DNA from: Leptolyngbyaceae cyanobacterium JSC-12
GTDB lineage: Bacteria > Cyanobacteriota > Cyanobacteriia > Leptolyngbyales > Leptolyngbyaceae
Assembly: GCA_000309945.1 (NCBI GenBank)
Contig: CM001633.1
Span: 3,622,199 to 3,686,198, forward strand
Direction of reading: 5' to 3'
DNA: 64,000 nt
Within the stretch, counting starts at the first letter, position 1; every line of letters starts with the position of its first letter. Shown here in pieces: positions 1 through 64,000 of the stretch. The position numbers and the translations under genes were made by a program. The notes beneath the pieces are model-generated. The model ran no database searches. It saw only the letters and a list, made by a program, of their open reading frames with translations, and was not told the origin of the DNA.

Positions 1-1
1 T

Positions 2-94
2 CAACAAATTGAGAGTCAACTGGCAGAATATTTAGCAAATGAAGCACAACTACAAGCTGAGCAAGCAAAGCAGATTCGAGCGATCGCGTCTTGA
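2..94 (+). CDS. C-terminal end of an unidentified protein (partial)
   Basis: An open frame enters from the left edge and stops at TGA 92-94, leaving 30 residues. The tail is Ala/Gln/Glu-rich and helical (LAEYLANEAQLQAEQAKQ), like the coiled-coil ends of many cyanobacterial proteins, including Uma2-type putative nucleases. That resemblance is only compositional, so no function is assigned. The family cannot be decided without sequence to the left. Confidence 0.45.
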   Translation, partial: QQIESQLAEYLANEAQLQAEQAKQIRAIAS

Positions 95-181
95 TGTAGT
101 TTGATCATGTTATTGGATTTTGTAAAATCTGATTGTAGTTCCTGACAAAATCGTAGGATCTCTCTGCACATCCGTTTTGAG

Positions 182-610
182 TTGGGCTTGGAGACGACTG
201 TTGTGGGCATTAGTCGAATTGAGCAACCAGAAAAGAACCACTTTGGCTACTATGTTCGTTTAACCTGGCGCGGACAGCAGTATGCTAAGTTTTTTTCAGA
301 CAAAAAACATGGCGGCAAACGCAAAGCCTTACGAGCAGCAGAAGCATACTTTGACGAATTAGATGCCAAAATGCCGCTCGACTCTCAAATAGGGCGGATG
401 AGTGTCCGTAATACCAGTGGTATCGTGGGTGTGAGCCGAACCGTGTCTACTAGCCGAGGGCACCGCTATGCCTATTGGCAAGCCCGATGGGGAAGTGGTG
501 CAGAGCGCAAAAGTGCCAAGTTCTCAGTACAAAAGTACGGCGAAGAAGGAGCGAAGCAGCTTGCGATTCAGGCACGCCGAACATGGGAGAAAGAGGCGAT
601 GAATAATTAG
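182..610 (+). CDS. Tandem AP2-like domain protein
   Basis: A 142-residue basic protein with two copies of an AP2/integrase-type DNA-binding-like fold. The first is at about residues 8-60 (GISRIEQPEKNHFGYYVRL, then AKFFSDKKHGGK); the second is at about 80-135 (SGIVGVSRT, YWQARWG, KFSVQKYGEEGAKQLA). Many cyanobacteria carry small proteins of this layout, but their role is not established. The start is uncertain. TTG 182 gives the longest form and TTG 188 is possible. GTG 203 has the best ribosome site, GGAG at 190-193 with 9 bases of spacing, and would still keep both domains. The gene stands alone. AP2 domains in bacteria are often linked to homing endonucleases or integrases, but no nuclease motif is visible here. 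A DNA-binding role is inferred. Confidence 0.75.
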   Translation: MGLETTVVGISRIEQPEKNHFGYYVRLTWRGQQYAKFFSDKKHGGKRKALRAAEAYFDELDAKMPLDSQIGRMSVRNTSGIVGVSRTVSTSRGHRYAYWQARWGSGAERKSAKFSVQKYGEEGAKQLAIQARRTWEKEAMNN

Positions 611-680
611 CTGACACCAAGCATTTTTGTTGCAGGGAAACTTAGCCCATTGAGGCAGGAATCAGGTACCTGAAATTCCT

Positions 681-717
681 CAAAAAAATTGCAGAAACGC
701 CTGATTAGCGTTTCTGC
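681..717 (-). terminator. Rho-independent terminator of petL
   Basis: A perfect 10-bp stem (gcagaaacgc at 691-700 with gcgtttctgc at 708-717) closes a 7-base loop. Read on the minus strand it is followed by a T-rich run (complement of 682-690). It lies about 64 bases beyond the petL stop, as expected for termination of that leftward transcript. Confidence 0.8.
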
Positions 718-780
718 ATGAAAAACTAGTGAGCAGATAAAAATATCCGATGTATAGAGAGCAGATAACAGTTGTAGAGC

Positions 781-876
781 TTAAATCAGCTTTATGGCTT
801 TGAACCCAAAGTACAGCCCCATTGCTGTAGCAAAAGCACCACCCAAAATGACAATGTAAGCAATTACTCCACCCAT
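781..876 (-). CDS. petL: Cytochrome b6f complex subunit VI (PetL)
   Basis: A 31-residue single-span membrane protein: MGGVIAYIVIL, then a hydrophobic Ala/Gly segment, ending FGFKAIKLI. Length, single N-out helix and the basic -IKLI end match cyanobacterial PetL, a small subunit that stabilises the cytochrome b6f complex in thylakoid membranes. ATG 876 is preceded by a strong ribosome site (AGGAGA, spacing about 8). The gene has its own terminator at 681-717, so it is a monocistronic unit divergent from aroB. Its size makes it easy to miss. Other small thylakoid subunits (PetM, PetG, PetN) have different consensus sequences that fit less well. Confidence 0.82.
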   Translation of the reverse strand: MGGVIAYIVILGGAFATAMGLYFGFKAIKLI

Positions 877-974
877 CAGTTCAATCTCCTTTTTCCAACT
901 AACAAAACTATACAGAAGAATTGATTCACTTAGTACAGTAGAATCAGCCAACAGACGCTTTCTTTATCCAGCTT

Positions 975-2075
975 ATGCAGTCCGTCATATCGGTTCAGCT
1001 CCCCCAAAAGTCTTACGATGTGGAGATCGCGCCCGATAACCTCAACAAACTTGGGGAGCGACTTCAGTCTCTCAAAGTGGGGCATAAGGTACTGGTGGTC
1101 TCTAATCCCACTATCTTTCGGCATTTTGGGGAAGCTGCGATCGCATCGTTGGAAAATACCGGATTCGACGTGGCACACTGTATTTTGCCCGCAGGTGAAC
1201 GCTATAAAACCCCTTCCACTCTGCAAAAAATTTATGATGCAGCGTTAGAGCATCGCATTGAGCGATCGTCTACCTTTGTCGCATTGGGTGGTGGTGTTAT
1301 TGGTGATATAACCGGGTTTGCAGCGGCAACTTGGCTGCGGGGTGTGAATGTGGTTCAGGTGCCCACCTCCCTACTGGCAATGGTGGATGCAGCGATCGGC
1401 GGGAAAACAGGTGTTAATCACCCTAAAGGGAAGAACCTAATCGGCGCATTTCATCAACCCCGCCTGGTATTAATTGATCCGCTCGTGCTTAAAACGCTAC
1501 CACCGCGAGAATTCCGCGCTGGGATTGCCGAAGTTATTAAATATGGTGTGATCTGGGATGCAGACCTGTTTTCCCAGTTGGAACAAGCTCCCCGACTAGA
1601 TCGCTTCACTGCCCTCAGCGAAACACTGGTGCACACAATTCTAGTGCGATCATGCCAGGCAAAGGCGCATGTGGTCAGTCAAGATGAAAAAGAAGCTGGA
1701 TTGCGTGCGATTTTGAACTACGGCCACACAATTGGACACGCGATCGAAAGTTTAACCGGATATCGGCTGGTGAATCATGGCGAGGCAGTGGCGATTGGCA
1801 TGGTGGCGGCTGGACAGATCGCAGTGGCACTAAATCTCTGGGAGGGAGAGAGTTGCAATCGCCAGATTGCCCTGATCCAAAAAGCCGGATTACCAACTCA
1901 AGTACCTACCCAAGCCGCGATCGAGGATATTTTGATTGCGCTTCAAAGCGATAAGAAAGTAGAAGCTGGAAAAGTACGGTTTGTCTTACCAACCCAAGTT
2001 GGGGCTGCTGTGGTGACTGATCAAGTATCCACTAGCGTAATTCAGGACGTTTTGAGTCAGATGTATGCCGTCTAA
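975..2075 (+). CDS. aroB: 3-dehydroquinate synthase
   Basis: A 366-residue cytosolic enzyme that cyclises DAHP to 3-dehydroquinate, the second step of the shikimate pathway; it needs NAD+ and a divalent metal. Family signatures are clear: the NAD-binding loop [19 protein letters not shown] near residues 104-122, the [21 protein letters not shown] segment near 128-148 (given here as its ends QVPTSLLA and GGKTGVN), and the metal-binding [11 protein letters not shown] near 248-258. Length is normal. The ATG at 975 has no strong ribosome site. The last 44 bases overlap the end of the histidine kinase gene on the other strand, an unusually long convergent overlap. Confidence 0.97.
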
Positions 2076-4110
2076 TACGTTGACCTGAAGTAGCTGGAAT
2101 TTCCACTGTAAAGCTGGTTTCTCCATTGCTGCTTTCTACATAAATCTTCCCGCCGATTTGAAGCACTAACTTCTTGACCAGGGCAAGCCCCAAACCAGTT
2201 CCACCGTGTCGATGTGGGTCATTACTGGGAATGCGGTAAAACTTGTCAAAAATACGTTCCAGTTGATCAAGGGGAATTTGAACACCAGAATTGCTCACCT
2301 TGATTGCAACCAAGTTCGCTTCTAAGCTTTTGGTAACCATTGAGGCTGTAACGGTGATAGTTTCGCCCTGGGGCGTGTATTTGCAGGCGTTAGATAGCAG
2401 TTCAACGAGAATGCGCTCTAAGCTTTGGGGATCAGACAAAATAGCGGGAAGATCAGGCGCAATCTGAATCTGCAGAATTTGTCCCTGCGCTTCCGCCTGT
2501 TCTTGAAAGGGGCGAAGAATTCGTTGTAGATAAGATTTCAGTTCAACAGGTTGGATAGTAACAGTATGGATGCCTGCTTCTAGCTGTTGCAGATCTAGTA
2601 GGTCGGTAATCAGCCCAATTTCTCGATTGCATTCGTCGTTCAGGATTTTGAGATAATGAGCGATTTTGTTGGCATTTGGAGACGGTTTGTGCGGATTAGG
2701 CAACAGTCCTTCGCGTCCCAAGGCTAGGGTCAACATCTGGATTGCCATCTTGATAGTGGTAACGGGAGTCCGCAATTCGTGGGAAACGGTGTTCAAAAAA
2801 CTGTCTTTAAGCTGGTTAACATGTTCCAGAGCTTCAACCTGGTTTTGCGCAGATTGATAGAGTCTGGCCTGGCGAATCGCGATCGCGCATTGATTAGCGA
2901 CCTGCTGTACAAGCCGCACTTCCAAATCATCAAAAATCTGCGCATTGGCACGAAACAGCCATAAATCTCCTAATACACCCTGATTGTCAAAAATAGGACA
3001 TGCCAAGATGGTATGTGCTTCTGCTTCAGGATAAGTATCACTTTCTAAACAGCAAAACTGCACATGTTGACAGTTCAGAAGCTGTTCATAAATCTCTCGA
3101 TGGCTAGTGGTCATGCTAATTGTTTTGCCCTGCGACGGCGGAAAAACCGATGTGTGTTCGTAAGCGATCGTGCAGGTAGTCCGACTGTCGTTGTAAAGTC
3201 CTGTATCACAGCAATCAACCTTAAGCAAATTCGCCAACTCTTCCACAGTCGTTGCCAAAATGTGGCCTTCATCTAAGGAATCACGCACTTTATCGGTAAT
3301 GCGTTTGAGCATCTCTTCATTGGCAAGAGATTGCTGCAGTTGTGCAGTCCGCTGTGCAACCGTGTATTCTAATTCTGCGTTGAGTTGCTGAACTTTTTGG
3401 TAAAGCTGGGAGTGTTGAATCGCGATCGCAAGTTGCTCCGCTGCCGCATAAATTAGTTCAACTTCTGAGGGCTGCCATCCTCCAACCTGATGCTTAACCA
3501 GGCTTAAACTGCCCCAGAGGATACCTTCAATCTTGAGTGGTAACAACAGCCAGGAGCCAGGAGAAACCTCCGCAAATGGCTGATTAATCTCATCGCCTAC
3601 GATGCTGCTGTTGCAAATTTGCACAGTTTCAAGTCGTTTAAGTTGCTCAGCAAGGGGATTGTTATCATCCGGGACATCGCACTGCATAAAGCTTGGAGCA
3701 GTGAGATCGCGGCGATACTCTGCTAAGTGACGCCAAAGACGCAGTTCAGACAGGTATTGAACAATTTCCACACGGTCAACCCATAGCAGTTCCCCAAGTT
3801 CCTGAGCTGCGATCGCAACCAGTGTATTGAGATCGAGAGTATGCCGAATGCGTTGAGCGATCGCCCCCACCAACCGCTCTGGTTCCATCTGCTGCAGGGT
3901 TGTTCTTTGCTCCTGAGCCGTTTTACGGTGGGTATTCAACGCCTGCTTTTGAATATTCTGAATCGTCTCTTCATGCCGACTTTGAACAGTCTGGTAATGC
4001 AGTTTCTTGTGCAAAGAACTTCGCGCGTCTAGCTTACCTGGCTGAGAACGCCAAACAAGTTCCCTCTTCAAAGGGTCTTTAGGATACATGCGGAGGGGAT
4101 CAGAACTCAT
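2032..4110 (-). CDS. GAF-domain sensor histidine kinase
   Basis: A 692-residue cytosolic two-component kinase with no membrane span. Order: a helical, probably coiled N-terminus (about 30-75), a first GAF domain (about 80-225), a second GAF domain (about 270-425), a HisKA dimerisation domain with the phospho-acceptor in SHELRTP near residue 446, and an HATPase domain with the N box ([13 protein letters not shown]), G1-like region and [12 protein letters not shown] at 555-680. Neither GAF domain shows an obvious bilin-binding Cys context, so light sensing cannot be claimed. No response regulator is adjacent, so the partner is unknown. Its 3' end overlaps that of aroB by 44 bases. Confidence 0.93.
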
Positions 4111-4403
4111 TTCACAGGGAATTGCTAAATCGTGAACAGAAAATCCGCGTTATCTATAAAAGGCGAATGAGTTTAGACACTTCAAACACTACAGCAGCAT
4201 TCAAGCCAAATTTGTAAATGACTGAACCAAAAGACTAAGTCAAGCCTTCGTCACCTAAATGACACTATTTCACAGGAATAGAGTTTATGAATCGTAGCAA
4301 TCACGGAATCGCGCTTACAGTTTCCGATGCCTCGGAGCGATTAAAACCTTATCATTTAGTCAGTGGGATTACTTTTCAGTCTTTGCTTCAGGCATCTAAC
4401 AAA

Positions 4404-5363
4404 TTATTCCTCCTCTACGCGATAGCCCAAATCTGCAAGTTGCGCCCGCGATTGACGCCACTTGGGTTGCACCTTCACAAACAATTCTAAATACACCTTG
4501 CCCGCAATAAGTTTCTGAATCTGCTCACGAGCGGCTGTGCCAATTGCCTTCAACATATTGCCCCCTTTACCAATCAAAATCCCTTTTTGAGAGGGACGTT
4601 CTACATGAATTGTTGCGAGGATACGGGTAATTGTGGGTTCTTCGATCACGCGCTCGATCGCGATCGCTGTTGAATGGGGCACCTCTTCCCGAGTCTGTAG
4701 CAAAATTTGCTCCCGAATTAATTCGCCCATAATAAATCGTTCTGGCTGATCTGTGACCAGATCAGGGGGATAGTAGTATGGTCCAGGTTCTAGATGCTGA
4801 ATTAGCTGAGCTAACAGGGCATCCAGGTTATCACCAGTCAGTGCTGAAAATTTTACCCATTCCCATCCATAGGCTGCGGCCAACTCCTGATAACTGTGAT
4901 CTAGGGATTCATCGGTTGCTGGTTGCTGATCCGATTTGTTCAAACCTAAAACAACAGGTGATGCACTCTGGTGGGCAAGTTCTGCAATAAAGCGATCGCC
5001 TTTACCAACAGCTACAGAACTATCGACCACAAACAACAGCACATCCACTGATTGCATGGCTACCTGAGCGTTTTTGACCAGGACTTCTCCTAATTGATGC
5101 TGTGGTTTATGAATCCCAGGAGTATCCACAAAAATAATCTGCGCTGCTGCAGTTGTCAGAATCCCGCGTAAACGGTTCCGGGTTGTTTGAGCCACAGGAG
5201 AAGTAATGGCAATTTTTTGTCCCACCAAATGATTCATCAGCGTGGACTTCCCCACATTCGGGCGTCCCACAATGCCAACAAACCCTGACTTAAATCCTTC
5301 TGGAGCCAGGGGGATTAAGCCAAAGTCCGCTGGGAGAAAGCCACCACTGTCTGTTTCGCTCAT
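4404..5363 (-). CDS. era: GTPase Era
   Basis: A GTPase that binds 16S rRNA near its 3' end and aids 30S assembly. Motifs: G1 GRPNVGKS, G2 region with TTRNRLRG, G3 DTPGIHKP, G4 NKSD, G5 SAL, and a C-terminal KH domain with ILIGKGGNMLKAIG. The frame is open back to an ATG at 5492 (362 residues, with AAGGA upstream), but the first 43 residues look unlike Era. The ATG at 5363 begins MSETDSGGFLPADFG and gives 319 residues, the usual length, with AGAGAAG about 8 bases upstream, so it is preferred. Divergent from pfkA. Confidence 0.95.
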   Translation of the reverse strand: MSETDSGGFLPADFGLIPLAPEGFKSGFVGIVGRPNVGKSTLMNHLVGQKIAITSPVAQTTRNRLRGILTTAAAQIIFVDTPGIHKPQHQLGEVLVKNAQVAMQSVDVLLFVVDSSVAVGKGDRFIAELAHQSASPVVLGLNKSDQQPATDESLDHSYQELAAAYGWEWVKFSALTGDNLDALLAQLIQHLEPGPYYYPPDLVTDQPERFIMGELIREQILLQTREEVPHSTAIAIERVIEEPTITRILATIHVERPSQKGILIGKGGNMLKAIGTAAREQIQKLIAGKVYLELFVKVQPKWRQSRAQLADLGYRVEEE

Positions 5364-5683
5364 ATCGTTGCTTCTCTGAAACGACTGTTCAGGATAAACG
5401 GAATGCTGCTGATAACCTTTAAATCTGCTTAAGCTTCTTTCTGACCAGGAACCGCTAGAGTCAAAGACAGATTTTAGTCTGCTGGCTGACATTACGTCAT
5501 CCTTGGTAAAGACTTCAAATCATCAGGGGTGGGTAATTGGTTGTGGAAATTCCTGCCAGTTATCCATCTTTCTACGGCTAAACCACGTTCAACTCAAAAA
5601 CCAGAGGTCTTTTTAAGAACAAACTACGGATTTGGACGTGTCCAAAGGTTTAATTACTGGATTGCTGGAAGCAGGGTTTCACT
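5364..5683. other. era/pfkA divergent promoter region
   Basis: If Era starts at 5363 this 320-base gap separates two divergent genes. The part from 5364 to 5492 is open in the era frame and could be an N-terminal extension. I see no RNA gene, repeat or convincing sigma70 promoter pair. Confidence 0.4.
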
Positions 5684-6763
5684 ATGGGACAACCAAAACG
5701 AATTGGCATTTTAACAAGTGGGGGCGATTGTGCTGGGCTGAATGCAGCCATTCGTGCTGTCGTTCGTAGCGCGATCGATTCGTATGGATGGGAGGTGTAT
5801 GGAATTCGTCAGGCAACACAGGGTTTAATGGCGCGTCCTCCTGCTGCTATTCGTTTAACACCAGAGCTTGTCGATCCTTGTTTGACGAAAGGGGGCACTA
5901 TGCTTGGCACTACTAATAAAGGTGACCCATTTGCGTTTCCTATGCCAGATGGCACGCTATGCGATCGCTCTCAGGAAATTATCGAAGGCTATCACTTATT
6001 GGGATTAGATGCCTTGATTGGCATCGGGGGAGATGGCAGCCTAGCGATTCTGCGTCGTCTGGCGCAGCAAGGTGGTTTAAATCTGGTTGGCATTCCTAAA
6101 ACGATTGATAACGATGTGAGCGTTACTGAGTGTTCAATTGGGTTCGATACAGCCGTTAGCGTTGCCACAGAAGCGGTTGATCGGCTGCAATTCACGGCTG
6201 CCAGCCATAGCCGAGTCATGATCCTGGAAGTGATGGGGCGTGATGCTGGGCATATTGCCATGTGTGCTGGGATCGCAGGAGGAGCCGACATTATTCTCAT
6301 CCCAGAAATTCCGTATACGCTGGATGGCATATGCGAAACGATCAAAGCTCGGCAACAAATTGGCAAAAATTATTGTCTGCTAGTTGTGGCAGAAGCCGTG
6401 CGGACTGAAGCAGGCGATCGCATTACGATTAAAGATGGGGGAGGCTGTCGCTTAGGGGGGATCGGGCATTATCTATCTCAATCACTCTGCGACCGGATTG
6501 ATGCCGAAGTCCGTGTGACTGTCTTAGGACACATTCAACGGGGTGGCATCCCGTCTCATTTAGATCGGCTAATTGCAACCTGTTTTGGAGTCGCCGCTGT
6601 GGAATTGATTGCTAAAGAAAAATACGACCACGTAGTGACTTGGCAGCGTCGTTCTGTCGTTGCAGTTCCAATCGAAGAAGCGATTTCTAAATACTCCACA
6701 GTTAATCCTCAAGGAACTCTGGCAACCACAGCACGACGCATGGGAATCTTTTTGGGAAGTTAG
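5684..6763 (+). CDS. pfkA: 6-phosphofructokinase
   Basis: A 359-residue PfkA-family enzyme of glycolysis. It has the nucleotide loop TSGGDCAGLNAAIR near residues 11-24, IGGDGS at 114-119, and the catalytic segment PKTIDNDV at 138-145 with the general-base Asp at 142. The pair Gly in GGDGS and Lys in PKTIDND is a mixed signature: Gly at the first site is typical of ATP users, while Lys at the second is found in PPi-dependent and 'long' clades. ATP use is likely but not proven. ATG 5684 follows CAGGG with about 8 bases of spacing. A surE remnant begins 1 base after the stop. Confidence 0.95.
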   Translation: MGQPKRIGILTSGGDCAGLNAAIRAVVRSAIDSYGWEVYGIRQATQGLMARPPAAIRLTPELVDPCLTKGGTMLGTTNKGDPFAFPMPDGTLCDRSQEIIEGYHLLGLDALIGIGGDGSLAILRRLAQQGGLNLVGIPKTIDNDVSVTECSIGFDTAVSVATEAVDRLQFTAASHSRVMILEVMGRDAGHIAMCAGIAGGADIILIPEIPYTLDGICETIKARQQIGKNYCLLVVAEAVRTEAGDRITIKDGGGCRLGGIGHYLSQSLCDRIDAEVRVTVLGHIQRGGIPSHLDRLIATCFGVAAVELIAKEKYDHVVTWQRRSVVAVPIEEAISKYSTVNPQGTLATTARRMGIFLGS

Positions 6764-6764
6764 G

Positions 6765-6948
6765 ATGATTTTTATTTTAACAAATGATGATGGCATCGAT
6801 GCCCCTGGACTGCGATCGCTGGCACAGGCAGCCAAAAACTTGAATCTTATTATTACGCTGAGAATACTCTAAGCGACTTCGAGACCCGGATGGGGACGTA
6901 GAAACTTGCTTTGCAGGGAAAATCGCCATCACACAATTGGGAATCTGA
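6765..6948 (+). pseudogene. surE: surE remnant (5'-nucleotidase, degraded)
   Basis: The ATG at 6765 opens MIFILTNDDGIDAPGLRSLA, the N-terminal metal-binding signature of SurE (TNDDG with its two Asp), a survival nucleotidase of normally about 220-270 residues. The frame stops at 6872 after 35 codons, and homology seems lost after about residue 28. A second stretch in the +1 frame, 6871-6948, reads ...AGKIAITQLGI and then TGA. This loosely recalls the SurE C-terminal G-x-I-S-I-T-P-L pattern, so the gene may have lost its middle by deletion. The second part is a weak inference. Confidence 0.6.
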
Positions 6949-7284
6949 AGGTTTCTATTTTAAGAACTAGAATTTACCCCTTGAGGTACTTGCTTAGATA
7001 TGAAGCCTTCGATAAGATACCTGTATTTCATCAGTAAGATGATTTTCAGATGTTACTGAAATGATTAACAAGTTATGCTCTTTTCACCGAAAAGCAGGTA
7101 GCATATTTGACACGAATAAGTGAATTCACGTAGATTAGATATATTCTGTTCTCTGGGTTACAGCAGATTTGTATTAAGTTAGTGTTAAATCTTAGAGAGT
7201 CTGCTGACGAATATGTTAGTGAGCTTTAGCAGATTTGACTTGGGTCAGCATAGACTTTAGTAGAGGATAGGTCAGGGTTCGCTT
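6949..7284. other. AT-rich intergenic region
   Basis: About 340 bases without a coding frame that resembles a protein. It is AT-rich and probably holds the promoter of the 71-residue gene at 7285. I see no RNA gene or repeat. Confidence 0.4.
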
Positions 7285-7500
7285 ATGCTTTCAATCCGTG
7301 ATGTTGTTAAAGAGGCGTTTGCAGTTGGGTGCTTAACGGTTGAAGCTGAAGAGCAGCTACGTCAACTTTTGCAGACAAAGTATGACGCAAAAGATTTTAA
7401 GGCGTTTATGCTGCTCCAGCACGCCGTCGTTTCTGGGATTGTTCGTCAAGAATCTCGTGAATTGGCTAAACGAGATCGCTCCCTTGCTGTTGCATCCTGA
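7285..7500 (+). CDS. Small conserved-type hypothetical protein
   Basis: A 71-residue soluble protein, mostly predicted helix: MLSIRDVVKEAFAVGCLTVE, then a Leu/Gln-rich helix and a basic end (ESRELAKRDRS). No catalytic or metal motif is visible. The single Cys in AVGCLT is not part of a pattern. The ATG is preceded by a weak GGTCAGGG region. Base composition matches its neighbours, and the orderly amphipathic helices argue for a real gene. It resembles short unnamed cyanobacterial proteins, but no function can be given. It converges on the RNase J gene. Confidence 0.6.
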   Translation: MLSIRDVVKEAFAVGCLTVEAEEQLRQLLQTKYDAKDFKAFMLLQHAVVSGIVRQESRELAKRDRSLAVAS

Positions 7501-7559
7501 TGCAGGTATGTCCTTAGAATTATTCTTTGCTGCTACGTTCTAAGCGATGTTCTAAAAGT

Positions 7560-7610
7560 AGATGGCAAGCATCAAGTCTAGACGAATAGCCCACTTGAGC
7601 ACTGCCATCT
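7560..7610. other. Stem-loop between convergent genes
   Basis: Perfect 8-bp arms (agatggca at 7560-7567 with tgccatct at 7603-7610) enclose a second short pair (caagt/acttg). It lies between the ends of the 71-residue gene and RNase J. No clear U-tract follows on either strand, so it may be a 3' stabilising hairpin rather than a classical terminator. Confidence 0.45.
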
Positions 7611-7640
7611 CACGCATGATTTATGAATTGTGAATAAATC

Positions 7641-9404
7641 CTAGAGCGCGATCGCTTCAGCTGTTCGAGGATTTTTTCTAGGTGCCAACGTTAAAGGTTC
7701 TTCAGCAACCTGCATTAGAAATACAAGCAAAGGATTACTTTGAAATTCTCGCCGCACCATCTTAACTAACTCGCGTTCCAGTTGAGCTTGCAAACCAGCC
7801 CAATCTACCTCTATGCGGCCATCGCCAAACGAGCGGGCGTATTCCTTCCAGCGATCGCGTAATACCAGTTCGATACTTTCTCTGACTTTGTCTCGAATCT
7901 GTAATCTTTGCATGGAGGTTACCACACCGCGCAGATGAATCTCCGGCTGAGCAACTAATGTGCCTCGCCAATCAATCACTGCTGCCACTGTTACCACCCC
8001 ATCCTCAGCAAGCTGCTGTCGTTCCTTCAGAACTTGCGCATTCACTACACCAGAGCGAGAGGCATCCACCAGTTCAATCCCAGAAGGCACCTTCCCACCC
8101 ACACGAATACTAGTTTCAGTTAACTCCACCACATCGCCATTATTAATCACCACCATGTTTTCAGCAGGAATTCCCACGCTCTGGGCCGTGAGCGCATGTT
8201 TCACTAACATTCGATGCTCCCCATGTACTGGGAGAAAGAACTTTGGACGGGTTAAGCCAATCATTAACTTCTGGTCTTCCTGGCAACCGTGCCCTGAAAC
8301 ATGGATTCCCTGTTCTCGTCCATAAATTACTTTTGCCCCCTGCATCATCAATCGATCAATCGTGTTGACAACGGCAATCGTGTTCCCAGGAATAGGATTT
8401 GCAGAGAAAACAACGGTATCTCCTGGACGAATTTTGATCTGACGATGCTCACCATTGGAGATTCGGGTTAGTGCAGATAGAGGTTCCCCTTGTGATCCAG
8501 TTGTGAGAATGAGAACGTTTTCATCGGGTAATTTCTGAATCACATTCAGCGGCTGCAGCAGGTCATCATCACACTTGATGTAACCCAGTTTGCGGGAATG
8601 GGCAATCACGTTCAACATAGAGCGCCCCAGCACGGATACAACCCTTCCATGTTTTTTCGCTAACTCTAGAATTAGGTTGATTCGATGAACTGATGACGCA
8701 AAGGTCGTTACCAGGATTCTGCCTGATGCCTGAGAAAAAACGCGATCAAGATTAGGATAAACTGAGCGTTCCGAAGGGGTAAATCCGGACACTTCAGAAT
8801 TAGTTGAGTCGCTGATCAAACAATGAACGCCCTGTTCGCCATACTCAGCTAGTCGTTGAAAGTCAAAATACTCACCATCTACAGGGGTGTGGTCGATTTT
8901 GAAATCACCAGTATGAATGACTACTCCCACAGGTGTTCGAATCGCAACTGTAAAACTGTCGGCGATCGAGTGGGTATTCCGAATAAATTCAACAAAAAAC
9001 GATTTACCTACCCGAACGACTTCACGAGGACGAACCATGCGTAATTCTGTGCGATCAGCAACTCCAGCTTCTTCAAGCTTGTCCTCTAACAAAGCCATCG
9101 CAAGTCGGGGACCGTAGATAACAGGGATATCAAATTGCTTTAAGTGAAAGGGAATACCTCCAATGTGATCTTCGTGACCGTGGGTGACGATCATTCCTTT
9201 GATTTTGTGGCGATTCTCCCGTAGATAGGTCATATCTGGCAAAACAATATTGACCCCGTGCATTCCATCAGTTGGAAACGCTAGACCCGCATCTAACAGT
9301 AATAATTCGTCGTTGATCTCAAAGACGCAGGTATTCTTACCAATCTCATGAAGTCCTCCAAGCGGAATAATTTTGAGAGTCGGTAATGGAGTTGATTGTG
9401 TCAT
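7641..9404 (-). CDS. rnj: Ribonuclease J
   Basis: A metallo-beta-lactamase/beta-CASP nuclease with 5'-3' exo- and endonuclease activity in mRNA decay; with RNase E it forms the core cyanobacterial decay machinery. It shows the metal motif THGHEDHIGG near residues 74-83, HTGDFKID, a beta-CASP region with the ITTGSQGEPLSAL-type segment (here LTTGSQGEP), SGHGCQEDQ and PVHGEHRM, then the C-terminal domain. Two ATGs compete: 9410 has AAAGG touching it, while 9404 has the same site 6 bases away. I chose 9404 (587 residues). It lies downstream of asd and dapA, the usual cyanobacterial order, but with a 278-base gap. Confidence 0.95.
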   Translation of the reverse strand: MTQSTPLPTLKIIPLGGLHEIGKNTCVFEINDELLLLDAGLAFPTDGMHGVNIVLPDMTYLRENRHKIKGMIVTHGHEDHIGGIPFHLKQFDIPVIYGPRLAMALLEDKLEEAGVADRTELRMVRPREVVRVGKSFFVEFIRNTHSIADSFTVAIRTPVGVVIHTGDFKIDHTPVDGEYFDFQRLAEYGEQGVHCLISDSTNSEVSGFTPSERSVYPNLDRVFSQASGRILVTTFASSVHRINLILELAKKHGRVVSVLGRSMLNVIAHSRKLGYIKCDDDLLQPLNVIQKLPDENVLILTTGSQGEPLSALTRISNGEHRQIKIRPGDTVVFSANPIPGNTIAVVNTIDRLMMQGAKVIYGREQGIHVSGHGCQEDQKLMIGLTRPKFFLPVHGEHRMLVKHALTAQSVGIPAENMVVINNGDVVELTETSIRVGGKVPSGIELVDASRSGVVNAQVLKERQQLAEDGVVTVAAVIDWRGTLVAQPEIHLRGVVTSMQRLQIRDKVRESIELVLRDRWKEYARSFGDGRIEVDWAGLQAQLERELVKMVRREFQSNPLLVFLMQVAEEPLTLAPRKNPRTAEAIAL

Positions 9405-9682
9405 TGGCATCCTTTAATAAGAAGGTTAATCAAGTTAGTTCAGTGAAATAGCTAAATAGAGATGAGTTGACTTGAGGTGAATCCCATAAACCTGGTCAGC
9501 GTTTATAAGACAAAAATCGTTAATCGATTGATTGCTATTTTGTTGGATCTAGGAAAGTCGATGCTGGGAAAACACGAATCATCTGGAGGATGAATCCGGA
9601 TTGAATTAAATGTTCACCTTGCCGTAAGACTTTTTATGCAGCAAGTAAAATTACTAACCAATGCTAGCCATAATTAGGTTGG

Positions 9683-10567
9683 TTACAGTAAAGCGGCTGA
9701 TTTCATACTGGACTTCAGTGCATCAATCACCTCAGCAGACGCTCTGCAAAGTGGAGAACGAGTAGAACCAACTTTCCAACCCTGGAGTTGCAAGGCAGCT
9801 TTCACTGGAATTGGATTCGTTGTTAGAAATAAAGCTTTGAACAAGGGAAAAAGTTGAAGATGAAGGTTGAGTGCAGTTTCGACGTTCCCGTCGAAGAAAC
9901 TTTGAATCATCTGTTGGATTTGGGAACCAACTAGGTGACTGGCAACGCTGACAACACCCTGCGCGCCAACAGCTAGTAGGGGAAGCGTCAGAGAATCATC
10001 ACCTGAGTAAATTCCAAAGTCTGATGGAGCTAAGGAACGAATCTGACTAGCTTGGTCAAGACTACCACTAGCTTCTTTGACTGCCACAATGTTACGTATT
10101 TCAGCTAGGCGGATAATCGTTTCTGGTAGAAGATTTTGCCCGGTGCGCCCAGGAATGTTATAGAGCATGATTGGCATTTCGGGCACTGCTTCAGCGATCG
10201 CTTTGAAGTGCTCATATAACCCAGCCTGAGGAGGCTTGTTGTAATAAGGCACAACTTGAAGAGAACCATCTAATCCTAGTTTAGCGGCTTTTTGAGTCGC
10301 ATCGATAGCTTCAAGGGTTGAATTAGAACCTGTTCCCGCGATGATCTTCGCTTTACCCGCCACGGCCTTTTGCACAACCCGGAACAACTCATACTCTTCA
10401 GCCCAGGTTAAGGTAGGAGACTCGCCAGTTGTCCCACAAACTACCAAAGCATCCGACCCATTCTCAACCAAGTGCGCCGCCAGCTTTTCGGCTACGGCGT
10501 AGTTAACACTGCCATCCTCAGAGAATGGCGTGATCATCGCTGTCAAAACCCGTCCAAAATTCACCAC
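9683..10567 (-). CDS. dapA: 4-hydroxy-tetrahydrodipicolinate synthase
   Basis: A 294-residue TIM-barrel aldolase that condenses pyruvate with aspartate semialdehyde, the first committed step of lysine/diaminopimelate synthesis. The Schiff-base Lys is K164 in VAVKEASGS; the GTTGES loop is at 45-50 and the catalytic Tyr lies in LYNIPGRTG near 135-143. The start is GTG 10567, with an adjacent GTG at 10564; neither has a strong ribosome site, suggesting coupling to asd, which ends 67 bases upstream. The asd product is the substrate of this enzyme, so operon order matches pathway order. Confidence 0.96.
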
Positions 10568-10634
10568 ACGCTTTAACTGATTCTATAAAGACTGACTTTT
10601 ATTCCGTCATCCAACAAGATCATACTTGTTTATT

Positions 10635-11675
10635 TCAGTGAGATAGTGCAACCGTCGGCTTGAGGAGATTCTTCTGAATGAGCAGTTCAGCAATCTGAAT
10701 GGCGTTAAGAGCTGCACCTTTGCGAATTTGGTCACCACAGAGCCATAACTCTAGACCGCAGGAATGAGATAGATCTTGACGAATTCGCCCTACTAAAACC
10801 TGATCCTGACCACTGGCATCTATTGGCATTGGAAAATAATTCGCAGCCCAGTCTTCCACTAACTTTACGCCCGGAGCCTGGCTCAGAATTGCTTTCGCCT
10901 GAGAAACGCTAAACGGCTGAGCAAATTCGAGATTGAGCGCTTCTGAGTGTGCTCTCAAGACTGGAACCCGCACGCAGGTTGCTGTAACACGAAGGTTTGG
11001 CTCACCCAGAATTTTGCGAGTTTCGTTTACCATTTTCATTTCTTCTTCACAATACCCTTGCTCATTCAGCGTTGAGTTGTGTGGAAAAAGATTAAATGCC
11101 AGCGGGTAAGGAAAAATTTCTGCTTGCGGGGTTTCTCCTTGAAGAATCGCTTGTGCCTGAAGTTTAACTTCCTCCATTGCCCGTGCACCTGCGCCACTTG
11201 CGGATTGATAAGTAGCAGCGACAATGCGCTTGATTGGTTGTACCTGATGCAGTGGATAAATCACAACTGTCATCAAGATAGTAGTGCAGTTGGGATTCGC
11301 AATGATGCCCTGGTGAGTTGCGGCTGCTTTAGGGTTTACCTCTGGTACGACCAGTGGCACGTTTCTATCCATCCGAAAAGCGCTCGAGTTATCGATCACA
11401 ACGGCACCAGCAGCAACAGCCTTAGCTGCCCAAGTTCTTGAAGTAGAAGCACCAGCAGACGCTAACACAATATCAATGTCATCAAAGGAACGATCGCTAA
11501 CAGCCTGAACTGTAATGCGATCTCCCTTAAAGCTTAAGCTCTGTCCGGCTGAGCGGGCAGACGCCAACAGCCGCAACTCAGAAACTGGAAACTGACGCTT
11601 TTCTAATAGTTCGAGCAACTCAGCACCTACAGCACCCGTTGCTCCTAAAATTGCAACCCGATAGGATTCAGCCAA
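10635..11675 (-). CDS. asd: Aspartate-semialdehyde dehydrogenase
   Basis: It reduces aspartyl phosphate to aspartate semialdehyde with NADPH, feeding lysine, threonine and methionine synthesis. It has the N-terminal nucleotide loop LGATGAVGAELLELL, the nucleophile Cys in ANPNCTT, and QSASGAGARAMEE and a late His in VLRAHSEALN. No ATG is available. The frame opens with TTG 11690, but GGAGG at 11684-11688 lies exactly 8 bases before TTG 11675, so that TTG is the better start (346 residues, MAESYRVAILGATG). First gene of asd-dapA, divergent from tig. Confidence 0.95.
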   Translation of the reverse strand: MAESYRVAILGATGAVGAELLELLEKRQFPVSELRLLASARSAGQSLSFKGDRITVQAVSDRSFDDIDIVLASAGASTSRTWAAKAVAAGAVVIDNSSAFRMDRNVPLVVPEVNPKAAATHQGIIANPNCTTILMTVVIYPLHQVQPIKRIVAATYQSASGAGARAMEEVKLQAQAILQGETPQAEIFPYPLAFNLFPHNSTLNEQGYCEEEMKMVNETRKILGEPNLRVTATCVRVPVLRAHSEALNLEFAQPFSVSQAKAILSQAPGVKLVEDWAANYFPMPIDASGQDQVLVGRIRQDLSHSCGLELWLCGDQIRKGAALNAIQIAELLIQKNLLKPTVALSH

Positions 11676-12271
11676 TGACTCTTCCTCCAAATATTTTCAA
11701 GGATTAAAGAAAATTTAATAAAAACGTTGATTCAATCCAGGTTTGAATAAAAAAACTAAAATTCATCTGCGATGCAAAAAATATTTCTCTATAAAAGCTT
11801 TCCTACTGAGGTAGTCTATGCTAATCCCCGATGGGATGAACCAACATTAATCATTACTAAGTTTAAAGAACCACCAAGCTTAAAGAACCGCGATCTTTAT
11901 CCAAACTTATTACTTCCGTCAATCAACTGAGCAGTTCCCAGATTTTAGCGGATCTCTTAACTAACTCATAACTCTGATTCTATAGGTTTCAGAGCCGAAG
12001 TTAGGAAAGGGGTCGCTGCACATTTTTTAAGAAACTCACAAGATTCTCCGCCAAGCCGAATCAGAATCCGTTACTATAGCTAATTGCGGCGATCGCTTCT
12101 GGCTAATTGCCTGAAAAGTCACTTACTTCAATTCTGTAGGCACTCAAACAGTCCAACACCTTAAGCGCACTAGCAAATAGTTCGGGCGGTGCTGTACTAG
12201 AAACGTAGATTTCAATTCTCTGTCTGCGCTGCAATCACTAAAAAGTTCAACTGCAATCCTCTGAGAAACCG
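11676..12271. other. asd/tig divergent regulatory region
   Basis: Nearly 600 bases between two divergent operons (asd-dapA leftward, tig-clpP-clpX rightward). AT-rich next to asd, with a HIP1 site near 12089. No coding frame or RNA gene recognised. Both promoters must lie here, but I cannot place them. Confidence 0.45.
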
Positions 12272-13936
12272 ATGAAAGTTACCCAGGAAAAACTTCCCGC
12301 CAGTCAAATTGGTTTGGAAATCGAAGTTACACCCGAAATGTCCAAAAAGGTTTATGAGCGGGTTGTTCAAGAATTCACTCGTTCTGCTAACATTCCTGGG
12401 TTTCGGAAAGGCAAAGTTCCCAGACAGGTTTTGATTCAACGCATTGGTGCCACTCGTATTAAAGCAGCAGCCGTTGAAGAATTGGTTGAAGACGGGCTGA
12501 AGGAAGCCGTTAAGCAAGAAAATATCGACGTTCTCGGAAATTACCAACTGCGATCGCCGTTTGAGGAATTGGTAAATCGATTTGAACCAGGTCAATCATT
12601 AACCTTTTCTGCTTCAGTCGATGTTCAACCAGAAGTCACCCTTAAGCAGTACATAAATTTCCAACTTCAGGCAGAGGAAGTAAAACCTGATCCGGAGCGA
12701 GTCGAGAAAGTTCTTCAAAACTACCAGGATCAACTAGCCACTTTAGTTCCTGTAGAAGGAAGACCCGCGCAGATGAAAGATGTTGCAGTGGTGGACTTCA
12801 AAGGTGTGCTGCCAAGCGAAGATCCCGAACAAGAGCCAGAAGAGGTGCCCGGTGGGCAAGCAGAAGATTTTCAACTGGAATTGCTAGAAGGGCGTTTCAT
12901 TGAAGGCTTTATTGACGGAATTGTGGGAATGAATCCTGGTGATACTAAGGAAGTAGAAGCTACATTTCCCGACACCTATCCTCAGCCCAAAGTGGCAGGA
13001 CGTAAGGCGCTCTTCACTATTACTTTGAAGGAATTAAAGGAAAAAGAACTACCTGAGCTAGATGATGAGTTTGCCCAGGAAGTTAGCGAATTCCAGACGA
13101 TCACTGAACTTCGTGAATCTCTGAAATCACGGTTTGCAAAGGAGGCAGAAGATCAGACACGCTCCAACAAAGAGCAGGCCATTTTGAAAGAGTTACTCAA
13201 CCAGATTGAGGTAGAAGTTCCTGAAACACTAATTGAGCGAGAAATTAACTTCATGCTGCAACAGACAGCGATGCAGTTGCAAAACCAGGGAATTGATGTA
13301 AAACAATTTTTCACCCAAGACATGGTGGCTCGATTGCGAGAGCAATCTCGACCTGAGGCGATTAGTCGAATTAAACAAACTCTAGCACTTGGAGAAATCG
13401 CTAAGCGGGAATCCATCGAGGCAACGGAGGAGGAGATTTCTACCAAAGCCAACGAATTACTTGAGAATCTTGGCGAAAGTGGTGCAAACATTGATCGCGA
13501 TCGCCTCAGAAGCGTTGTCGCTGAGGATGTGCTTAAAGAAAAAATTATGGATTGGCTGATTGAGCATTCCCAAATTGAGCTAGTTCCAGAAGGCACCCTC
13601 ACAAAAGCCGAAGAAGCAGAAGCAACCGAAGCGATAGAAGAAGGTACAACCCAATCTCAGCCCCTACAGGAAATTCTGGCAGAGGCTCAGACTATGGAAG
13701 TCGAAGCGACAGAAGTAGTTTCTGAAGAGCCTTCCCCCACCAAGGTTGAACCAATCACCGAATCAACAGAGGTCGAGCCTGTTTCCAAAAAAAAGCGCAC
13801 CCCTAAATCAGCAACTACAAAAGAACCTCTTGCTGAAGAAGTTCCCCATCCTTCTGAAGCAAAAGAGCATAGTCCAGAGGTTGAAGCTACGCCAAAAACC
13901 CGTAAGACAACTAAAAAGAAGACAAGTGCTGAATAA
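12272..13936 (+). CDS. tig: Trigger factor with extended acidic/basic tail
   Basis: A ribosome-associated chaperone and peptidyl-prolyl isomerase. The N-terminal ribosome-binding domain carries IPGFRKGKVPRQVL near residues 45-58 (the GFRxGKxP signature). The FKBP-like domain is at about 155-250 (AVVDFKGVL, FPDTYPQP), and the helical C-domain runs to about 445. The total of 554 residues exceeds the usual 430-480. The excess is a low-complexity tail, first Glu/Ala/Thr-rich and then Lys-rich (KKKRTPKSATTKE, KTRKTTKKKTSAE), probably disordered. ATG 12272 follows GAGA. First gene of tig-clpP-clpX. Confidence 0.96.
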   Translation: MKVTQEKLPASQIGLEIEVTPEMSKKVYERVVQEFTRSANIPGFRKGKVPRQVLIQRIGATRIKAAAVEELVEDGLKEAVKQENIDVLGNYQLRSPFEELVNRFEPGQSLTFSASVDVQPEVTLKQYINFQLQAEEVKPDPERVEKVLQNYQDQLATLVPVEGRPAQMKDVAVVDFKGVLPSEDPEQEPEEVPGGQAEDFQLELLEGRFIEGFIDGIVGMNPGDTKEVEATFPDTYPQPKVAGRKALFTITLKELKEKELPELDDEFAQEVSEFQTITELRESLKSRFAKEAEDQTRSNKEQAILKELLNQIEVEVPETLIEREINFMLQQTAMQLQNQGIDVKQFFTQDMVARLREQSRPEAISRIKQTLALGEIAKRESIEATEEEISTKANELLENLGESGANIDRDRLRSVVAEDVLKEKIMDWLIEHSQIELVPEGTLTKAEEAEATEAIEEGTTQSQPLQEILAEAQTMEVEATEVVSEEPSPTKVEPITESTEVEPVSKKKRTPKSATTKEPLAEEVPHPSEAKEHSPEVEATPKTRKTTKKKTSAE

Positions 13937-14170
13937 GTGCTGGCGCATTCCTAAACGATTTGTCAGAATAAGTCAAGGTTTGCAACCAGCTTGAGAGAGC
14001 CTAGTAGGTAGCGTTGCTTCTTTAAGCGTTCATTTGACTTCGTCCAGTCCCAAAATACATAGGGCATAATTGGGGTATGTCTGCAAACGCAAACAACAAT
14101 CAGCCTTAACAAAGGCTGATGATAGCTAGTAGAGATCGATTTTTGGACACTCTTAGGCAAACTGCCAACT

Positions 14171-14860
14171 ATGTTGACATCTCAGTCTGTTAATTACACT
14201 ATTACAAGCCTGAACTCCTTGGAGGTATATTCTCTCGCCACTGATACTGTAATCCCAGTTGTGATTGAACAGGCTGGTCGAGGCGAGCGTGCCTTTGATA
14301 TTTATTCTCGTCTTTTGAGAGAGCGTATTGTTTTTCTAGGGACACCCATTGATGATGCAGTTGCCGACTCTGTAGTAGCTCAGTTGTTGTTCCTAGAAGC
14401 CGAAGATCCTGAAAAAGATATTCAGCTTTATATCAACTCCCCTGGTGGCTCTGTGACAGCGGGTATGGCAATTTATGACACAATGCAGCAAGTTCGTTGT
14501 GATGTTGCTACAATCTGCTTCGGATTGGCTGCCAGCATGGGAGCTTTCCTGCTGGCATCTGGTACAACCGGAAAGCGAATGTCATTGCCCAGTTCACGAG
14601 TCATGATTCACCAACCACTGGGAGGGGCTCAAGGACAAGCAGTCGATATCGAAATCCAGGCTAAAGAAATTCTTTATCACAAGCGGAAGCTGAATGAGCT
14701 ACTGTCGTATCACACGAGGCAACCGTTTGAGAAGATAGAAGCTGACACAGAACGTGACTTTTTTATGTCTGCTGCTGAAGCCAAGGAATACGGTCTGATT
14801 GACCAAGTGATCTCTAGGCAAAATCTCCCCAAATCGGGAGAACCTGTCGCTGCACTGTAG
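14171..14860 (+). CDS. clpP: ATP-dependent Clp protease proteolytic subunit
   Basis: A serine peptidase that forms the barrel of the Clp protease. The catalytic triad is visible: Ser122 in GLAASMGAF, His147 in VMIHQPLGG and Asp192 in EADTERD. The 229 residues are longer than most ClpP because about 25 residues precede [20 protein letters not shown], where typical proteins begin. A GGAGGT lies inside this extension near 14220, but no start codon fits it in frame, so ATG 14171 is kept. It sits 13 bases before clpX, its unfoldase partner. Cyanobacteria have several clpP genes; this is the clpX-linked one. Confidence 0.96.
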
Positions 14861-14873
14861 GAAAGAGGCACCT

Positions 14874-16217
14874 ATGTCCAAGTATGACTCCCATCTCAAA
14901 TGTTCTTTCTGCGGCAAGTCTCAGGAGCAAGTTCGTAAGCTGATTGCCGGACCGGGAGTCTACATTTGTGATGAATGTGTAGACCTTTGTAATGAGATTT
15001 TAGATGAGGAACTGTTTGACTCCAGTGCGACAGCCCCCCAACCTGTTCCTCGACGAGAGCCTTCCGCAGAGAAGCGTAAAACTCGGACAGCCAATATCTC
15101 GCTTAACCAGATCCCAAAACCGAGAGAAATCAAGAAGTATCTGGATGATCACGTGATTGGGCAAGATGACGCCAAGAAAATTCTTTCGGTAGCTGTTTAC
15201 AACCACTACAAGCGCCTTAGCTTTCTAGAAGCGAAAGGTACTGGCAAAGTTGCACCAGATGATGTAGTTGAATTACAAAAATCCAATATTCTCTTAATTG
15301 GCCCAACTGGCTGTGGCAAGACGCTGTTAGCTCAAACCCTGGCAGAAATCCTTGATGTTCCGTTTGCAGTTGCTGATGCTACAACCTTAACTGAGGCGGG
15401 TTATGTGGGTGAGGATGTTGAAAACATCCTTCTACGTTTGCTGCAAGTCGCGGATTTAGATGTTGAGGAAGCGCAGCGTGGCATTATTTACATTGATGAA
15501 ATTGATAAGATTGCTCGTAAGAGTGAGAACCCATCCATCACACGGGACGTTTCGGGAGAAGGCGTTCAGCAAGCGTTATTGAAGATGTTGGAAGGAACGG
15601 TTGCTAATGTGCCTCCGCAGGGTGGACGCAAGCATCCTTACCAGGATTGCATCCAAATCGATACCAGCAATATTTTATTTATTTGTGGTGGGGCATTTGT
15701 TGGGTTGGATAAGGCGATCGAGCAGCGAATTGGCAAAAAATCTATCGGGTTTATTCAAGCTGGGGATAACCAGTCTAAAGAGAAACGCACAGCCGATATT
15801 TTGAAGCATCTAGAGCCAGATGATCTGGTGAAATTCGGCATGATCCCAGAATTTATTGGCCGGGTTCCGGTGATGGCTGTGGTAGATCCCCTGGATGAGG
15901 ATGCGTTGACTGAAATTCTTACTGAGCCTCGAAACGCTTTAGTGAAGCAGTATCAAAAACTGCTGAAGATGGATAATGTGATTCTAGAGTTCAAACAGGA
16001 TGCTGTCCGGGCGATCGCACAAGAAGCGTATCGTCGTAAAACGGGTGCTCGTGCCCTCCGCAGCATTGTTGAGGAATTGATGCTGGATGTCATGTACGAG
16101 TTGCCATCTCGAAAAGATGTCACTCGTTGCGTGATTACTCGCGAAATGGTTGAGAAACGCTCCACTGCCGAACTTTTGCTACATCCCTCCTCGATTCCTA
16201 AACCAGAATCTGCCTAA
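14874..16217 (+). CDS. clpX: ATP-dependent Clp protease ATPase subunit ClpX
   Basis: A AAA+ unfoldase that delivers substrates to ClpP. The N-terminal C4 zinc-binding domain reads CSFCGK...ICDECVDLC (residues 10-42). Then come Walker [13 protein letters not shown], Walker [11 protein letters not shown], the pore-type GYVGEDVE loop, sensor 1 and 2 regions and the IGF-type loop region (KSIGFIQ). The 447 residues are normal. GGAAAGAGG lies just before ATG 14874. It is the last gene of the operon, followed by a clear terminator. Confidence 0.97.
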
Positions 16218-16240
16218 TTTGTTAAGCCAATCCAAGATTT

Positions 16241-16279
16241 TGTAGAGATGGGGTCGTCTGCGTCTCTACAATTTTTTTA
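16241..16279 (+). terminator. Rho-independent terminator after clpX
   Basis: Arms tgtagaga (16241-16248) and tctctaca (16263-16270) pair perfectly, followed by attttttta. It lies 23 bases past the clpX stop and isolates the operon from the hydrolase gene. Confidence 0.85.
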
Positions 16280-16307
16280 TTAGATATTTGCTTAAAATCT
16301 GTGCATT

Positions 16308-17180
16308 ATGCCCTACGTTCAAGTTCGTGGGATCGATCACTACTACGAATGGATCACTGACTCTGGGGAAGCAGTTCCTTCTGGAAAACCTGTCATGGTG
16401 TTCGTTCATGGCTGGGGGGGGTCAGCCAGATATTGGGAAAGTACCGCACAGGCGATTGCAGATGTGTTTGATTGTCTTCTTTATGACTTGCGGGGCTTTG
16501 GTCGCTCCAACCACATTCCGCCCCACATCCCTACCCATCCAGACACCTACGAACTGGAAAACTTTGCAGAGGATCTTGCCGCACTGCTGGATTGCTTGGG
16601 ACTACAACAAATTTATTTGAATGCTCATTCTGCTGGAGCGTCGATCGCCACCTTTTTTCTCAATCTCTATCCAGACCGTGTCCAGAAAGCCATCCTCACC
16701 TGCAGCGGCATTTTTGAATACGATGAAAAAGCCTTCACCGCCTTTCATAAATTTGGCGGATACATTGTACGCTATCGTCCCCGCTGGCTCTATCAGCTAC
16801 CCTTTATGGATCGCCTATTCATGCAACGATTTTTGCATCGTCCAGTGTCCCGCGAAGTGAGCCGTGCCTTTCTCAACGATTTTTTGATGGCAGATTACGA
16901 TACTGCCCTGGGGACAATTTACACCAGCGTGAGTAAAAAGGCATCGGAAGTAATGCCGCAAGAGTTTACCAAGCTTACCATTCCAACCCTTCTGATTGCA
17001 GGTGAGCGGGATATCATCATTCCCGCCCAACTGGGTCGGCAAGCGGCTATCCTTAACCCCCAAAACGTTCAATTCGTAATTATCCCAGATACAGCCCACT
17101 TCCCCATGTTAGAAGACGCTCCCACATACCTAAGTCATGTTCGAAGCTTTTTAGGAATCGAAACCGCTCATACCCACTAG
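16308..17180 (+). CDS. Alpha/beta-fold hydrolase
   Basis: A 290-residue soluble hydrolase. It shows the oxyanion segment VFVHGWGGSARYWE, the DLRGFGRS turn, the nucleophile elbow AHSAGAS (Ser near residue 108), an acid in AGERD near 232 and the catalytic His in PDTAHFPMLE near 263. A cap region lies between about 130 and 200. This is a complete triad of the haloperoxidase/epoxide hydrolase-like superfamily; the substrate cannot be told from sequence. It has its own promoter behind the clpX terminator and converges on pheA. Confidence 0.9.
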   Translation: MPYVQVRGIDHYYEWITDSGEAVPSGKPVMVFVHGWGGSARYWESTAQAIADVFDCLLYDLRGFGRSNHIPPHIPTHPDTYELENFAEDLAALLDCLGLQQIYLNAHSAGASIATFFLNLYPDRVQKAILTCSGIFEYDEKAFTAFHKFGGYIVRYRPRWLYQLPFMDRLFMQRFLHRPVSREVSRAFLNDFLMADYDTALGTIYTSVSKKASEVMPQEFTKLTIPTLLIAGERDIIIPAQLGRQAAILNPQNVQFVIIPDTAHFPMLEDAPTYLSHVRSFLGIETAHTH

Positions 17181-17217
17181 ACTGCCCACTAGACACACTA
17201 GACGATTTATTAGCTGC

Positions 17218-18063
17218 TTAAGATACATTTCCTGGCAAAATATCGTAACTGCCGAAAATTTTGAGGATTTCGGTAGTCATGGTGAGTTCGTCTAAAGCAA
17301 TTTGGACATCGCGATCGCGAGTGTCTGCTTCTAAATCGATGAAAAAGATGTAATCACCCAGCGATCGCTTGGTAGGGCGAGACTCAATTCGACTCATATT
17401 GATGCCACGAGTCGCAAACACTTGCAGCGGTTTCACCAATGCCCCCGGAACATCGTGCACGCTAAATGCCAGCGAGGTATAGCTGCCGCCAGGCGATGGG
17501 TTGAGGCTCACTACCCAGAAGCGTGTGCAATTATCCGGATGATCATTCACAGGCTGCGCCAGAATTGGCAAGTTATAGAGATGAGCAGCTCGTTCAGAGG
17601 AAATTGCTCCAATAGTGGGGGATTCTGCCAAATGTTGCAGGGCTTCTGTCGTAGAACTGGTGGGAATAAGCTGAGCATTGGGTAAAAAAGTTTCTAGCCA
17701 GACTTGACATTGTGCTAACGCTTGGGGATGAGAATAGACAGCCTCCACTTCCTCAAATGAGGATGCCTCAGACAAGAAAGCATGAAACACAGGCAAATCT
17801 AACCCATGTTGAACCTGGATGTTGTCCAGTCGCCATAGTGTATCAAGAGTCATCGTCACGCTGCCCTCGATCGAATTCTCGACGGGAACGATTGCCAGAT
17901 CAGTTTGCCCCTTCTCAACTGCTTGTAGGGTTTGAGCAATGCTGGGATAAGGACACAGAATAGCATCCTGATGTTTGTATCTGGCAAGCCAATTGGCATA
18001 CTGCAAGGCGGCGGCTTCTGCATTAGTCCCGGCAGGTCCCAGATGAGCGATCGACACTGCCAT
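17218..18063 (-). CDS. pheA: Prephenate dehydratase
   Basis: It converts prephenate to phenylpyruvate for phenylalanine synthesis. The catalytic domain has HLGPAGTNAE, VPVENSIEGSV and the key Thr-Arg-Phe in NCTRFWVV (near residue 173). The C-terminal ACT domain, with GALVKPLQVFATRGINMSRI and ESRP, gives allosteric control by phenylalanine. No chorismate mutase domain is fused. An upstream TTG at 18090 is possible, but ATG 18063 has AAGAAGGA 8 bases away and begins MAVSIAHLGPAGT, so it is chosen (281 residues). Confidence 0.95.
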   Translation of the reverse strand: MAVSIAHLGPAGTNAEAAALQYANWLARYKHQDAILCPYPSIAQTLQAVEKGQTDLAIVPVENSIEGSVTMTLDTLWRLDNIQVQHGLDLPVFHAFLSEASSFEEVEAVYSHPQALAQCQVWLETFLPNAQLIPTSSTTEALQHLAESPTIGAISSERAAHLYNLPILAQPVNDHPDNCTRFWVVSLNPSPGGSYTSLAFSVHDVPGALVKPLQVFATRGINMSRIESRPTKRSLGDYIFFIDLEADTRDRDVQIALDELTMTTEILKIFGSYDILPGNVS

Positions 18064-18409
18064 AGCGTTAATCCTTCTTGAGTCCAACAAGCTTGATTCG
18101 AATAACAGTGTGGCTTAACGAAAAACTCTTACTACTTCTCATTTTTGTCATAGTCTGTGATGTAAGCTCTGAAGTTTAAAGCAGCGGGTAAAGCATTTTG
18201 CTGGTTTAGTCAGAATACAAGAAAAGCCTGACGCATCAAAACTCTGGCAGCCAACACTACATTTCTCAAAATATAAAGAACATGAAAAGGGTGAACCATC
18301 CAACGGTATAGTGAGTCATATTTCTCCCGAAATATGACACTTCCTTTACAATTCTTTAGAATTGTAGGTAGTAGATTACAAAACCGTTCCCTTTCTTAAG
18401 TGCTCTTAA
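18064..18409. other. pheA/DUF1997 divergent promoter region
   Basis: About 345 AT-rich bases between divergent genes. An imperfect inverted repeat around aaatatgaca and tgtcatattt-like sequence near 18318-18340 (tcatatttctcccgaaatatgac) could be an operator. No coding sequence is seen. Confidence 0.4.
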
Positions 18410-19006
18410 ATGGATACTCGTTTTTTCGCGTCCCAATCGGTTGACATTCCCGTAGCTGACCAACCTATCCCCATTCAGCACTACTTGCGCCAGCCCCATC
18501 GCCTTGTAAATGCCCTGACTGCGTCGAGTCGGGTGGAAGTTTTAGGTAACGATTTATTTCGACTAAAGATGCGTCCATTAACATTTATGACCCTGAGCTT
18601 ACAGCCAACGGTTGATATGCGAGTTTGGGCGGCAGCAGATGGAACAGTTCATTTACACTCTGTACAATGCGAAATTTTAGGGGTGGACTACATTAACGAT
18701 CGCTTTGCGCTCAACCTTTTGGGCAAGTTAACACCTGTGACCATTAATGGAGTGACTCATCTGCGAGGGCGAGCTGATTTAGAAGTGATGGTGGAGTTAC
18801 CGTTACCCTTTGCCCTAACTCCAAAGCCTATTTTAGAAACTACGGGCAATGGATTGCTGAAAAGTGTATTGTTGACTGTAAAACAACGGTTGATGCACCA
18901 GTTAGTGTCTGACTATCGAGCCTGGGTAAGCTGTCAATTCGGTGAGACAGCTAGTGTTCAATCTAGTCTTCTGGCGATGAATAGTCCATTAAAATCATTG
19001 TCTTAA
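18410..19006 (+). CDS. DUF1997 family protein
   Basis: A 198-residue protein of the cyanobacterial and plastid DUF1997 family. It is a single beta-rich domain with VEVLGNDLFRLKMRPLTF and the WAAADGTVHLHSVQCEILG segment, and no signal peptide or membrane span. The fold resembles START/polyketide-cyclase-like lipid-binding shapes in general layout, but this is inference. Function is unknown. It is commonly found between pheA and rnhB, as here. Its stop codon overlaps that of rnhB by 3-4 bases on opposite strands. Confidence 0.85.
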   Translation: MDTRFFASQSVDIPVADQPIPIQHYLRQPHRLVNALTASSRVEVLGNDLFRLKMRPLTFMTLSLQPTVDMRVWAAADGTVHLHSVQCEILGVDYINDRFALNLLGKLTPVTINGVTHLRGRADLEVMVELPLPFALTPKPILETTGNGLLKSVLLTVKQRLMHQLVSDYRAWVSCQFGETASVQSSLLAMNSPLKSLS

Positions 19007-19683
19007 TTGAGTCTAAGTCGTCCAGATTGTGACTCTCTTACCTCCACACAACTCCGACAGGGACTAAACGATTGACGGTGATAAGGGGTGGAACCATATT
19101 CTGCGATCGCACGTCGATGGGTAGGTGTGCCATATCCTTTATTCCTGGCTAGCTCATATTGTGGGTAACGATGTGACAAGCGTGTAATCAGTTCATCTCG
19201 CCAGACTTTAGCGATGATACTGGCAGAAGCAATAACTAAAGACGTGCGATCGCCTTTCACAACCGTTTGCTGAGGAATATCTAATGCTGGAACCCGCTGA
19301 TTTCCATCAATTAAACACAAACTTGGCTGAACTTTTAATTTAGCGATCGCACGTCGCATTGCGAGTAAAGATGCCTGAAGAATATTTAAGCGATCAATTT
19401 CTCTAACAGAAGCATAGCCAATTCGGCAATCAGTCGCTAGTTGGCGGATTAACTGAGCCAGTGCCTGTCGCTGCGAGGCAGACACTAGTTTACTATCGGT
19501 CACTCCAGCGGCTGCCAGTTCTTCGAGCGCATTGGCTGGCAAAATTACGGCAGCAGCTACTACAGGACCAAACAACGCTCCTCGTCCAACTTCATCCACT
19601 CCAGCAATTACACAATCCTCCAGAGAAGGCGGAAAACCTGGCAGTAAAGGTTGTTGAACGGAAGTCAGTCGTTGATGTGACAT
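19003..19683 (-). CDS. rnhB: Ribonuclease HII
   Basis: It removes ribonucleotides from DNA-RNA hybrids. Catalytic acids are in IAGVDEVGRGALFGPV (Asp and Glu near residues 29-32), in LIDGN and in the late ASIIAKVWRDE segment. The 226 residues are normal. It lies 17 bases downstream of rne in the same direction; the rne-rnhB pair is a conserved cyanobacterial operon. Convergent with the DUF1997 gene. Confidence 0.95.
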   Translation of the reverse strand: MSHQRLTSVQQPLLPGFPPSLEDCVIAGVDEVGRGALFGPVVAAAVILPANALEELAAAGVTDSKLVSASQRQALAQLIRQLATDCRIGYASVREIDRLNILQASLLAMRRAIAKLKVQPSLCLIDGNQRVPALDIPQQTVVKGDRTSLVIASASIIAKVWRDELITRLSHRYPQYELARNKGYGTPTHRRAIAEYGSTPYHRQSFSPCRSCVEVRESQSGRLRLN

Positions 19684-19700
19684 GGCGTATAAACCAGGTT

Positions 19701-21836
19701 TCAGGTAGCAGCAGATGAGCGACGGCGGCGACGGCGAGCAATACCATTTTCGGGCTGTTCTCCCTCAACCATACTCAGTTCAGGTGCCTTTTCATTTTCC
19801 TGTAATGAAGATTCTGGAAGCGCGATCGCTGCTTCCATCCCCCTCTCATCAGAGTCATCTGCCAGCGGAGCCATCGTGACGGCGTTAGAACTAACCGATT
19901 GAGGATCAGCAACTGCTGGTGCTTGCCCAGGAAGCACAACTGAAATCACAGCCGAGCGTGGATTTTTGACTTCCTGCGATGCCAGCACTAAGGGTGAAAT
20001 ACCCATCCAGGCATAAACATCCTGCTCTTCAGGAGTCATTTCTACCGTTACCAATTCAGGTGGTTCAGTGGATTTAGGTTCTCGCCGCGATCGTCCCCGT
20101 TTCTCCTCTGTATCGGCATGAATGGGTTCTTTCTCAAACGATGATTCACTCAAGTCACTATCTCGATCAACGGAGTTATCGCGTCGTCCCCGTCCCCGCC
20201 GCCCTCGGTTCGATGGCTCAGGACGCAGTTTAACTTCGGAAAATTCGTCTGCTTCAATGTCTGAATCAAGCCCATCATTACCATCCGACAATTGCCCAGG
20301 TAATACAGGTCGCCCCTCATCCCATGCACCTCGCCCGCGATCGCCTCGTTCTCGACTTAGTTCTTCGCCAACTCGACGACGGCGACGACGACGATTGTTG
20401 TTACCAGCCTCCTGATAACTAGGATGACTGGAGAAATCCAGAGCTTCTTCTTCTTCGTCCTCATCTCTGGGTTCCCAGGGATAGTCAGCAGGTAGAGGAA
20501 TATCAGGCAAATCACGTCCTCGGCTGCTACGTTCAGCACGTAAATCCCGAACCGTTGTAGCCGTCATCCGATCAGGTGTCTCTTCTTCAGATGGTTCAGG
20601 TTCACCTGGCAAATGAACTAAGTGCCCTGTCCCGCCACAGGTAGAGCAGGGTCGCCCAAACAATTCGTAAATATTTTTTCCTTGTCGTTTCCGCGTCAGT
20701 TCTACCAGCCCTAATTCAGAAAGTTGGGCAATTTGAGGACGAGCTTTGTCTGATCGTAACGCTCGATTGAAGTGCTCTAACACCTGGAGTTGATCGCGGC
20801 GGGAGTCCATATCGATGAAATCTACGATGATTACCCCCGCAATATTCCGCAGTCGTAATTGACGGGCAATTTCGGTCGCAGCTTCGCAGTTTGTCCAGAG
20901 GACAGTTTCGCGAGCAGTAGCGGAACGGGTAAAAGACCCGGAGTTTACATCGATCACGGTTAGTGCTTCTGTCCGCTCAATAATAATATAACCACCAGAA
21001 GGCAAATCTACTCTGGGCTTCAATGCTTCCCGAATCGCAGCATTGACCCGGAAATATTCCAATATAGGAATACGATCGCGGTGTTGATCAATCAATACCC
21101 CCTGGGGCAACTTTCCTCCTCCCCAGTTCATCAGATGTTGCTTTACTCGTCTTAGCCCCGTATGGGAATCCACCACGATGCGATTAACATCATTACTATA
21201 AACATCACGCAGCACCCGCTGAATAAAATCATCATCCCGGTTCAACAAAGCAGGTGCACGAGTTGTGCCGCCCTCCCGACAGATAGTTTCCCATTGCTCC
21301 TGGAGGGATTCTAAATCCTCAATGATGGCTTCTTCAGGCATGCCTTCTGCTTCTGTCCGCACTACCATGCCCATACCAGCCGGTTTGATCAAAATAGCCA
21401 GTGCTCTCAGTCGATTTCGCTCATTTTCGTTGCGAATACGACGCGACAAGTTGACACCTTTTCCGTTCGGCATCAGCACTAGATAGCGCCCCGGTAGAGA
21501 AATATTTCCGGTCAAGCGCGGGCCCTTATTGCCAGTCGGCTCTTTCATCACCTGCACAAGCACTTTCTGCTGAGGACGCAGCAATTCGGTAATAGAACCT
21601 GCTTGTCGTTGAAGTTTGAGAGGACCTAAGTCGCTGACATGAATAAACCCATTGCGCTCCGCGTCGCCAATGTTAACAAATGCTGCATCAATCCCAGGGA
21701 GGACATTTTCCACAACTCCCAAATACACATCACCAACTTGGTGAGTTCCTGTTGCAACAATCAGTTCTTGAATTTGATCTTCTGAAAAAACGGCTGCGAT
21801 CCGATGTTGCTCTGCGATAATAATTTGCTTTGGCAT
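19701..21836 (-). CDS. rne: Ribonuclease E
   Basis: A 711-residue endonuclease, the main initiator of mRNA decay and rRNA processing. The S1 domain is at about 35-125 (GDVYLGVVENVLPGIDAAFVN, cut at VLPG in the family). The DNase I-like catalytic core carries INVNSG-type acids (VIDVNSGSF) and VDFIDMD. The zinc link CSTCGGTGH is near 395-408. After it the protein is disordered, Arg/Glu/Asp-rich and ends RRRRRRSSAAT. Cyanobacterial RNase E has a C-terminal nonapeptide RRRRRRSSA that binds polynucleotide phosphorylase, and this copy is exact. GAGGAA precedes ATG 21836. A hairpin lies in the leader. Confidence 0.97.
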   Translation of the reverse strand: MPKQIIIAEQHRIAAVFSEDQIQELIVATGTHQVGDVYLGVVENVLPGIDAAFVNIGDAERNGFIHVSDLGPLKLQRQAGSITELLRPQQKVLVQVMKEPTGNKGPRLTGNISLPGRYLVLMPNGKGVNLSRRIRNENERNRLRALAILIKPAGMGMVVRTEAEGMPEEAIIEDLESLQEQWETICREGGTTRAPALLNRDDDFIQRVLRDVYSNDVNRIVVDSHTGLRRVKQHLMNWGGGKLPQGVLIDQHRDRIPILEYFRVNAAIREALKPRVDLPSGGYIIIERTEALTVIDVNSGSFTRSATARETVLWTNCEAATEIARQLRLRNIAGVIIVDFIDMDSRRDQLQVLEHFNRALRSDKARPQIAQLSELGLVELTRKRQGKNIYELFGRPCSTCGGTGHLVHLPGEPEPSEEETPDRMTATTVRDLRAERSSRGRDLPDIPLPADYPWEPRDEDEEEEALDFSSHPSYQEAGNNNRRRRRRRVGEELSRERGDRGRGAWDEGRPVLPGQLSDGNDGLDSDIEADEFSEVKLRPEPSNRGRRGRGRRDNSVDRDSDLSESSFEKEPIHADTEEKRGRSRREPKSTEPPELVTVEMTPEEQDVYAWMGISPLVLASQEVKNPRSAVISVVLPGQAPAVADPQSVSSNAVTMAPLADDSDERGMEAAIALPESSLQENEKAPELSMVEGEQPENGIARRRRRRSSAAT

Positions 21837-21860
21837 TCAGTTTCCTCAAATTTGGCGATC

Positions 21861-21887
21861 GCAACCAGAATTCGCATTCCTGGTTGC
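21861..21887 (-). promoter_or_regulatory. Hairpin in the rne leader
   Basis: The arms gcaaccag and ctggttgc pair around a short loop, with the pairing continued by aat/att past a one-base bulge. It lies 25-50 bases before the rne start, just upstream of the ribosome site. Many rne genes are controlled by RNase E cleavage in the 5' leader; a similar role here is inferred. Confidence 0.5.
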
Positions 21888-22286
21888 TTCTCTACTTACT
21901 TAGACGGTCCACAGTGTTGTGAAGCAGACATTGTAAAAATATGCAGATGCAAAATGCTTTCTAGTTGAAATGGTTAAAAGGCAAGACAACTCAAGTAGCT
22001 AGCCACGATGAAATGCAACTGAGCAATAACCATTGGACTAGCTTGAACACCAATCTGCTGTCGGGTATCAAGCATCGCTGAAATGTAGAAAGCTTAGTGA
22101 AGCGTGCTGCGTCCAGTTATAACACTGGCGACATGGTGGTTCCCCCAGGAGTTTCCAGTTCGCAACAGCTTCTATTGAAAAGCATTATAGCGTGCACGAA
22201 CGAATGCGCTACCAAAATTCAAAAATTAACATCTAGCTATCATCATATCGTTTGGAAGCGGACTCAGCTATCCAATTGACCCAGGC
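21888..22286 (-). other. Long rne upstream region
   Basis: About 400 bases between the radical SAM gene and the rne hairpin, with no protein-like frame. The rne promoter and most of a long 5' leader probably lie here. I see no terminator with a clear U-tract for the radical SAM gene, so read-through into rne is possible. Confidence 0.4.
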
Positions 22287-24965
22287 CTACAGATTTGCCA
22301 GCATGAGACGAGTTCGATGAGCATGGACCAATTGAAATTCTCGATAAGTACTATGCTCTAGCATCAATATCAACTGATCTGGACGCAGCAAGGTACCATC
22401 ATTACGACAACTGCCAATATAGCGAAGCGAAGCAACAGGAGCACTGTCTCCAGGGTTGATGTTGTCTAGAACCAGTTCATACAGGCGATCGCGCAGATTA
22501 ACCGCCTGAACTTTTCCAGATTTGGTTTTATGTTCTGTCCAAATTACTTGAGTAGAAAGCACAGTTTCAATCCAATGCTGCCAGTCTGCTCTACTTGGTA
22601 AAGCTTCTGAAGTATCCAATTGAATCGCCTCAACTGTAATGAGATATTCAGCCCGGTCTAACACTTGAGTTGCTGCAGGTGCATTACGATCGACCTCCTC
22701 AACTTGGTAAATGGGAATCCCCGGAGGCAGTTCCTCTGCCAACCGAGATTGAAACACACTAGGTTCCATCACTTCTGTCAATTCAAAATCAACAATTTCT
22801 CCAGAACTCGTTGTTCCCAGTGGCAATGCATTAGCAGGAATAATGCGAGGTCCAGGATGAAACCCCCCACTAAACGAAATGGGCAACGATGCCCGCCGCA
22901 CCGCCCGATCAAATAGCCGCATCAAGTCAAGATGGCTCAGATACGCCATTTCGCCCAGTTTCCCTAACCAGACACGCAGACGCTGGGCACGAGCTTGATT
23001 AGGGATAAACTGCCCCTCAAAAGGAGGAATGCTGGGAGGAGGCACGACAATATTATGTCCAAAGTCAAGTCCACAAACCCCACAATGAGAACAACCGTCA
23101 AACGAGCAGTCTGGAACTGTTGCAGCGGCAAGTGCTCGTTGCAAATCTTCCTTAAGCCATTGTTTATCAATTCCAGTATCCAGATGATCCCAGGGTAAAG
23201 GAGCATCGTAGGCGGATGGTGTCTGGCTGCTGATGTCTGCGGCCTGAGTAACCGATGCTTGCTCAGATACTCCTGCAACTTGTGTCTGCACATCAAACAC
23301 ATTCCATTCACCCTGTTCCACCTGGCGATATTTCCAGGTGAGTTCAGACTCGGCGATCGCCTGCGTCCAGGCGGCAAATGCCCGATCTAAACTTTCCCAC
23401 CAGGAGTCCATTCCAGCGCCCAATTCCCAAGCGCGACGAACCACGGCTGCCAGACGGCGATCGCCTCGTCCCACAAAGTCTTCCATCGCCGAAATCCGCA
23501 CATCAGTAAAGTTGGCTTTCAAACCTCGAATACCCCGAAATGCATCTTTCAATAATGCCTGTTTACGTTCAAATTCAGCCGTGGAAACAGAATGCCACTG
23601 AAACGGTGTGTGCGGTTTAGGGGTGAAGTTGGAAATAGTGAGATTGAAATTTATTGGTTTTCTGCCTCGAATCCGGCATTCCTGTTGGAGCCAGCGCACA
23701 GTTTCTGCAATGCCCAATACATCCACATCCGTTTCGCCAGGTAGCCCAATCATGAAGTAGAGCTTTACCCGATCCCACCCCTGCTCATAAGCAGTTTTAA
23801 TACCTCGGAGCAGTTCTTCGTTGGTCAATCCTTTATTGATGATGTCTCGCAGGCGTTGGGTGCCTGCCTCCGGCGCAAAGGTTAAGCCAGTGTTGCGGGT
23901 GCCGCCCAGAATGTTGGCGATAGTTTCATCAAAGCGATCAACCCGCTGGCTGGGCAGTGAGAGGGAAATATTTTCGTCCTTTAAACGATTTTTGATTTCC
24001 ATCCCAACAGCTGGGAGTGCCAGGTAATCAGAACAACTGAGAGACAATAGCGAAAATTCGTTATACCCGGTTGCCCGCATTCCTTCCACGATCGCATCAA
24101 TCACGGCGGCGGGTTCTACATCCCGGGCAGGGCGGGTTAGCATTCCTGGTTGGCAAAAGCGACAACCCCGTGTACAACCGCGCCGAATTTCTACCGTCAA
24201 GCGATCGTGCACAGTTTGCACGTAGGGAACCAGCCCAATAGCATATGCCGGAATCGGAGTGGCCACGCGGCGCAAAATCCGCCCAGGCACATCGGCTCGG
24301 TTGGGATGAACTGAACCATCGGGTGCCATAGCATAGAACTGCGGCACATAGACTCCTGGCACCTGAGCCAGATCAAGCAACAGGTCTTCACGACTCAAGC
24401 CATTTATTTTACATTCTTCAAGTACCAAACCGATTTCTGGAAGTAGTTCTTCCCCATCCCCCAGGGCAAAGAAATCAAAGAAATCAGCGTAGGGTTCTGG
24501 ATTGGAAGTTGCCGTTTGTCCACCTGCAAAAATCAGAGGATAGGGCTGTGAGCTAGTTTGACGTTCCTGCCAGGTGAGTGGAATCCCAGCCAAGCTCAGC
24601 ATTTCTAGAATGTTTGTGGCTCCCAGTTCATAGCTGAGGCTAAATCCTAAAATGTCGAATTCAAGTAATGGGCGGCGAGTTTCTACTGCAAATAGCGGGG
24701 TGTTGGTTGCTCGAAGTTTGGCTGCTAAATCGGATCCAGGCAGGTAGGCGCGATCGCATAATTGACGCGGTTGGGCATTCAAGATGTTGTAAAGAATGAT
24801 GTGCCCCAAATTGGACGAACCTACTTCATACACCTCTGGATAGATAAGTGACCAACGCACAGTCGATTCTTCCCAGGGTTTGTGCACTGCCCCCAGTTCG
24901 TTCCCTAGATACCGTGCAGGGCGCAAAATATCAGGAGTCAGTAGGGTTTCAACCGCAACTGCCAC
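22287..24965 (-). CDS. B12-binding/radical SAM protein fused to DUF2344 domain
   Basis: About 892 residues. The N-terminal part has a cobalamin-binding-like domain (about 1-190). The radical SAM core binds a 4Fe-4S cluster through CTRGCRFC (C-x3-C-x2-C). A second Cys cluster (CSFDGCSHCGVCGLDFGHN) lies near residue 640, and the C-terminal DUF2344 domain (about 665-890) includes RVWLGKLGEMAYLSHLDLMR. The layout matches the TIGR03960/TIGR03936 fused family, of unknown reaction, probably an RNA or cofactor methyl- or thio-transfer. The frame opens at 25046, but GTG 24965 with AAGG 9 bases upstream matches the usual family start. Lies upstream of rne. Confidence 0.88.
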   Translation of the reverse strand: MAVAVETLLTPDILRPARYLGNELGAVHKPWEESTVRWSLIYPEVYEVGSSNLGHIILYNILNAQPRQLCDRAYLPGSDLAAKLRATNTPLFAVETRRPLLEFDILGFSLSYELGATNILEMLSLAGIPLTWQERQTSSQPYPLIFAGGQTATSNPEPYADFFDFFALGDGEELLPEIGLVLEECKINGLSREDLLLDLAQVPGVYVPQFYAMAPDGSVHPNRADVPGRILRRVATPIPAYAIGLVPYVQTVHDRLTVEIRRGCTRGCRFCQPGMLTRPARDVEPAAVIDAIVEGMRATGYNEFSLLSLSCSDYLALPAVGMEIKNRLKDENISLSLPSQRVDRFDETIANILGGTRNTGLTFAPEAGTQRLRDIINKGLTNEELLRGIKTAYEQGWDRVKLYFMIGLPGETDVDVLGIAETVRWLQQECRIRGRKPINFNLTISNFTPKPHTPFQWHSVSTAEFERKQALLKDAFRGIRGLKANFTDVRISAMEDFVGRGDRRLAAVVRRAWELGAGMDSWWESLDRAFAAWTQAIAESELTWKYRQVEQGEWNVFDVQTQVAGVSEQASVTQAADISSQTPSAYDAPLPWDHLDTGIDKQWLKEDLQRALAAATVPDCSFDGCSHCGVCGLDFGHNIVVPPPSIPPFEGQFIPNQARAQRLRVWLGKLGEMAYLSHLDLMRLFDRAVRRASLPISFSGGFHPGPRIIPANALPLGTTSSGEIVDFELTEVMEPSVFQSRLAEELPPGIPIYQVEEVDRNAPAATQVLDRAEYLITVEAIQLDTSEALPSRADWQHWIETVLSTQVIWTEHKTKSGKVQAVNLRDRLYELVLDNINPGDSAPVASLRYIGSCRNDGTLLRPDQLILMLEHSTYREFQLVHAHRTRLMLANL

Positions 24966-25055
24966 ACCAACCAACCTTGTAAAACTACACTCAACACGCC
25001 CAGTATACTGAAATCCAGTCTGGACGTGCTTTGATAGCCAAACCAAATTTAGTAA

Positions 25056-25463
25056 TTAAGCGGCGATCGCAATGGGTGCCAAAATCTCAGCGTCTTTTCC
25101 ACGAGGAACCGCTTGTCTCCAGGCTGTAATACCGCCAGAGAGAACGACAAGATTTAAACCAGTGCATTGAAGTTTCTGATATGCCCGAATCGCTCCAGGA
25201 CAGATTTCACAATACAAAACAATCGTTGGATCTGGCTGTCCGGGTTGTGAGTAGGCTCTGGCGATTCTCTCGATGATTTGAATGCCCTGCCCTGCCTGGA
25301 TTTCCTCCAACGGAACAAGCAAACTTTGACCAATGTGGTCTTGGGCATACTCCTCTGGTGATCGCACATCAATCAAAATAATTGGCTTTAGATTTCCGGC
25401 TTCTAAATCGTTGACCGTAACCTTGTGGGCTGAGAGGGTAGCAATAAAAGTTGGAAGCAGCAT
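25056..25463 (-). CDS. Rhodanese-like protein with altered active-site loop
   Basis: A 135-residue single rhodanese domain. It has the conserved ILIDVRSPEEYAQDHIGQSL segment and the C-terminal LVVLSGGITAWRQA. The cysteine of the active loop is present, but the loop reads C-E-I-C-P-G-A instead of the typical C-x-x-G-x-R-x, with a second Cys and no Arg. It is closely similar to the rhodanese half of the next gene upstream (C-Q-S-G-P-R-S), so the two probably arose by duplication. Sulfur transfer may be changed or lost. It lies 96 bases downstream of the fusion gene, probably in one transcript. Confidence 0.85.
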   Translation of the reverse strand: MLLPTFIATLSAHKVTVNDLEAGNLKPIILIDVRSPEEYAQDHIGQSLLVPLEEIQAGQGIQIIERIARAYSQPGQPDPTIVLYCEICPGAIRAYQKLQCTGLNLVVLSGGITAWRQAVPRGKDAEILAPIAIAA

Positions 25464-25559
25464 AAGTTAGGCTATTCGGCAAGGTGAAGACTGCAAAAAA
25501 AGACACACAAGCAAAAACAAATAGCGTGACAAACCACTGTTTGTGTTGCGTAGAGAGAA

Positions 25560-26912
25560 TTACAATTTTTCAGGAGTATTCACCCATGCTGAACTAGCAG
25601 AACCATAAATTGGAGACAAGACTTCAGCATCTTTAGAGGAGGGAACTGCTTCACGCCACGAGTTAATCCCCCCTGACAAAACAACCAAATTCAACCCTTG
25701 ATCTTTCAAATTCTGGTATGCCTCGATCGAGCGAGGTCCAGATTGGCAATACAACACAATCGTAGGCTGAGGCTGATTTGGCTTGGAAAAAGTCTTTGCA
25801 AAGTCTCGGATTTTTTCCACTCCTTTTCCAGCTTTAATCTCTGTGAGCGGAACTGAAAGGCTACTGCCAATGTGGTCGGCTGAGTATTCCTCTGGATCTC
25901 GCACATCAACCATAACAACAGGCTTCAGTTTACCTTGCTGCAATTCAGCCGTTGAAACCTTTGGTGTATTGAAACCAGCCACAACCACATATGCCATTGT
26001 TTTAACGCTATAGTTATTCACCTTGGCATAACCCAAAACGCCTACAGCACCGAGGATGGAAACAAGGGAAAGCACCAGAACTGGACGGAGGTAAACGGGT
26101 TGCTTTTGAGCGGGTTGGGTGCTGGTCACGGCGTGCTTTCTCCTATAGCGAGTGACTACTTGTTGAAAGGGAGTGATCAATTGCTTGAAATAACCACTGG
26201 GAATTCGATATGGAATCCCGTAGCGGATAGGATGTTGTCCGCTTGGCATGTATAAGGTGCCAAATAGAAAGTCCATTAGTGGCAGTTGGGCAGACAAGTT
26301 CTTGTTGCGAACGCCTGGTTGGTTCGCATGGTGCCAGTGATGAAATTCTGGTGTTGCCAGGAGCCACCTGAAATATCCAGCTTTGAGTCGAGTGTTAGCA
26401 TGAACGTAGAATGCAATTGCAGCCGAAAAGAGTGCAAACAGCCCAAAAGTTTGAACAGAAAATCCTAGCCAATACAAAGGTACCATTTGCAAAACCTTTG
26501 TGAATATCTGATCAACCGGATGCACGCGAACAGCCGCAAGCCAGTCCATTTCCTCAATACTGTGGTGTATGGCATGGAACTGCCAGAGCCAAGGAACAGT
26601 ATGTAATAGACGATGTGCCCAGTAGTAGCCCACATCTGCAATCACGACTGCTGCAATGAACTGGCAGGCGATCGGCTGAGAACTAACCCATCGCTGCAAT
26701 TCCGAATTTGCATTCCCACCTGCTAAAAGCAGGGCTAGGGCGATGCAGACAGCAGTCCCCACTCTGCCGATGAAAAATCCTGTCAAGTAATAGGTGGCAT
26801 CTGTTAGCCACTCATGGCGAAAAGTCTTCTGCTGATGGAGCGGAAACAACCGTTCCAGAGGCACAAAGACGATAAATAGGACAATAAATCCTTTGATAAC
26901 GTCCGCAATCAT
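25560..26912 (-). CDS. Fatty-acid hydroxylase/sterol desaturase-rhodanese fusion
   Basis: A 450-residue membrane protein. Residues 1-230 form a fatty-acid hydroxylase superfamily domain with hydrophobic spans and a di-iron histidine set: HRLLH, HAIHH and FHHWHH, plus HP in RVHPVDQ. A further membrane span at about 275-295 leads to a C-terminal rhodanese domain (about 320-440) with MVDVRDPEEYSADHIG and active loop CQSGPRS. Hydroxylases of this family oxidise lipids or carotenoids; the substrate is unknown. The rhodanese may supply or handle sulfur near the membrane or be a binding module. The fusion looks intact, with no frameshift. A paralogous single rhodanese follows. Confidence 0.87.
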   Translation of the reverse strand: MIADVIKGFIVLFIVFVPLERLFPLHQQKTFRHEWLTDATYYLTGFFIGRVGTAVCIALALLLAGGNANSELQRWVSSQPIACQFIAAVVIADVGYYWAHRLLHTVPWLWQFHAIHHSIEEMDWLAAVRVHPVDQIFTKVLQMVPLYWLGFSVQTFGLFALFSAAIAFYVHANTRLKAGYFRWLLATPEFHHWHHANQPGVRNKNLSAQLPLMDFLFGTLYMPSGQHPIRYGIPYRIPSGYFKQLITPFQQVVTRYRRKHAVTSTQPAQKQPVYLRPVLVLSLVSILGAVGVLGYAKVNNYSVKTMAYVVVAGFNTPKVSTAELQQGKLKPVVMVDVRDPEEYSADHIGSSLSVPLTEIKAGKGVEKIRDFAKTFSKPNQPQPTIVLYCQSGPRSIEAYQNLKDQGLNLVVLSGGINSWREAVPSSKDAEVLSPIYGSASSAWVNTPEKL

Positions 26913-27054
26913 TCAGCGTAAAATTTATTGCACCAATTTCAAGATTCCCTGGATCAAGCCCACGTTTCATAAGCATTTCCTCGGATTTTCTGGTGAACTT
27001 TCTTTGAAGACCTATCGCACTCAATCTGTGTTTATGACAGTTGTTCCTTAGATC

Positions 27055-27087
27055 AAAAAAAGCCGCTATTTCAGTGGAAATGACGGC
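27055..27087 (-). terminator. Terminator of the NfeD-stomatin-LON operon
   Basis: Arms gccgctatttc (27062-27072) and gaaatgacggc (27077-27087) pair except for two central bases. On the minus strand the hairpin is followed by seven T (complement of 27055-27061). It lies about 150 bases past the LON-domain gene. Confidence 0.65.
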
Positions 27088-27112
27088 AAACGTGGCAGCA
27101 GTTTTTAATTAC

Positions 27113-27150
27113 TTAATCAGGTAGAAGCCAGTTAATCAGGTAGAAGCCAG
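27113..27150. repeat. Perfect 19-bp tandem duplication
   Basis: The unit ttaatcaggtagaagccag occurs twice without a gap (27113-27131 and 27132-27150). It lies in the 324-base gap between the hydroxylase-rhodanese gene and the LON-domain gene, next to the terminator. The rest of that gap (26913-27236) shows nothing else recognisable. Confidence 0.9.
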
Positions 27151-27236
27151 CCTGTAGATAGAAGGCATGGATTCCCAGATACTATCCCTGATGTACAGAT
27201 AACATGCGAGCCATGAGTTTTTTTGATAAAAATGAA

Positions 27237-27890
27237 TCACTTTAAGGTGTCTTCTAGGGTGTCTTTTAAGACTGTTCGAGCAGCAAGATGGTTACGAGTT
27301 GAGGTCAAAATTTCGGCTTCACGCTCGAGGCGGGCAGAAGTACTTTGCATTTCTAGCAGGGCTTGTTGTTCTTCTGCAACACCATAAAGGTTGCTCGCAA
27401 CCCAGTAGGAAAGTTCGAGGGGGAGGTCGGGGATGGTGTCCGGCAGTTCAATTTCCTGTCCTTTGAGTTTTGCGGAAAGCCGCACGACATCACGCAGAAG
27501 TTGCGCAACATCGTTCGCTAAGGGTTGCAAATCTACTGGGGGGGGTTCATCTTCAATCCATTCCACCAATCCAACGCGGTACGGCTTCTCTCGCACATAC
27601 TCCAGGACGCGAAACCGTTGTTGACCTATGGTACGAATTTTCATGCGATCATCAGGTAGACGCAGAAACTGTACAATTTCTGCACAGCAGCCTACATTAG
27701 CGGGCTTTCCCTGTACTTGGTCCCACATTAAGACGCCAAATCGGCGATCAGTTTCCAAGATGGTGTTCATCATTATGCGGTAACGGAACTCAAAGATATG
27801 GAGAGGAAGAGGTCTGCCAGGAAATAGTACGACTTCTGGCAGAGGAAATAAGGGGAGTTCTCGAACCGCGATCGACGAAAAAGGTGCCAT
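27237..27890 (-). CDS. LON substrate-binding domain protein
   Basis: A 217-residue soluble protein with a stand-alone LON N-terminal domain: ELPLFPLPEVVLFPGRPLPL, FEFRYRIMM and FGVLMWD. The ATPase and protease domains of Lon are absent. Such proteins are widespread in cyanobacteria, and a role as a substrate adaptor is plausible but not shown. The frame is open to 27962, but ATG 27890 has AAGGA 4 bases upstream and begins MAPFSSIAVRELPLFP, the family start, so it is preferred. Last gene of a three-gene leftward operon. Confidence 0.88.
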   Translation of the reverse strand: MAPFSSIAVRELPLFPLPEVVLFPGRPLPLHIFEFRYRIMMNTILETDRRFGVLMWDQVQGKPANVGCCAEIVQFLRLPDDRMKIRTIGQQRFRVLEYVREKPYRVGLVEWIEDEPPPVDLQPLANDVAQLLRDVVRLSAKLKGQEIELPDTIPDLPLELSYWVASNLYGVAEEQQALLEMQSTSARLEREAEILTSTRNHLAARTVLKDTLEDTLK

Positions 27891-27939
27891 TGGTTCCTTA
27901 TAAAGACGGCTGTTATCTTTTACTGTAGCCGATCTAGTA

Positions 27940-28884
27940 TCAGGATTGGGACTCGGTATCAACCATCGCGAGCATTCCCTGAATGGTTGCAGGTACGCTA
28001 CGAGGATCCATGAACATCACTTTGCTACTTTCACTTTGCCCGATCGCATTGCTGACATCCAGATAGCCCAGAGCCAATAACACCTTACCGGCATTAGCGG
28101 CTTGCGGATCATTCTTCAGAGCTTGAGTCACAATTTGAATGGCTTCAGCTGTTGCTTGTGCCTTGAGTACCTGACTTTGGCGCTCTGCCTGAGCTTTTAA
28201 GATGATGGCTTTTTGTTCAGCTTCTGCCTGCAAGATAACTGATTTTTGACGGGCTTCTGCTTCTAGCACCTGAGCATCAGCACGTCCCTTCGCACTGTTT
28301 ACGGCAGATTCACGATCGCCTTCCGATGTCAAAATTGCGGCTCGTTTGCGCCGTTCAGCAGACATTTGCAATTCCATCGACTCCTGTACTGCTTGAGAGG
28401 GGATGATATCGCGTAATTCTACTCGGGTGACCTTCACCCCCCACGGATCGGTAGCAACATCCAGGTCGCGCAACAAAATTTCATTGATCTGAGAGCGGGC
28501 TGTAAAGGTTTCATCCAATTCCAGTTTCCCCATTTCAGCCCGAATTTGAGTTAACACCAGATTCACCATGGCATTTTGCAAACTCTGGACTTTGTAGTAA
28601 GCCTTCTCCATGTCTACAATGCGCCAGTAAACCACAGCATCTACAGTGATAGAGACATTATCGCGAGTGATGCAGGGTTGAGGCGGAATGTCCAGCACTT
28701 TTTCCCGGATAGTTTCTTGGTAAGCAACACGTTCTACTACTGGAATCACAAAACGGGGACCAGGAGTAAGTTTGCGATCGTAAACACCAAGTCGTTCAAC
28801 TAAAGCTTCGTTGCCCTGCTGGATGATTTTGACGCTGGAAACACCACCACCAACGATCAACAAGCCAATGATCCATTCCCACAT
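27940..28884 (-). CDS. Stomatin/SPFH (band 7) family protein
   Basis: A 314-residue membrane-anchored scaffold protein. There is an N-terminal hydrophobic anchor ([14 protein letters not shown]), then the SPFH domain (about 20-190, with [14 protein letters not shown] and [15 protein letters not shown]), a long Ala/Glu/Gln-rich coiled region (about 190-270, with [13 protein letters not shown]-like repeats) and a C-terminal [10 protein letters not shown]. These proteins form oligomeric membrane microdomains (QmcA/HflK type). It lies 43 bases after nfeD; NfeD and SPFH proteins are known partners. Confidence 0.93.
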
Positions 28885-28927
28885 GGGTTTCTCCTGAAAA
28901 TGTTACGAATGGGTGCGATGTAACTGT

Positions 28928-29353
28928 TTAGGAATGCAGCAAATTCTCTGGAATCACAATCAAGATGGTGCCACGCCGAGAAACAATGTGAACTTTTTGA
29001 TGGGGGGCGATCGCACACGTTGGGTCTTCACACTGAGCTGCCCAAGAGTTACCTTCATAGAGCACTCGTCCAGTTTTGCCAGGTGGAATCTCAGTTAACG
29101 TTTCAGCTTCGGTGGCATCAAGCTTGCAAGATTCGCGAGTACGAACGAGGCGACGAGAACTAACGACAAGAGCCAGCGACAGTCCTGCCCACAGTAAAAT
29201 TTGCAAGTTGAGAGGTGTAAAACCCGCGATCGCCGCCACTGCAAAGGCACTCACCCCCATAACAAAAGCAACAAAAGCAGTTGGCAGAAGTAACTCACTC
29301 AAACAGAGAACCGTTCCAATCAACAGCCAGACCCCTGTTGGACTTAGCGGCAT
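28928..29353 (-). CDS. NfeD family membrane protein
   Basis: A 141-residue short NfeD: two to three membrane helices in the first 75 residues (LLIGTVLCLSELLLPTAFVA and ILLWAGLSLALVV), then a soluble OB-fold domain with GKTGRVLYEGNSWAAQ and the HIVSRRGTILIV strand. The protease domain of long NfeD proteins is missing. It pairs with the stomatin homologue downstream, probably supporting membrane microdomain assembly. First gene of the operon. Confidence 0.9.
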   Translation of the reverse strand: MPLSPTGVWLLIGTVLCLSELLLPTAFVAFVMGVSAFAVAAIAGFTPLNLQILLWAGLSLALVVSSRRLVRTRESCKLDATEAETLTEIPPGKTGRVLYEGNSWAAQCEDPTCAIAPHQKVHIVSRRGTILIVIPENLLHS

Positions 29354-29761
29354 ATTTCCTCTTTCAAAACCCTTTGATTTGATTTCGAGAATGAGAATGC
29401 ATTCCTAACAATTGAGTTCAATTTCTAACAGTGATATTTCGGGAAAACCTGAAGCTAATTCGTAAAAACCGCAACTTTACCACTCTTCGCCACCAGTACA
29501 CAGACTCCCATCGCCAAGTCAGTGAGCATTTTGATCAAGATTGTTAAAGAATCATATTCCTTGGAGTCGGCTAAACTAGTTCAACTGAATCCACTTTGAT
29601 GATACAGACTGGTTGTTTCTCTTAGGGAAAATTCCTAATCTTCTAGCTGGGCTTAGTTTAGCCAGCAATTTGCTGATTTTAGTCTAAACCGTAAAGTTTA
29701 AGTTGTCTGCAATCTTTGAATTGAAGTAGAAAAATCAGGGCTTACAAAAGTATTTCCCGCT
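29354..29761. other. nfeD/PP2C divergent promoter region
   Basis: About 400 bases between divergent genes, AT-rich towards 29700. Nothing resembling a coding sequence, RNA gene or repeat is visible. Confidence 0.4.
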
Positions 29762-31687
29762 ATGGCTGTTATTCAACCACAGATTTACTGTCCAGATCTC
29801 AGTTGCTCTGCCCCGTTAAACGACGTGAGCAGCACAGTTTGTGCTAATTGTAAAACACCTTTAATTCATCGTTACGTTTGGGCAGTGGGACGTGCGGTAC
29901 TAAATGTGCCAGTTGGGAGTACCGTAGCAGGGCGTTACTATGTCAAAGCTCCTCAGATCTGGTTAGATACCCAGCCTGCTCTGCAACCTGATTTTCCTAC
30001 GGTTGAAATACCGGATGAAATTCAAGTTTATCTACATTTGATGCCTTATCATCTGCATCTTCCACAGGTGTATGGTGTTTGTTCTCCCACCTGGGAAGCG
30101 GCAGAGGAATCAGGAGAGCCGGTAATATTATTAGAAAATGCGCCTCTAGATGCACAAGGAAATTTGTTCCCAGCGATCGCGCAGGCATGGGCAAGTGCAA
30201 CGGCAGTTCGGCAAGCCTATTGGTTATGGCAACTGTTGGAGTTGTGGACACCCCTTGCTGAACAAGGCGCGACTGCAAGCCTATTGGTAGCAGACAACAT
30301 TCGAGTAGAGGGGTGGCGAGTCCGCCTATGCCAGATCTTCTGGGATGAGGGAATTCTGACATCGACTGAAACCTTAGAATCTGCACCAGCACTTGGATTA
30401 TCAGATTTAGCACTGCTCTGGTTGGGATGGGTAGATCAGGCACAACCTGCGATCGCAGACTCTCTCAGAAACCTGTGCTACGAAATGCGAACCGATCAGG
30501 CAACAGTTCCTGCGATCGCAGATCAACTAAACCAGTTGCTTTTACAACACGCAGCCAAACTACCGCTACGGCTTCAAATTGCTAGTGCCACGGACACCGG
30601 ACCTCAACATGAACACAACGAAGACACCTGCTACCCTTCAGCCATAGACGAAAACCTTGAAGCAGACGGAATTTTTCCCCAATTGACTGTGGTCTGCGAT
30701 GGCATTGGTGGACATGAAGGAGGAGAAGTTGCCAGCCAGATAGCAGTACAATCCCTCAAGCTACAAGCCCATGCCTTGCTGACAGAAGTCACTCAACAAT
30801 CAGAATTGCTCAGTCCTAACATCGTGATTGAGCAGTTAGAAGCGATCATTCGAGTCATCAATGATTTAATTGCCAATCAAAACGATGCTCAGGGACGAGA
30901 AGCCCGTCGCCGCATGGGAACAACGCTGGTGATGGGGTTGCAACTCCCTCAACGAGTGCCTTTATCTCCCGAAACAACTGCCGAAAATAGCCATGAACTC
31001 TACATTGTCAACGTAGGAGACAGTCGCGCTTACTGGATTACTCCTCGCTACTGCCACTGCCTTACCCTGGATGATGATGTAGCAACGCGGGAAGTGCGAA
31101 TGGGACGAATGGTCTACCGAGAAGCACTTCAACGAGCTGATGCAGGATCTCTCATTCAAGCATTGGGGGCTCGTGATTCAACATATCTCCATCCTGCGAT
31201 TCAGCGCCTTATCCTAGAAGAGGATGGAGTATTATTACTGTGCTCTGATGGGTTAAGCGATAATGGTAGGGTTGAAGCTGCCTGGGCAGATATTATGGCA
31301 GATGTATTTCGTGGCAAATGCTCCCTGGAAAGTGCAGCTCAAGCCTGGATTAAACTCGCCAATCAGAAAAACGGGCATGATAACGTATCACTGGTGCTGC
31401 TCCAATGCCATGTTTCATCCCCAACTCCTGAATTGGTGCTTCCTAATATGGAGCAGCAGGAATCTTCAGGTTGGACAGATTCAGCACAGGCGCTCTTGCA
31501 AACTGGTGAATCAGTAGAAAATATGTCTGCGGACGAATCTATAGGAGTAAAGCGAGCTTCTACTACTAAATGGCTCTGGGTTGCACTTATAGCAGGGTTA
31601 CTATTGTTAGGCGGAATTGCTGTTTGGTGGCAACGAACCTCTACCGATGGTCAACAGCATCGTGAACAGGTGAATCCAGGTCAATAA
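29762..31687 (+). CDS. PP2C-type protein phosphatase with zinc ribbon and C-terminal anchor
   Basis: A 641-residue membrane-attached Ser/Thr phosphatase. The N-terminus has a zinc ribbon with four Cys (CPDLSCSAPL...VCANCKTPL, residues 9-36). A domain of about 220 residues follows without a clear match, possibly a degenerate kinase-like fold. The PPM phosphatase spans about 275-560: DTGPQHEHNEDTCYP, VVCDGIGGHEGGEVAS, VNVGDSRAYWI, LLCSDGLSDN and NGHDNVSLVLL hold the metal-binding Asp residues. One helix (WLWVALIAGLLLLGGIAVWW) lies near the C-terminus. The target is unknown. Confidence 0.92.
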   Translation: MAVIQPQIYCPDLSCSAPLNDVSSTVCANCKTPLIHRYVWAVGRAVLNVPVGSTVAGRYYVKAPQIWLDTQPALQPDFPTVEIPDEIQVYLHLMPYHLHLPQVYGVCSPTWEAAEESGEPVILLENAPLDAQGNLFPAIAQAWASATAVRQAYWLWQLLELWTPLAEQGATASLLVADNIRVEGWRVRLCQIFWDEGILTSTETLESAPALGLSDLALLWLGWVDQAQPAIADSLRNLCYEMRTDQATVPAIADQLNQLLLQHAAKLPLRLQIASATDTGPQHEHNEDTCYPSAIDENLEADGIFPQLTVVCDGIGGHEGGEVASQIAVQSLKLQAHALLTEVTQQSELLSPNIVIEQLEAIIRVINDLIANQNDAQGREARRRMGTTLVMGLQLPQRVPLSPETTAENSHELYIVNVGDSRAYWITPRYCHCLTLDDDVATREVRMGRMVYREALQRADAGSLIQALGARDSTYLHPAIQRLILEEDGVLLLCSDGLSDNGRVEAAWADIMADVFRGKCSLESAAQAWIKLANQKNGHDNVSLVLLQCHVSSPTPELVLPNMEQQESSGWTDSAQALLQTGESVENMSADESIGVKRASTTKWLWVALIAGLLLLGGIAVWWQRTSTDGQQHREQVNPGQ

Positions 31688-31831
31688 AGTCCTCACGGTC
31701 TGGTCACAGGACCCCCTGATATTGACTTACAGCTTCTGTTTTTACTCAGGTGCAGTCTTATGCAAAGATAAAAAGGCTGTGGACACGAGAAGAGGTCACA
31801 CGTGCGATCGCTGTTATGAAAGTGCTGGATT

Positions 31832-32074
31832 ATGCAAATTGATAATGAGTCTTTCTCTGTTGGGGATAAAGTTCGGGTCGCTCAATCGGTTATTGTTTAC
31901 CATCATCCAGAACACCGCAACCAGGCATTTGACATTAAGGGGCAGGAAGGCGAAGTCATTGATGTGGTAAAAGAACTCAATGGCAAGCCGATCAGCGCTA
32001 ACTTCCCATTCGTCGTTAAGTTCAGTCCCAAGTTTCGGGCACATCTCCAAGCCCACGAACTGGAGAAAATATAA
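31832..32074 (+). CDS. ftrV: Ferredoxin-thioredoxin reductase variable chain
   Basis: An 80-residue SH3-like beta-barrel protein: VGDKVRVAQSVIVYHHPEHR, KGQEGEV and FVVKFSPKFRAHL are the family signatures. It pairs with the catalytic FtrC chain (not in the window) to pass electrons from ferredoxin to thioredoxin in light-dependent redox control of carbon metabolism. Size and motifs are normal. The ATG has no strong ribosome site. It stands alone 144 bases after the phosphatase gene. Confidence 0.93.
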   Translation: MQIDNESFSVGDKVRVAQSVIVYHHPEHRNQAFDIKGQEGEVIDVVKELNGKPISANFPFVVKFSPKFRAHLQAHELEKI

Positions 32075-32107
32075 ATCCAACCAGGCGTTTCAACTGGGTT
32101 TAAGCCA

Positions 32108-32332
32108 CTATCTACTGCGATAAAACCATCCCAGAAGATTAAAATCATTTTGCATTCTTTGCAACTCTTGCTGGTTCTGGCTTGCAGTGGCGTAGTACCA
32201 CTGGCAATATCGCTCAAACGCTTGGCGGTGCTGTACTTCGTGGTAAAAATCTTTCGTAAGCTGATGAGCCTCCAGAACCGGATGATCAGGCTCTGGAGGC
32301 ATCGGAGCAATCCATCGAAAATCGTTTAGCAT
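32108..32332 (-). CDS. Small aromatic-rich protein at the end of the hmp operon
   Basis: A 74-residue soluble protein, rich in Trp, Tyr and His: MLNDFRWIAPMPPEPDHPVL, HQLTKDFYHEVQHRQAFE, then YCQWYYATA and FNLLGWFYRSR. It is predicted mostly helical after a Pro-rich start. I recognise the pattern as that of an unnamed conserved cyanobacterial protein, without known function. The start lies 6 bases after the stop of the CheA-like gene in the same direction, so it is probably the last gene of that operon and may act with it. Confidence 0.7.
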   Translation of the reverse strand: MLNDFRWIAPMPPEPDHPVLEAHQLTKDFYHEVQHRQAFERYCQWYYATASQNQQELQRMQNDFNLLGWFYRSR

Positions 32333-32338
32333 ATTGGC

Positions 32339-35300
32339 TTATGTGTTAAGCAGGCGTTCTCCTCTTAGCATACGTTGTGCTGCATCGAGGAGGGCTTCTT
32401 CCAGGTATGGCTTTGTGAAGTAACCACTAGCTCCCAAGGAGGCTGCCATCTGGCGGTGACGATCCGCACCGCGTGAAGTCAGCATGGCAATGGGCAAATG
32501 CTTGAGGTTTGCATCTTTCTGAATTCGGGATAATAACTCTAACCCATCCATTCTGGGCATTTCAATATCACAGAAAACAATATCGCAGGGTAAGCCGGAA
32601 CGTAGTTTTTCCCAGGCTTCTTGTCCATCCCGTGCCTGCTCGACTCGATAGCCGACTTTGTTGAAGGTCATTGAAAGCAATTCCCGCACCGTGATGGAAT
32701 CGTCTACGATCAGCACCATTGGCTCGGTCTTGGTTGCAGGAGGTTCTTGGAGGGCTGTCAAACCACTCTGTTCCCACAGCGAACCACCTGCGTCCCGACG
32801 TATGCGACCCATTGATAGGTCAATTAATTCGAGAACGTCGGCGATTGGCATAATCCGACCATCTCCTAGAACCGTTGCACCTGCTACACCGACTGGTTTG
32901 GGAACAGGACCTTCCAGTTGTTTGATAACAATTTCTTGCTCGCCCAACACTTGGTCCACCTGTAGTGCCAGGAAGTTGCCCGCACTACGGAGCACCACAA
33001 TCGAGATGATATCGTCTTCCTGATTACCACCGTAAACGTTGCCTCGACTCAGATGACGGTTATAACCCAACAACTCGGGTAGAGGGCGTACTGGCAGGAT
33101 AGTATCTCTCCAGGCAATGCAGGGTTGCCCCTCTGAATTAGTTTGAATTCGCTCTTTCGGTACATCGATCATGTCTTCAACCCCATCCATTGGGAAGGCA
33201 ATCCGGGCGCGATCGCTGATGCAACAGAGTGCCTTAGAAATACTCAACGTCAACGGTAAACGAATCGTAAATGTTGTGCCTTTCGCGGGGTTGGAGTCTG
33301 TATTAATCACTCCTCGAATTTCGCTCAAACTAGTGCGGACAACATCCATCCCTACTCCCCGTCCAGAGAAGTCGTCAGCTTGATCTTTGGTGCTAAACCC
33401 TGGATGGAAGAGAATATCGTACACATCCAGACGAGACATAACTTGCGCATCCGCTGCTGTAATCAACCCTTTTTCGATCGCTTTCGCTTTTACCCGCTCA
33501 ACATCAATCCCAGCACCATCATCAGAAACCGAAATAATCGTCTGGTTCCCTTGATGAAAAGCTCGAATCGTAATTCGTCCGGCGGGTGGCTTGCCCAAGG
33601 CTGCACGTACCGTAGGTGGTTCAATCCCATGTGTAATCGCATTGTTAACCAGATGGGTCATGGGATCGTAAAGTTGCTCCAGGATCATTTTGTCGATCAG
33701 CGTTTCCCGACCTTCAATCACCAGTTCTGCTTGTTTCCCAACCTTCATGGAGATATCTCGTACAGCACGAGGAAGGCGATCAGCTGTTTGCGCAAAGGGC
33801 ACCATGCGAGATCGGGTTAGACCTTCTTGCAATTGAGTAGTCACCTGGCGAAACATGCGCGTAACTTGTTCCGTTTCATCCACGATGAACTCAATGTCAG
33901 AGGAGGATTCACGAACCCGGACAATGAGTTCAATCATCTCTTGAGAGAGGGAATGAAATCCGGTAAATCGATCCATTTCCAGCGGATCGTATTCGATCCC
34001 AGGCGATTCACCAACTTCAGGCTCAATCACCGTTGTTTCACGAGACCCAATGGGCATGGCACTGATGCGATACCCTTGACGACTGGCAAGCAGGGAGCTT
34101 TCTAGGAGCGATCGCTCATACAAATCCTGCATCCGTTGCCCCACATCGCTCAACTGCTGCACTTGATACAGCAGATTATCTAACGATTGACGCAACCGTT
34201 CTTGATCCTGCTCTAGGCTGTTCCGGTTAACCACCAGTTCCCCAACCAGGTTGCTGAGGTTATCTAGATGTTTGACTGGTACACGCATTGTTTGTTCACT
34301 AAAGACGCGACCCGGTCGAGTTGTCCGTCTGGCAGGGGGAACAACGCCACGTCCAATTTTGACCGATGGAGAACCGCCCATCTTTTCTTCTGCATCTTTG
34401 AGCAGATCGTCCAGATCGTCAAACTCAGAATCACCAGACGTAGCAACATCTACTGGCTGATCCTCTGAGGCATCGGTATCTAATAGGGCTTCCAGGTCAG
34501 AGAAGTCACCGAATGAACTAGTCGTCACATCGGGAGAATTATCTTCATCCAGAAGAGTTTCCAGGTCACTCAAGTCATTACTCACTTCAGGCTCACTAAC
34601 CGTCTCCAACTCGGTGGACGTGGTCGTTGTGTCTAAAAGTTCGTCTAAATTATTGAGATAACTGAAGTCCGAGGGGCTTGGTTGATCAAGCAGTCCATCC
34701 AGTTCAGCAAATGCTTCATCATCTACACTAGATTCTTCAGCAACAACATTTGGTAAATCGTGGATGGCATCAGACTCAGCCAGTTCTGGAGCCTCATCTA
34801 GCAGAGCATCCAAGTCACCAAAGCGGTCAGTTGCTTGTTCTGCGTCAGTAGTAGACAGATCAATTAAATCGAATGAGTCATCCGCTGGTAAGTCAGGAAT
34901 TTCAAAATCACCTATCTCTGTCAGATCCAACTCATTTGACAGAGATAATCCATCAGCGTTAACTGTCTCCTCTGATCCAGACGTGGGAGAAATTTCTGGA
35001 ACTAACAAAGCATCATCTAGCAACTCATTCTGATCTATGGATGAAGCTTCTGACTCGAAACTTTTGCTCAGTAGAGAACTATCTTCTAACTCAAAGGAGC
35101 CACTCTCAATCAGTTCTTCAGTAGGGACGGATTCATCGGCAATCTCGGTTGAAGCATCATCAATTTCCAACAATTCGTCAAAGTCTGAACTTTGCAATGG
35201 CTCTTCGCAAGATGGGACATCCATACTGTCAAGCAACGAACTTGTTGACTCTACTAATTCAGCATCAAAATTTAAAGAATCTTGTTCCAGAAAACTGGTC

Positions 35301-37756
35301 AATTCGTCACCTGTTTCAAATTCCAGTGGTTCGGACGAGAGTGAGTCTTCTAACTCTCCCAATCCCTCGCTTTGGAATAAATATTCTTCACTGGCAGAGT
35401 TTTCTGCATGTAGATTGGGGATAGTTGAAGCATCTAACTCTAGAGCATCCAGCGACTCTGAATTAAATAGTTCAGTATTGCCAGTCCCCAACAATTCTGC
35501 CGAGTTCGCTAGTTCTTCGGATTCTGTTAATAGATTTTCGAGAGATTGAGTTTCAGTTGCTGTCAGGTCAAGTTCGGGTTGAGGCAGTTCGGGATAATCT
35601 CCCCAAGGGTCAGGAATTCCTTCAGGTTGCGATCGGGATAAGTCAGCTTCAGCGCCAAGAGTATCAAAACTGGGAAGATCATCCGCAGTGGCATCAAGCG
35701 ATTCATTATCCAGGGCGGGAATACCAGCATCAGGCAGACCCATTGAATCTGACAAATTCGATGAATCAGTGGATGCCAGCAAATCATCTAGAGAATTATC
35801 CGAAGCATCCCCACTCAGAAACTCTAACCCTTCTGGCTCATCCAGTGGATCAATCGCTGGAAAGTTCTCGAAATTCAGATCAAGATTTGCAGGTGCTTCT
35901 CCTGACAACTCATCTCCTGATTCGACGGATAGGAAATCGCTTAAATCTAGGTCAAGACTCGTTGCATCAGGTTCCGCAAGCTCGTCAATCAGCTCAACAT
36001 CCGATAGTTGGATTGAAGCCGCATCTGCCAAATCCAAATCCTCAAGAGCGAGATCTTCTAAGCTCGCTGCTGTTGTTTCAGTAGTGTTTTCCTCACTCCA
36101 AGGATCGGGAACAGTGGTATCTAATGACAACTCTTGCAGTTGGGTAGAGGCTAAGTCGCCTTCATTCAGTCCATCAAATAAATCACCCAGGTCATTTAAG
36201 GTACTATCAAGTTCTACGCCTTTCGTTCTGCTGGCATCAGTGGGATGCTGCAAGGAGAGCGAGCCGAGTTCACTCAGGTTTACATCATCCGTGAGCACAT
36301 CATCGAAACCTGGCAACTCGTCTGCGATCATATCCAGGTCTAAATCTGCGTTCGTTCCAGAGGCAGATGCTGTGGAATCTGAAATTTCTAGGAGATCCTC
36401 AAAGTCATCCAGGGCAATGTTCGCATCAACCGCATCAGAGTCAGGGGAAGACGTTTCAGGACTACTTTCCTCAAACAGCTCACCTCCAAAGAGATCACTA
36501 AAGTCGTCAGATTCACCAAATCCAGTCGTGGGGGGTGATGATTCTTCGAGTAAAAGATCGGAGAAGTCTCCAGAATCATCCAGATCGCCTAAGCCTGTTT
36601 CTGCTGTTTCCAGGTCTGCACTTTCCCTAATCACTTCTTCTTGTTGCCAGGTTAACCCTAAATCGGGAACTTCTCCTTCGAACAGATCTGCCAGTGAATT
36701 GAGTTCTGCCGTACCAACTTCAGGTCCTTGATGAGTTTCTAAATCTTCTGAGACGAGGGATGCGTCAAATTCACCAGTCAGATCTAGATTGCTGGCAGCG
36801 GCTGCTAATTCCTCTAAACCCGGTTCATTGGAGGCTGTAGCACTGTGGAGTAGGCTGTCTTCACCAATGCCTGCCAGCAAACCGGTAAAATCGTCTTGAA
36901 TTGTGGTTTCGTTGGTCGCGACTGCAATTGGCACTAAGGCTTGCAGTTGCGCACAGGGAACAATTTCATCTGTGCGCCCTGCCAGTACCAGTTCTTGCCC
37001 CAGTTTGATATCTCGAATAACGATTGGAGCCAGCGTGCGGTAGGAGTTATCGGAATGGGCGATCGCCCGCCGGGCAGTTTCAATTAAATGACACCAAGTC
37101 GTCAAGCCATGCTGTTCACCAATACTGCTAAGACTACGACAAAGCTCCTGGAGTTGTTGGCGCGTGACCGGATCGGTTTCAGGCTGCTTAAAGAGTTGCA
37201 ACATATCCCGCAACCGAGTCGGAACATCATTTCTAAAGATTTGTTGCAGAGCGTCTACTTGAATACTGGTCTCCGGTTCATCATCCAGGTTCAAGCCAGA
37301 GGTGACTGGAATCGAGAGTTGCGGTAATCCTGCCCCCCCTGCAAGTTTATTCAGGTGCTGTTCTAATTCCTCAAAGGTTGGCTCAACACCAGCCACAATA
37401 TTGTTAGCTGCATCGTCAGTCAAGCCGAATGGACCTTGCAATTGCCCTAGCAGTTCTTGCAAAGCATCAAACGCACGTAGAAATAGATTTTCCAGTTTTT
37501 GATCAACGCGAACTGGAGTTTCTTTCAGAACTTTAAAGAAATCTTCCAGCCGATGAGACACTCGTTGAATACTATTCAGTCCCAACATGGCAGCCCCACC
37601 TTTAACCGAGTGAGCTGCTCGAAATACCTCATTCACCATCTCCGAATCTTCGATGGTGCTTTGAAGGTTTAGCAAGCCTTGCTCAATGGTATTGAGGTGA
37701 TCTTTTGCCTCCTCAATGAAATAGCCCATGATTCGCTGTTGTTGATCAGGCTGCAT
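32339..37756 (-). CDS. hmpE: CheA-like hybrid kinase-response regulator with very long acidic linker (HmpE/PilL type)
   Basis: A 1805-residue kinase. Order: HPt domain with phospho-His49 in AAHSVKGGAAM; a second helical domain at about 180-300; an acidic, low-complexity linker at about 300-1150; a CheA dimerisation and ATPase region from about 1155 (HLVNNAITHGIEPP, DDGAGID, GRGVGMDVV); a CheW domain; and a C-terminal REC domain with VDDS near 1679 and FCDIEMPRMDG. It passes phosphate to the CheY-like and PATAN regulators of type IV pilus motility. The linker end holds repeats of the form F-x-x-L-x-x-L-L-D (34395-34830). GGAG lies 7 bases before ATG. Named from operon order and adjacency to hmpF. 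Confidence 0.93.
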   Translation of the reverse strand: MQPDQQQRIMGYFIEEAKDHLNTIEQGLLNLQSTIEDSEMVNEVFRAAHSVKGGAAMLGLNSIQRVSHRLEDFFKVLKETPVRVDQKLENLFLRAFDALQELLGQLQGPFGLTDDAANNIVAGVEPTFEELEQHLNKLAGGAGLPQLSIPVTSGLNLDDEPETSIQVDALQQIFRNDVPTRLRDMLQLFKQPETDPVTRQQLQELCRSLSSIGEQHGLTTWCHLIETARRAIAHSDNSYRTLAPIVIRDIKLGQELVLAGRTDEIVPCAQLQALVPIAVATNETTIQDDFTGLLAGIGEDSLLHSATASNEPGLEELAAAASNLDLTGEFDASLVSEDLETHQGPEVGTAELNSLADLFEGEVPDLGLTWQQEEVIRESADLETAETGLGDLDDSGDFSDLLLEESSPPTTGFGESDDFSDLFGGELFEESSPETSSPDSDAVDANIALDDFEDLLEISDSTASASGTNADLDLDMIADELPGFDDVLTDDVNLSELGSLSLQHPTDASRTKGVELDSTLNDLGDLFDGLNEGDLASTQLQELSLDTTVPDPWSEENTTETTAASLEDLALEDLDLADAASIQLSDVELIDELAEPDATSLDLDLSDFLSVESGDELSGEAPANLDLNFENFPAIDPLDEPEGLEFLSGDASDNSLDDLLASTDSSNLSDSMGLPDAGIPALDNESLDATADDLPSFDTLGAEADLSRSQPEGIPDPWGDYPELPQPELDLTATETQSLENLLTESEELANSAELLGTGNTELFNSESLDALELDASTIPNLHAENSASEEYLFQSEGLGELEDSLSSEPLEFETGDELTSFLEQDSLNFDAELVESTSSLLDSMDVPSCEEPLQSSDFDELLEIDDASTEIADESVPTEELIESGSFELEDSSLLSKSFESEASSIDQNELLDDALLVPEISPTSGSEETVNADGLSLSNELDLTEIGDFEIPDLPADDSFDLIDLSTTDAEQATDRFGDLDALLDEAPELAESDAIHDLPNVVAEESSVDDEAFAELDGLLDQPSPSDFSYLNNLDELLDTTTTSTELETVSEPEVSNDLSDLETLLDEDNSPDVTTSSFGDFSDLEALLDTDASEDQPVDVATSGDSEFDDLDDLLKDAEEKMGGSPSVKIGRGVVPPARRTTRPGRVFSEQTMRVPVKHLDNLSNLVGELVVNRNSLEQDQERLRQSLDNLLYQVQQLSDVGQRMQDLYERSLLESSLLASRQGYRISAMPIGSRETTVIEPEVGESPGIEYDPLEMDRFTGFHSLSQEMIELIVRVRESSSDIEFIVDETEQVTRMFRQVTTQLQEGLTRSRMVPFAQTADRLPRAVRDISMKVGKQAELVIEGRETLIDKMILEQLYDPMTHLVNNAITHGIEPPTVRAALGKPPAGRITIRAFHQGNQTIISVSDDGAGIDVERVKAKAIEKGLITAADAQVMSRLDVYDILFHPGFSTKDQADDFSGRGVGMDVVRTSLSEIRGVINTDSNPAKGTTFTIRLPLTLSISKALCCISDRARIAFPMDGVEDMIDVPKERIQTNSEGQPCIAWRDTILPVRPLPELLGYNRHLSRGNVYGGNQEDDIISIVVLRSAGNFLALQVDQVLGEQEIVIKQLEGPVPKPVGVAGATVLGDGRIMPIADVLELIDLSMGRIRRDAGGSLWEQSGLTALQEPPATKTEPMVLIVDDSITVRELLSMTFNKVGYRVEQARDGQEAWEKLRSGLPCDIVFCDIEMPRMDGLELLSRIQKDANLKHLPIAMLTSRGADRHRQMAASLGASGYFTKPYLEEALLDAAQRMLRGERLLNT

Positions 37757-37786
37757 GGCGGAACTCCTATTGTTGCCAACAATTCC

Positions 37787-40657
37787 CTATTTTCGTTCAA
37801 CCGTTTCTACACGGAACCGTTCCACTGACGTTAACAAATCTCGTGCTACACCGACCAGGTTTTGCAGAGAAGCCGATACTCTTTGAGCTTCCTGAGAGGT
37901 TTCTTGTGCGGTTAGTTCTACAGATTGCATGACCTGCGCAACAGCACGAGATGTCTCAGTTTGCTCTACAGTATCCGATGTAATTGAACGAACTAGAACA
38001 TCGATGCGGTTAGATACTTGAATGATATCTTCCAGCGATCGCTTCGCCTGTTCTGCCAGCTTAGTACCTTCAATGACCTGCTGTGTTCCTTCCTCCATCG
38101 CCGTCATTACAGACCCTGTTTCACTCTGAATCTGTAATACGATTTGTTCGATTTCTTTCGATGCTTTAGCTGCCCGGTCTGCCAACTGCCGCACTTCATC
38201 GGCGACGATTGCAAAGCCACGACCTGCCTCACCTGCCCGGGCTGCCTCAATACTGGCATTAAGTGCCAGCAAGTTGGTTCGAGAGGCAATCTGGGAAATT
38301 AACGCCACGATCTTGGAAATTTCTTGGGACGATTCTGCCAGTCGCTTCACCTTACGAGTTGTTTCTGCCACCGTTTCCCGAATTTGCAGAATCCCAGCAA
38401 CCGTCCGTTCAACTGCTTCACCCCCTTTTAGGGCGGTTGCAGAGGCAGAACGAGCTACTTCTTCCGCTTCACGAGCACTCTCTGCCACCCGTTGGATCGA
38501 TTCGGTCATGACCTGCACTGAGTTCAAAGTAACTGCAAGTTCTTCTGCTTGCCGCAACGCATCAGAAGACAAACTGCGGGCAAACATTTCGTTGTCGGTA
38601 GAACTCTTGGTTACCTGACGAGTCGCAGTTTTTACCTGTTGCACAATCTCTCGCAGGTTTTGAATGGTCAGGTTGAAGGAGTCAGCAACCGCACCTAGCA
38701 CATCTGCAGTGACTTCTGCTTGAACGGTGAGGTCACCTCTGGCAGCACCTTCTACGTCATCCAGTAAGCGAATCACCTGACGCTGCAAATCTTCTTTTGC
38801 CTGTTCTTGTTCTTCTGCTTTGCGCTGTGCTTCGCTGGTAGTAGTGAGAATCACTCGTGCCATTTGATTAAATCCGGTAGCAAGTTGCCCAAACTCATCC
38901 TCGGAGTAAACCGTAGCACGTGCATTCAAATTGCCCTGACAAACTGAGTTGAACTGGCTCTGCAAATCATCGGTTGAGCGTTTCATCTGCTTGGCAGCAA
39001 GTTGACCCACTGCAAACGCTGCACCACCCCCTATGATTCCACTCGCCAGAGCAGACATCCACCCCGTGTTGCGTAGCTGATTGACCAGGGCTGGATTTTC
39101 TTGAGATGCTCCAGAGGCAATGACCAAGTTGACCCCCGCTACCGCGATCGCTGAACAAATACCTGCAGCTAGGGATACAATCATGGCTTTTGTCGCGATC
39201 GGGGCATTTTCTAGCGGTGCCAGGAACCCTTGCTCAACCGTGGCAGTGGGTTCCAGTGCTCCAGCATCCAAATTGGTGAAAGCGGGCACCTGATCAGCAG
39301 CACTGGAGAGGCTAAACACTTCATCATCGCGAATGATGGAGCGATCGCTAACGGGGCCAAAGTCCAAACTGGTATCCACCGAATCCTGGGGAGCCGTGAC
39401 CGTGCCTGGCATCCCAAAGTCAGTCCCTACAGCAGGTCGGGTGAAACCAGCGGAATTTTCTGACAAGTCAAAATCAGACAGGTTACCTAGGTCATCGAAC
39501 TCGTCAAACTCATCCAAGAAGTCAACATTGGTCTGCCCAGCACTGGGTTCAGCATCGGAGAAAGAATCTGAGTAAGCACTATTGCCAAGGCTAAAATCAA
39601 AGCGCTGTTCATCACTGTCCGCCTGCCCATACGCAGCATTAAACGCCTGGTCGGGTTCGTCATAAAGATTAGTACTCCCCATGAAGAGAGTTTCCTCTTC
39701 TCCAGATTGTTGAGCAGTGATGTTCCCTCGAAGCCCGCTGGGTGTTTCCGGTGGAAAATCATCAATCGCTGCCGCATCTTGGGCTAAGGATTGAGAGGGG
39801 GTTTCATCAGGTAAGTCTAAAGGGGCAAATGGCTCGTCAAACTCATCCGATACTGGTGAAAAGCCGCTGATTCTTGCTCCATATTCTTCTGTAGACATTT
39901 CAGATGGAGAGCCGAATGGATCAGCCGCAGGCAGTTGAAATGGATCGTCGTCTACCGCGAAGTCCAGATTAGGGGAATCTCCTCCAAATGGATCAGAGAA
40001 AGCATTGAAATCATCATTGGAAGCGACAAGGTTTTTGGGGGGGTAGTGACTGTCTTCAAAAGGATTAGAAAAGGGTTGGGCATCCTGTGATTCTGGAGTT
40101 TCTAATCCAAACTGCTGATCATCCAAGCTGCCAAAGTCCACTTCATCTAAACTCTGACCAGTGTTCTCCCAGGTTGAGGGGGCGGCAGGATTCTCAAAGG
40201 CGACATTGTCAAAGGCAGGTTCATCAAATGTTTGATTCCCGAAAGCAGCAGCATCCTCAAGAGCGGGTTCATCAAACACCTGGTTGAAGGATTGCTCATC
40301 AAAGGATTGCTCATCAAAAACGTCAAATGTGGCGTTATCCATTACACCAAGGTCGCTATTGGCGATCGCATCAGTGCCATTAGAGTTTTCCTGAATGTGT
40401 TGCAGCCCCTGATGTGCATAGTTTGTAAACTCTGGATCATCGGTCAGGGTTAAAACAGATTCATATTGTTCACGCGCAACGGAATACTGCTGCAACCCAT
40501 AACAGTAAATATGCCCTCGCAGCAGGTTCGCACTCGGATCACCTGGAAATTCTTTGACCAAGCGATCAACAATTTCAGCGGCTTCCTCATAGCTGCCTTT
40601 CATATAGGCAAGCTGTGCCTGCTGATAATCTTGTGCGTACTCAGTACCTGATGCCAT
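37787..40657 (-). CDS. hmpD: Methyl-accepting chemotaxis protein with TPR and acidic N-terminus (HmpD/PilJ type)
   Basis: A 956-residue receptor. A TPR-like helical start (about 8-95, with [19 protein letters not shown]) is followed by an acidic disordered region (about 100-470) with F-D-E-x-F/P-type repeats (FDEQSF, FDEPAL, FDEPAF). Two membrane helices at about 490-555 ([17 protein letters not shown] and [14 protein letters not shown]) have almost no periplasmic loop domain between them. Then two HAMP-like segments and the MCP signalling domain ([20 protein letters not shown]). No ligand-binding extracellular domain and no GAF domain are present, so sensing is probably internal or through the TPR region. 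Confidence 0.94.
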
Positions 40658-40812
40658 TTGCCTTCTCCCAATTGATTGTTGAGTACGGTAACTTTGGCTG
40701 CCTGAAAAACCTGCTAACCGTTGTGGGAATAGCCTCTATCGTAGCCCTGTTTCCTAAGACCGATTCTCCTATTTTGTTACCAATCGTTAGATTTGCCATC
40801 TTTCACATCTCC

Positions 40813-41343
40813 CTAGGCAGCCCATCGAGCTGATCGCAATATTGCAACCTGGTCTAACAAATGGAGATACTTGTTAGATTGTTCATCTAGTATCCACTCA
40901 CCTCGTAGAAACGGAGCCACGCTATCTGGAACATTGGTTGGCATTTGCACTTCGTCCAGATCCAGCCATTCCATCCCAACAATTCGATCCACCGCTAACC
41001 CCAACATAACGTCCTGATCTTCGACGGCAATAACAGACACTTCAGGTTTATCCGTATTGAGTGGAGTAGGATCTCCTAAAAACTGACCTAAATCTGCAAC
41101 CCAAACCACCCGACCGCGTACGTTCAGCGTACCCAAAAGCAACGGCGAAACATTCGGAATGGGCGTAATTCGATCAGGCGGGGGGGATAACACTTCTTTT
41201 ATTCCGGTGGCAGGCAAGGCAAATTCGTTTCCTGAAGTGACGTAGAAGCGTAAATGTAACTCACCTTCAGGGCTTTCAAGTTCTTGAAATTCTGGAGCTT
41301 GGTCTTGTCCTCTACCCGTTAAAAAATCAGGATTTCCTACCAT
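40813..41343 (-). CDS. hmpC: CheW-like adaptor (HmpC/PilI type)
   Basis: A 176-residue CheW-domain protein that couples the receptor to the CheA kinase. Family features: FYVTSGNEFALPATGIKEVL, ITPIPNVSPLLLGTLNVRGR and VVWVADLGQFLG, then LGLAVDRIVGM. There is a short polar N-terminal extension of about 28 residues before the domain. It is 11 bases after the CheY-like gene and 155 before the receptor gene, in one leftward operon. Confidence 0.93.
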   Translation of the reverse strand: MVGNPDFLTGRGQDQAPEFQELESPEGELHLRFYVTSGNEFALPATGIKEVLSPPPDRITPIPNVSPLLLGTLNVRGRVVWVADLGQFLGDPTPLNTDKPEVSVIAVEDQDVMLGLAVDRIVGMEWLDLDEVQMPTNVPDSVAPFLRGEWILDEQSNKYLHLLDQVAILRSARWAA

Positions 41344-41354
41344 CCGAGAATCAC

Positions 41355-41720
41355 CTACCCTCTTAATAGCTGTTTGACAGTTCCAACTAACTCAGTGGGC
41401 TGAAACGGTTTAGCAATGTATGCATCGGCTCCCTGTTTCATCCCCCAATAGCGATCAAATTCTTCACCCTTTGAGGAACACATGACAACTGGAACGCTTT
41501 GTGTTTTGGGATCTGCTTTTAGACGACGGCAAACTTCGTAACCATTCATTCGCGGCATTACAATATCCAGAACCACGAGATCAGGACGACTCCCTTGGAT
41601 TTGCTCCAAGGCTTCTACCCCATCGCTTGCCACAGTGACATCAAGACCACTCCCCTTCAAAAGGTCTTTGATCATTTCCCGTTGGGTGACGCTGTCTTCC
41701 ACAACTAGAACTGTACTCAT
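41355..41720 (-). CDS. hmpB: CheY-like response regulator (HmpB/PilH type)
   Basis: A 121-residue single REC domain. It has the acidic pair in VVEDSVTQ, phospho-acceptor Asp in LVVLDIVMPRMNGYEV (near residue 52), the Thr/Ser switch replaced by Ser in VVMCSSKGEE, and the Lys in AYIAKPFQP (near 104). There is no output domain, so it acts by protein contact, probably on the pilus motors. Second gene of the operon. Confidence 0.94.
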   Translation of the reverse strand: MSTVLVVEDSVTQREMIKDLLKGSGLDVTVASDGVEALEQIQGSRPDLVVLDIVMPRMNGYEVCRRLKADPKTQSVPVVMCSSKGEEFDRYWGMKQGADAYIAKPFQPTELVGTVKQLLRG

Positions 41721-41812
41721 ACTTTGCTACCTGCTTGCCAGCTTAACTCTTTATGGGGAGGAACCCTACACCGTTCGTGATGAACTGCTAATAACTAAAG
41801 TACCCCTAATTC

Positions 41813-43114
41813 TTAATTAAGTGGCGTTGATGATGTTGAAGTTGCATCCGTTCGATCAATTTTTAACTCATCGGTTGATAAGTCAGCTAAAAAAGTACTC
41901 TTTTGGCGTTCAGAATAGCCTAAACCAACATATTTTTCGACTAACATTAACAATTCGCTTTCTCCGAAGGGTTTCGTTAAATAATCAGTCGCTCCTACCA
42001 TGCGAGCCTTTACTCGATCAATAAAGCCGTCTTTGCCAGTTAGCATGATGATTGGTGTTTGGCGAAAAGCAGTAGATGTACGTAACATGGCGCAGACTTC
42101 GTAGCCATCCAGTTCTGGCATGGCGATGTCGCACAAAATCAAGTCAGGGTTGATTCGAAAGACTGAACTTAGAGCGTCCAGGGGGTTGGCGATCGCTGTT
42201 ACTTCATACCCATGATGAAAAAGCATGCCTTCCACCATTTTTCGGACTGTTGCGCCATCGTCAATACACACAACTCTAGGACTTCTAGTAACCGACTGAG
42301 GCAAAGAAGATTTTAGTGTACCTGAAGTTTGCTCCTCACTAGGGTAAGTCAGTTGAATAATACCCTGCTGTACGTAGGGGTAAATGGCTTTAGCGACGGT
42401 TAAAATGTCCCGGTTTAGATAACGGGCAATTTGCCGCAAAGAGGTTTTGCCATCTGCAAATCCTGTCAATTTGTTGAAAGTGCGGCTCGATAGAATTTCT
42501 TGCAACGAATTGACATTTGCTACATAAGGGCATTGTTCAGGGGTTTGCACATAAGGATGTAACAACTTCCATTGCTGAACTTGCTTCATGGTGCGTGCCA
42601 GTTGCGGGGTTACTTCCAGCATTGTGAGTTGAGGTGATAGTGGCGGACCGACCTCAAACACAAAAGACCCCTGGTGCAAGCTCAACAGGTCAAACAGCGT
42701 TTCGTGCACCATGCTGTGAATAATGTTACGTCCTTGCGCAGGAGTGAGGGTGTGCTTTTCGAGGAGTGCCCATAAATGTCCATATTCAGGAGCGTTGGTA
42801 GTCGCGATCGCCTGCGCTTTCACTTGATTCACCAAATGATCGGCACTATAGCGGCTCAAATAATCTCGCAAGCGAGACAAACTTTGATCCGTATCTGCTG
42901 CGTAAATAATCCGCCCATTCAGGAAAAAGACAAACCAAAATCGATTTGCGAGCGGCTGTGCTCCCCTTACATCTGCTGTATTCCCTAACCCAGGTTCAGG
43001 CGTGTAAGTAGTATGGGGAGGATAAGCTTCAACAAATAACTCACCTGTGCGCTGCCCCAATTCAATCAGTTGCAGAATACTACGAATATCGATTTCACTA
43101 AGCTTGCCTTGCAT
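41813..43114 (-). CDS. hmpA: PATAN-domain response regulator (HmpA/PilG/PatA type)
   Basis: A 433-residue protein with an N-terminal PATAN (DUF4388) domain (about 1-270, starting MQGKLSEIDIRSILQLIELG) and a C-terminal REC domain (about 285-405). The latter has VCIDDGATVRK, phospho-acceptor Asp in LILCDIAMPELDGYEV, MLTGKDG and YLTKPFGE. PATAN proteins set pilus or cell polarity in phototaxis and related systems. ATG 43114. First gene of the leftward chemosensory operon; divergent from hmpF across a long gap. Confidence 0.92.
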   Translation of the reverse strand: MQGKLSEIDIRSILQLIELGQRTGELFVEAYPPHTTYTPEPGLGNTADVRGAQPLANRFWFVFFLNGRIIYAADTDQSLSRLRDYLSRYSADHLVNQVKAQAIATTNAPEYGHLWALLEKHTLTPAQGRNIIHSMVHETLFDLLSLHQGSFVFEVGPPLSPQLTMLEVTPQLARTMKQVQQWKLLHPYVQTPEQCPYVANVNSLQEILSSRTFNKLTGFADGKTSLRQIARYLNRDILTVAKAIYPYVQQGIIQLTYPSEEQTSGTLKSSLPQSVTRSPRVVCIDDGATVRKMVEGMLFHHGYEVTAIANPLDALSSVFRINPDLILCDIAMPELDGYEVCAMLRTSTAFRQTPIIMLTGKDGFIDRVKARMVGATDYLTKPFGESELLMLVEKYVGLGYSERQKSTFLADLSTDELKIDRTDATSTSSTPLN

Positions 43115-43957
43115 GAGTATTAATAGACTTTCCCAGCGGGATAGCGTGAACAGGCGTTAGACCAGATTCTGTTGGCTTAATTTCAAAGAACAAAGCCCAT
43201 TATCGGGTTTTTGAGATTACACCAGATACACTTTTTATATCTTTCCTCAAGCTACTCGTTCTAGGGCTTTTGTAATTCGTGAACCAGCGATGGATCAGCA
43301 GTTGGTCTAGCTTATCGTTGCAAATCTTTACCGTTATGCACGGAGTCAATGTAAGATTGAATCATCAAAGCCTGAAAAAAGGCTTCCCAGGATTTGTTTA
43401 GTGTTAGCATGATGTCTCTAATTGAAATTGTATTGTTCCTGTCATTGGGGACCTAAGGCATTGGCTTTCGACTTAGCAGATGTAGGAGCCGTCCATAGTC
43501 CATGAAAGTCTTGATACTGTATTTTGTCTTATCAGACAGTCGCCTTCTATCTAGAAGTGATGTTTTCCCTTAGCAATTTTCTTCGATAAGCTATCTTCAG
43601 TTGGAATAGTCGAAATGATTAATGTGAATTTCTGATAAGCAACTGGGCTGGTTGGGAACGCTAGTTTTACTGGATACTTTGCGTCACATGAACTATAACT
43701 CTGGCTAAGCTGACTCAATATACTGAAAAGAGACTCCGGAAGAGGTTGGATTTATTCTCCTTTACAAAAATTAGAGGTGTTGGCATGGAGCCTCTGAAAG
43801 TTGCGATTTTGTTAAGTCCATTCCATGCTATTTGCATAAATTGCAGTCTCTAGCTATCAACATTGATCGCCTGAGGTTTTTACTACGTTGGGGCAGTCTG
43901 GGAAGGCTGAACTACAGATTTCTGATTTGAACACAGACACAGAAGGGGATTGTTGGC
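43115..43957. promoter_or_regulatory. Long hmpA/hmpF divergent control region
   Basis: The largest gap in the window, 843 bases, between two divergent motility transcripts. It is AT-rich and has no protein-like frame or RNA gene that I can recognise. Two short palindromes are visible, for example aagcctgaaaaaaggctt near 43368-43386. Its length suggests layered regulation of motility, but no operator can be assigned. Confidence 0.5.
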
Positions 43958-45715
43958 GTGCTGTACCTAGCGGAAGTTCAAAAGAAAAGCGGTGGGTTTA
44001 TTGGTGGCGGCAAAGCAGAGCTAAAGTTATTAGCTTGTCAGCGAACTGAGCAAAATTGGACGGCAGTTCCTGGAGATGAAGTGATTCCCTCGGATGAGGT
44101 AAACAACTTGGCCGCTGGCGCGCTGGTATTGGTTGATATTGCTGGTAATCGCCAAATTCAACGCATTCAGGAAGCTGGGCGACCGCTGGTTAGCATTTTG
44201 CAAAACTTCTCTCGGATGCAAGAGAAGTTTAAAACGCAGGAGGAAGAAATTGAGCAGTGGAAGCAGTCACTGACATATCAAAGTCAGGAACTGAATCGTC
44301 GGGAGATGGAAATGGAAACCCGACGGGAACAACTCCAGCAAATGGAAGAAGATTTTGAGCAATTTGAGTCTCAGCGTCAGGAACTTGAGGCTTTACAGGA
44401 AGAAATCAATCGTCAACGGGAAGCCTATGAGCGCAACCGCCAGGAACTAGAAGGGGCGTGGGAGCATCTTCGGGGGGAAATGCGTCGCTTTGAGGAACAG
44501 CAATCATCGGTGCAACCAACAGCCGTTTTGGATGAAGAGAAGGCACGATCGCTGCACGAGTTGCTCAACCGCCTATCTAGTGCTATGCCCTCAACCGATG
44601 CTATTCGAGAACAGGTAAATGGTTCGTTTGAGGCATTTAACCAGCAGCAAGAGCGCTTAGGGCAGCATTGGCAAACCTTGGAAGGCGTGCGATCTCAAGC
44701 TCAACAAAGCCAAAGTGACATTGAGTACCAATCTCAAGAAATTCATGCTCGGTGGCAAGAATGGCATCGGGCACAAGAAGCATTAGAACAAGCACGATCC
44801 GAGTTAAAAGCACAGCAGAGTGCGCTTCAAACCAAGCAAGAGTATGCCCGGATGCTCTCTGTACATCTCCAGAATTCTGAAGAAGTGCATCAGCATCTAT
44901 TTCGTCTTGCAGAGACCTCAGACAATGTCAAAGTTGGGCTGCAAGTGGATGTGGATGCCCTGGAAAAAATGTCCCTGGATGAATTGCAAAAGCTTGTGCA
45001 AGAGTTAGAGGGCGAATTGGAAAAGATGTCTCGCTTCGTGAATATTCAAGAAGAAGAACTCGCAGCGAAGCAGCAAGAAATTGAGGATCTCAAGGCAAAA
45101 ATTCAATCTGCGAATGAGTATGATCGCCTCAATCTAGAAAACGAACTGGCGGATGAGCAGGATGGCTACCAGATGCTCAACGAAACGCTGGTAGGGCAGC
45201 GCCGCAACTTACAGGCACGCAAGAGTTTTCTCAGCCAACACCAATCAATCTTGAGGCGGCGGCAAGGGTTACCTGAACCGGAAGGCTCGAATGGAGTGAT
45301 TGATTTAAGTCCTGTGACAACCTTAGTTGATAGTCAGCGGCAGCAACAGTCACAAGAACTGCAAAAACTAGAAGCTCAAATTGAGCAAATGAAGACTGCT
45401 ATTCAACAAGCAGCGGAAATGATTTCGCATCAAATGACTGATCTAGAAAGTAAACGAAATGAGTTGAACCAGCAAGAATCTGAACTAGTAGGGCGTAGGA
45501 CTGCTGCTGCAGAACTTCAAGGTCGATTGAATCTGTATCAAGAGATACTGCAACCGTTGCAAGATTCAGCAGATGAATTGCGCCATCGACTGGAAGCGAT
45601 CGCGGGTGCCTTGAACCAGATGCAAGAAAGCAGCATTCACCAGACACAAGCATTGGATGAAATGCGGCAGATTGTGATGAACCTGACAAATACTCCAGAA
45701 CTAGCTGTTTCGTAG
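43958..45715 (+). CDS. hmpF: HmpF-type pilus motility protein
   Basis: A 585-residue protein that begins MLYLAEVQKKSGGF, with LKLLACQRTEQNW and ALVLVDIAGNRQIQRIQEAG in its first 85 residues: a conserved N-terminal domain typical of HmpF. The remainder is long coiled coil, rich in Glu and Gln (EEEIEQWKQSL, RQELEALQEEI). HmpF localises to cell poles and is needed for hormogonium motility and phototactic polarity in filamentous cyanobacteria. The start is GTG 43958 with AAGGGG about 10 bases upstream. Divergent from hmpA, as in known hmp loci. Its last 15 bases overlap the tilS end. Confidence 0.93.
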   Translation: MLYLAEVQKKSGGFIGGGKAELKLLACQRTEQNWTAVPGDEVIPSDEVNNLAAGALVLVDIAGNRQIQRIQEAGRPLVSILQNFSRMQEKFKTQEEEIEQWKQSLTYQSQELNRREMEMETRREQLQQMEEDFEQFESQRQELEALQEEINRQREAYERNRQELEGAWEHLRGEMRRFEEQQSSVQPTAVLDEEKARSLHELLNRLSSAMPSTDAIREQVNGSFEAFNQQQERLGQHWQTLEGVRSQAQQSQSDIEYQSQEIHARWQEWHRAQEALEQARSELKAQQSALQTKQEYARMLSVHLQNSEEVHQHLFRLAETSDNVKVGLQVDVDALEKMSLDELQKLVQELEGELEKMSRFVNIQEEELAAKQQEIEDLKAKIQSANEYDRLNLENELADEQDGYQMLNETLVGQRRNLQARKSFLSQHQSILRRRQGLPEPEGSNGVIDLSPVTTLVDSQRQQQSQELQKLEAQIEQMKTAIQQAAEMISHQMTDLESKRNELNQQESELVGRRTAAAELQGRLNLYQEILQPLQDSADELRHRLEAIAGALNQMQESSIHQTQALDEMRQIVMNLTNTPELAVS

Positions 45716-46687
45716 AAAGCAAATCCAATCTCCTTTCACCTGCGCGATCATCCCTCCAGGAAATGGATCAGTCTGAGCGCCATTAGCTGCATTCAGCAGG
45801 GCTACAAGTTTTTCAATATGCTCGAAGTTCGGAGAAATGGGGAGTTGCATGTGCAAAATCTGGCGAATTGCCCGCCGCTGCAGCGCTATAGGTGCCTGCC
45901 GCAGCATTTGACGATTCAAACATGCTGCATCCCTCTCATGAGCACTCGCCTGGCGCAGAGTGGTAGCTTCATGCTCCAAAAACTCGACCTCTGCTTGTAA
46001 GAGTTCAGCTGTTTGAGCCAGGGTGTGTTCTACCTGTGGATTAAAGTGCCTTGCTAGATAAGGCAATACCTCCAGTCGTATTCGGTTCCGAGCATAACTC
46101 ACGTCTCGATTTGTTGGGTCTTCCCAAACTTGCAAACCGTTTTCTTGGCAAAATTGCGCTGTTTGAGTGCGGGTTAGCTCCAGCAAGGGACGAACAAGCT
46201 GAATAGTAGTAGGGGTTAAACACCGTTGCCATGTGAGGGCTTGCAGTCCATCTGAGCCACTTCCACGCACCAGATTATAGAGCAATGTTTCAGCGCGATC
46301 GCTGGCAGTGTGCCCTGTCGCAATATGAGGATAGTTATGCTGGTCTGCAATTTCGATTAAGCAGGCATATCGCCATTTACGTGCAGCTGCTTCACTTGTA
46401 AGAACTGTTTTAGCCGTTTGTTGAAAATAGGGCAACTGCCATTTTCGAGCCAGTTCTTGAACAAACGTAGCATTATCAGCAGAATCAGTTCGCCAACGAT
46501 GGTCGCAATGGGCGATCGCCAGTTCCCATTTCCACTTAGACTGCAAATCGAGCAACAGTTTCGCCAAACAAAGAGAATCCTGTCCTCCTGAAACTGCAAC
46601 TAAAACTCGTTGCCCTTGCTCGAGCAAACGCCGATCCTTCAACGTTTGGTGCAGGTGAGCATGTAGCGGCGTCCAGGAAAGTGTCAT
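45701..46687 (-). CDS. tilS: tRNA(Ile)-lysidine synthetase
   Basis: It converts C34 of the tRNA-Ile CAU anticodon to lysidine, which changes decoding to AUA. The PP-loop VAVSGGQDSLCLAKLL is near residues 28-43, with the HCDHRWR and GHTASDRAETLLYNLVRGSG segments of the N-terminal ATP-pyrophosphatase domain. The 328 residues lack the larger C-terminal domains of some homologues, as usual in cyanobacteria. Last gene of ccsA-KGK-tilS; 26 bases behind the KGK gene. Convergent with hmpF, overlapping 15 bases. Confidence 0.95.
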   Translation of the reverse strand: MTLSWTPLHAHLHQTLKDRRLLEQGQRVLVAVSGGQDSLCLAKLLLDLQSKWKWELAIAHCDHRWRTDSADNATFVQELARKWQLPYFQQTAKTVLTSEAAARKWRYACLIEIADQHNYPHIATGHTASDRAETLLYNLVRGSGSDGLQALTWQRCLTPTTIQLVRPLLELTRTQTAQFCQENGLQVWEDPTNRDVSYARNRIRLEVLPYLARHFNPQVEHTLAQTAELLQAEVEFLEHEATTLRQASAHERDAACLNRQMLRQAPIALQRRAIRQILHMQLPISPNFEHIEKLVALLNAANGAQTDPFPGGMIAQVKGDWICFLRNS

Positions 46688-46713
46688 GGTTACAAAACTA
46701 AGCCAGACACAAC

Positions 46714-47139
46714 TCAGTACTCGTCATCTGGTGCCCGATAGATGTCATCCAGTTCCAGCCGAGGACGGTCTGTTCGTATGCTTTCATCTCGGTCAAACCG
46801 ATAGATGTCCTCCGCACGAGGCTCCACTTTCTCAGAGCGACGAGCATGACTGGTGCGCCGTTCGGGCAGTTGAGGTCGAGGTCCATCAGGAGCAAACTCT
46901 AAGCGAATGCGGACTCTACCCCGTTGCCACCCTTGAGCATTAAACCGTAAGGCTTCACATTCCAGCCCATCGCTGAACCAACCTTCGTTCTCATCACTCC
47001 AGTCATTCTCGTGGTCACTAATCGCCTGAGCCAACGCATCCAAAAACTCACCAACCTTGAATGTCGGGTTTGACATTAACACGCGCCCCAAACTGACATA
47101 GAGCACTTCATCATCACTGAGTGGCTGAAATTCATTCAT
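46714..47139 (-). CDS. KGK-domain-like protein
   Basis: A 141-residue acidic protein. The first 85 residues look like a cyanobacterial KGK-family domain: a VLMSNPTFKVGEFLDAL strand-helix, the Trp/Asp-rich DHENDWSDENEGWFSDGLE stretch and GWQRGRVRIRLEF at the position of the name-giving motif. The rest is charged and probably disordered (RAEDIYRFDRDES, LELDDIYRAPDDE, an imperfect DIYR repeat). Function unknown. Its ATG starts 1 base after the ccsA stop, so translation is probably coupled. Confidence 0.75.
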   Translation of the reverse strand: MNEFQPLSDDEVLYVSLGRVLMSNPTFKVGEFLDALAQAISDHENDWSDENEGWFSDGLECEALRFNAQGWQRGRVRIRLEFAPDGPRPQLPERRTSHARRSEKVEPRAEDIYRFDRDESIRTDRPRLELDDIYRAPDDEY

Positions 47140-47140
47140 C

Positions 47141-48187
47141 TTATAAGAACCAACCGTAGCTATGTAGCCCCTTACCCAACAAATTCACACCAAGATAACA
47201 GACCCAGACCACCAAAAAACCGACCGCTGCCAAAATTGCAGGACGGCGCCCCTGCCAGCCTTTGGTAATCCGAGCATGAAGATAGGCAGCAAACACCAGC
47301 CAGGTGATAAGTGCCCACGTTTCTTTCGGATCCCAACTCCAATACGATCCCCAGGCTTCATTTGCCCAAACAGCTCCTGCAATAATGCCAATAGTTAACA
47401 AGGGGAAGCCTAGCCCAATAATTCGGTAGCTAATGTTATCCAGAGTATCTGCTAGGGTTAGTCGTTGTGGTGAAAGCAGGGCAGTTGCAGAAGAAGTTAA
47501 AACAGGAGAAGTAAGAACCGCCGTTGATGCCCCTTCCATAGAAGAAGACAGAACGGGGGAATCTAATTTCGTTGCTAGTGGTTCCCCAACACCTGATTTG
47601 CGAAGTTGATAACCACGATTTTCACTGGACACCGTTTTTGTTCGGAAACTCCCTGTCCCGACTGAACTACCGCGCAGTTCAATGTTTTGACCACGGGTAA
47701 CCACTAGAAACGCGATCGCGAGAAGAGAACCCACCATCAGCGTAGCGTAGCTCAACATCATGACACTGACGTGCATCATCAGCCAATTGGACTTCAGTGC
47801 AGGCACTAGAGGAGCTGATTTTTGCATATCATGCGGGAGCGTTAGCGCTGCAAATGCCGTGATCCCCATCGCCACAGGAGCAGTCACAACACCCACCAGA
47901 GGGCTACGGCTCATTCGTTCGGCGATGAAATGCATTGCTGTGATTCCCCATGCTAGGAAAAACAGCGACTCATATAAATTGCTCAAGGGGAAATAACCAG
48001 CTTCTAGCCAGCGAGCACCTAAGAGAGTAGCTATGCACAGATTGGCGATCGCCATTCCTGTTATGCCAATTGCTCTCAGGTAGGGCAAACCAGGAAATAT
48101 TGCGCCTATCCAATAGTTCAACATCGTGACAAAGAGAACTGCAAACGATGTGTTATCTAAAATGTTCTGGAGCTTGACCAGATCCAT
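47141..48187 (-). CDS. ccsA: Cytochrome c biogenesis protein CcsA (system II)
   Basis: A thylakoid membrane protein of about 348 residues that handles and attaches haem in c-type cytochrome maturation with CcsB/Ccs1. It has about eight hydrophobic spans and the WWD motif [18 protein letters not shown] near residues 275-292. His ligands flank it ([17 protein letters not shown] and HSYGWF). A Ser/Thr-rich variable loop of about 75 residues lies in the middle, typical for cyanobacterial forms. A TTG 15 bases upstream is possible, but ATG 48187 has GGAG 5 bases away. Confidence 0.94.
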
Positions 48188-48294
48188 GTTTTCTCCATGC
48201 AACTGAGATCGTTCGATACTTCTATCCTACAAGGGCGAAGGTAGAGGATTGGAAATTGTGGATTTTGATTCCCAGTCAGCATAACTAGTCAACA

Positions 48295-48336
48295 CCCATC
48301 TTCAATCTCCCATCTTCAGTCTTCAATCTTCAATTC
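48295..48336. repeat. Degenerate 14-bp tandem repeat
   Basis: Copies cccatcttcaatct (48295-48308) and cccatcttcagtct (48309-48322) are followed by a third degenerate unit to 48336. It lies next to the end of the DUF3352 gene. Such cttcaat-type runs are common in cyanobacterial intergenic DNA. Confidence 0.75.
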
Positions 48337-48337
48337 A

Positions 48338-50035
48338 TCATGGGGTTGGACTGGGCGCAGGAGGAACCGTGGGACTGGGCAAAGGGCTGAGTGCACTTCC
48401 TTTTTGCAATGCTACAAACACGTCATAGCGGCTACTGCGTTCATCCGCGATCGCAGCCGTTACCCCAATCGAACGAATGGCAGCAACAAGTTCTCGATTA
48501 CCTGGAGGTAATTGCAAGAGCGGCAAACGTTTTGAGTTGACTGCCTGGTCTACGTTAACGAAGAAGTGCCCGTTGTTGGAGGAGAGTCCCATTGGCATTG
48601 CTTTTTTGAAGGCTTCGCTGTCAGCCAGAGGTTGAGTCGCACGGGGAACTATCTCGCTGGCAATCGGGGCACCAAGCGATAAAAAGGCAACATCCCCATC
48701 AAGCCACCCTCGGTTAATCAATGCCCCACTTTGGGGAATGGTCCAGGACGTGACAGAACTGCCGTTAACCTGGGTTTCCTGTACCTGAAATTTATAGCGG
48801 CTTACCATTGCTTCATCCAGCTTTTTCAAGGAAGCTTCGGCAGCACGGCGATCGCCAGCTTTTGCCAGAATCAATAAACTAAATGGCAAACTAGGAGAAT
48901 TCCCTTCAGGGGGAGATGCTAAGGCGATCGCAAACTCTCCATTCATCCACGACAAAAAATCTTGTTCCCAGTCCATCCCTACTGTTGAACGAATCCCCTC
49001 CTGCAAAAGCTTTGGATCAATGGGGGTAATTGGGTTAGATGTCGCTCCCTGGCTGTAATCTCGCCAGAACTTTTGCAAATCTCCGCCAGATACCATCATG
49101 ATGGTGTTGGCAGGCAGGCGGCTGGGCATTACTTTAGCATTGTTCTGCACCTCAAACTTGCGCTGGCTATCGGGTTTTAGCCAAGACACACTCTTAAACT
49201 GAATGCCATCTGGTTGCAGTGTGGCAGTAGCAGCTAACCCTTGATTTTGCTGTAGCTGTTGCTGGTCTTGGGGAGATAGGGTTTTTCCGGCATTAGCGGC
49301 TGAGATGGCAGCAGCAGCGGGCAAGTTGACATAGACTTTGCCAAATGGCTGCTCCACTTTCACCTGTCCCAGCGCTTTGCTGAAACCAGGGGTGTTTGCC
49401 AGGTTGGTTTTGCTGGTGTAACTATCAATTGCCTGATCAGTAGCTTTTGGATCAGTGGCAACCACTAAGAACTTGCCATCCAGGACAGTTGCGGAGTAAT
49501 TTTGAGCACCACCCTGAGTTTCTTGAATCTGAAACCCTTTGTAGGCTCGATTCACGACTTTACCTGAAGCTGGACGCGCCGCTTCTAGCACTTGTTTCGC
49601 CTTTAAAGCATCTCGAATCGGTAACACCATGACAACAGGCTGCTGGTTTGCCGTGCCTGGTGGTGCGGTGAATGGCACTTTCGTTCCCAAAAATGCTACG
49701 GTTACCTCTTCCCCCACCCAGGGCTGGATATCTCGCTGATAGTCAAAGCCGTTTGCCGTCAGCAGGCGATCGCGCATTTGCGCCAAACTTTTATCAAAGG
49801 CTGCCTGACTTTGAGGCGTGCCAAACCCACGTAACTGCTGCCACTGACTAGGATTAGTCGTTACCGACACTGCCATCAATGCATCTTGGGGAATGACCTC
49901 AGCCCCAACTGGCATATCTCCAGGACCAGCTTTGGGCTGGGAGAAGTACCAGTAAGCGGCTCCACCACCCGCAACTAACACTGCCGCCGTTCCCAAAGTC
50001 AACAATAGAGGGGGCTTTGCCTTCTTAGCAATCAT
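48338..50035 (-). CDS. DUF3352 family protein, membrane-anchored
   Basis: A 565-residue protein with an N-terminal membrane anchor (LLLTLGTAAVLVAGGGAAYW, residues 10-29) and a large exported or lumenal part with VGAEVIPQDALMAVSVTTN and VGEEVTVAFLG, the DUF3352 pattern. Many Ala, Gln and Lys are present and no catalytic motif. The C-terminus is Pro-rich (SPTVPPAPSPTP). Function unknown; family members occur across cyanobacteria. It has its own promoter and lies between cofH and ccsA. Confidence 0.88.
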   Translation of the reverse strand: MIAKKAKPPLLLTLGTAAVLVAGGGAAYWYFSQPKAGPGDMPVGAEVIPQDALMAVSVTTNPSQWQQLRGFGTPQSQAAFDKSLAQMRDRLLTANGFDYQRDIQPWVGEEVTVAFLGTKVPFTAPPGTANQQPVVMVLPIRDALKAKQVLEAARPASGKVVNRAYKGFQIQETQGGAQNYSATVLDGKFLVVATDPKATDQAIDSYTSKTNLANTPGFSKALGQVKVEQPFGKVYVNLPAAAAISAANAGKTLSPQDQQQLQQNQGLAATATLQPDGIQFKSVSWLKPDSQRKFEVQNNAKVMPSRLPANTIMMVSGGDLQKFWRDYSQGATSNPITPIDPKLLQEGIRSTVGMDWEQDFLSWMNGEFAIALASPPEGNSPSLPFSLLILAKAGDRRAAEASLKKLDEAMVSRYKFQVQETQVNGSSVTSWTIPQSGALINRGWLDGDVAFLSLGAPIASEIVPRATQPLADSEAFKKAMPMGLSSNNGHFFVNVDQAVNSKRLPLLQLPPGNRELVAAIRSIGVTAAIADERSSRYDVFVALQKGSALSPLPSPTVPPAPSPTP

Positions 50036-50124
50036 GACTGGAAGAGTTCCCTATATCTGCATCAGTTTGCGTCGTAGCCACTCTAGCAAACTTCCGAAGG
50101 TTTCAGGCAGTCCTGTTTAGCTAC

Positions 50125-51282
50125 TCACCCTTTTGAGGTAGCTGTTGCACGAATCCTGTTGTAGAGAGTATCCCGTTGCTGGTGAGGTCTGCCGAGTGAG
50201 GAAATGGCTTGTTGCAGATCACTCACTTCCAGGCAAGTGCCGCCCTGCGCGCCTGCCATGGTGGTGATGTGTTCTTCCATCAATGTGCCACCGAGGTCAT
50301 TACATCCCCAGCGGAGGGCTTCGGTAGCTCCGGCTAAACCAAGTTTCACCCAACTGGGCTGATGATTTGGAATCCAGTGACCGAGGTAGAGACGAGCCAC
50401 AGCCGTGAGTAAAAGCGCATCCTGGAGTATAGGCTGATCTCTCCCAACTCGGCGGCGTAAAGGTTTGGGGACTTCTTGCCCAACAAACGGCAGCAAAATA
50501 AATTCCGTGATATGGGCAGGGTAGCCAGATTGGAGGGAGGTTTGCTGGAGCGATCGCAGCTTGTCCAGATGGCGAATTTGTTGTTCAGGTGTTTCAATAT
50601 GTCCAGACAACATTGTGCTGGTAGTTGGCAGTCCCAGACGATGAGCCGTCCTAACGACCTCTAGCCAGGTTTCTGTATTGATCTTTTCAGGGCACAGAAC
50701 CCTTCGCACGTCGTCATCCAGCACTTCCGCAGCAGTTCCTGGCATCGAACCTACTCCTGCATCACGTAACGCCATAATCACATCTGCGTAGGTTCGCCCA
50801 TCTTCACGAGCAATGAACTGGATCTCTTGGGGTGAAAAAGCGTGTAAATGCAGGTTTGGAAATTGGGACTTAATGCCTGCAACAATTCGCAGATAGTAAT
50901 CCAGGGAATTGCCATTATGTTTTGCTGTCGGGTTCAAGCCGCCCTGCATACAAATTTCAGTCGCACCTCGCCGTGCCGCATCGGCAACTTTTTCCAGGAT
51001 TTGCTCTAGATCCAGCCAAAATGCATCCTTTTCTCCCTCATCCCGCCGGAAAGCACAGAAGCTACAGTGCTGTTCGCAGATGTTCGTAAAGTTAATGTTG
51101 CGGTTGATCACGTAGGTAACACTGTCGCCAACCAGTTGATGACGGAACTGATCAGCAGCAGTTTGGAGAATTTCGAGATCTGCGGCAGTGGTATGGGTGA
51201 GCAGAAACAAGCCATCTTCTGGGGTTAAATCTTGACCAGCGATCGCACGATCGCAAATGGAATAAACTGTCTCAGTAATCAC
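50125..51282 (-). CDS. cofH: FO synthase subunit 2 (CofH)
   Basis: A 385-residue radical SAM enzyme. CEQHCSFC (C-x3-C-x2-C) binds the 4Fe-4S cluster, and [11 protein letters not shown] and [18 protein letters not shown] are typical of CofH. With CofG it builds 7,8-didemethyl-8-hydroxy-5-deazariboflavin (FO), used in cyanobacteria as photolyase antenna or F420 precursor. The start is GTG 51282. No cofG is in the window, so the partner must lie elsewhere. Confidence 0.92.
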
Positions 51283-51436
51283 GGCAAACCGTTGCTAGCT
51301 ACACTCCTCAGCGTAACGCGATCATAGTATTTAGAATCTCAAAGAGCCGGAGCCAGAAGGTAAGAAGATTTTAGCTTGCGAATCAAGCTAACTTGCCACT
51401 CCCCAATGCCTTCCCTAACCCTCCTGACTCCTCTCG

Positions 51437-52195
51437 TTATTCATCCAATACCCTGAGCAAACCTAAAAGCTGGTCAACATTCTCCAAACTGCCAACAATT
51501 CGTAGCATCGGTGGGGGGTAAGCTCTCACGAGCGTCGGAGTGGCAGTAATCTGATCCTGTTCTGCCTGTTCTGGATGTTGAGCAACATCAATCACTTTGA
51601 GCGTATAAGGCTGATCAAGGGTTTGTTCCAGTAAAGTGTGTAGTTTTTGCAACGTTCTTTGAGTTGCTGAACTGTGTCCAGAAACAAATAAACGCAACAC
51701 ATAACCTTGAGGATCTACCTTAGTCGGTTTTGAGGGTGTTACGGAAGGAGATGGTTGAGAAAACTGTAATGCAGAAGCGGTTTGCTCGTACCGTACTACC
51801 AGATCATGCGATTCCCAAAGTTGTGGAAACTGCGATCGATAGGTTGCTAACACGATCGGATCACACACTGTCGATCTCAGTTGAGTTTGTTGCCAAACGA
51901 GATTGGGGGTATCAAACATAGTGTTCAACAGCGATTGATAGCGAATCACCAACGGTGACGCTTCTGCAACCTGAAAGACTTGCTGAGTCACTGAGTCAAC
52001 ACTGCGATCAACGGTTGCAGTATAACAAGGCACCAAAAAATGAGGTAGTTCAGAAAGTCCCAGTAAGTGCTGCAACGCTCCGCACAAATGGATATGCCAG
52101 CGAATTTGCTTATGCGGATCAATGCAATAAACAACGTCTCCACCAGGCGTGAATAAGGCGATCCCTTTGAACGCTAGTGGAGACGATGCCATCAC
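51437..52195 (-). CDS. Two-part protein with C-terminal KaiB-like domain
   Basis: A 252-residue protein. The C-terminal part (about 163-252) has the KaiB thioredoxin-like pattern: YVLRLFVSGHSSATQRTLQK, TLKVIDVAQHPEQAEQD, ATPTLVRAYPPPMLRIVGSL. The first 140 residues form a separate domain with KGIALFTPGGDVVYCIDP and RWHIHLCGALQHLLGL, which I do not recognise. This N-terminal part is absent from clock KaiB (about 100 residues). It starts 35 bases downstream of pilT, same direction. It may be a clock-related or pilus-regulating adaptor; that is inference. Confidence 0.78.
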   Translation of the reverse strand: MMASSPLAFKGIALFTPGGDVVYCIDPHKQIRWHIHLCGALQHLLGLSELPHFLVPCYTATVDRSVDSVTQQVFQVAEASPLVIRYQSLLNTMFDTPNLVWQQTQLRSTVCDPIVLATYRSQFPQLWESHDLVVRYEQTASALQFSQPSPSVTPSKPTKVDPQGYVLRLFVSGHSSATQRTLQKLHTLLEQTLDQPYTLKVIDVAQHPEQAEQDQITATPTLVRAYPPPMLRIVGSLENVDQLLGLLRVLDE

Positions 52196-52230
52196 TTTAA
52201 AGGTAGGTGAAAAGGTAGGTAAAGTTGATG

Positions 52231-53649
52231 TTAGACACGCCCTCGAAGCATCTGAGCCATTTCGTTTGGTTTTGGCGACATTTCTAGCGCCGTTTCTTCA
52301 GTAATTCGCCCAGCTTCGTAAAGCTTGTAGAGGGACTGATTCATTGTACACATCCCATCAAAAGTGCATCGAGGAATCAGTGCTTCCACTTCATCCAAAT
52401 CGCCACGACGAATATAGTCTTTGATGGCATCGGTGTTAATCAAAATGTCATGGAAAGCAGCTCGTTTGCCATCGGTTGTGCGACAAAGTCCCTGAGCAAT
52501 AACAGCCACCAGTGATTCAGCCAACGAGACTCGAATCGGTGCTTGTTGATCGGGTTCATAGAGCTGCAAAATCCGCTCGATGGTTTTAACTGCGCTATTA
52601 GTGTGCAAGGTACCCATCACCAGGTGCCCAGTTTGAGCGGCTTTCAGAGCAGTATTCACAGTTTCTTTATCCCGCATTTCCCCTACCAGAATCACATCTG
52701 GATCTTCCCGCAAGGAGGCTTTGAGCGCGTTTTCAAACTTGCGAGTATGAATACCTACTTCCCGGTGCTTAATTAACGCTTTCTTACTGCGATGCACAAA
52801 TTCAATCGGGTCTTCAATAGTGATGATGTTTTTAGGCATCTCCTTGTTCATGTAGTCGATCATGGCAGCCATTGTGGTGGACTTACCTGATCCAGTAGGA
52901 CCTGTGATGAGGATCAACCCTTTGTGATAGTGGCAAATGTCTTTGAACACGGGTGGTAGATTAAGCTGCTCAATAGTCAAGATCTTGAGCGGAATCAACC
53001 GTAAGACCATTGCTGGACCGTAAAGGGAATCAAAAATATTGATTCGAACACGGGCAAATTCGTATTGAGTTGCGCCGTCGAAGTCAAGATGCTCCTCAAA
53101 GCGATGGATTTCCTCGTCTGTCAGAATTTCTTGTAACCAACTGAAGAAAGTTTCTCGATCAATTTCGGGCCAATCGGTGATCATGATTTCGCCACGATCG
53201 CGGTATCTTGGGACTTCTCCCACACCTAGGTGAACATCAGAATAGCCTTTGTCATAGGCATGACGCACAATTTCTGCCAGCGTCGGTGCACCGTTGGTAG
53301 GACTGGCATTGCGGCGGCGAGGGGCAGATGGAGGGGCAGTAGGACGATGCCCTGCAGGCGGTGCAGGTGGGGTTGAAGATGCGGGCGAGACCACTGTTGG
53401 CTGCTGAGCGATCGACGTGGGTGGGGAAGCCGGACTTGCAACCATTGTGGGAGTACCGGGAGCCACCTGAGGTGATGCGATCGCAGTTGCAGCCGCATTC
53501 GAGGTCATCGGAGAGGTCATTTGTTGGGTCGCGGCGACCGTTGCTCCATTTTGGTGCGCAATTCTTGTAGGGTTTGCGATTCGGGGTGGCGGCGGTGCAG
53601 GCGGAACCCGAGGAGGTAAGGGTGCAGACGGACGTTGTGACTCTGTCAT
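52231..53649 (-). CDS. pilT: Type IV pilus retraction ATPase PilT with Pro-rich N-terminus
   Basis: A 472-residue hexameric AAA-like secretion ATPase that powers pilus retraction. Walker A GPTGSGKSTTMAAM, the Asp box IITIEDPIEFVH, Walker B DPDVILVGEMRD, the His box TGHLVMGTLHTNSA and the PilT C-terminal ARAAFHDILIN-like segment (here KRAAFHDILIN) are all present. The first 120 residues are Pro/Ala-rich and disordered, absent from standard PilT (about 350 residues) and seen in some cyanobacterial PilT2-type proteins. Which paralogue this is cannot be decided. It is followed by the KaiB-like gene. Confidence 0.93.
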   Translation of the reverse strand: MTESQRPSAPLPPRVPPAPPPPRIANPTRIAHQNGATVAATQQMTSPMTSNAAATAIASPQVAPGTPTMVASPASPPTSIAQQPTVVSPASSTPPAPPAGHRPTAPPSAPRRRNASPTNGAPTLAEIVRHAYDKGYSDVHLGVGEVPRYRDRGEIMITDWPEIDRETFFSWLQEILTDEEIHRFEEHLDFDGATQYEFARVRINIFDSLYGPAMVLRLIPLKILTIEQLNLPPVFKDICHYHKGLILITGPTGSGKSTTMAAMIDYMNKEMPKNIITIEDPIEFVHRSKKALIKHREVGIHTRKFENALKASLREDPDVILVGEMRDKETVNTALKAAQTGHLVMGTLHTNSAVKTIERILQLYEPDQQAPIRVSLAESLVAVIAQGLCRTTDGKRAAFHDILINTDAIKDYIRRGDLDEVEALIPRCTFDGMCTMNQSLYKLYEAGRITEETALEMSPKPNEMAQMLRGRV

Positions 53650-54047
53650 AGGTTATTCTCTCAAACAGCTTTAAGCAGCGCAAAAGTGGTAACTGGGATT
53701 TGCATTCAAGCCGTCACTACGAAAGTTGAATCGGTTCTTGGGGCAACTTTACTCTTTAATTCTTCGGCAGGCTAGGGAACAGTTATGCACTAACTAAAAT
53801 GACAGCGACGAAAATCATTTTCCGGGCTAAACATTTCTACAAACTTAGCAGACGAGTGAATTCACTTGTCTAAAGTTCAGTTTGCCCAAAACTTTGACTC
53901 CACTATCAACTTACGGATACAAGCGTATAGCTGCTCGTTTTTTCCAAGGGAAGCGAGCATCAAATCATACCTTCACCCTTGTTGGTCGCTTAGCGATCCG
54001 ACCTCAAGTGCTACCTAAAGAAAGCTATTTGTGATTTTGTACTGAGT
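53650..54047. other. pilT upstream region
   Basis: About 400 bases between the pilT start and the end of the phosphoribosyltransferase gene, both leftward. It probably holds the pilT promoter. No coding frame, RNA gene or repeat was seen. Confidence 0.4.
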
Positions 54048-54572
54048 TCATTGAGAAATTTTAGTAGCGTGAGATGCGGCTAAATCAGCAGGCGTGATGC
54101 GTTCGTAAGGTTCAAAGGGTTGATGAATCCAGGGATTTTCTGGGAGATAGTCCACGTAGTAATCAGGTTTAATCACAGAGCAATCTTTATACCAGAGCAC
54201 AGCCGTACGAATTTCATCAATGTAGTAGCCATATTTGCGGTCAAGCCATATTAGGGCTTTCTTCAAAGTGATACCAGAATCAACTAAATCATCCACGAGC
54301 AGAACATGACTGCCCAAATTAGCCGTAGTCATGGTCAAGTCGCGGGAAATTGTGATAGAACCACGAACCTGATTATTGATTCCGCCATAAGAGGAGGTTG
54401 CCAAAATCGCTAGGGGTGCGTCGAAGATGCGTGCCAGAATGTCGCCTACTCGCAAACCACCTTTGGCTAAACAAATGATTTGATTGAATTCCCAATTAGA
54501 CTGATAAACCTGGACAGCAAGTTGTTCGATCTTTTGGTGATAGTCATCCCAAGAAACGTAAAGGTCAGGCAT
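54048..54572 (-). CDS. Phosphoribosyltransferase family protein
   Basis: A 174-residue enzyme of the type I PRTase fold. The PRPP-binding motif is HVLLVDDLVDSGITLKK near residues 88-104, and the N-terminal segment IICLAKGGLRVGDILAR forms the PPi loop. The shape resembles xanthine-guanine phosphoribosyltransferase, so purine salvage is the likely role. The exact base specificity is not visible. Divergent from the transporter gene. Confidence 0.88.
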   Translation of the reverse strand: MPDLYVSWDDYHQKIEQLAVQVYQSNWEFNQIICLAKGGLRVGDILARIFDAPLAILATSSYGGINNQVRGSITISRDLTMTTANLGSHVLLVDDLVDSGITLKKALIWLDRKYGYYIDEIRTAVLWYKDCSVIKPDYYVDYLPENPWIHQPFEPYERITPADLAASHATKISQ

Positions 54573-54654
54573 GATTTTGGGTTTTGGAAGCTAGCAACAC
54601 GACAGGCATTGCAGAGAATGATACAACTGTGGAACTGATTTCATCCGTCTAGTC

Positions 54655-56097
54655 ATGAATAATCCTGCCGATTCTCCAATTTCATCCAAGCCTCAGCGAC
54701 TTTCTTTCGTCACAAAGCTGGCATATGGATTAGGTGATTTCGGTCCAGCGCTAACGGCCAATGTGTACGTTTTCTTCTTGATGTACTTTTTGGTAAATGT
54801 AGCTGGGATGAATCCAGGGCTAGCTGGCAGCGTTCTGCTGATTGGGAATGTGTGGGATGCGGTGAATGATCCGGCAGTGGGGGTGTTAAGCGATCGCATC
54901 CAAACACGCTGGGGGAGACGGTTGCCGTGGATTGTATTAGGGGCAATTCCCTTTGGGCTGACATTTTTTTTGCAGTGGATTGTGCCATTCCAAGATCAAT
55001 GGCTGCTTTTTGTTTATTACATTGTGATCGCTCTTCTATCAAACACCTTCTATACCATTGTCAACTTGCCTTACACAGCACTTACGGCTGAACTGACACA
55101 AGACTACAACGAACGTACCAGTCTCAACAGTTTTCGGTTTGCCTTCTCCCTCAGTGGCGGCATTGCAGCGTTAGTGCTGGCATTGACTATTTTTGGGTTG
55201 ATTAAAGACCCACGCCAACAGTACGTCTTGATTGGCTTACTGGGTGGTTTACTAGCGACAACCCCCATATTTCTTTGTGTGTGGGGAATTTATAAACCTG
55301 CGCTTGCTGCCGAGAAACACCGCAAGGAAACTGCTGACGAAACGATTATCCCGCTTGTTGACCAGTTCAAAATTGCCTTTAGCAATCGTCCATTTTTGTT
55401 TGTGATTGGCATTTACTTATGTGCCTGGTTAGCGTTTCAAAACACAGCAGCGATTTTGCCGTTTTTTGTTGTTAACTACATGGGACTGTCAGAGGTTATC
55501 TCTACGCAAGCAGCGATCGCCGTACAAATGACTGCCTTACTGGCCCTGTCTCTCTGGACGTATGTCAGCAAACGAGTTGGGAAACAAGCTACGTACATGA
55601 TGGGTACTGGAATTTGGCTCATTGGGCAGGTGGGGTTGTGGGTTTTGCAACCTGGACAAACCAGTTGGATCTACCCATTGGCAATTCTGGTTGGATTCGG
55701 GGTTTCCACCGCATTTCTCATCCCCTGGTCCATGTTGCCAGATGTCGTTGAGTTAGATGAATTGAATACAGGACAGCGCCGCGAGGGAATTTTTTATGGG
55801 TTTATGACGCTGGCACAAAAAATTTGTCGCGGTGTGGGGTTGTTCTTAATTGGACTAGCTATGAGACAAACTGGTTTCAGAGAGCGTGTCCCTGGAGAAC
55901 CCCTCCCCGAACAACCCCCCGCCGCATTAGAAGCCATTCATCAGGTGACAGCACTGCTCCCGATCGCACTCCTGCTTATTAGCCTGGTATTGGTTTACTT
56001 TTACCCCATTACCCGCGAAGTCTATGCTGAAATTTTGCTGCGCTTACACGAACGCAAACAGGAGAAGCGGGGAGGGAATGAGGAGGTTGGGAGATAA
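54655..56097 (+). CDS. GPH-family sugar:cation symporter (MFS)
   Basis: A 480-residue inner membrane transporter with 12 predicted helices. The N-terminal LAYGLGDFGPALTANVYVFF and NVWDAVNDPAVGVLSDR, followed by TRWGRRLPW, are signatures of the glycoside-pentoside-hexuronide (MelB-like) family. The cytosolic loop is near residues 210-235 and SMLPDVVELDELNTGQRREG near 360-379 is a second family signature. It probably imports sugars or related solutes with Na+ or H+. The C-terminus is Lys/Arg/Glu-rich. The substrate is unknown. Confidence 0.9.
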   Translation: MNNPADSPISSKPQRLSFVTKLAYGLGDFGPALTANVYVFFLMYFLVNVAGMNPGLAGSVLLIGNVWDAVNDPAVGVLSDRIQTRWGRRLPWIVLGAIPFGLTFFLQWIVPFQDQWLLFVYYIVIALLSNTFYTIVNLPYTALTAELTQDYNERTSLNSFRFAFSLSGGIAALVLALTIFGLIKDPRQQYVLIGLLGGLLATTPIFLCVWGIYKPALAAEKHRKETADETIIPLVDQFKIAFSNRPFLFVIGIYLCAWLAFQNTAAILPFFVVNYMGLSEVISTQAAIAVQMTALLALSLWTYVSKRVGKQATYMMGTGIWLIGQVGLWVLQPGQTSWIYPLAILVGFGVSTAFLIPWSMLPDVVELDELNTGQRREGIFYGFMTLAQKICRGVGLFLIGLAMRQTGFRERVPGEPLPEQPPAALEAIHQVTALLPIALLLISLVLVYFYPITREVYAEILLRLHERKQEKRGGNEEVGR

Positions 56098-56100
56098 GAA

Positions 56101-56134
56101 AGGGGAGGAGGTAAGGGGGTAATGGGAGAGGGGG
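56101..56134 (+). other. G-rich tract, possible G-quadruplex
   Basis: Runs of 4, 5, 3 and 5 G (56102-56105, 56115-56119, 56124-56126, 56130-56134) lie just after the transporter stop on the coding strand. The first loop is 9 bases, so it is an imperfect quadruplex motif. A pyrimidine-rich stretch at 56205-56255 could pair with it. Confidence 0.5.
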
Positions 56135-56314
56135 AAATTGAGGATTGAGCTTGGAAATTGGGGCATTAGAGAGACCTGAAGATCAAATCGATGCCTCATC
56201 ATTTCCTACCTTCCCTACCCTCTTCGCTGCCTTTATCTTCCTGCCCCCTAAGTTCCTCGTCACGAGAAAGACGCTACAATGAAAAAATCGTAAAGTTTTA
56301 TAAAGAGCTTTTAC

Positions 56315-56992
56315 ATGACCCAGCCTAATATTGAATCGATTTCAACCCAGTTAGAGAGTGCCAGCCTTCGCGATCGCATGGTTGCGTTGGCATCGTTACG
56401 TCATGTACCAGCGGCGGATGCACTCCCCTTAATCAAAAAGGTGTTGAACGATGAAAGCTTACAGATTCGGTCAATGGCAGTGTTTGCTTTAGGTGTGAAG
56501 CAGACAGACGAAAGCTTGCCGTTGTTGTTGGAAATTCTGACAACCGAGTCAGATTATGGAATTCGGGCGGATGCAGCTGGAGCATTGGGATACCTGGAAG
56601 ATCCGAGAGCCTTTGAACCATTGGTGCGGATCTTTTATGAGGATACGGATTGGTTAGTTCGCTTTAGTGCTGCCGTATCACTGGGCAATTTGAAAGATCC
56701 GCGTGCTTATGATGTGCTGATTCAGGCATTAGACAGTGAGGAAGTAGTGTTGCATCAAGCCGCGATCGCCGCACTGGGCGAAATTAAAGCGATAGACGCA
56801 GTGGACCACATTCTGCGATTTGCTCAGTCGAATGATTGGTTAGTGAGGCAGCGTCTGGCTGAAGCATTGAGTAACTTGCCAACTCCCAAAAGTGTTTCTG
56901 CCTTGAAATATTTGGCAAAGGATAGTCATTCCCAAGTGGCTGAAGCGGCTCGTATCGGGCTAGAGCGACTGGGAGAATCGCAGAAGGATTAA
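56315..56992 (+). CDS. nblB: Phycobilisome degradation protein NblB
   Basis: A 225-residue all-helical HEAT-repeat protein; about six repeats, such as LQIRSMAVFALG, YGIRADAAGALG, WLVRFSAAVSLG, and VVLHQAAIAALGEI. It is homologous to the CpcE/CpcF bilin lyases but short and single, as NblB is; it is needed for phycobilisome breakdown and chlorophyll/bilin turnover under starvation. ATG 56315 follows AAAGAG. A TACAAT -10-like box is at 56275-56280. Its last 33 bases overlap the convergent DUF92 gene. A generic HEAT lyase is the alternative. Confidence 0.82.
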   Translation: MTQPNIESISTQLESASLRDRMVALASLRHVPAADALPLIKKVLNDESLQIRSMAVFALGVKQTDESLPLLLEILTTESDYGIRADAAGALGYLEDPRAFEPLVRIFYEDTDWLVRFSAAVSLGNLKDPRAYDVLIQALDSEEVVLHQAAIAALGEIKAIDAVDHILRFAQSNDWLVRQRLAEALSNLPTPKSVSALKYLAKDSHSQVAEAARIGLERLGESQKD

Positions 56993-57778
56993 TGCGATCA
57001 CCATGGCAATCATAGCCCCAATTAAAGTGTTGATGATATTCACTAATTCATTTGTGAGCCAGGCAATCTGATTCTGCAAGGTCGCGCCGATTACACTTTC
57101 CAGATTGGTCGCAATAAAGGCTGCAATCACGCAAATGACTATTGCCGTTGGGCTAATCAATCCAACCGTCCAACCCAGCACGGCAACAGAGATCGCTGCA
57201 ATGATGCCTGCCACAGTACCTTCCAGGCTGATAGCACCTTCAGTTCCTCGGGGGACTGGCTTGAGCGTGGTAATCAAAAATGTACGCTGACCATATGCTT
57301 TACCGATTTCGCTGGCGCAAGTATCTGCCAATTTTGTGCTAAAGCTTGCTACGTATCCCAGTAGCAAGAGGGAGACAACCAGGGGAGTTGCGATCGCTGC
57401 TGCAAAAAATAGCTGGCAAACTAGAACTCCGATAGCGCAAAGAGCTGCAATTAGTGCAGATCCCCAGACATTTTCCGGTCCGCGTGCCCCAGAGCGCTTT
57501 TCGGCAATGCCTTCGGCCTCTTTTTGAGCCATACCTACCTTGGTTACCCCTGATCCCACCAAAAAGTAAAACATCACAACGATATACCCTTGCCAGCCCA
57601 AACACCCCCACACCAACACTCCCAAGAACCAGGCATGGAGCAATCCAGCCAGGGTAAGTAATTTTTTCGGGGCAATCCAGGCGATCGCGCCTAAAACCGT
57701 ATTCAACGCCACTGCGACTCCCCAATTTGTGAGGGAGGGTGTAGGGTAGAAAAAAGAGGTTGGATTAACCATTAACAT
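56960..57778 (-). CDS. DUF92/VTE6-like membrane protein (possible phytyl-phosphate kinase)
   Basis: A membrane protein of 272 residues, seven or so helices (GILHAWFLGVLVWGCLGW-type spans, here LLHAWFLGVLVWGCLGWQGY). Conserved polar segments: SGVTKVGMAQKEAEG, RGPENVWGSA, DTCASEIGKAYG, PVPRGTEGAISLEG. The plant homologue VTE6 phosphorylates phytyl-phosphate from chlorophyll breakdown for tocopherol synthesis; the same is inferred here. The frame extends to 57844. ATG 57778 or 57772 fits the family start better, but no ribosome site decides it. Confidence 0.82.
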   Translation of the reverse strand: MLMVNPTSFFYPTPSLTNWGVAVALNTVLGAIAWIAPKKLLTLAGLLHAWFLGVLVWGCLGWQGYIVVMFYFLVGSGVTKVGMAQKEAEGIAEKRSGARGPENVWGSALIAALCAIGVLVCQLFFAAAIATPLVVSLLLLGYVASFSTKLADTCASEIGKAYGQRTFLITTLKPVPRGTEGAISLEGTVAGIIAAISVAVLGWTVGLISPTAIVICVIAAFIATNLESVIGATLQNQIAWLTNELVNIINTLIGAMIAMVIALILLRFSQSL

Positions 57779-57859
57779 GGTGTGAGTCAGGCTTACAACA
57801 TCATTATTGTGACATTCACATAGAGATTGCTGATAAGTAAGCAATCAGGTTGCTAGAGT

Positions 57860-58288
57860 ATGGAATCAACTCTCTTTCATTTGTCATTTCCAGTCGGCAA
57901 TATTCCTGAAACCAAAGCATTTTATGCAACGGGGTTAGGATGCCAAGTGGGACGTGAGAATGCCACCTCCGTCATCCTAAACTTGTATGGTCATCAACTC
58001 GTTGCTCATGTTACGGACGAACCGTTACAACCCCAACGAGGAATTTATCCTCGTCATTTTGGGCTAGTGTTTACGGCGGAAGCAGACTGGGAGTCTCTTT
58101 TGTTACGGGCAGACCGTCATCAGCTACGCTTCTACCAGCAAGCAAAACGTCGATTCCCAGGGTCACCATTGGAACATCGTACATTTTTCTTAGAAGACCC
58201 CTTCCATAATTTGTTGGAATTTAAGTACTACGTAACTCCAACAGCGATTTTTGGTGAGCAAGCATTCGTCCAGATTGGTGACTCGTAA
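57860..58288 (+). CDS. VOC (glyoxalase/dioxygenase fold) family protein
   Basis: A 142-residue single-domain protein with paired beta-alpha-beta modules: FHLSFPVGNIPETKAFYATGL (residues 6-26, an extended family start; given as its ends FHLSFPVGN and FYATGL), GRENATSVILNL and the end FFLEDPFHNLLEFKYY. Metal ligands are probably His8 and the Glu in LLEFKY. Such proteins include glyoxalases and dioxygenase-like enzymes of unknown substrate. Divergent from the DUF92 gene. Confidence 0.87.
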   Translation: MESTLFHLSFPVGNIPETKAFYATGLGCQVGRENATSVILNLYGHQLVAHVTDEPLQPQRGIYPRHFGLVFTAEADWESLLLRADRHQLRFYQQAKRRFPGSPLEHRTFFLEDPFHNLLEFKYYVTPTAIFGEQAFVQIGDS

Positions 58289-58760
58289 GCAAGACTCCGT
58301 TACTACAGCGGTTTGAGCCAGGTATGGCTAATGAATAGCCTTTTAGGAGAGGAATTTAAGGTGAGGGTCTATGCTAGCGGTAGAGTACGAGTTTCCAGCG
58401 CTTTGATAAAAACTGTCCGAAGTATTGATCAGATAAGTCTGAGAGAAGTATTGACCAGATAAGTCTGAGAAATGTTCACTAGTCGTTATAGTTAAAAAAC
58501 TTCCTTAATTCGTGGTTCCAAGTCTTACAGTGTTATAGGGTAAATTTTCGTAAAGAAATATAGATTAATCTTGCTTGGGTTCCCTGTAAACTCTCATAAT
58601 CGGTGACGTAGTGATCAACTTGCGATCGCCTGAAAGTCTTTGCCCGAAGCGACCACATGAGGACCATACAATCCGTGTTGGTGCGTAATGGATGGCATTA
58701 TTCAAGCTTTTCGAGTAACTCGCCTAGCAGCGTTAGCACACCCTTCAGGAGTAATTAATA
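58289..58760. promoter_or_regulatory. Upstream region of the probable apcG
   Basis: About 470 bases with no coding sequence of its own. It contains the 26-bp tandem repeat (58421-58472) and a HIP1-like site. The apcG promoter should lie downstream of the repeat, within about 250 bases of ATG 58761. AGGAG sits 9 bases before that ATG. Confidence 0.5.
58421..58472. repeat. 26-bp tandem duplication upstream of apcG
   Basis: Two copies without spacing (58421-58446, 58447-58472) differ at two positions. The core agataagtctgag occurs in both. It lies about 290 bases before the apcG start and could be a pair of operator sites. Confidence 0.85.
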
Positions 58761-59279
58761 ATGAGCGGTCTTTTCAATTTCATCAAAAGTCTATTTTCTG
58801 GAATTTTCGGGTTTATCGGCGGCTTGTTTGGTGGCAAAAAAGAGTCTACAGAAGCAGCCCCCAAACCAGTTAAAAAAAGCAACGGCTTCTTTCTTGAATT
58901 GGATGAAGCAGCAAGTGCCAGTGCGTCACAGCCTGCAACTGAGGTTGAAGCAGCCAGCACCGAGCAACCAGTGACCGTTTCTCAAGAAGCACTAGCTGAA
59001 ACGGCTCAACCAAAGGTGGCATCTGCGAAAAAATCCACTCGCAAAGAGAAATTGGCAGCATTAGCAGCAGGTGACAAGCCTGCCTCAAATTCTAATGTAG
59101 CTTCTGCAGCGGCTCCTCAACCTGCACCAGTAGTCGCAGCGGTTGCGACAGTAGAACCAGAAACTACATTTGCAACGAAGTATTTAATTCCTGCTAATAA
59201 TGGTGGGCGTCGCCGTCCCGGTGCCAATATGTCTTCTTATTTGGATATGGCACGCAAGATGAATGTGAATGTCGGCTAA
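58761..59279 (+). CDS. apcG: Probable phycobilisome linker ApcG
   Basis: A 172-residue protein in three parts. The N-terminus (MSGLFNFIKSLFSGIFGFIG, then GLFGGKK) is a hydrophobic, amphipathic segment with basic residues, suited to membrane contact. The middle is a disordered Ala/Glu/Pro-rich linker. The C-terminus, after RRRPGANM, has SSYLDMARKM, which matches FLDMAR and FLSMAS in two CpcG linkers here. ApcG in Synechocystis has a core-binding C-terminus and an N-terminus that contacts photosystem II. The layout and neighbours fit; family assignment is from memory and pattern. AGGAG precedes ATG. Confidence 0.68.
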   Translation: MSGLFNFIKSLFSGIFGFIGGLFGGKKESTEAAPKPVKKSNGFFLELDEAASASASQPATEVEAASTEQPVTVSQEALAETAQPKVASAKKSTRKEKLAALAAGDKPASNSNVASAAAPQPAPVVAAVATVEPETTFATKYLIPANNGGRRRPGANMSSYLDMARKMNVNVG

Positions 59280-59295
59280 TTTCTCCTCAACCAAA

Positions 59296-59461
59296 CTACC
59301 TGTGGGAGCATGTCAGTTTTGCAAGTCTCTGCATTTGCCCTCATCCCCCAACCCCTTCTCCCAAGTTTGGGAGAAGGGGAGTCGAAGCTTCAAGTCCCTC
59401 TCCCAAGCTTGGGAGAGGGATTTAGGGTGAGGGCGCAAAGGTGACATGCTCCCCTACCTGT
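59296..59461. mobile_element. MITE with 8-bp target duplication
   Basis: A 150-bp element (59304-59453) bounded by perfect 12-bp inverted repeats gggagcatgtca and tgacatgctccc. Exact direct repeats ctacctgt (59296-59303 and 59454-59461) flank it and look like a target-site duplication. Inside are inverted gccctca/tgagggc and two nested hairpins, around cccaagtttggg and cccaagcttggg. There is no coding capacity, so it must have been moved by a transposase elsewhere. It lies 16 bases after the apcG stop, before that gene's terminator. Confidence 0.85.
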
Positions 59462-59502
59462 CAAATGTATTGACCCATTCAAATTTATTTGAATTGACTT
59501 AC

Positions 59503-59532
59503 AGAGATGCTATTGATCAGCATCTCTTTTTG
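59503..59532 (+). terminator. Rho-independent terminator of the apcG transcript
   Basis: Arms agagatgct (59503-59511) and agcatctct (59519-59527) pair perfectly around a 7-base loop, followed by T residues. The MITE lies between the apcG stop and this terminator and would be transcribed in the 3' end of the mRNA. Confidence 0.8.
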
Positions 59533-59720
59533 TTGTTGATAAAACGTTGATAAAATCCGCTGTTGCTCCAAATTAAAGAGAAGAGAGAGCCTTTCGCTTG
59601 AACTTGTTTATACACAGTTGAAATTGCTTCGATAAATGAGTCAATGAGTTGTCCTGAGCAGCGCTCACTGACAATCATACGGGCGCTTTTCAGCCATATG
59701 GGTGATTTTCAGCGCGCCAA

Positions 59721-59768
59721 ATGTTTTCTAAATGGTTCTGCTTGATGTTTTCTAAATGGTTCTGCTTG
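59721..59768. repeat. Perfect 24-bp tandem duplication
   Basis: Two identical 24-bp units (59721-59744, 59745-59768), both containing aaatggttctgcttg. They lie between the convergent ends of apcG and cpcG4. Just upstream is a shorter echo, cttttcagcc/gattttcagcg. The rest of 59533-59795 holds nothing I recognise. Confidence 0.9.
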
Positions 59769-59795
59769 ATGAACTTTTTTGTAAGGGTTTGAGAT

Positions 59796-59876
59796 CATAA
59801 AAAACATAAAAATACTGGGTTTGACTACTGTTTGCAAACAACCTGCGATCGCTTAACAAACAGCAACCAGACCCAG
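59796..59876 (-). terminator. Probable terminator of the cpcG operon
   Basis: Arms ctgggt (59815-59820) and acccag (59871-59876), with an inner ctgtttg/caaacag pair, form an interrupted hairpin with a HIP1 site in the loop. On the minus strand a T-rich run (complement of 59797-59814) follows. It is about 70 bases past the cpcG4 stop. Confidence 0.5.
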
Positions 59877-59944
59877 CAACAGGTGAATAGTGATCAGAAA
59901 ATTTTTGATTCTTTATTTTCCAGTCCCTATTTCCTATTCGCCAA

Positions 59945-60703
59945 TTAACGACGACGGGGAACTTTGTTCAGATAGTCAATCTCGGCAGCGCGTATCCCTT
60001 GAGCATAATTGCCCTTGGGCGCGATCGAAGCTGCAACAGATGCAAACCGACGAGGATCGCCCTCTGGAAGTTGCCGTTCCTGAAACTTCTTGGTGTAAAA
60101 CTTCTCAACTGTGAAGCGCCAATCGTACTTGGTGGTGCCATAGCTATCGCGGTAAGCTTCCTCACCATAACGGGGAGTCACCAAGTTGAAAGGACGACCT
60201 TCCATACGCTTCCGCTGATAAGGCACCGTGAAGTCTCCAAACGCTTCGGTATACTCGTCACTATCCAACAGAGCATCAACAAAACCATAGAAGCCTTTGG
60301 TCGCAATCACAATTGACCAAGCAATCTCTTCATCTTGATTGTAAGAATCTCGACCCAGGAAACGCTTGAGACAAACCTGTACTAAACGATAGTTGCTGTT
60401 GACTTCGACAACCGTGCGATAGAACCGTTCAGACTTTGCCAGTTCACGAATAAAATCTCGCACAGTAATCGAGCGATTTTTTAAGCGAGTTTCCAGTGTA
60501 ATTTGGCGATTAAATTTAAGTGTTTCATGTTCGCTAAATATCTGACGATATGCCGCAAACACCAGTGCTTGAAAATCAGTATCGGAAGAGAGATCTTCTA
60601 ACCGATAGATGTAAGGCGTATCCTCATTCAAGTCAGCAGGTCCAAAGCTACGAACTCGATGATTCTGAGTAGTTGGTTTGTAAGCAAGCAACGGCAAAGC
60701 CAT
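59945..60703 (-). CDS. cpcG4: Phycobilisome rod-core linker CpcG4
   Basis: A 252-residue linker. The N-terminal Pfam PBS-linker domain (about 10-190) has [58 protein letters not shown] and [20 protein letters not shown]. The C-terminal tail has [11 protein letters not shown] at the position of the F-x-x-M motif of CpcG1/2, but with Val for Met. It ends Arg-rich (KVPRRR). It attaches phycocyanin rods to the allophycocyanin core; the divergent tail may alter core binding. Last of four tandem copies, 159 bases after cpcL. Confidence 0.92.
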
Positions 60704-60862
60704 GCCAGAGTCTCCCTAGAATGTGACTAAAGAAAAACGTTGAATCGCAACTGTTAGAAATCTAGTATCTAGATTCAGATCTAACAACAAGTCTGTAAAA
60801 GTTGGCTGAAAATGCCCTGTTTCATTATCCCGCGAAAGGGCACGAAACAGTAAGTTTTCAAC

Positions 60863-61606
60863 CTATCCTGCTCGATTTGCTGCCATGGAAATTGCCAGCA
60901 AAATCACTAGCAACCCTGCACCGACAATAGATAACCCGGCAACCGACGCCCATTGCGATCGCTGCACAAATTTGTCCCACGTAAAAAGCTCAAACTGTTC
61001 AAACATTGGTTTGAACCGGGCAACAGGGATGTAGGAATCAGCCCTTGGTAGTTTATCGCGATAGTCTGCACCATAGCGAGGCGTGAAACTGTAAGGGCGT
61101 TCCGTTAGTCGTTTGCGTTGGTAGGGTACTGTATCATCACCAAACCAACGATGATATTCCTCACTGTCAATTAGTGCATCTACAAATTTTTCCCAACCCA
61201 ATGTGGCAATTTGCACCGACCAGGCAATTTTTTCCTCCTCGTTGTAGGGCGATCGTCCAAGCAGTCGCTTAAAACATATCTCCACCAGCCGATAGTTGTT
61301 ATTTGATGCTACAACTAGTTCATAAAATCGCTTAGATTTTGCCAATCCCTTAATGAAATCCCGCACTGAAATAACGTGACTTCTAAGTTGAGTCTCTAGC
61401 GTAATTTGACGATTAAATTGAAGAATTTCTTGCTCGTTGAATACCTGGCGATAAGCCGCCCAAATCAACTCATCCACCTCAGTACCCGACTTAGCATTCT
61501 CCAATCGATAGATGAACGCTGTATCTTCATTCAGATCTGCAAAACCAAAACTAGAAACTCGTTGGTCTTGGGTTGTTGGGACGTATTCAAGCAGCGGTAA
61601 TGCCAT
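60863..61606 (-). CDS. cpcL: Phycobilisome rod linker CpcL (membrane-anchored CpcG)
   Basis: A 247-residue linker with the same PBS-linker domain ([51 protein letters not shown]). Its C-terminus ends with a hydrophobic segment, [20 protein letters not shown] (residues about 222-241), followed by AANRAG. This tail is the mark of CpcL (CpcG2 of Synechocystis, CpcG3 of Anabaena), which ties core-less phycocyanin rods to the thylakoid and photosystem I. It is third of four copies after cpcF, the same place as in Anabaena 7120. Confidence 0.94.
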
Positions 61607-61850
61607 GCTAAATCTCTCCTTAGTCAGGGTTTAGAAAGCTAGCTCCGCGAGTCTATGAACTGAGTCCTGCCAAAATCAAAAAGCCAGCTTTCAAGCAATT
61701 AAAAAAGAATTAGTAGGGGCAATTAACAGGGGCAAGTAAAATCTCTTCCAAATGTTTGATCATCAAGTTTGATCATCAGATGTTCTGTGAGATGAGTCTC
61801 TTGCTCATTTAAGTCCACAAGACACTCACCCCACAAACGATGAAACATTG

Positions 61851-62594
61851 CTAGCGGACTGGAAAGCTCGATGTCGTGTTAATCGACACAGGAATTCCCG
61901 CTGGTGCGGAAGCACGAGTTGTATCGGGAATTTTGATATTTTCGGTCTTCACGCTGATAGTTTGAGCAGGAGTAATTTTCACTGATCGCGCCATATCCAG
62001 GAAATTGCGAATATCGCCCCATTTGTATCGCGACTCTTCCAACTTGTCACGCCAGTAAGCCCCATAGCGAGGGGTCACCAGGTTAAACGGACGATCCTTA
62101 AAGCGACGACGTTGGTAAGGAACAGTGTTTTCACCAAAGGCTTGCAGATACTCATCACTATCTAGCAATGTATCTACAAACTTCTCCCACCCCAATGTGG
62201 CAATCTTGATCGACCAGGCGAGTTCTTCATCCTTACTGTAAGGAGCGCGACCCAACAGGCGCTTTAAGCTCAACTCCACAATTCGATAATTGGAGTTGGT
62301 TTCGATTACCAACTTACGAAAGGTTTCGGATTTTGCCAGCCCACGGACAAAGTCACGAACGGTAATTGCCCGATTGCGCAACTGCGACTCCAGATTTGAC
62401 TGGCGACTACTTTTGAGAATGACGTGTTCACTAAAGACTTGACGATAGGCTGCCCAAATCAGTTCTTCAACATCACTGAGATCAGCACAATCTTCCAGGC
62501 GATAGATGTAAGGGGTATCTTCACCTGGAACTTCATAACCAGGAACACGCTGATTTTGAGAACTGGGACTATATGCCAGGAGGGGAATTGACAT
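61851..62594 (-). CDS. cpcG2: Phycobilisome rod-core linker CpcG2
   Basis: A 247-residue rod-core linker with the PBS-linker domain ([63 protein letters not shown]). The tail has [13 protein letters not shown] from Phe198, the F-x-x-M core-binding type motif, and IKIPDTTR, which echoes IKVPDMAR in CpcG1. The end is Pro/Ser/Thr-rich. It binds phycocyanin rods to the allophycocyanin core. 48 bases after cpcG1, so surely co-transcribed. Confidence 0.94.
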
Positions 62595-62642
62595 AGCGGT
62601 TTGATAAGTGGATGAACAATTGACGGAAACGAGATTGCGCGA

Positions 62643-63473
62643 TTAAACTCTGGGAGCAACGGGAATATAACGATAGGGCAATGCTGTAGCAACGGGTTTG
62701 ACAGTTGGCTTACTATCCTCACGCGCCATATCAGGCACTTTGATCGCGCTAGAAGTAGACCGGGCAACGTGACGCTGAGTTTCTAATTGAGGGGTGAGCA
62801 TCCCGCTTGCCATCGACAAAAACTGAGAAGGAATTGCTTGCCGAATCACCTTTTTGTCAAGTGCACCACTTTGATACGTGCGGACTTGATAGTACGAGCG
62901 AGTCATTCCAAGCTGGAAGAGGCGACCTCGCCAATATTCGCCGTAGCGAGGGTTGACCAGGTTAAAGGGACGACCTTCCATGCGGCGGCGCTGATAGGGA
63001 ACGATATCATCACCAAAGTTTTGCTGATATTCGTTGCTGTCCACGATCGCGTCGATGAAGCCATGCAAACCACGAGTTGCAATCACAATAGATTGAGCAA
63101 TTTGTTCATCTCTACCGTAACTGGCGCGACCCAGGAACCGCTTAAGAATAAGATCCACCAGACGATAATTCGAGTTGGTGTCAGCCACTTCTCGGCGAAA
63201 CACATCTGATTTACCCAAGCCCCGAACAAAATCGCGCACTGAAATTGCACGATTCCGCAGTTGAGATTCTAAAAATGGCTGACGATAATTTTCTAGAATC
63301 AAGTGCTCACTAAAGATCTGGCGATAGGCTGCCCAAATTAGTTCACTGACATCCGTTTCAGATACAGCATCCCGGAGGCGATAAATCTGAGGATCATCTT
63401 CGTCAGGAACTTCAAATCCCGCAACACGCTGATTCTGAGTCTTGAGGCTAGTTTCGAGGAGAGGAATCGGCAT
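62643..63473 (-). CDS. cpcG1: Phycobilisome rod-core linker CpcG1
   Basis: A 276-residue rod-core linker, the longest of the four. PBS-linker domain: [75 protein letters not shown]. The tail has QFLSMASGMLTP from Phe218 (core-binding type motif) and later IKVPDMARED. First cpcG after cpcF, as in the known cpcBACDEFG operon. It joins rods to the core. The gap to cpcF is 109 bases, and an internal promoter is possible. Confidence 0.94.
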   Translation of the reverse strand: MPIPLLETSLKTQNQRVAGFEVPDEDDPQIYRLRDAVSETDVSELIWAAYRQIFSEHLILENYRQPFLESQLRNRAISVRDFVRGLGKSDVFRREVADTNSNYRLVDLILKRFLGRASYGRDEQIAQSIVIATRGLHGFIDAIVDSNEYQQNFGDDIVPYQRRRMEGRPFNLVNPRYGEYWRGRLFQLGMTRSYYQVRTYQSGALDKKVIRQAIPSQFLSMASGMLTPQLETQRHVARSTSSAIKVPDMAREDSKPTVKPVATALPYRYIPVAPRV

Positions 63474-63582
63474 AGTGGTTTTTCTAGAGAAAGGACTAAA
63501 GAGAAGTTTGGATTAAACCGCATCCACGTCTAGACCTGTAGTTTCTCTGAGGGAAAACTTCGGGTCTCTCGCTAAACGTGGT

Positions 63583-64000
63583 TTAACAACAGACTGGGAA
63601 AGGGGGGCTGCTCACTGCAGACAGACGATCTCGGGCTAATTTGGCGCGTGCCTGGGTCACTGGATCCCTGTCAGATTGCTCTATCTGGCATAAGCGATCG
63701 CTCACAGCTTGCCGAGTGCGCCACTCAATCGCAGATTCACCCAGGGCTTGTAAACCTACTACGGCTGCGTACCGAATTGCCCAATCAGGATCTGCCGATA
63801 CATCCAACAAAACATTCAGCACCTCAGTTTGAGCCTGTGTACGCTGCTGCATCGGCAGTGCTTGCCACTGGAGATTACCCAAACCCTTGATAGCTGCCCG
63901 TCGAACACTTGGGGCAAAATCAGTCGCAGCGGCAGAGAGCAATACTGATAAAGCACGGGGATCGGCGATCGCTGCCAGCACCCGGATTGCATATGCCCGC
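63583..64000 (-). CDS. cpcF: Phycocyanobilin lyase subunit CpcF (partial, C-terminal part)
   Basis: The frame runs into the right edge of the window, so only the last 138 residues are present. HEAT-like helices show RAYAIRVLAAIADPRALSVL, FAPSVRRAAIKGLGNLQW, and WAIRYAAVVGLQALG, the pattern of CpcF, which with CpcE attaches phycocyanobilin to the alpha subunit of phycocyanin. The end is Ser/Pro-rich (SAVSSPPFPVCC). The gene order cpcF-cpcG supports this over CpcE or NblB. Confidence 0.88.
   Translation of the reverse strand, partial: RAYAIRVLAAIADPRALSVLLSAAATDFAPSVRRAAIKGLGNLQWQALPMQQRTQAQTEVLNVLLDVSADPDWAIRYAAVVGLQALGESAIEWRTRQAVSDRLCQIEQSDRDPVTQARAKLARDRLSAVSSPPFPVCC

Follow-up and report, generated by a model that had tools for sequence, protein, structure and literature searches.

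A gene for a protein of 172 residues adjoins a cluster of four phycobilisome linker genes on the opposite strand in a 64,000-nucleotide stretch of Leptolyngbyaceae cyanobacterium JSC-12 (contig CM001633.1, positions 3,622,199 to 3,686,198), referred to here as the window. The locus raises the question of what the small protein is, and whether its C-terminal tail is the same kind of element as the tails of the neighbouring linkers. The initial annotation likened the protein to ApcG, a tether between phycobilisome core and membrane with an amphipathic N-terminus, and linked its tail to a motif in CpcG1 and CpcG2. The same site was described as altered in CpcG4 and as turned into a membrane anchor in CpcL. 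Here these proposals are followed through the window and through 244 genomes spread evenly over the phylum.

Identity and distribution of the small protein

The 172-residue protein, whose C-terminal sequence is RRRPGANMSSYLDMARKMNVNVG, is by sequence an ApcG, the known clip between phycobilisome and membrane photosystem, because its profile matches the Sll1873, LPP2 and ApcG chains in the PDB. A profile of 44 homologues retrieved LPP2 of 8wql (E 8.4e-27), Sll1873 of 7sc7/7sc9/7scb/8to2 (E 1.5e-20), ApcG of 9wg7/9x69 (E 3.4e-19) and red-algal LPP2 of 7y4l/7y5e/7y7a (E 2.7e-5), and the sequence on its own found 8wql LPP2 (7.7e-10) and 9wg7 ApcG (1e-3). The similarity to ApcG, for which the initial annotation had named a profile search as a deciding check, is therefore present. 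Searches with the protein returned no Pfam family at E ≤ 1, including the PF00427 linker domain that marks CpcG rod-core linkers, and no NCBIfam model near its cut-off. An AGGAG ribosome-binding-like site lies just 5′ of the apcG ATG.

The architecture is common to the ApcG/Sll1873/LPP2 chains (7sc7, 8wql, 9wg7; red-algal 7y4l) and consists of an N-terminal tip, a [YF]FLELDE box, a low-complexity middle, TFAxxYL and an RRRPGxxMxxFxxMA tail (Table 1). The N-terminal helix is longer in the window protein than the Synechocystis-type MLKKLFGAKK tip. The C-terminal RRRPG...[FY]xxMA tail that distinguishes ApcG is present and the GDxxYMR...TFPK block of the Sll1911 family is absent; the profile of that family scores the window ApcG at 8.2e-4, against 2.0e-44 for a true member encoded in the same genome (G000:C1:5409105).

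Table 1. Features of apcG and of the neighbouring linker tails in the window.
Feature	Positions	Strand	Basis or remark
apcG, 172-aa ApcG (Sll1873/LPP2 family)	58761..59279	+	profile and ORF mapping
N-terminal amphipathic/hydrophobic helix, residues 3-24, putative membrane- or photosystem-facing tip	58767..58832	+	predicted helix, moment 0.425
FFLELDE, residues 43-49, box like both ApcG and Sll1911 families	58887..58907	+	consensus YFLELDE in ApcG alignment, FFLDxD in Sll1911-family alignment
TFATKYLIP, residues 136-144, ApcG-type box	59166..59192	+	F137, A138 nearly invariant, 44 homologues
RRRPG, residues 150-154	59208..59222	+	R151, P153, G154 invariant, R150 nearly, 44 homologues
YLDMARKM, residues 160-167, putative core-docking-type motif	59238..59261	+	alignment of 44, hhalign, predicted helix 157-166
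FASVAASI of CpcG4, residues 220-227, conservative variant of same site	60023..60046	-	gene 59945-60703
C-terminal hydrophobic, transmembrane-type segment of CpcL (CpcG3)	60878..60943	-	gene 60863-61606; sits where other CpcGs have the motif-bearing tail
FLDMARSV of CpcG2, residues 198-205	61980..62003	-	gene 61851-62594
FLSMASGM of CpcG1, residues 218-225	62799..62822	-	gene 62643-63473

ApcG occurs where CpcG-type phycobilisomes occur. Its profile was found in 97 of the 244 genomes, one of which (G155) is represented by no more than an N-terminal fragment where a contig ends, and all 97 belong to the 99 genomes whose CpcG match reaches 1e-40 or better. An ApcG match is lacking in the remaining two of the 99, G177 and G193. 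Two loci were left out as a false match (L073 of G140) and a chance match (L002).

The adjacency of apcG to the cpcG cluster is not a conserved neighbourhood among ApcG relatives. Among the matches listed, at least 19 genomes, picked by eye, have both matches on one contig and only in the window do they lie less than 5 kb apart, and a conserved linkage was rejected; the next-closest pair among these matches, in G233, places apcG 7.1 kb from a CpcL-type match. Just 3′ of apcG, positions 59336-59450 hold a 115-bp repeat with inverted CTCCCAAG/CTTGGGAG parts, which looks like a small dispersed repeat. Scoring of 40 among 59 candidates gave at least 17 copies, its own included, with a minimum identity of 90% across 96 bases or more.

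The tail motif in ApcG and the CpcG linkers

YLDMARKM lies at the C-terminus of ApcG exactly where it had been placed, and the linker tails compared with it, FLDMARSV, FLSMASGM, FASVAASI and WASVAGLSI, were all found in the proteins named. The opposite-strand linkers match the NCBIfam models CpcG1, CpcG2, CpcG3 and CpcG4, each above its cut-off; in the Anabaena naming given in a passage of PMC10322944, CpcG3 is CpcL. When all 44 window ORFs of at least 140 aa (six frames, first ATG; 17,272 residues) were scanned, [FY]xxMA fell within the last 80 residues of three, namely ApcG, CpcG1 and CpcG2, with two further occurrences far from the C-terminus.

Within the ApcG family the motif is strongly kept: of 73 distinct ORFs, 69 have it among their final 30 residues. 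A first count of 73 of 77, against 0.5 expected by shuffling, had included four ORFs of the Sll1911 family. The four ApcGs lacking the methionine read FIEFA, FRSLA, FAQIA and FKEIA. Across the 44 aligned ApcGs R151, P153, G154 and A164 are invariant, and F137, A138, R150 and M163 are at least 90% conserved. AlphaFold2 run on the window ApcG without an alignment predicts helices at residues 3-24, 94-102 and 157-166 and coil elsewhere (mean pLDDT 59), with an average of about 80 for residues 161-170. On its own, the tail helix shows no unusual amphipathicity, since 1,014 of 10,000 shuffles reach its moment. A weakened motif, FAQIAS/FVQIAS, is seen in one ApcG (L075 of G036) and in PDB 9wg7, and G036 additionally encodes an Sll1911-type protein (L074) with the canonical tail FRQMARDLKK.

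CpcG tails were surveyed in 60 stretches of CpcG-bearing genomes, chosen among the matches listed and excluding the CpcGs of the window. They gave 108 ORFs, of which 106 were counted after one truncated tail (L156) was left out and one identical tail collapsed. A loose motif, [FYW]xx[MLIV][AS], is present in 19/20 CpcG1, 20/20 CpcG2, 22/22 CpcG4 and 28/28 single-type CpcG tails, where shuffling predicts 4.0-4.8 per group, and in 8/16 CpcL tails (5.2 expected). The strict form [FY]xxMA is found in 17/20, 16/20, 14/22 and 23/28 of these groups respectively and in 1/16 CpcL, and [FY]xx[ML]A covers 87 of the 90 non-CpcL tails, CpcG4 included, versus 2 of 16 CpcL. One CpcG1 outlier (L131) reads FFNMT. 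The fourth motif position in the 22 sampled CpcG4 tails is M in 14, L in 6 and V in 2; FASVA of the window is therefore an ordinary member of the group, and the proposal that CpcG4 is an altered outlier was rejected.

The likeness between ApcG and CpcG was then put on a profile footing. Aligned by hhalign, the 44 ApcG sequences match 38 CpcG tails (three from the window and 35 of the 90 sampled) motif on motif at E 2.6e-4 and a probability of 42%, with G149-V171 of ApcG laid over the stretch that contains FLDMARSV of CpcG2. The score of 28.6 stands above that of every one of 200 alignments with shuffled CpcG columns, the highest of which was 19.5; E rose to 0.16 when the alignment was reversed and to 0.53 when the eight motif columns were masked. 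Because these controls score low, the likeness is non-random and located in the motif. The tail motif proposed as common to ApcG, CpcG1 and CpcG2 thus stands as a conserved feature, better than chance and predicted helical in ApcG. With its core [FY]xx[ML]A and a hydrophobic residue at +7 it is common to ApcG and the CpcG rod-core linkers, although CpcG has the PF00427 domain and ApcG does not. At about eight residues, the match is too short to tell common descent from convergence. The ApcG-CpcG tail likeness may already have been noted in 2022, and for this reason no priority is claimed for it.

The CpcL tail

CpcL resembles ApcG in being a membrane-attached phycobilisome linker, and is described in PMC10322944 as holding a rod without a core. 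Unlike ApcG, CpcL has no FxxMA and ends in a C-terminal hydrophobic segment. In the window WASVAGLSI (residues 219-227, 60926-60952, minus strand) continues into this segment. When the window CpcL and 11 of the 16 sampled CpcL tails were aligned, these 12 tails had no common motif at WASVA, the tryptophan being present in some only, and their profile could be aligned with that of the other CpcG tails over a single 11-residue stretch. An anchor derived from the motif was rejected on these grounds, and the CpcL tail looks, from these alignments, replaced rather than derived from it.

The N-terminal tip of ApcG

The amphipathic N-terminus anticipated for the window protein is borne out. Its hydrophobic moment of 0.425 over residues 3-20 was equalled by 13 of 10,000 shuffles, and the predicted helix 3-24 lies in the best-modelled part of the protein (pLDDT 86-91 for residues 1-20; single sequence). 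The 19-residue hydropathy of the window tip peaks at 1.49. Across the family the tip is variable: values of at least 1.6, with a maximum of 2.18, occur in 28 of 71 ApcG N-termini, some tips are short and basic (e.g. MLKKLFGGKK), and in a sampled ApcG of family f19 (L072) the tip is missing.

The Sll1911/Tll0889 family

Among the paralogues found in the ApcG search is a 140-aa protein of the window's own genome (G000:C1:5409102-5409524, equal to L172:1498-1920, minus strand) with an MTGFLRGFFG tip, a YYLDIDDA box, a GDVEYMR...TFPK block and the tail RRKADSSLDMFRNMAKDIRK. Its family is identified as Sll1911 because ORFs L188 and L189 read QLSQEQRSMAGLFGLFGKK, the peptides discussed for Sll1911 in PMC13339759, and L203 contains MGLFDGLFR, matching the Tll0889 peptide of the same paper; an identical start to that of L188/L189 is seen in L268 of Synechocystis salina. 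Sll1911/Tll0889 proteins have in common with ApcG a glycine-phenylalanine tip, an FFLDxD box and the RR-x8-FxxMA tail, and differ in carrying GDxxYMR...TFPK instead of TFAxxYL/RRRPG. The tail alignment of the two families (E 3.5e-13, RR-x8-F-x2-M-A in both) indicates that the Sll1911/Tll0889 tail is homologous to that of ApcG. Against the same 38 CpcG tails the family again aligns motif on motif, weakly (E 0.0096, probability 4%), and no shuffle of 200 scored as high (best 17.0 vs 20.4). In two family f19 members (L353, L354), ending DPFRQMVRDLNK and DPFKDMVRDLNN, V replaces the otherwise invariant alanine.

The Sll1911 profile matches 63 of the 244 genomes at 1e-3, of which 56 are clear and all 56 carry CpcG. 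The seven others (G060, G062, G085, G159, G172, G183 and G191), being matches to the ApcG ORF itself, to short variants, or weak, were left out by judgement. A single-sequence search again gave 56 of 244, all CpcG-bearing. G177 and G193, the CpcG-bearing genomes that lack ApcG, are among the 56. A tail count of 55 of 56 was set aside as biased, because the tail is itself part of the scan patterns and the count omits 24 of 80 loci. A locus in a genome with no CpcG match, G183:C1:712034-712213 (E 4.7e-6, three stops), is perhaps the remnant of an Sll1911-type gene.

In the PDB the Sll1911 profile found 8wql LPP2 at 3.5e-4 and no chain of its own family at E ≤ 10. Sll1873 (0.029) falls below the unrelated chains 4y6w (0.004) and 4y6c (0.015), and so only LPP2 counts as a match. 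The family model from 41 sequences (mean pLDDT 63.9) pairs residues 52-58 and 67-73 in a beta-hairpin and forms a C-terminal helix over residues 114-126 but none at the tip, and none of 35 tips reaches a hydropathy of 1.6. A membrane-inserting tip is therefore unsupported for this family, though the plug-like tail is still common to it and ApcG. PMC13339759 reports a high abundance of the Sll1911/Tll0889 ORFs in its data from complexes, places Tll0889 in another group's heterodimeric photosystem II (PSII) complex, and defers the biological significance of Sll1911 to a separate report. In the excerpts of literature on Sll1911 (P73253) that were covered, no phycobilisome function was found. Glutamine synthetase factor IF7 we take to be ssl1911, not sll1911. 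One paper gives sll1911 that label.

Short and hydrophobic ApcG-like forms

Short proteins of 104-128 aa that resemble ApcG and Sll1911 are encoded by eight ORFs (L337-L344), of which family f7 genomes supply six and f24 and f12 one each. Their E-values against the ApcG profile run from 8.3e-13 to 9.7e-7, and their tips are long and moderately hydrophobic. Five of them (L340-L344) carry RRRPN..DDYFLNMARD-like tails; the tail reads YYRKMANE in L337 and FRKLARE in L338 and L339.

A second form is found in seven genomes of family f19 (G139, G189, G201, G205, G221, G225 and G227), a family that includes small CpcG-less genomes. Here the C-terminal half of an ORF (L345, L346, L348, L358, L359, L360 and L361; that of G201 is truncated at its 5′ end) matches the ApcG profile at 6.6e-11 to 6.7e-7, and two to three segments of hydropathy 1.6 or more, with peaks of 2.07-2.55, precede the ApcG-like tail. 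On hydropathy alone, these segments are probably transmembrane. Y[KR]xMA is kept in six of the seven, and L361 of G227 has FRETA instead. The hydrophobic unit seems duplicated in L348 and L360. Of the 10 proteins scanned at the G139 locus, one is a bilin reductase whose gene lies about 5.4 kb away, amid unrelated genes.

Discussion

Our results support a model, which we consider highly probable, where ApcG of JSC-12 acts as a mostly disordered clip with its C-terminal helix on the allophycocyanin core and its N-terminal helix toward the thylakoid and PSII. The C-terminal helix, [FY]-x-x-M-A-[RK]-x-[VIM] preceded by RRRPG, would dock on the core by the same kind of helix as the core-binding tails of CpcG1, CpcG2, CpcG4 and single-type CpcG, and the hydrophobic N-terminal helix would face the thylakoid membrane and PSII. 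The computed basis comprises the identity of ApcG, the conservation of its tail, its co-occurrence with CpcG, the statistical match to the CpcG motif and the two predicted helices. Core docking of the tail is suggested by family knowledge together with the common motif; from the motif we further infer that ApcG and CpcG would use equivalent allophycocyanin pockets, and the N-terminus in JSC-12 may contact either PSII or lipid. By their entry names, the PDB structures with ApcG/LPP2 chains are of phycobilisomes and phycobilisome-PSII assemblies. Published cryo-EM work places the CpcG C-terminal extension on the core surface (PMC8448738, PMC9205905), and the second of these papers describes a weak contact in a region where map quality did not permit model building. 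LPP1/LPP2 are named among the phycobilisome-PSII linkers (PMC11169493). In PMC13322767 a fall in PSI fluorescence is cited for the apcG deletion, and regulation by phosphorylation is proposed.

The tail motif is short, which would favour chance, but the three of 44 window ORFs that have it in their last 80 residues all encode phycobilisome proteins, 69 of 73 ApcGs carry it, and 87 of 90 non-CpcL CpcG tails have it in the form [FY]xx[ML]A. Together with the hhalign controls, this leaves chance a negligible probability. Convergence of short linear motifs on different core surfaces, where the likeness would amount to a docking helix with neither a common site nor a common origin, is a more serious contender that we nevertheless hold to be unlikely. 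It draws on the roughly eight residues in common, on the hhalign probabilities of 42% for ApcG and 4% (E 0.0096) for Sll1911, on the differing upstream context (RRRPGxxM in ApcG, GDPxx in many CpcGs) and on different CpcG copies following different cylinders, as a passage of PMC8448738 describes. Against it, ApcG and each of the four non-CpcL CpcG groups in the sample conserve F/Y, M/L, A and the hydrophobic residue at +7, and for neither family did any of the 200 shuffles score as high. That a single ancestral site kept core binding in CpcG1 and CpcG2, was altered in CpcG4 and became a membrane anchor in CpcL is very improbable. WASVA of the window CpcL does fall under FLSMA in a four-sequence MAFFT alignment, but the CpcL and CpcG profiles align at the one 11-residue stretch, the 12 CpcL tails hold no such conserved motif and the CpcG4s keep theirs.

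At the other end of ApcG, the N-terminal helix could insert in the membrane as a lipid anchor instead of binding PSII, a possibility we lean against without dismissing it. The predicted helix of 22 residues is rich in F, I, L and G with one lysine, the 28 of 71 N-termini at or above 1.6 (maximum 2.18) would suit an anchor, and even more hydrophobic segments stand at the same position in seven genomes. The window peak of 1.49 nevertheless lies below the 2.07-2.55 of those seven hydrophobic forms, and other ApcGs have a short basic tip only (e.g. MLKKLFGGKK). A 2024 paper is also said, by its title, to have ApcG interacting with PSII.

The attachment of phycobilisomes to photosystems and their release in state transitions are still debated. 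A wider reading of the clip model would make the RR-x8-[FY]-x-x-M-A tail a swappable plug into the phycobilisome, with one docking helix reused across CpcG rods, the soluble membrane-side tip of ApcG, Sll1911/Tll0889, the short variants and the f19 hydrophobic forms. We hold this tentatively, at slightly less than an even call, because the Sll1911 tips are not membrane-like and FRETA replaces the motif in G227. The idea of the tail as a common plug is the part worth following, and Sll1911 and the hydrophobic form offer ways of testing it. If the reading is true, the f19 hydrophobic forms would be membrane-embedded core tethers, and Sll1911/Tll0889 would be a so far unrecognised PSII partner that docks on the phycobilisome. 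The most useful lead is the Sll1911 family, as its tail appears homologous to that of ApcG and its 56 clear cases are confined to CpcG-bearing genomes. Should rods and tethers share one short tail as their plug, single residue changes and peptide competition could put this to the test.
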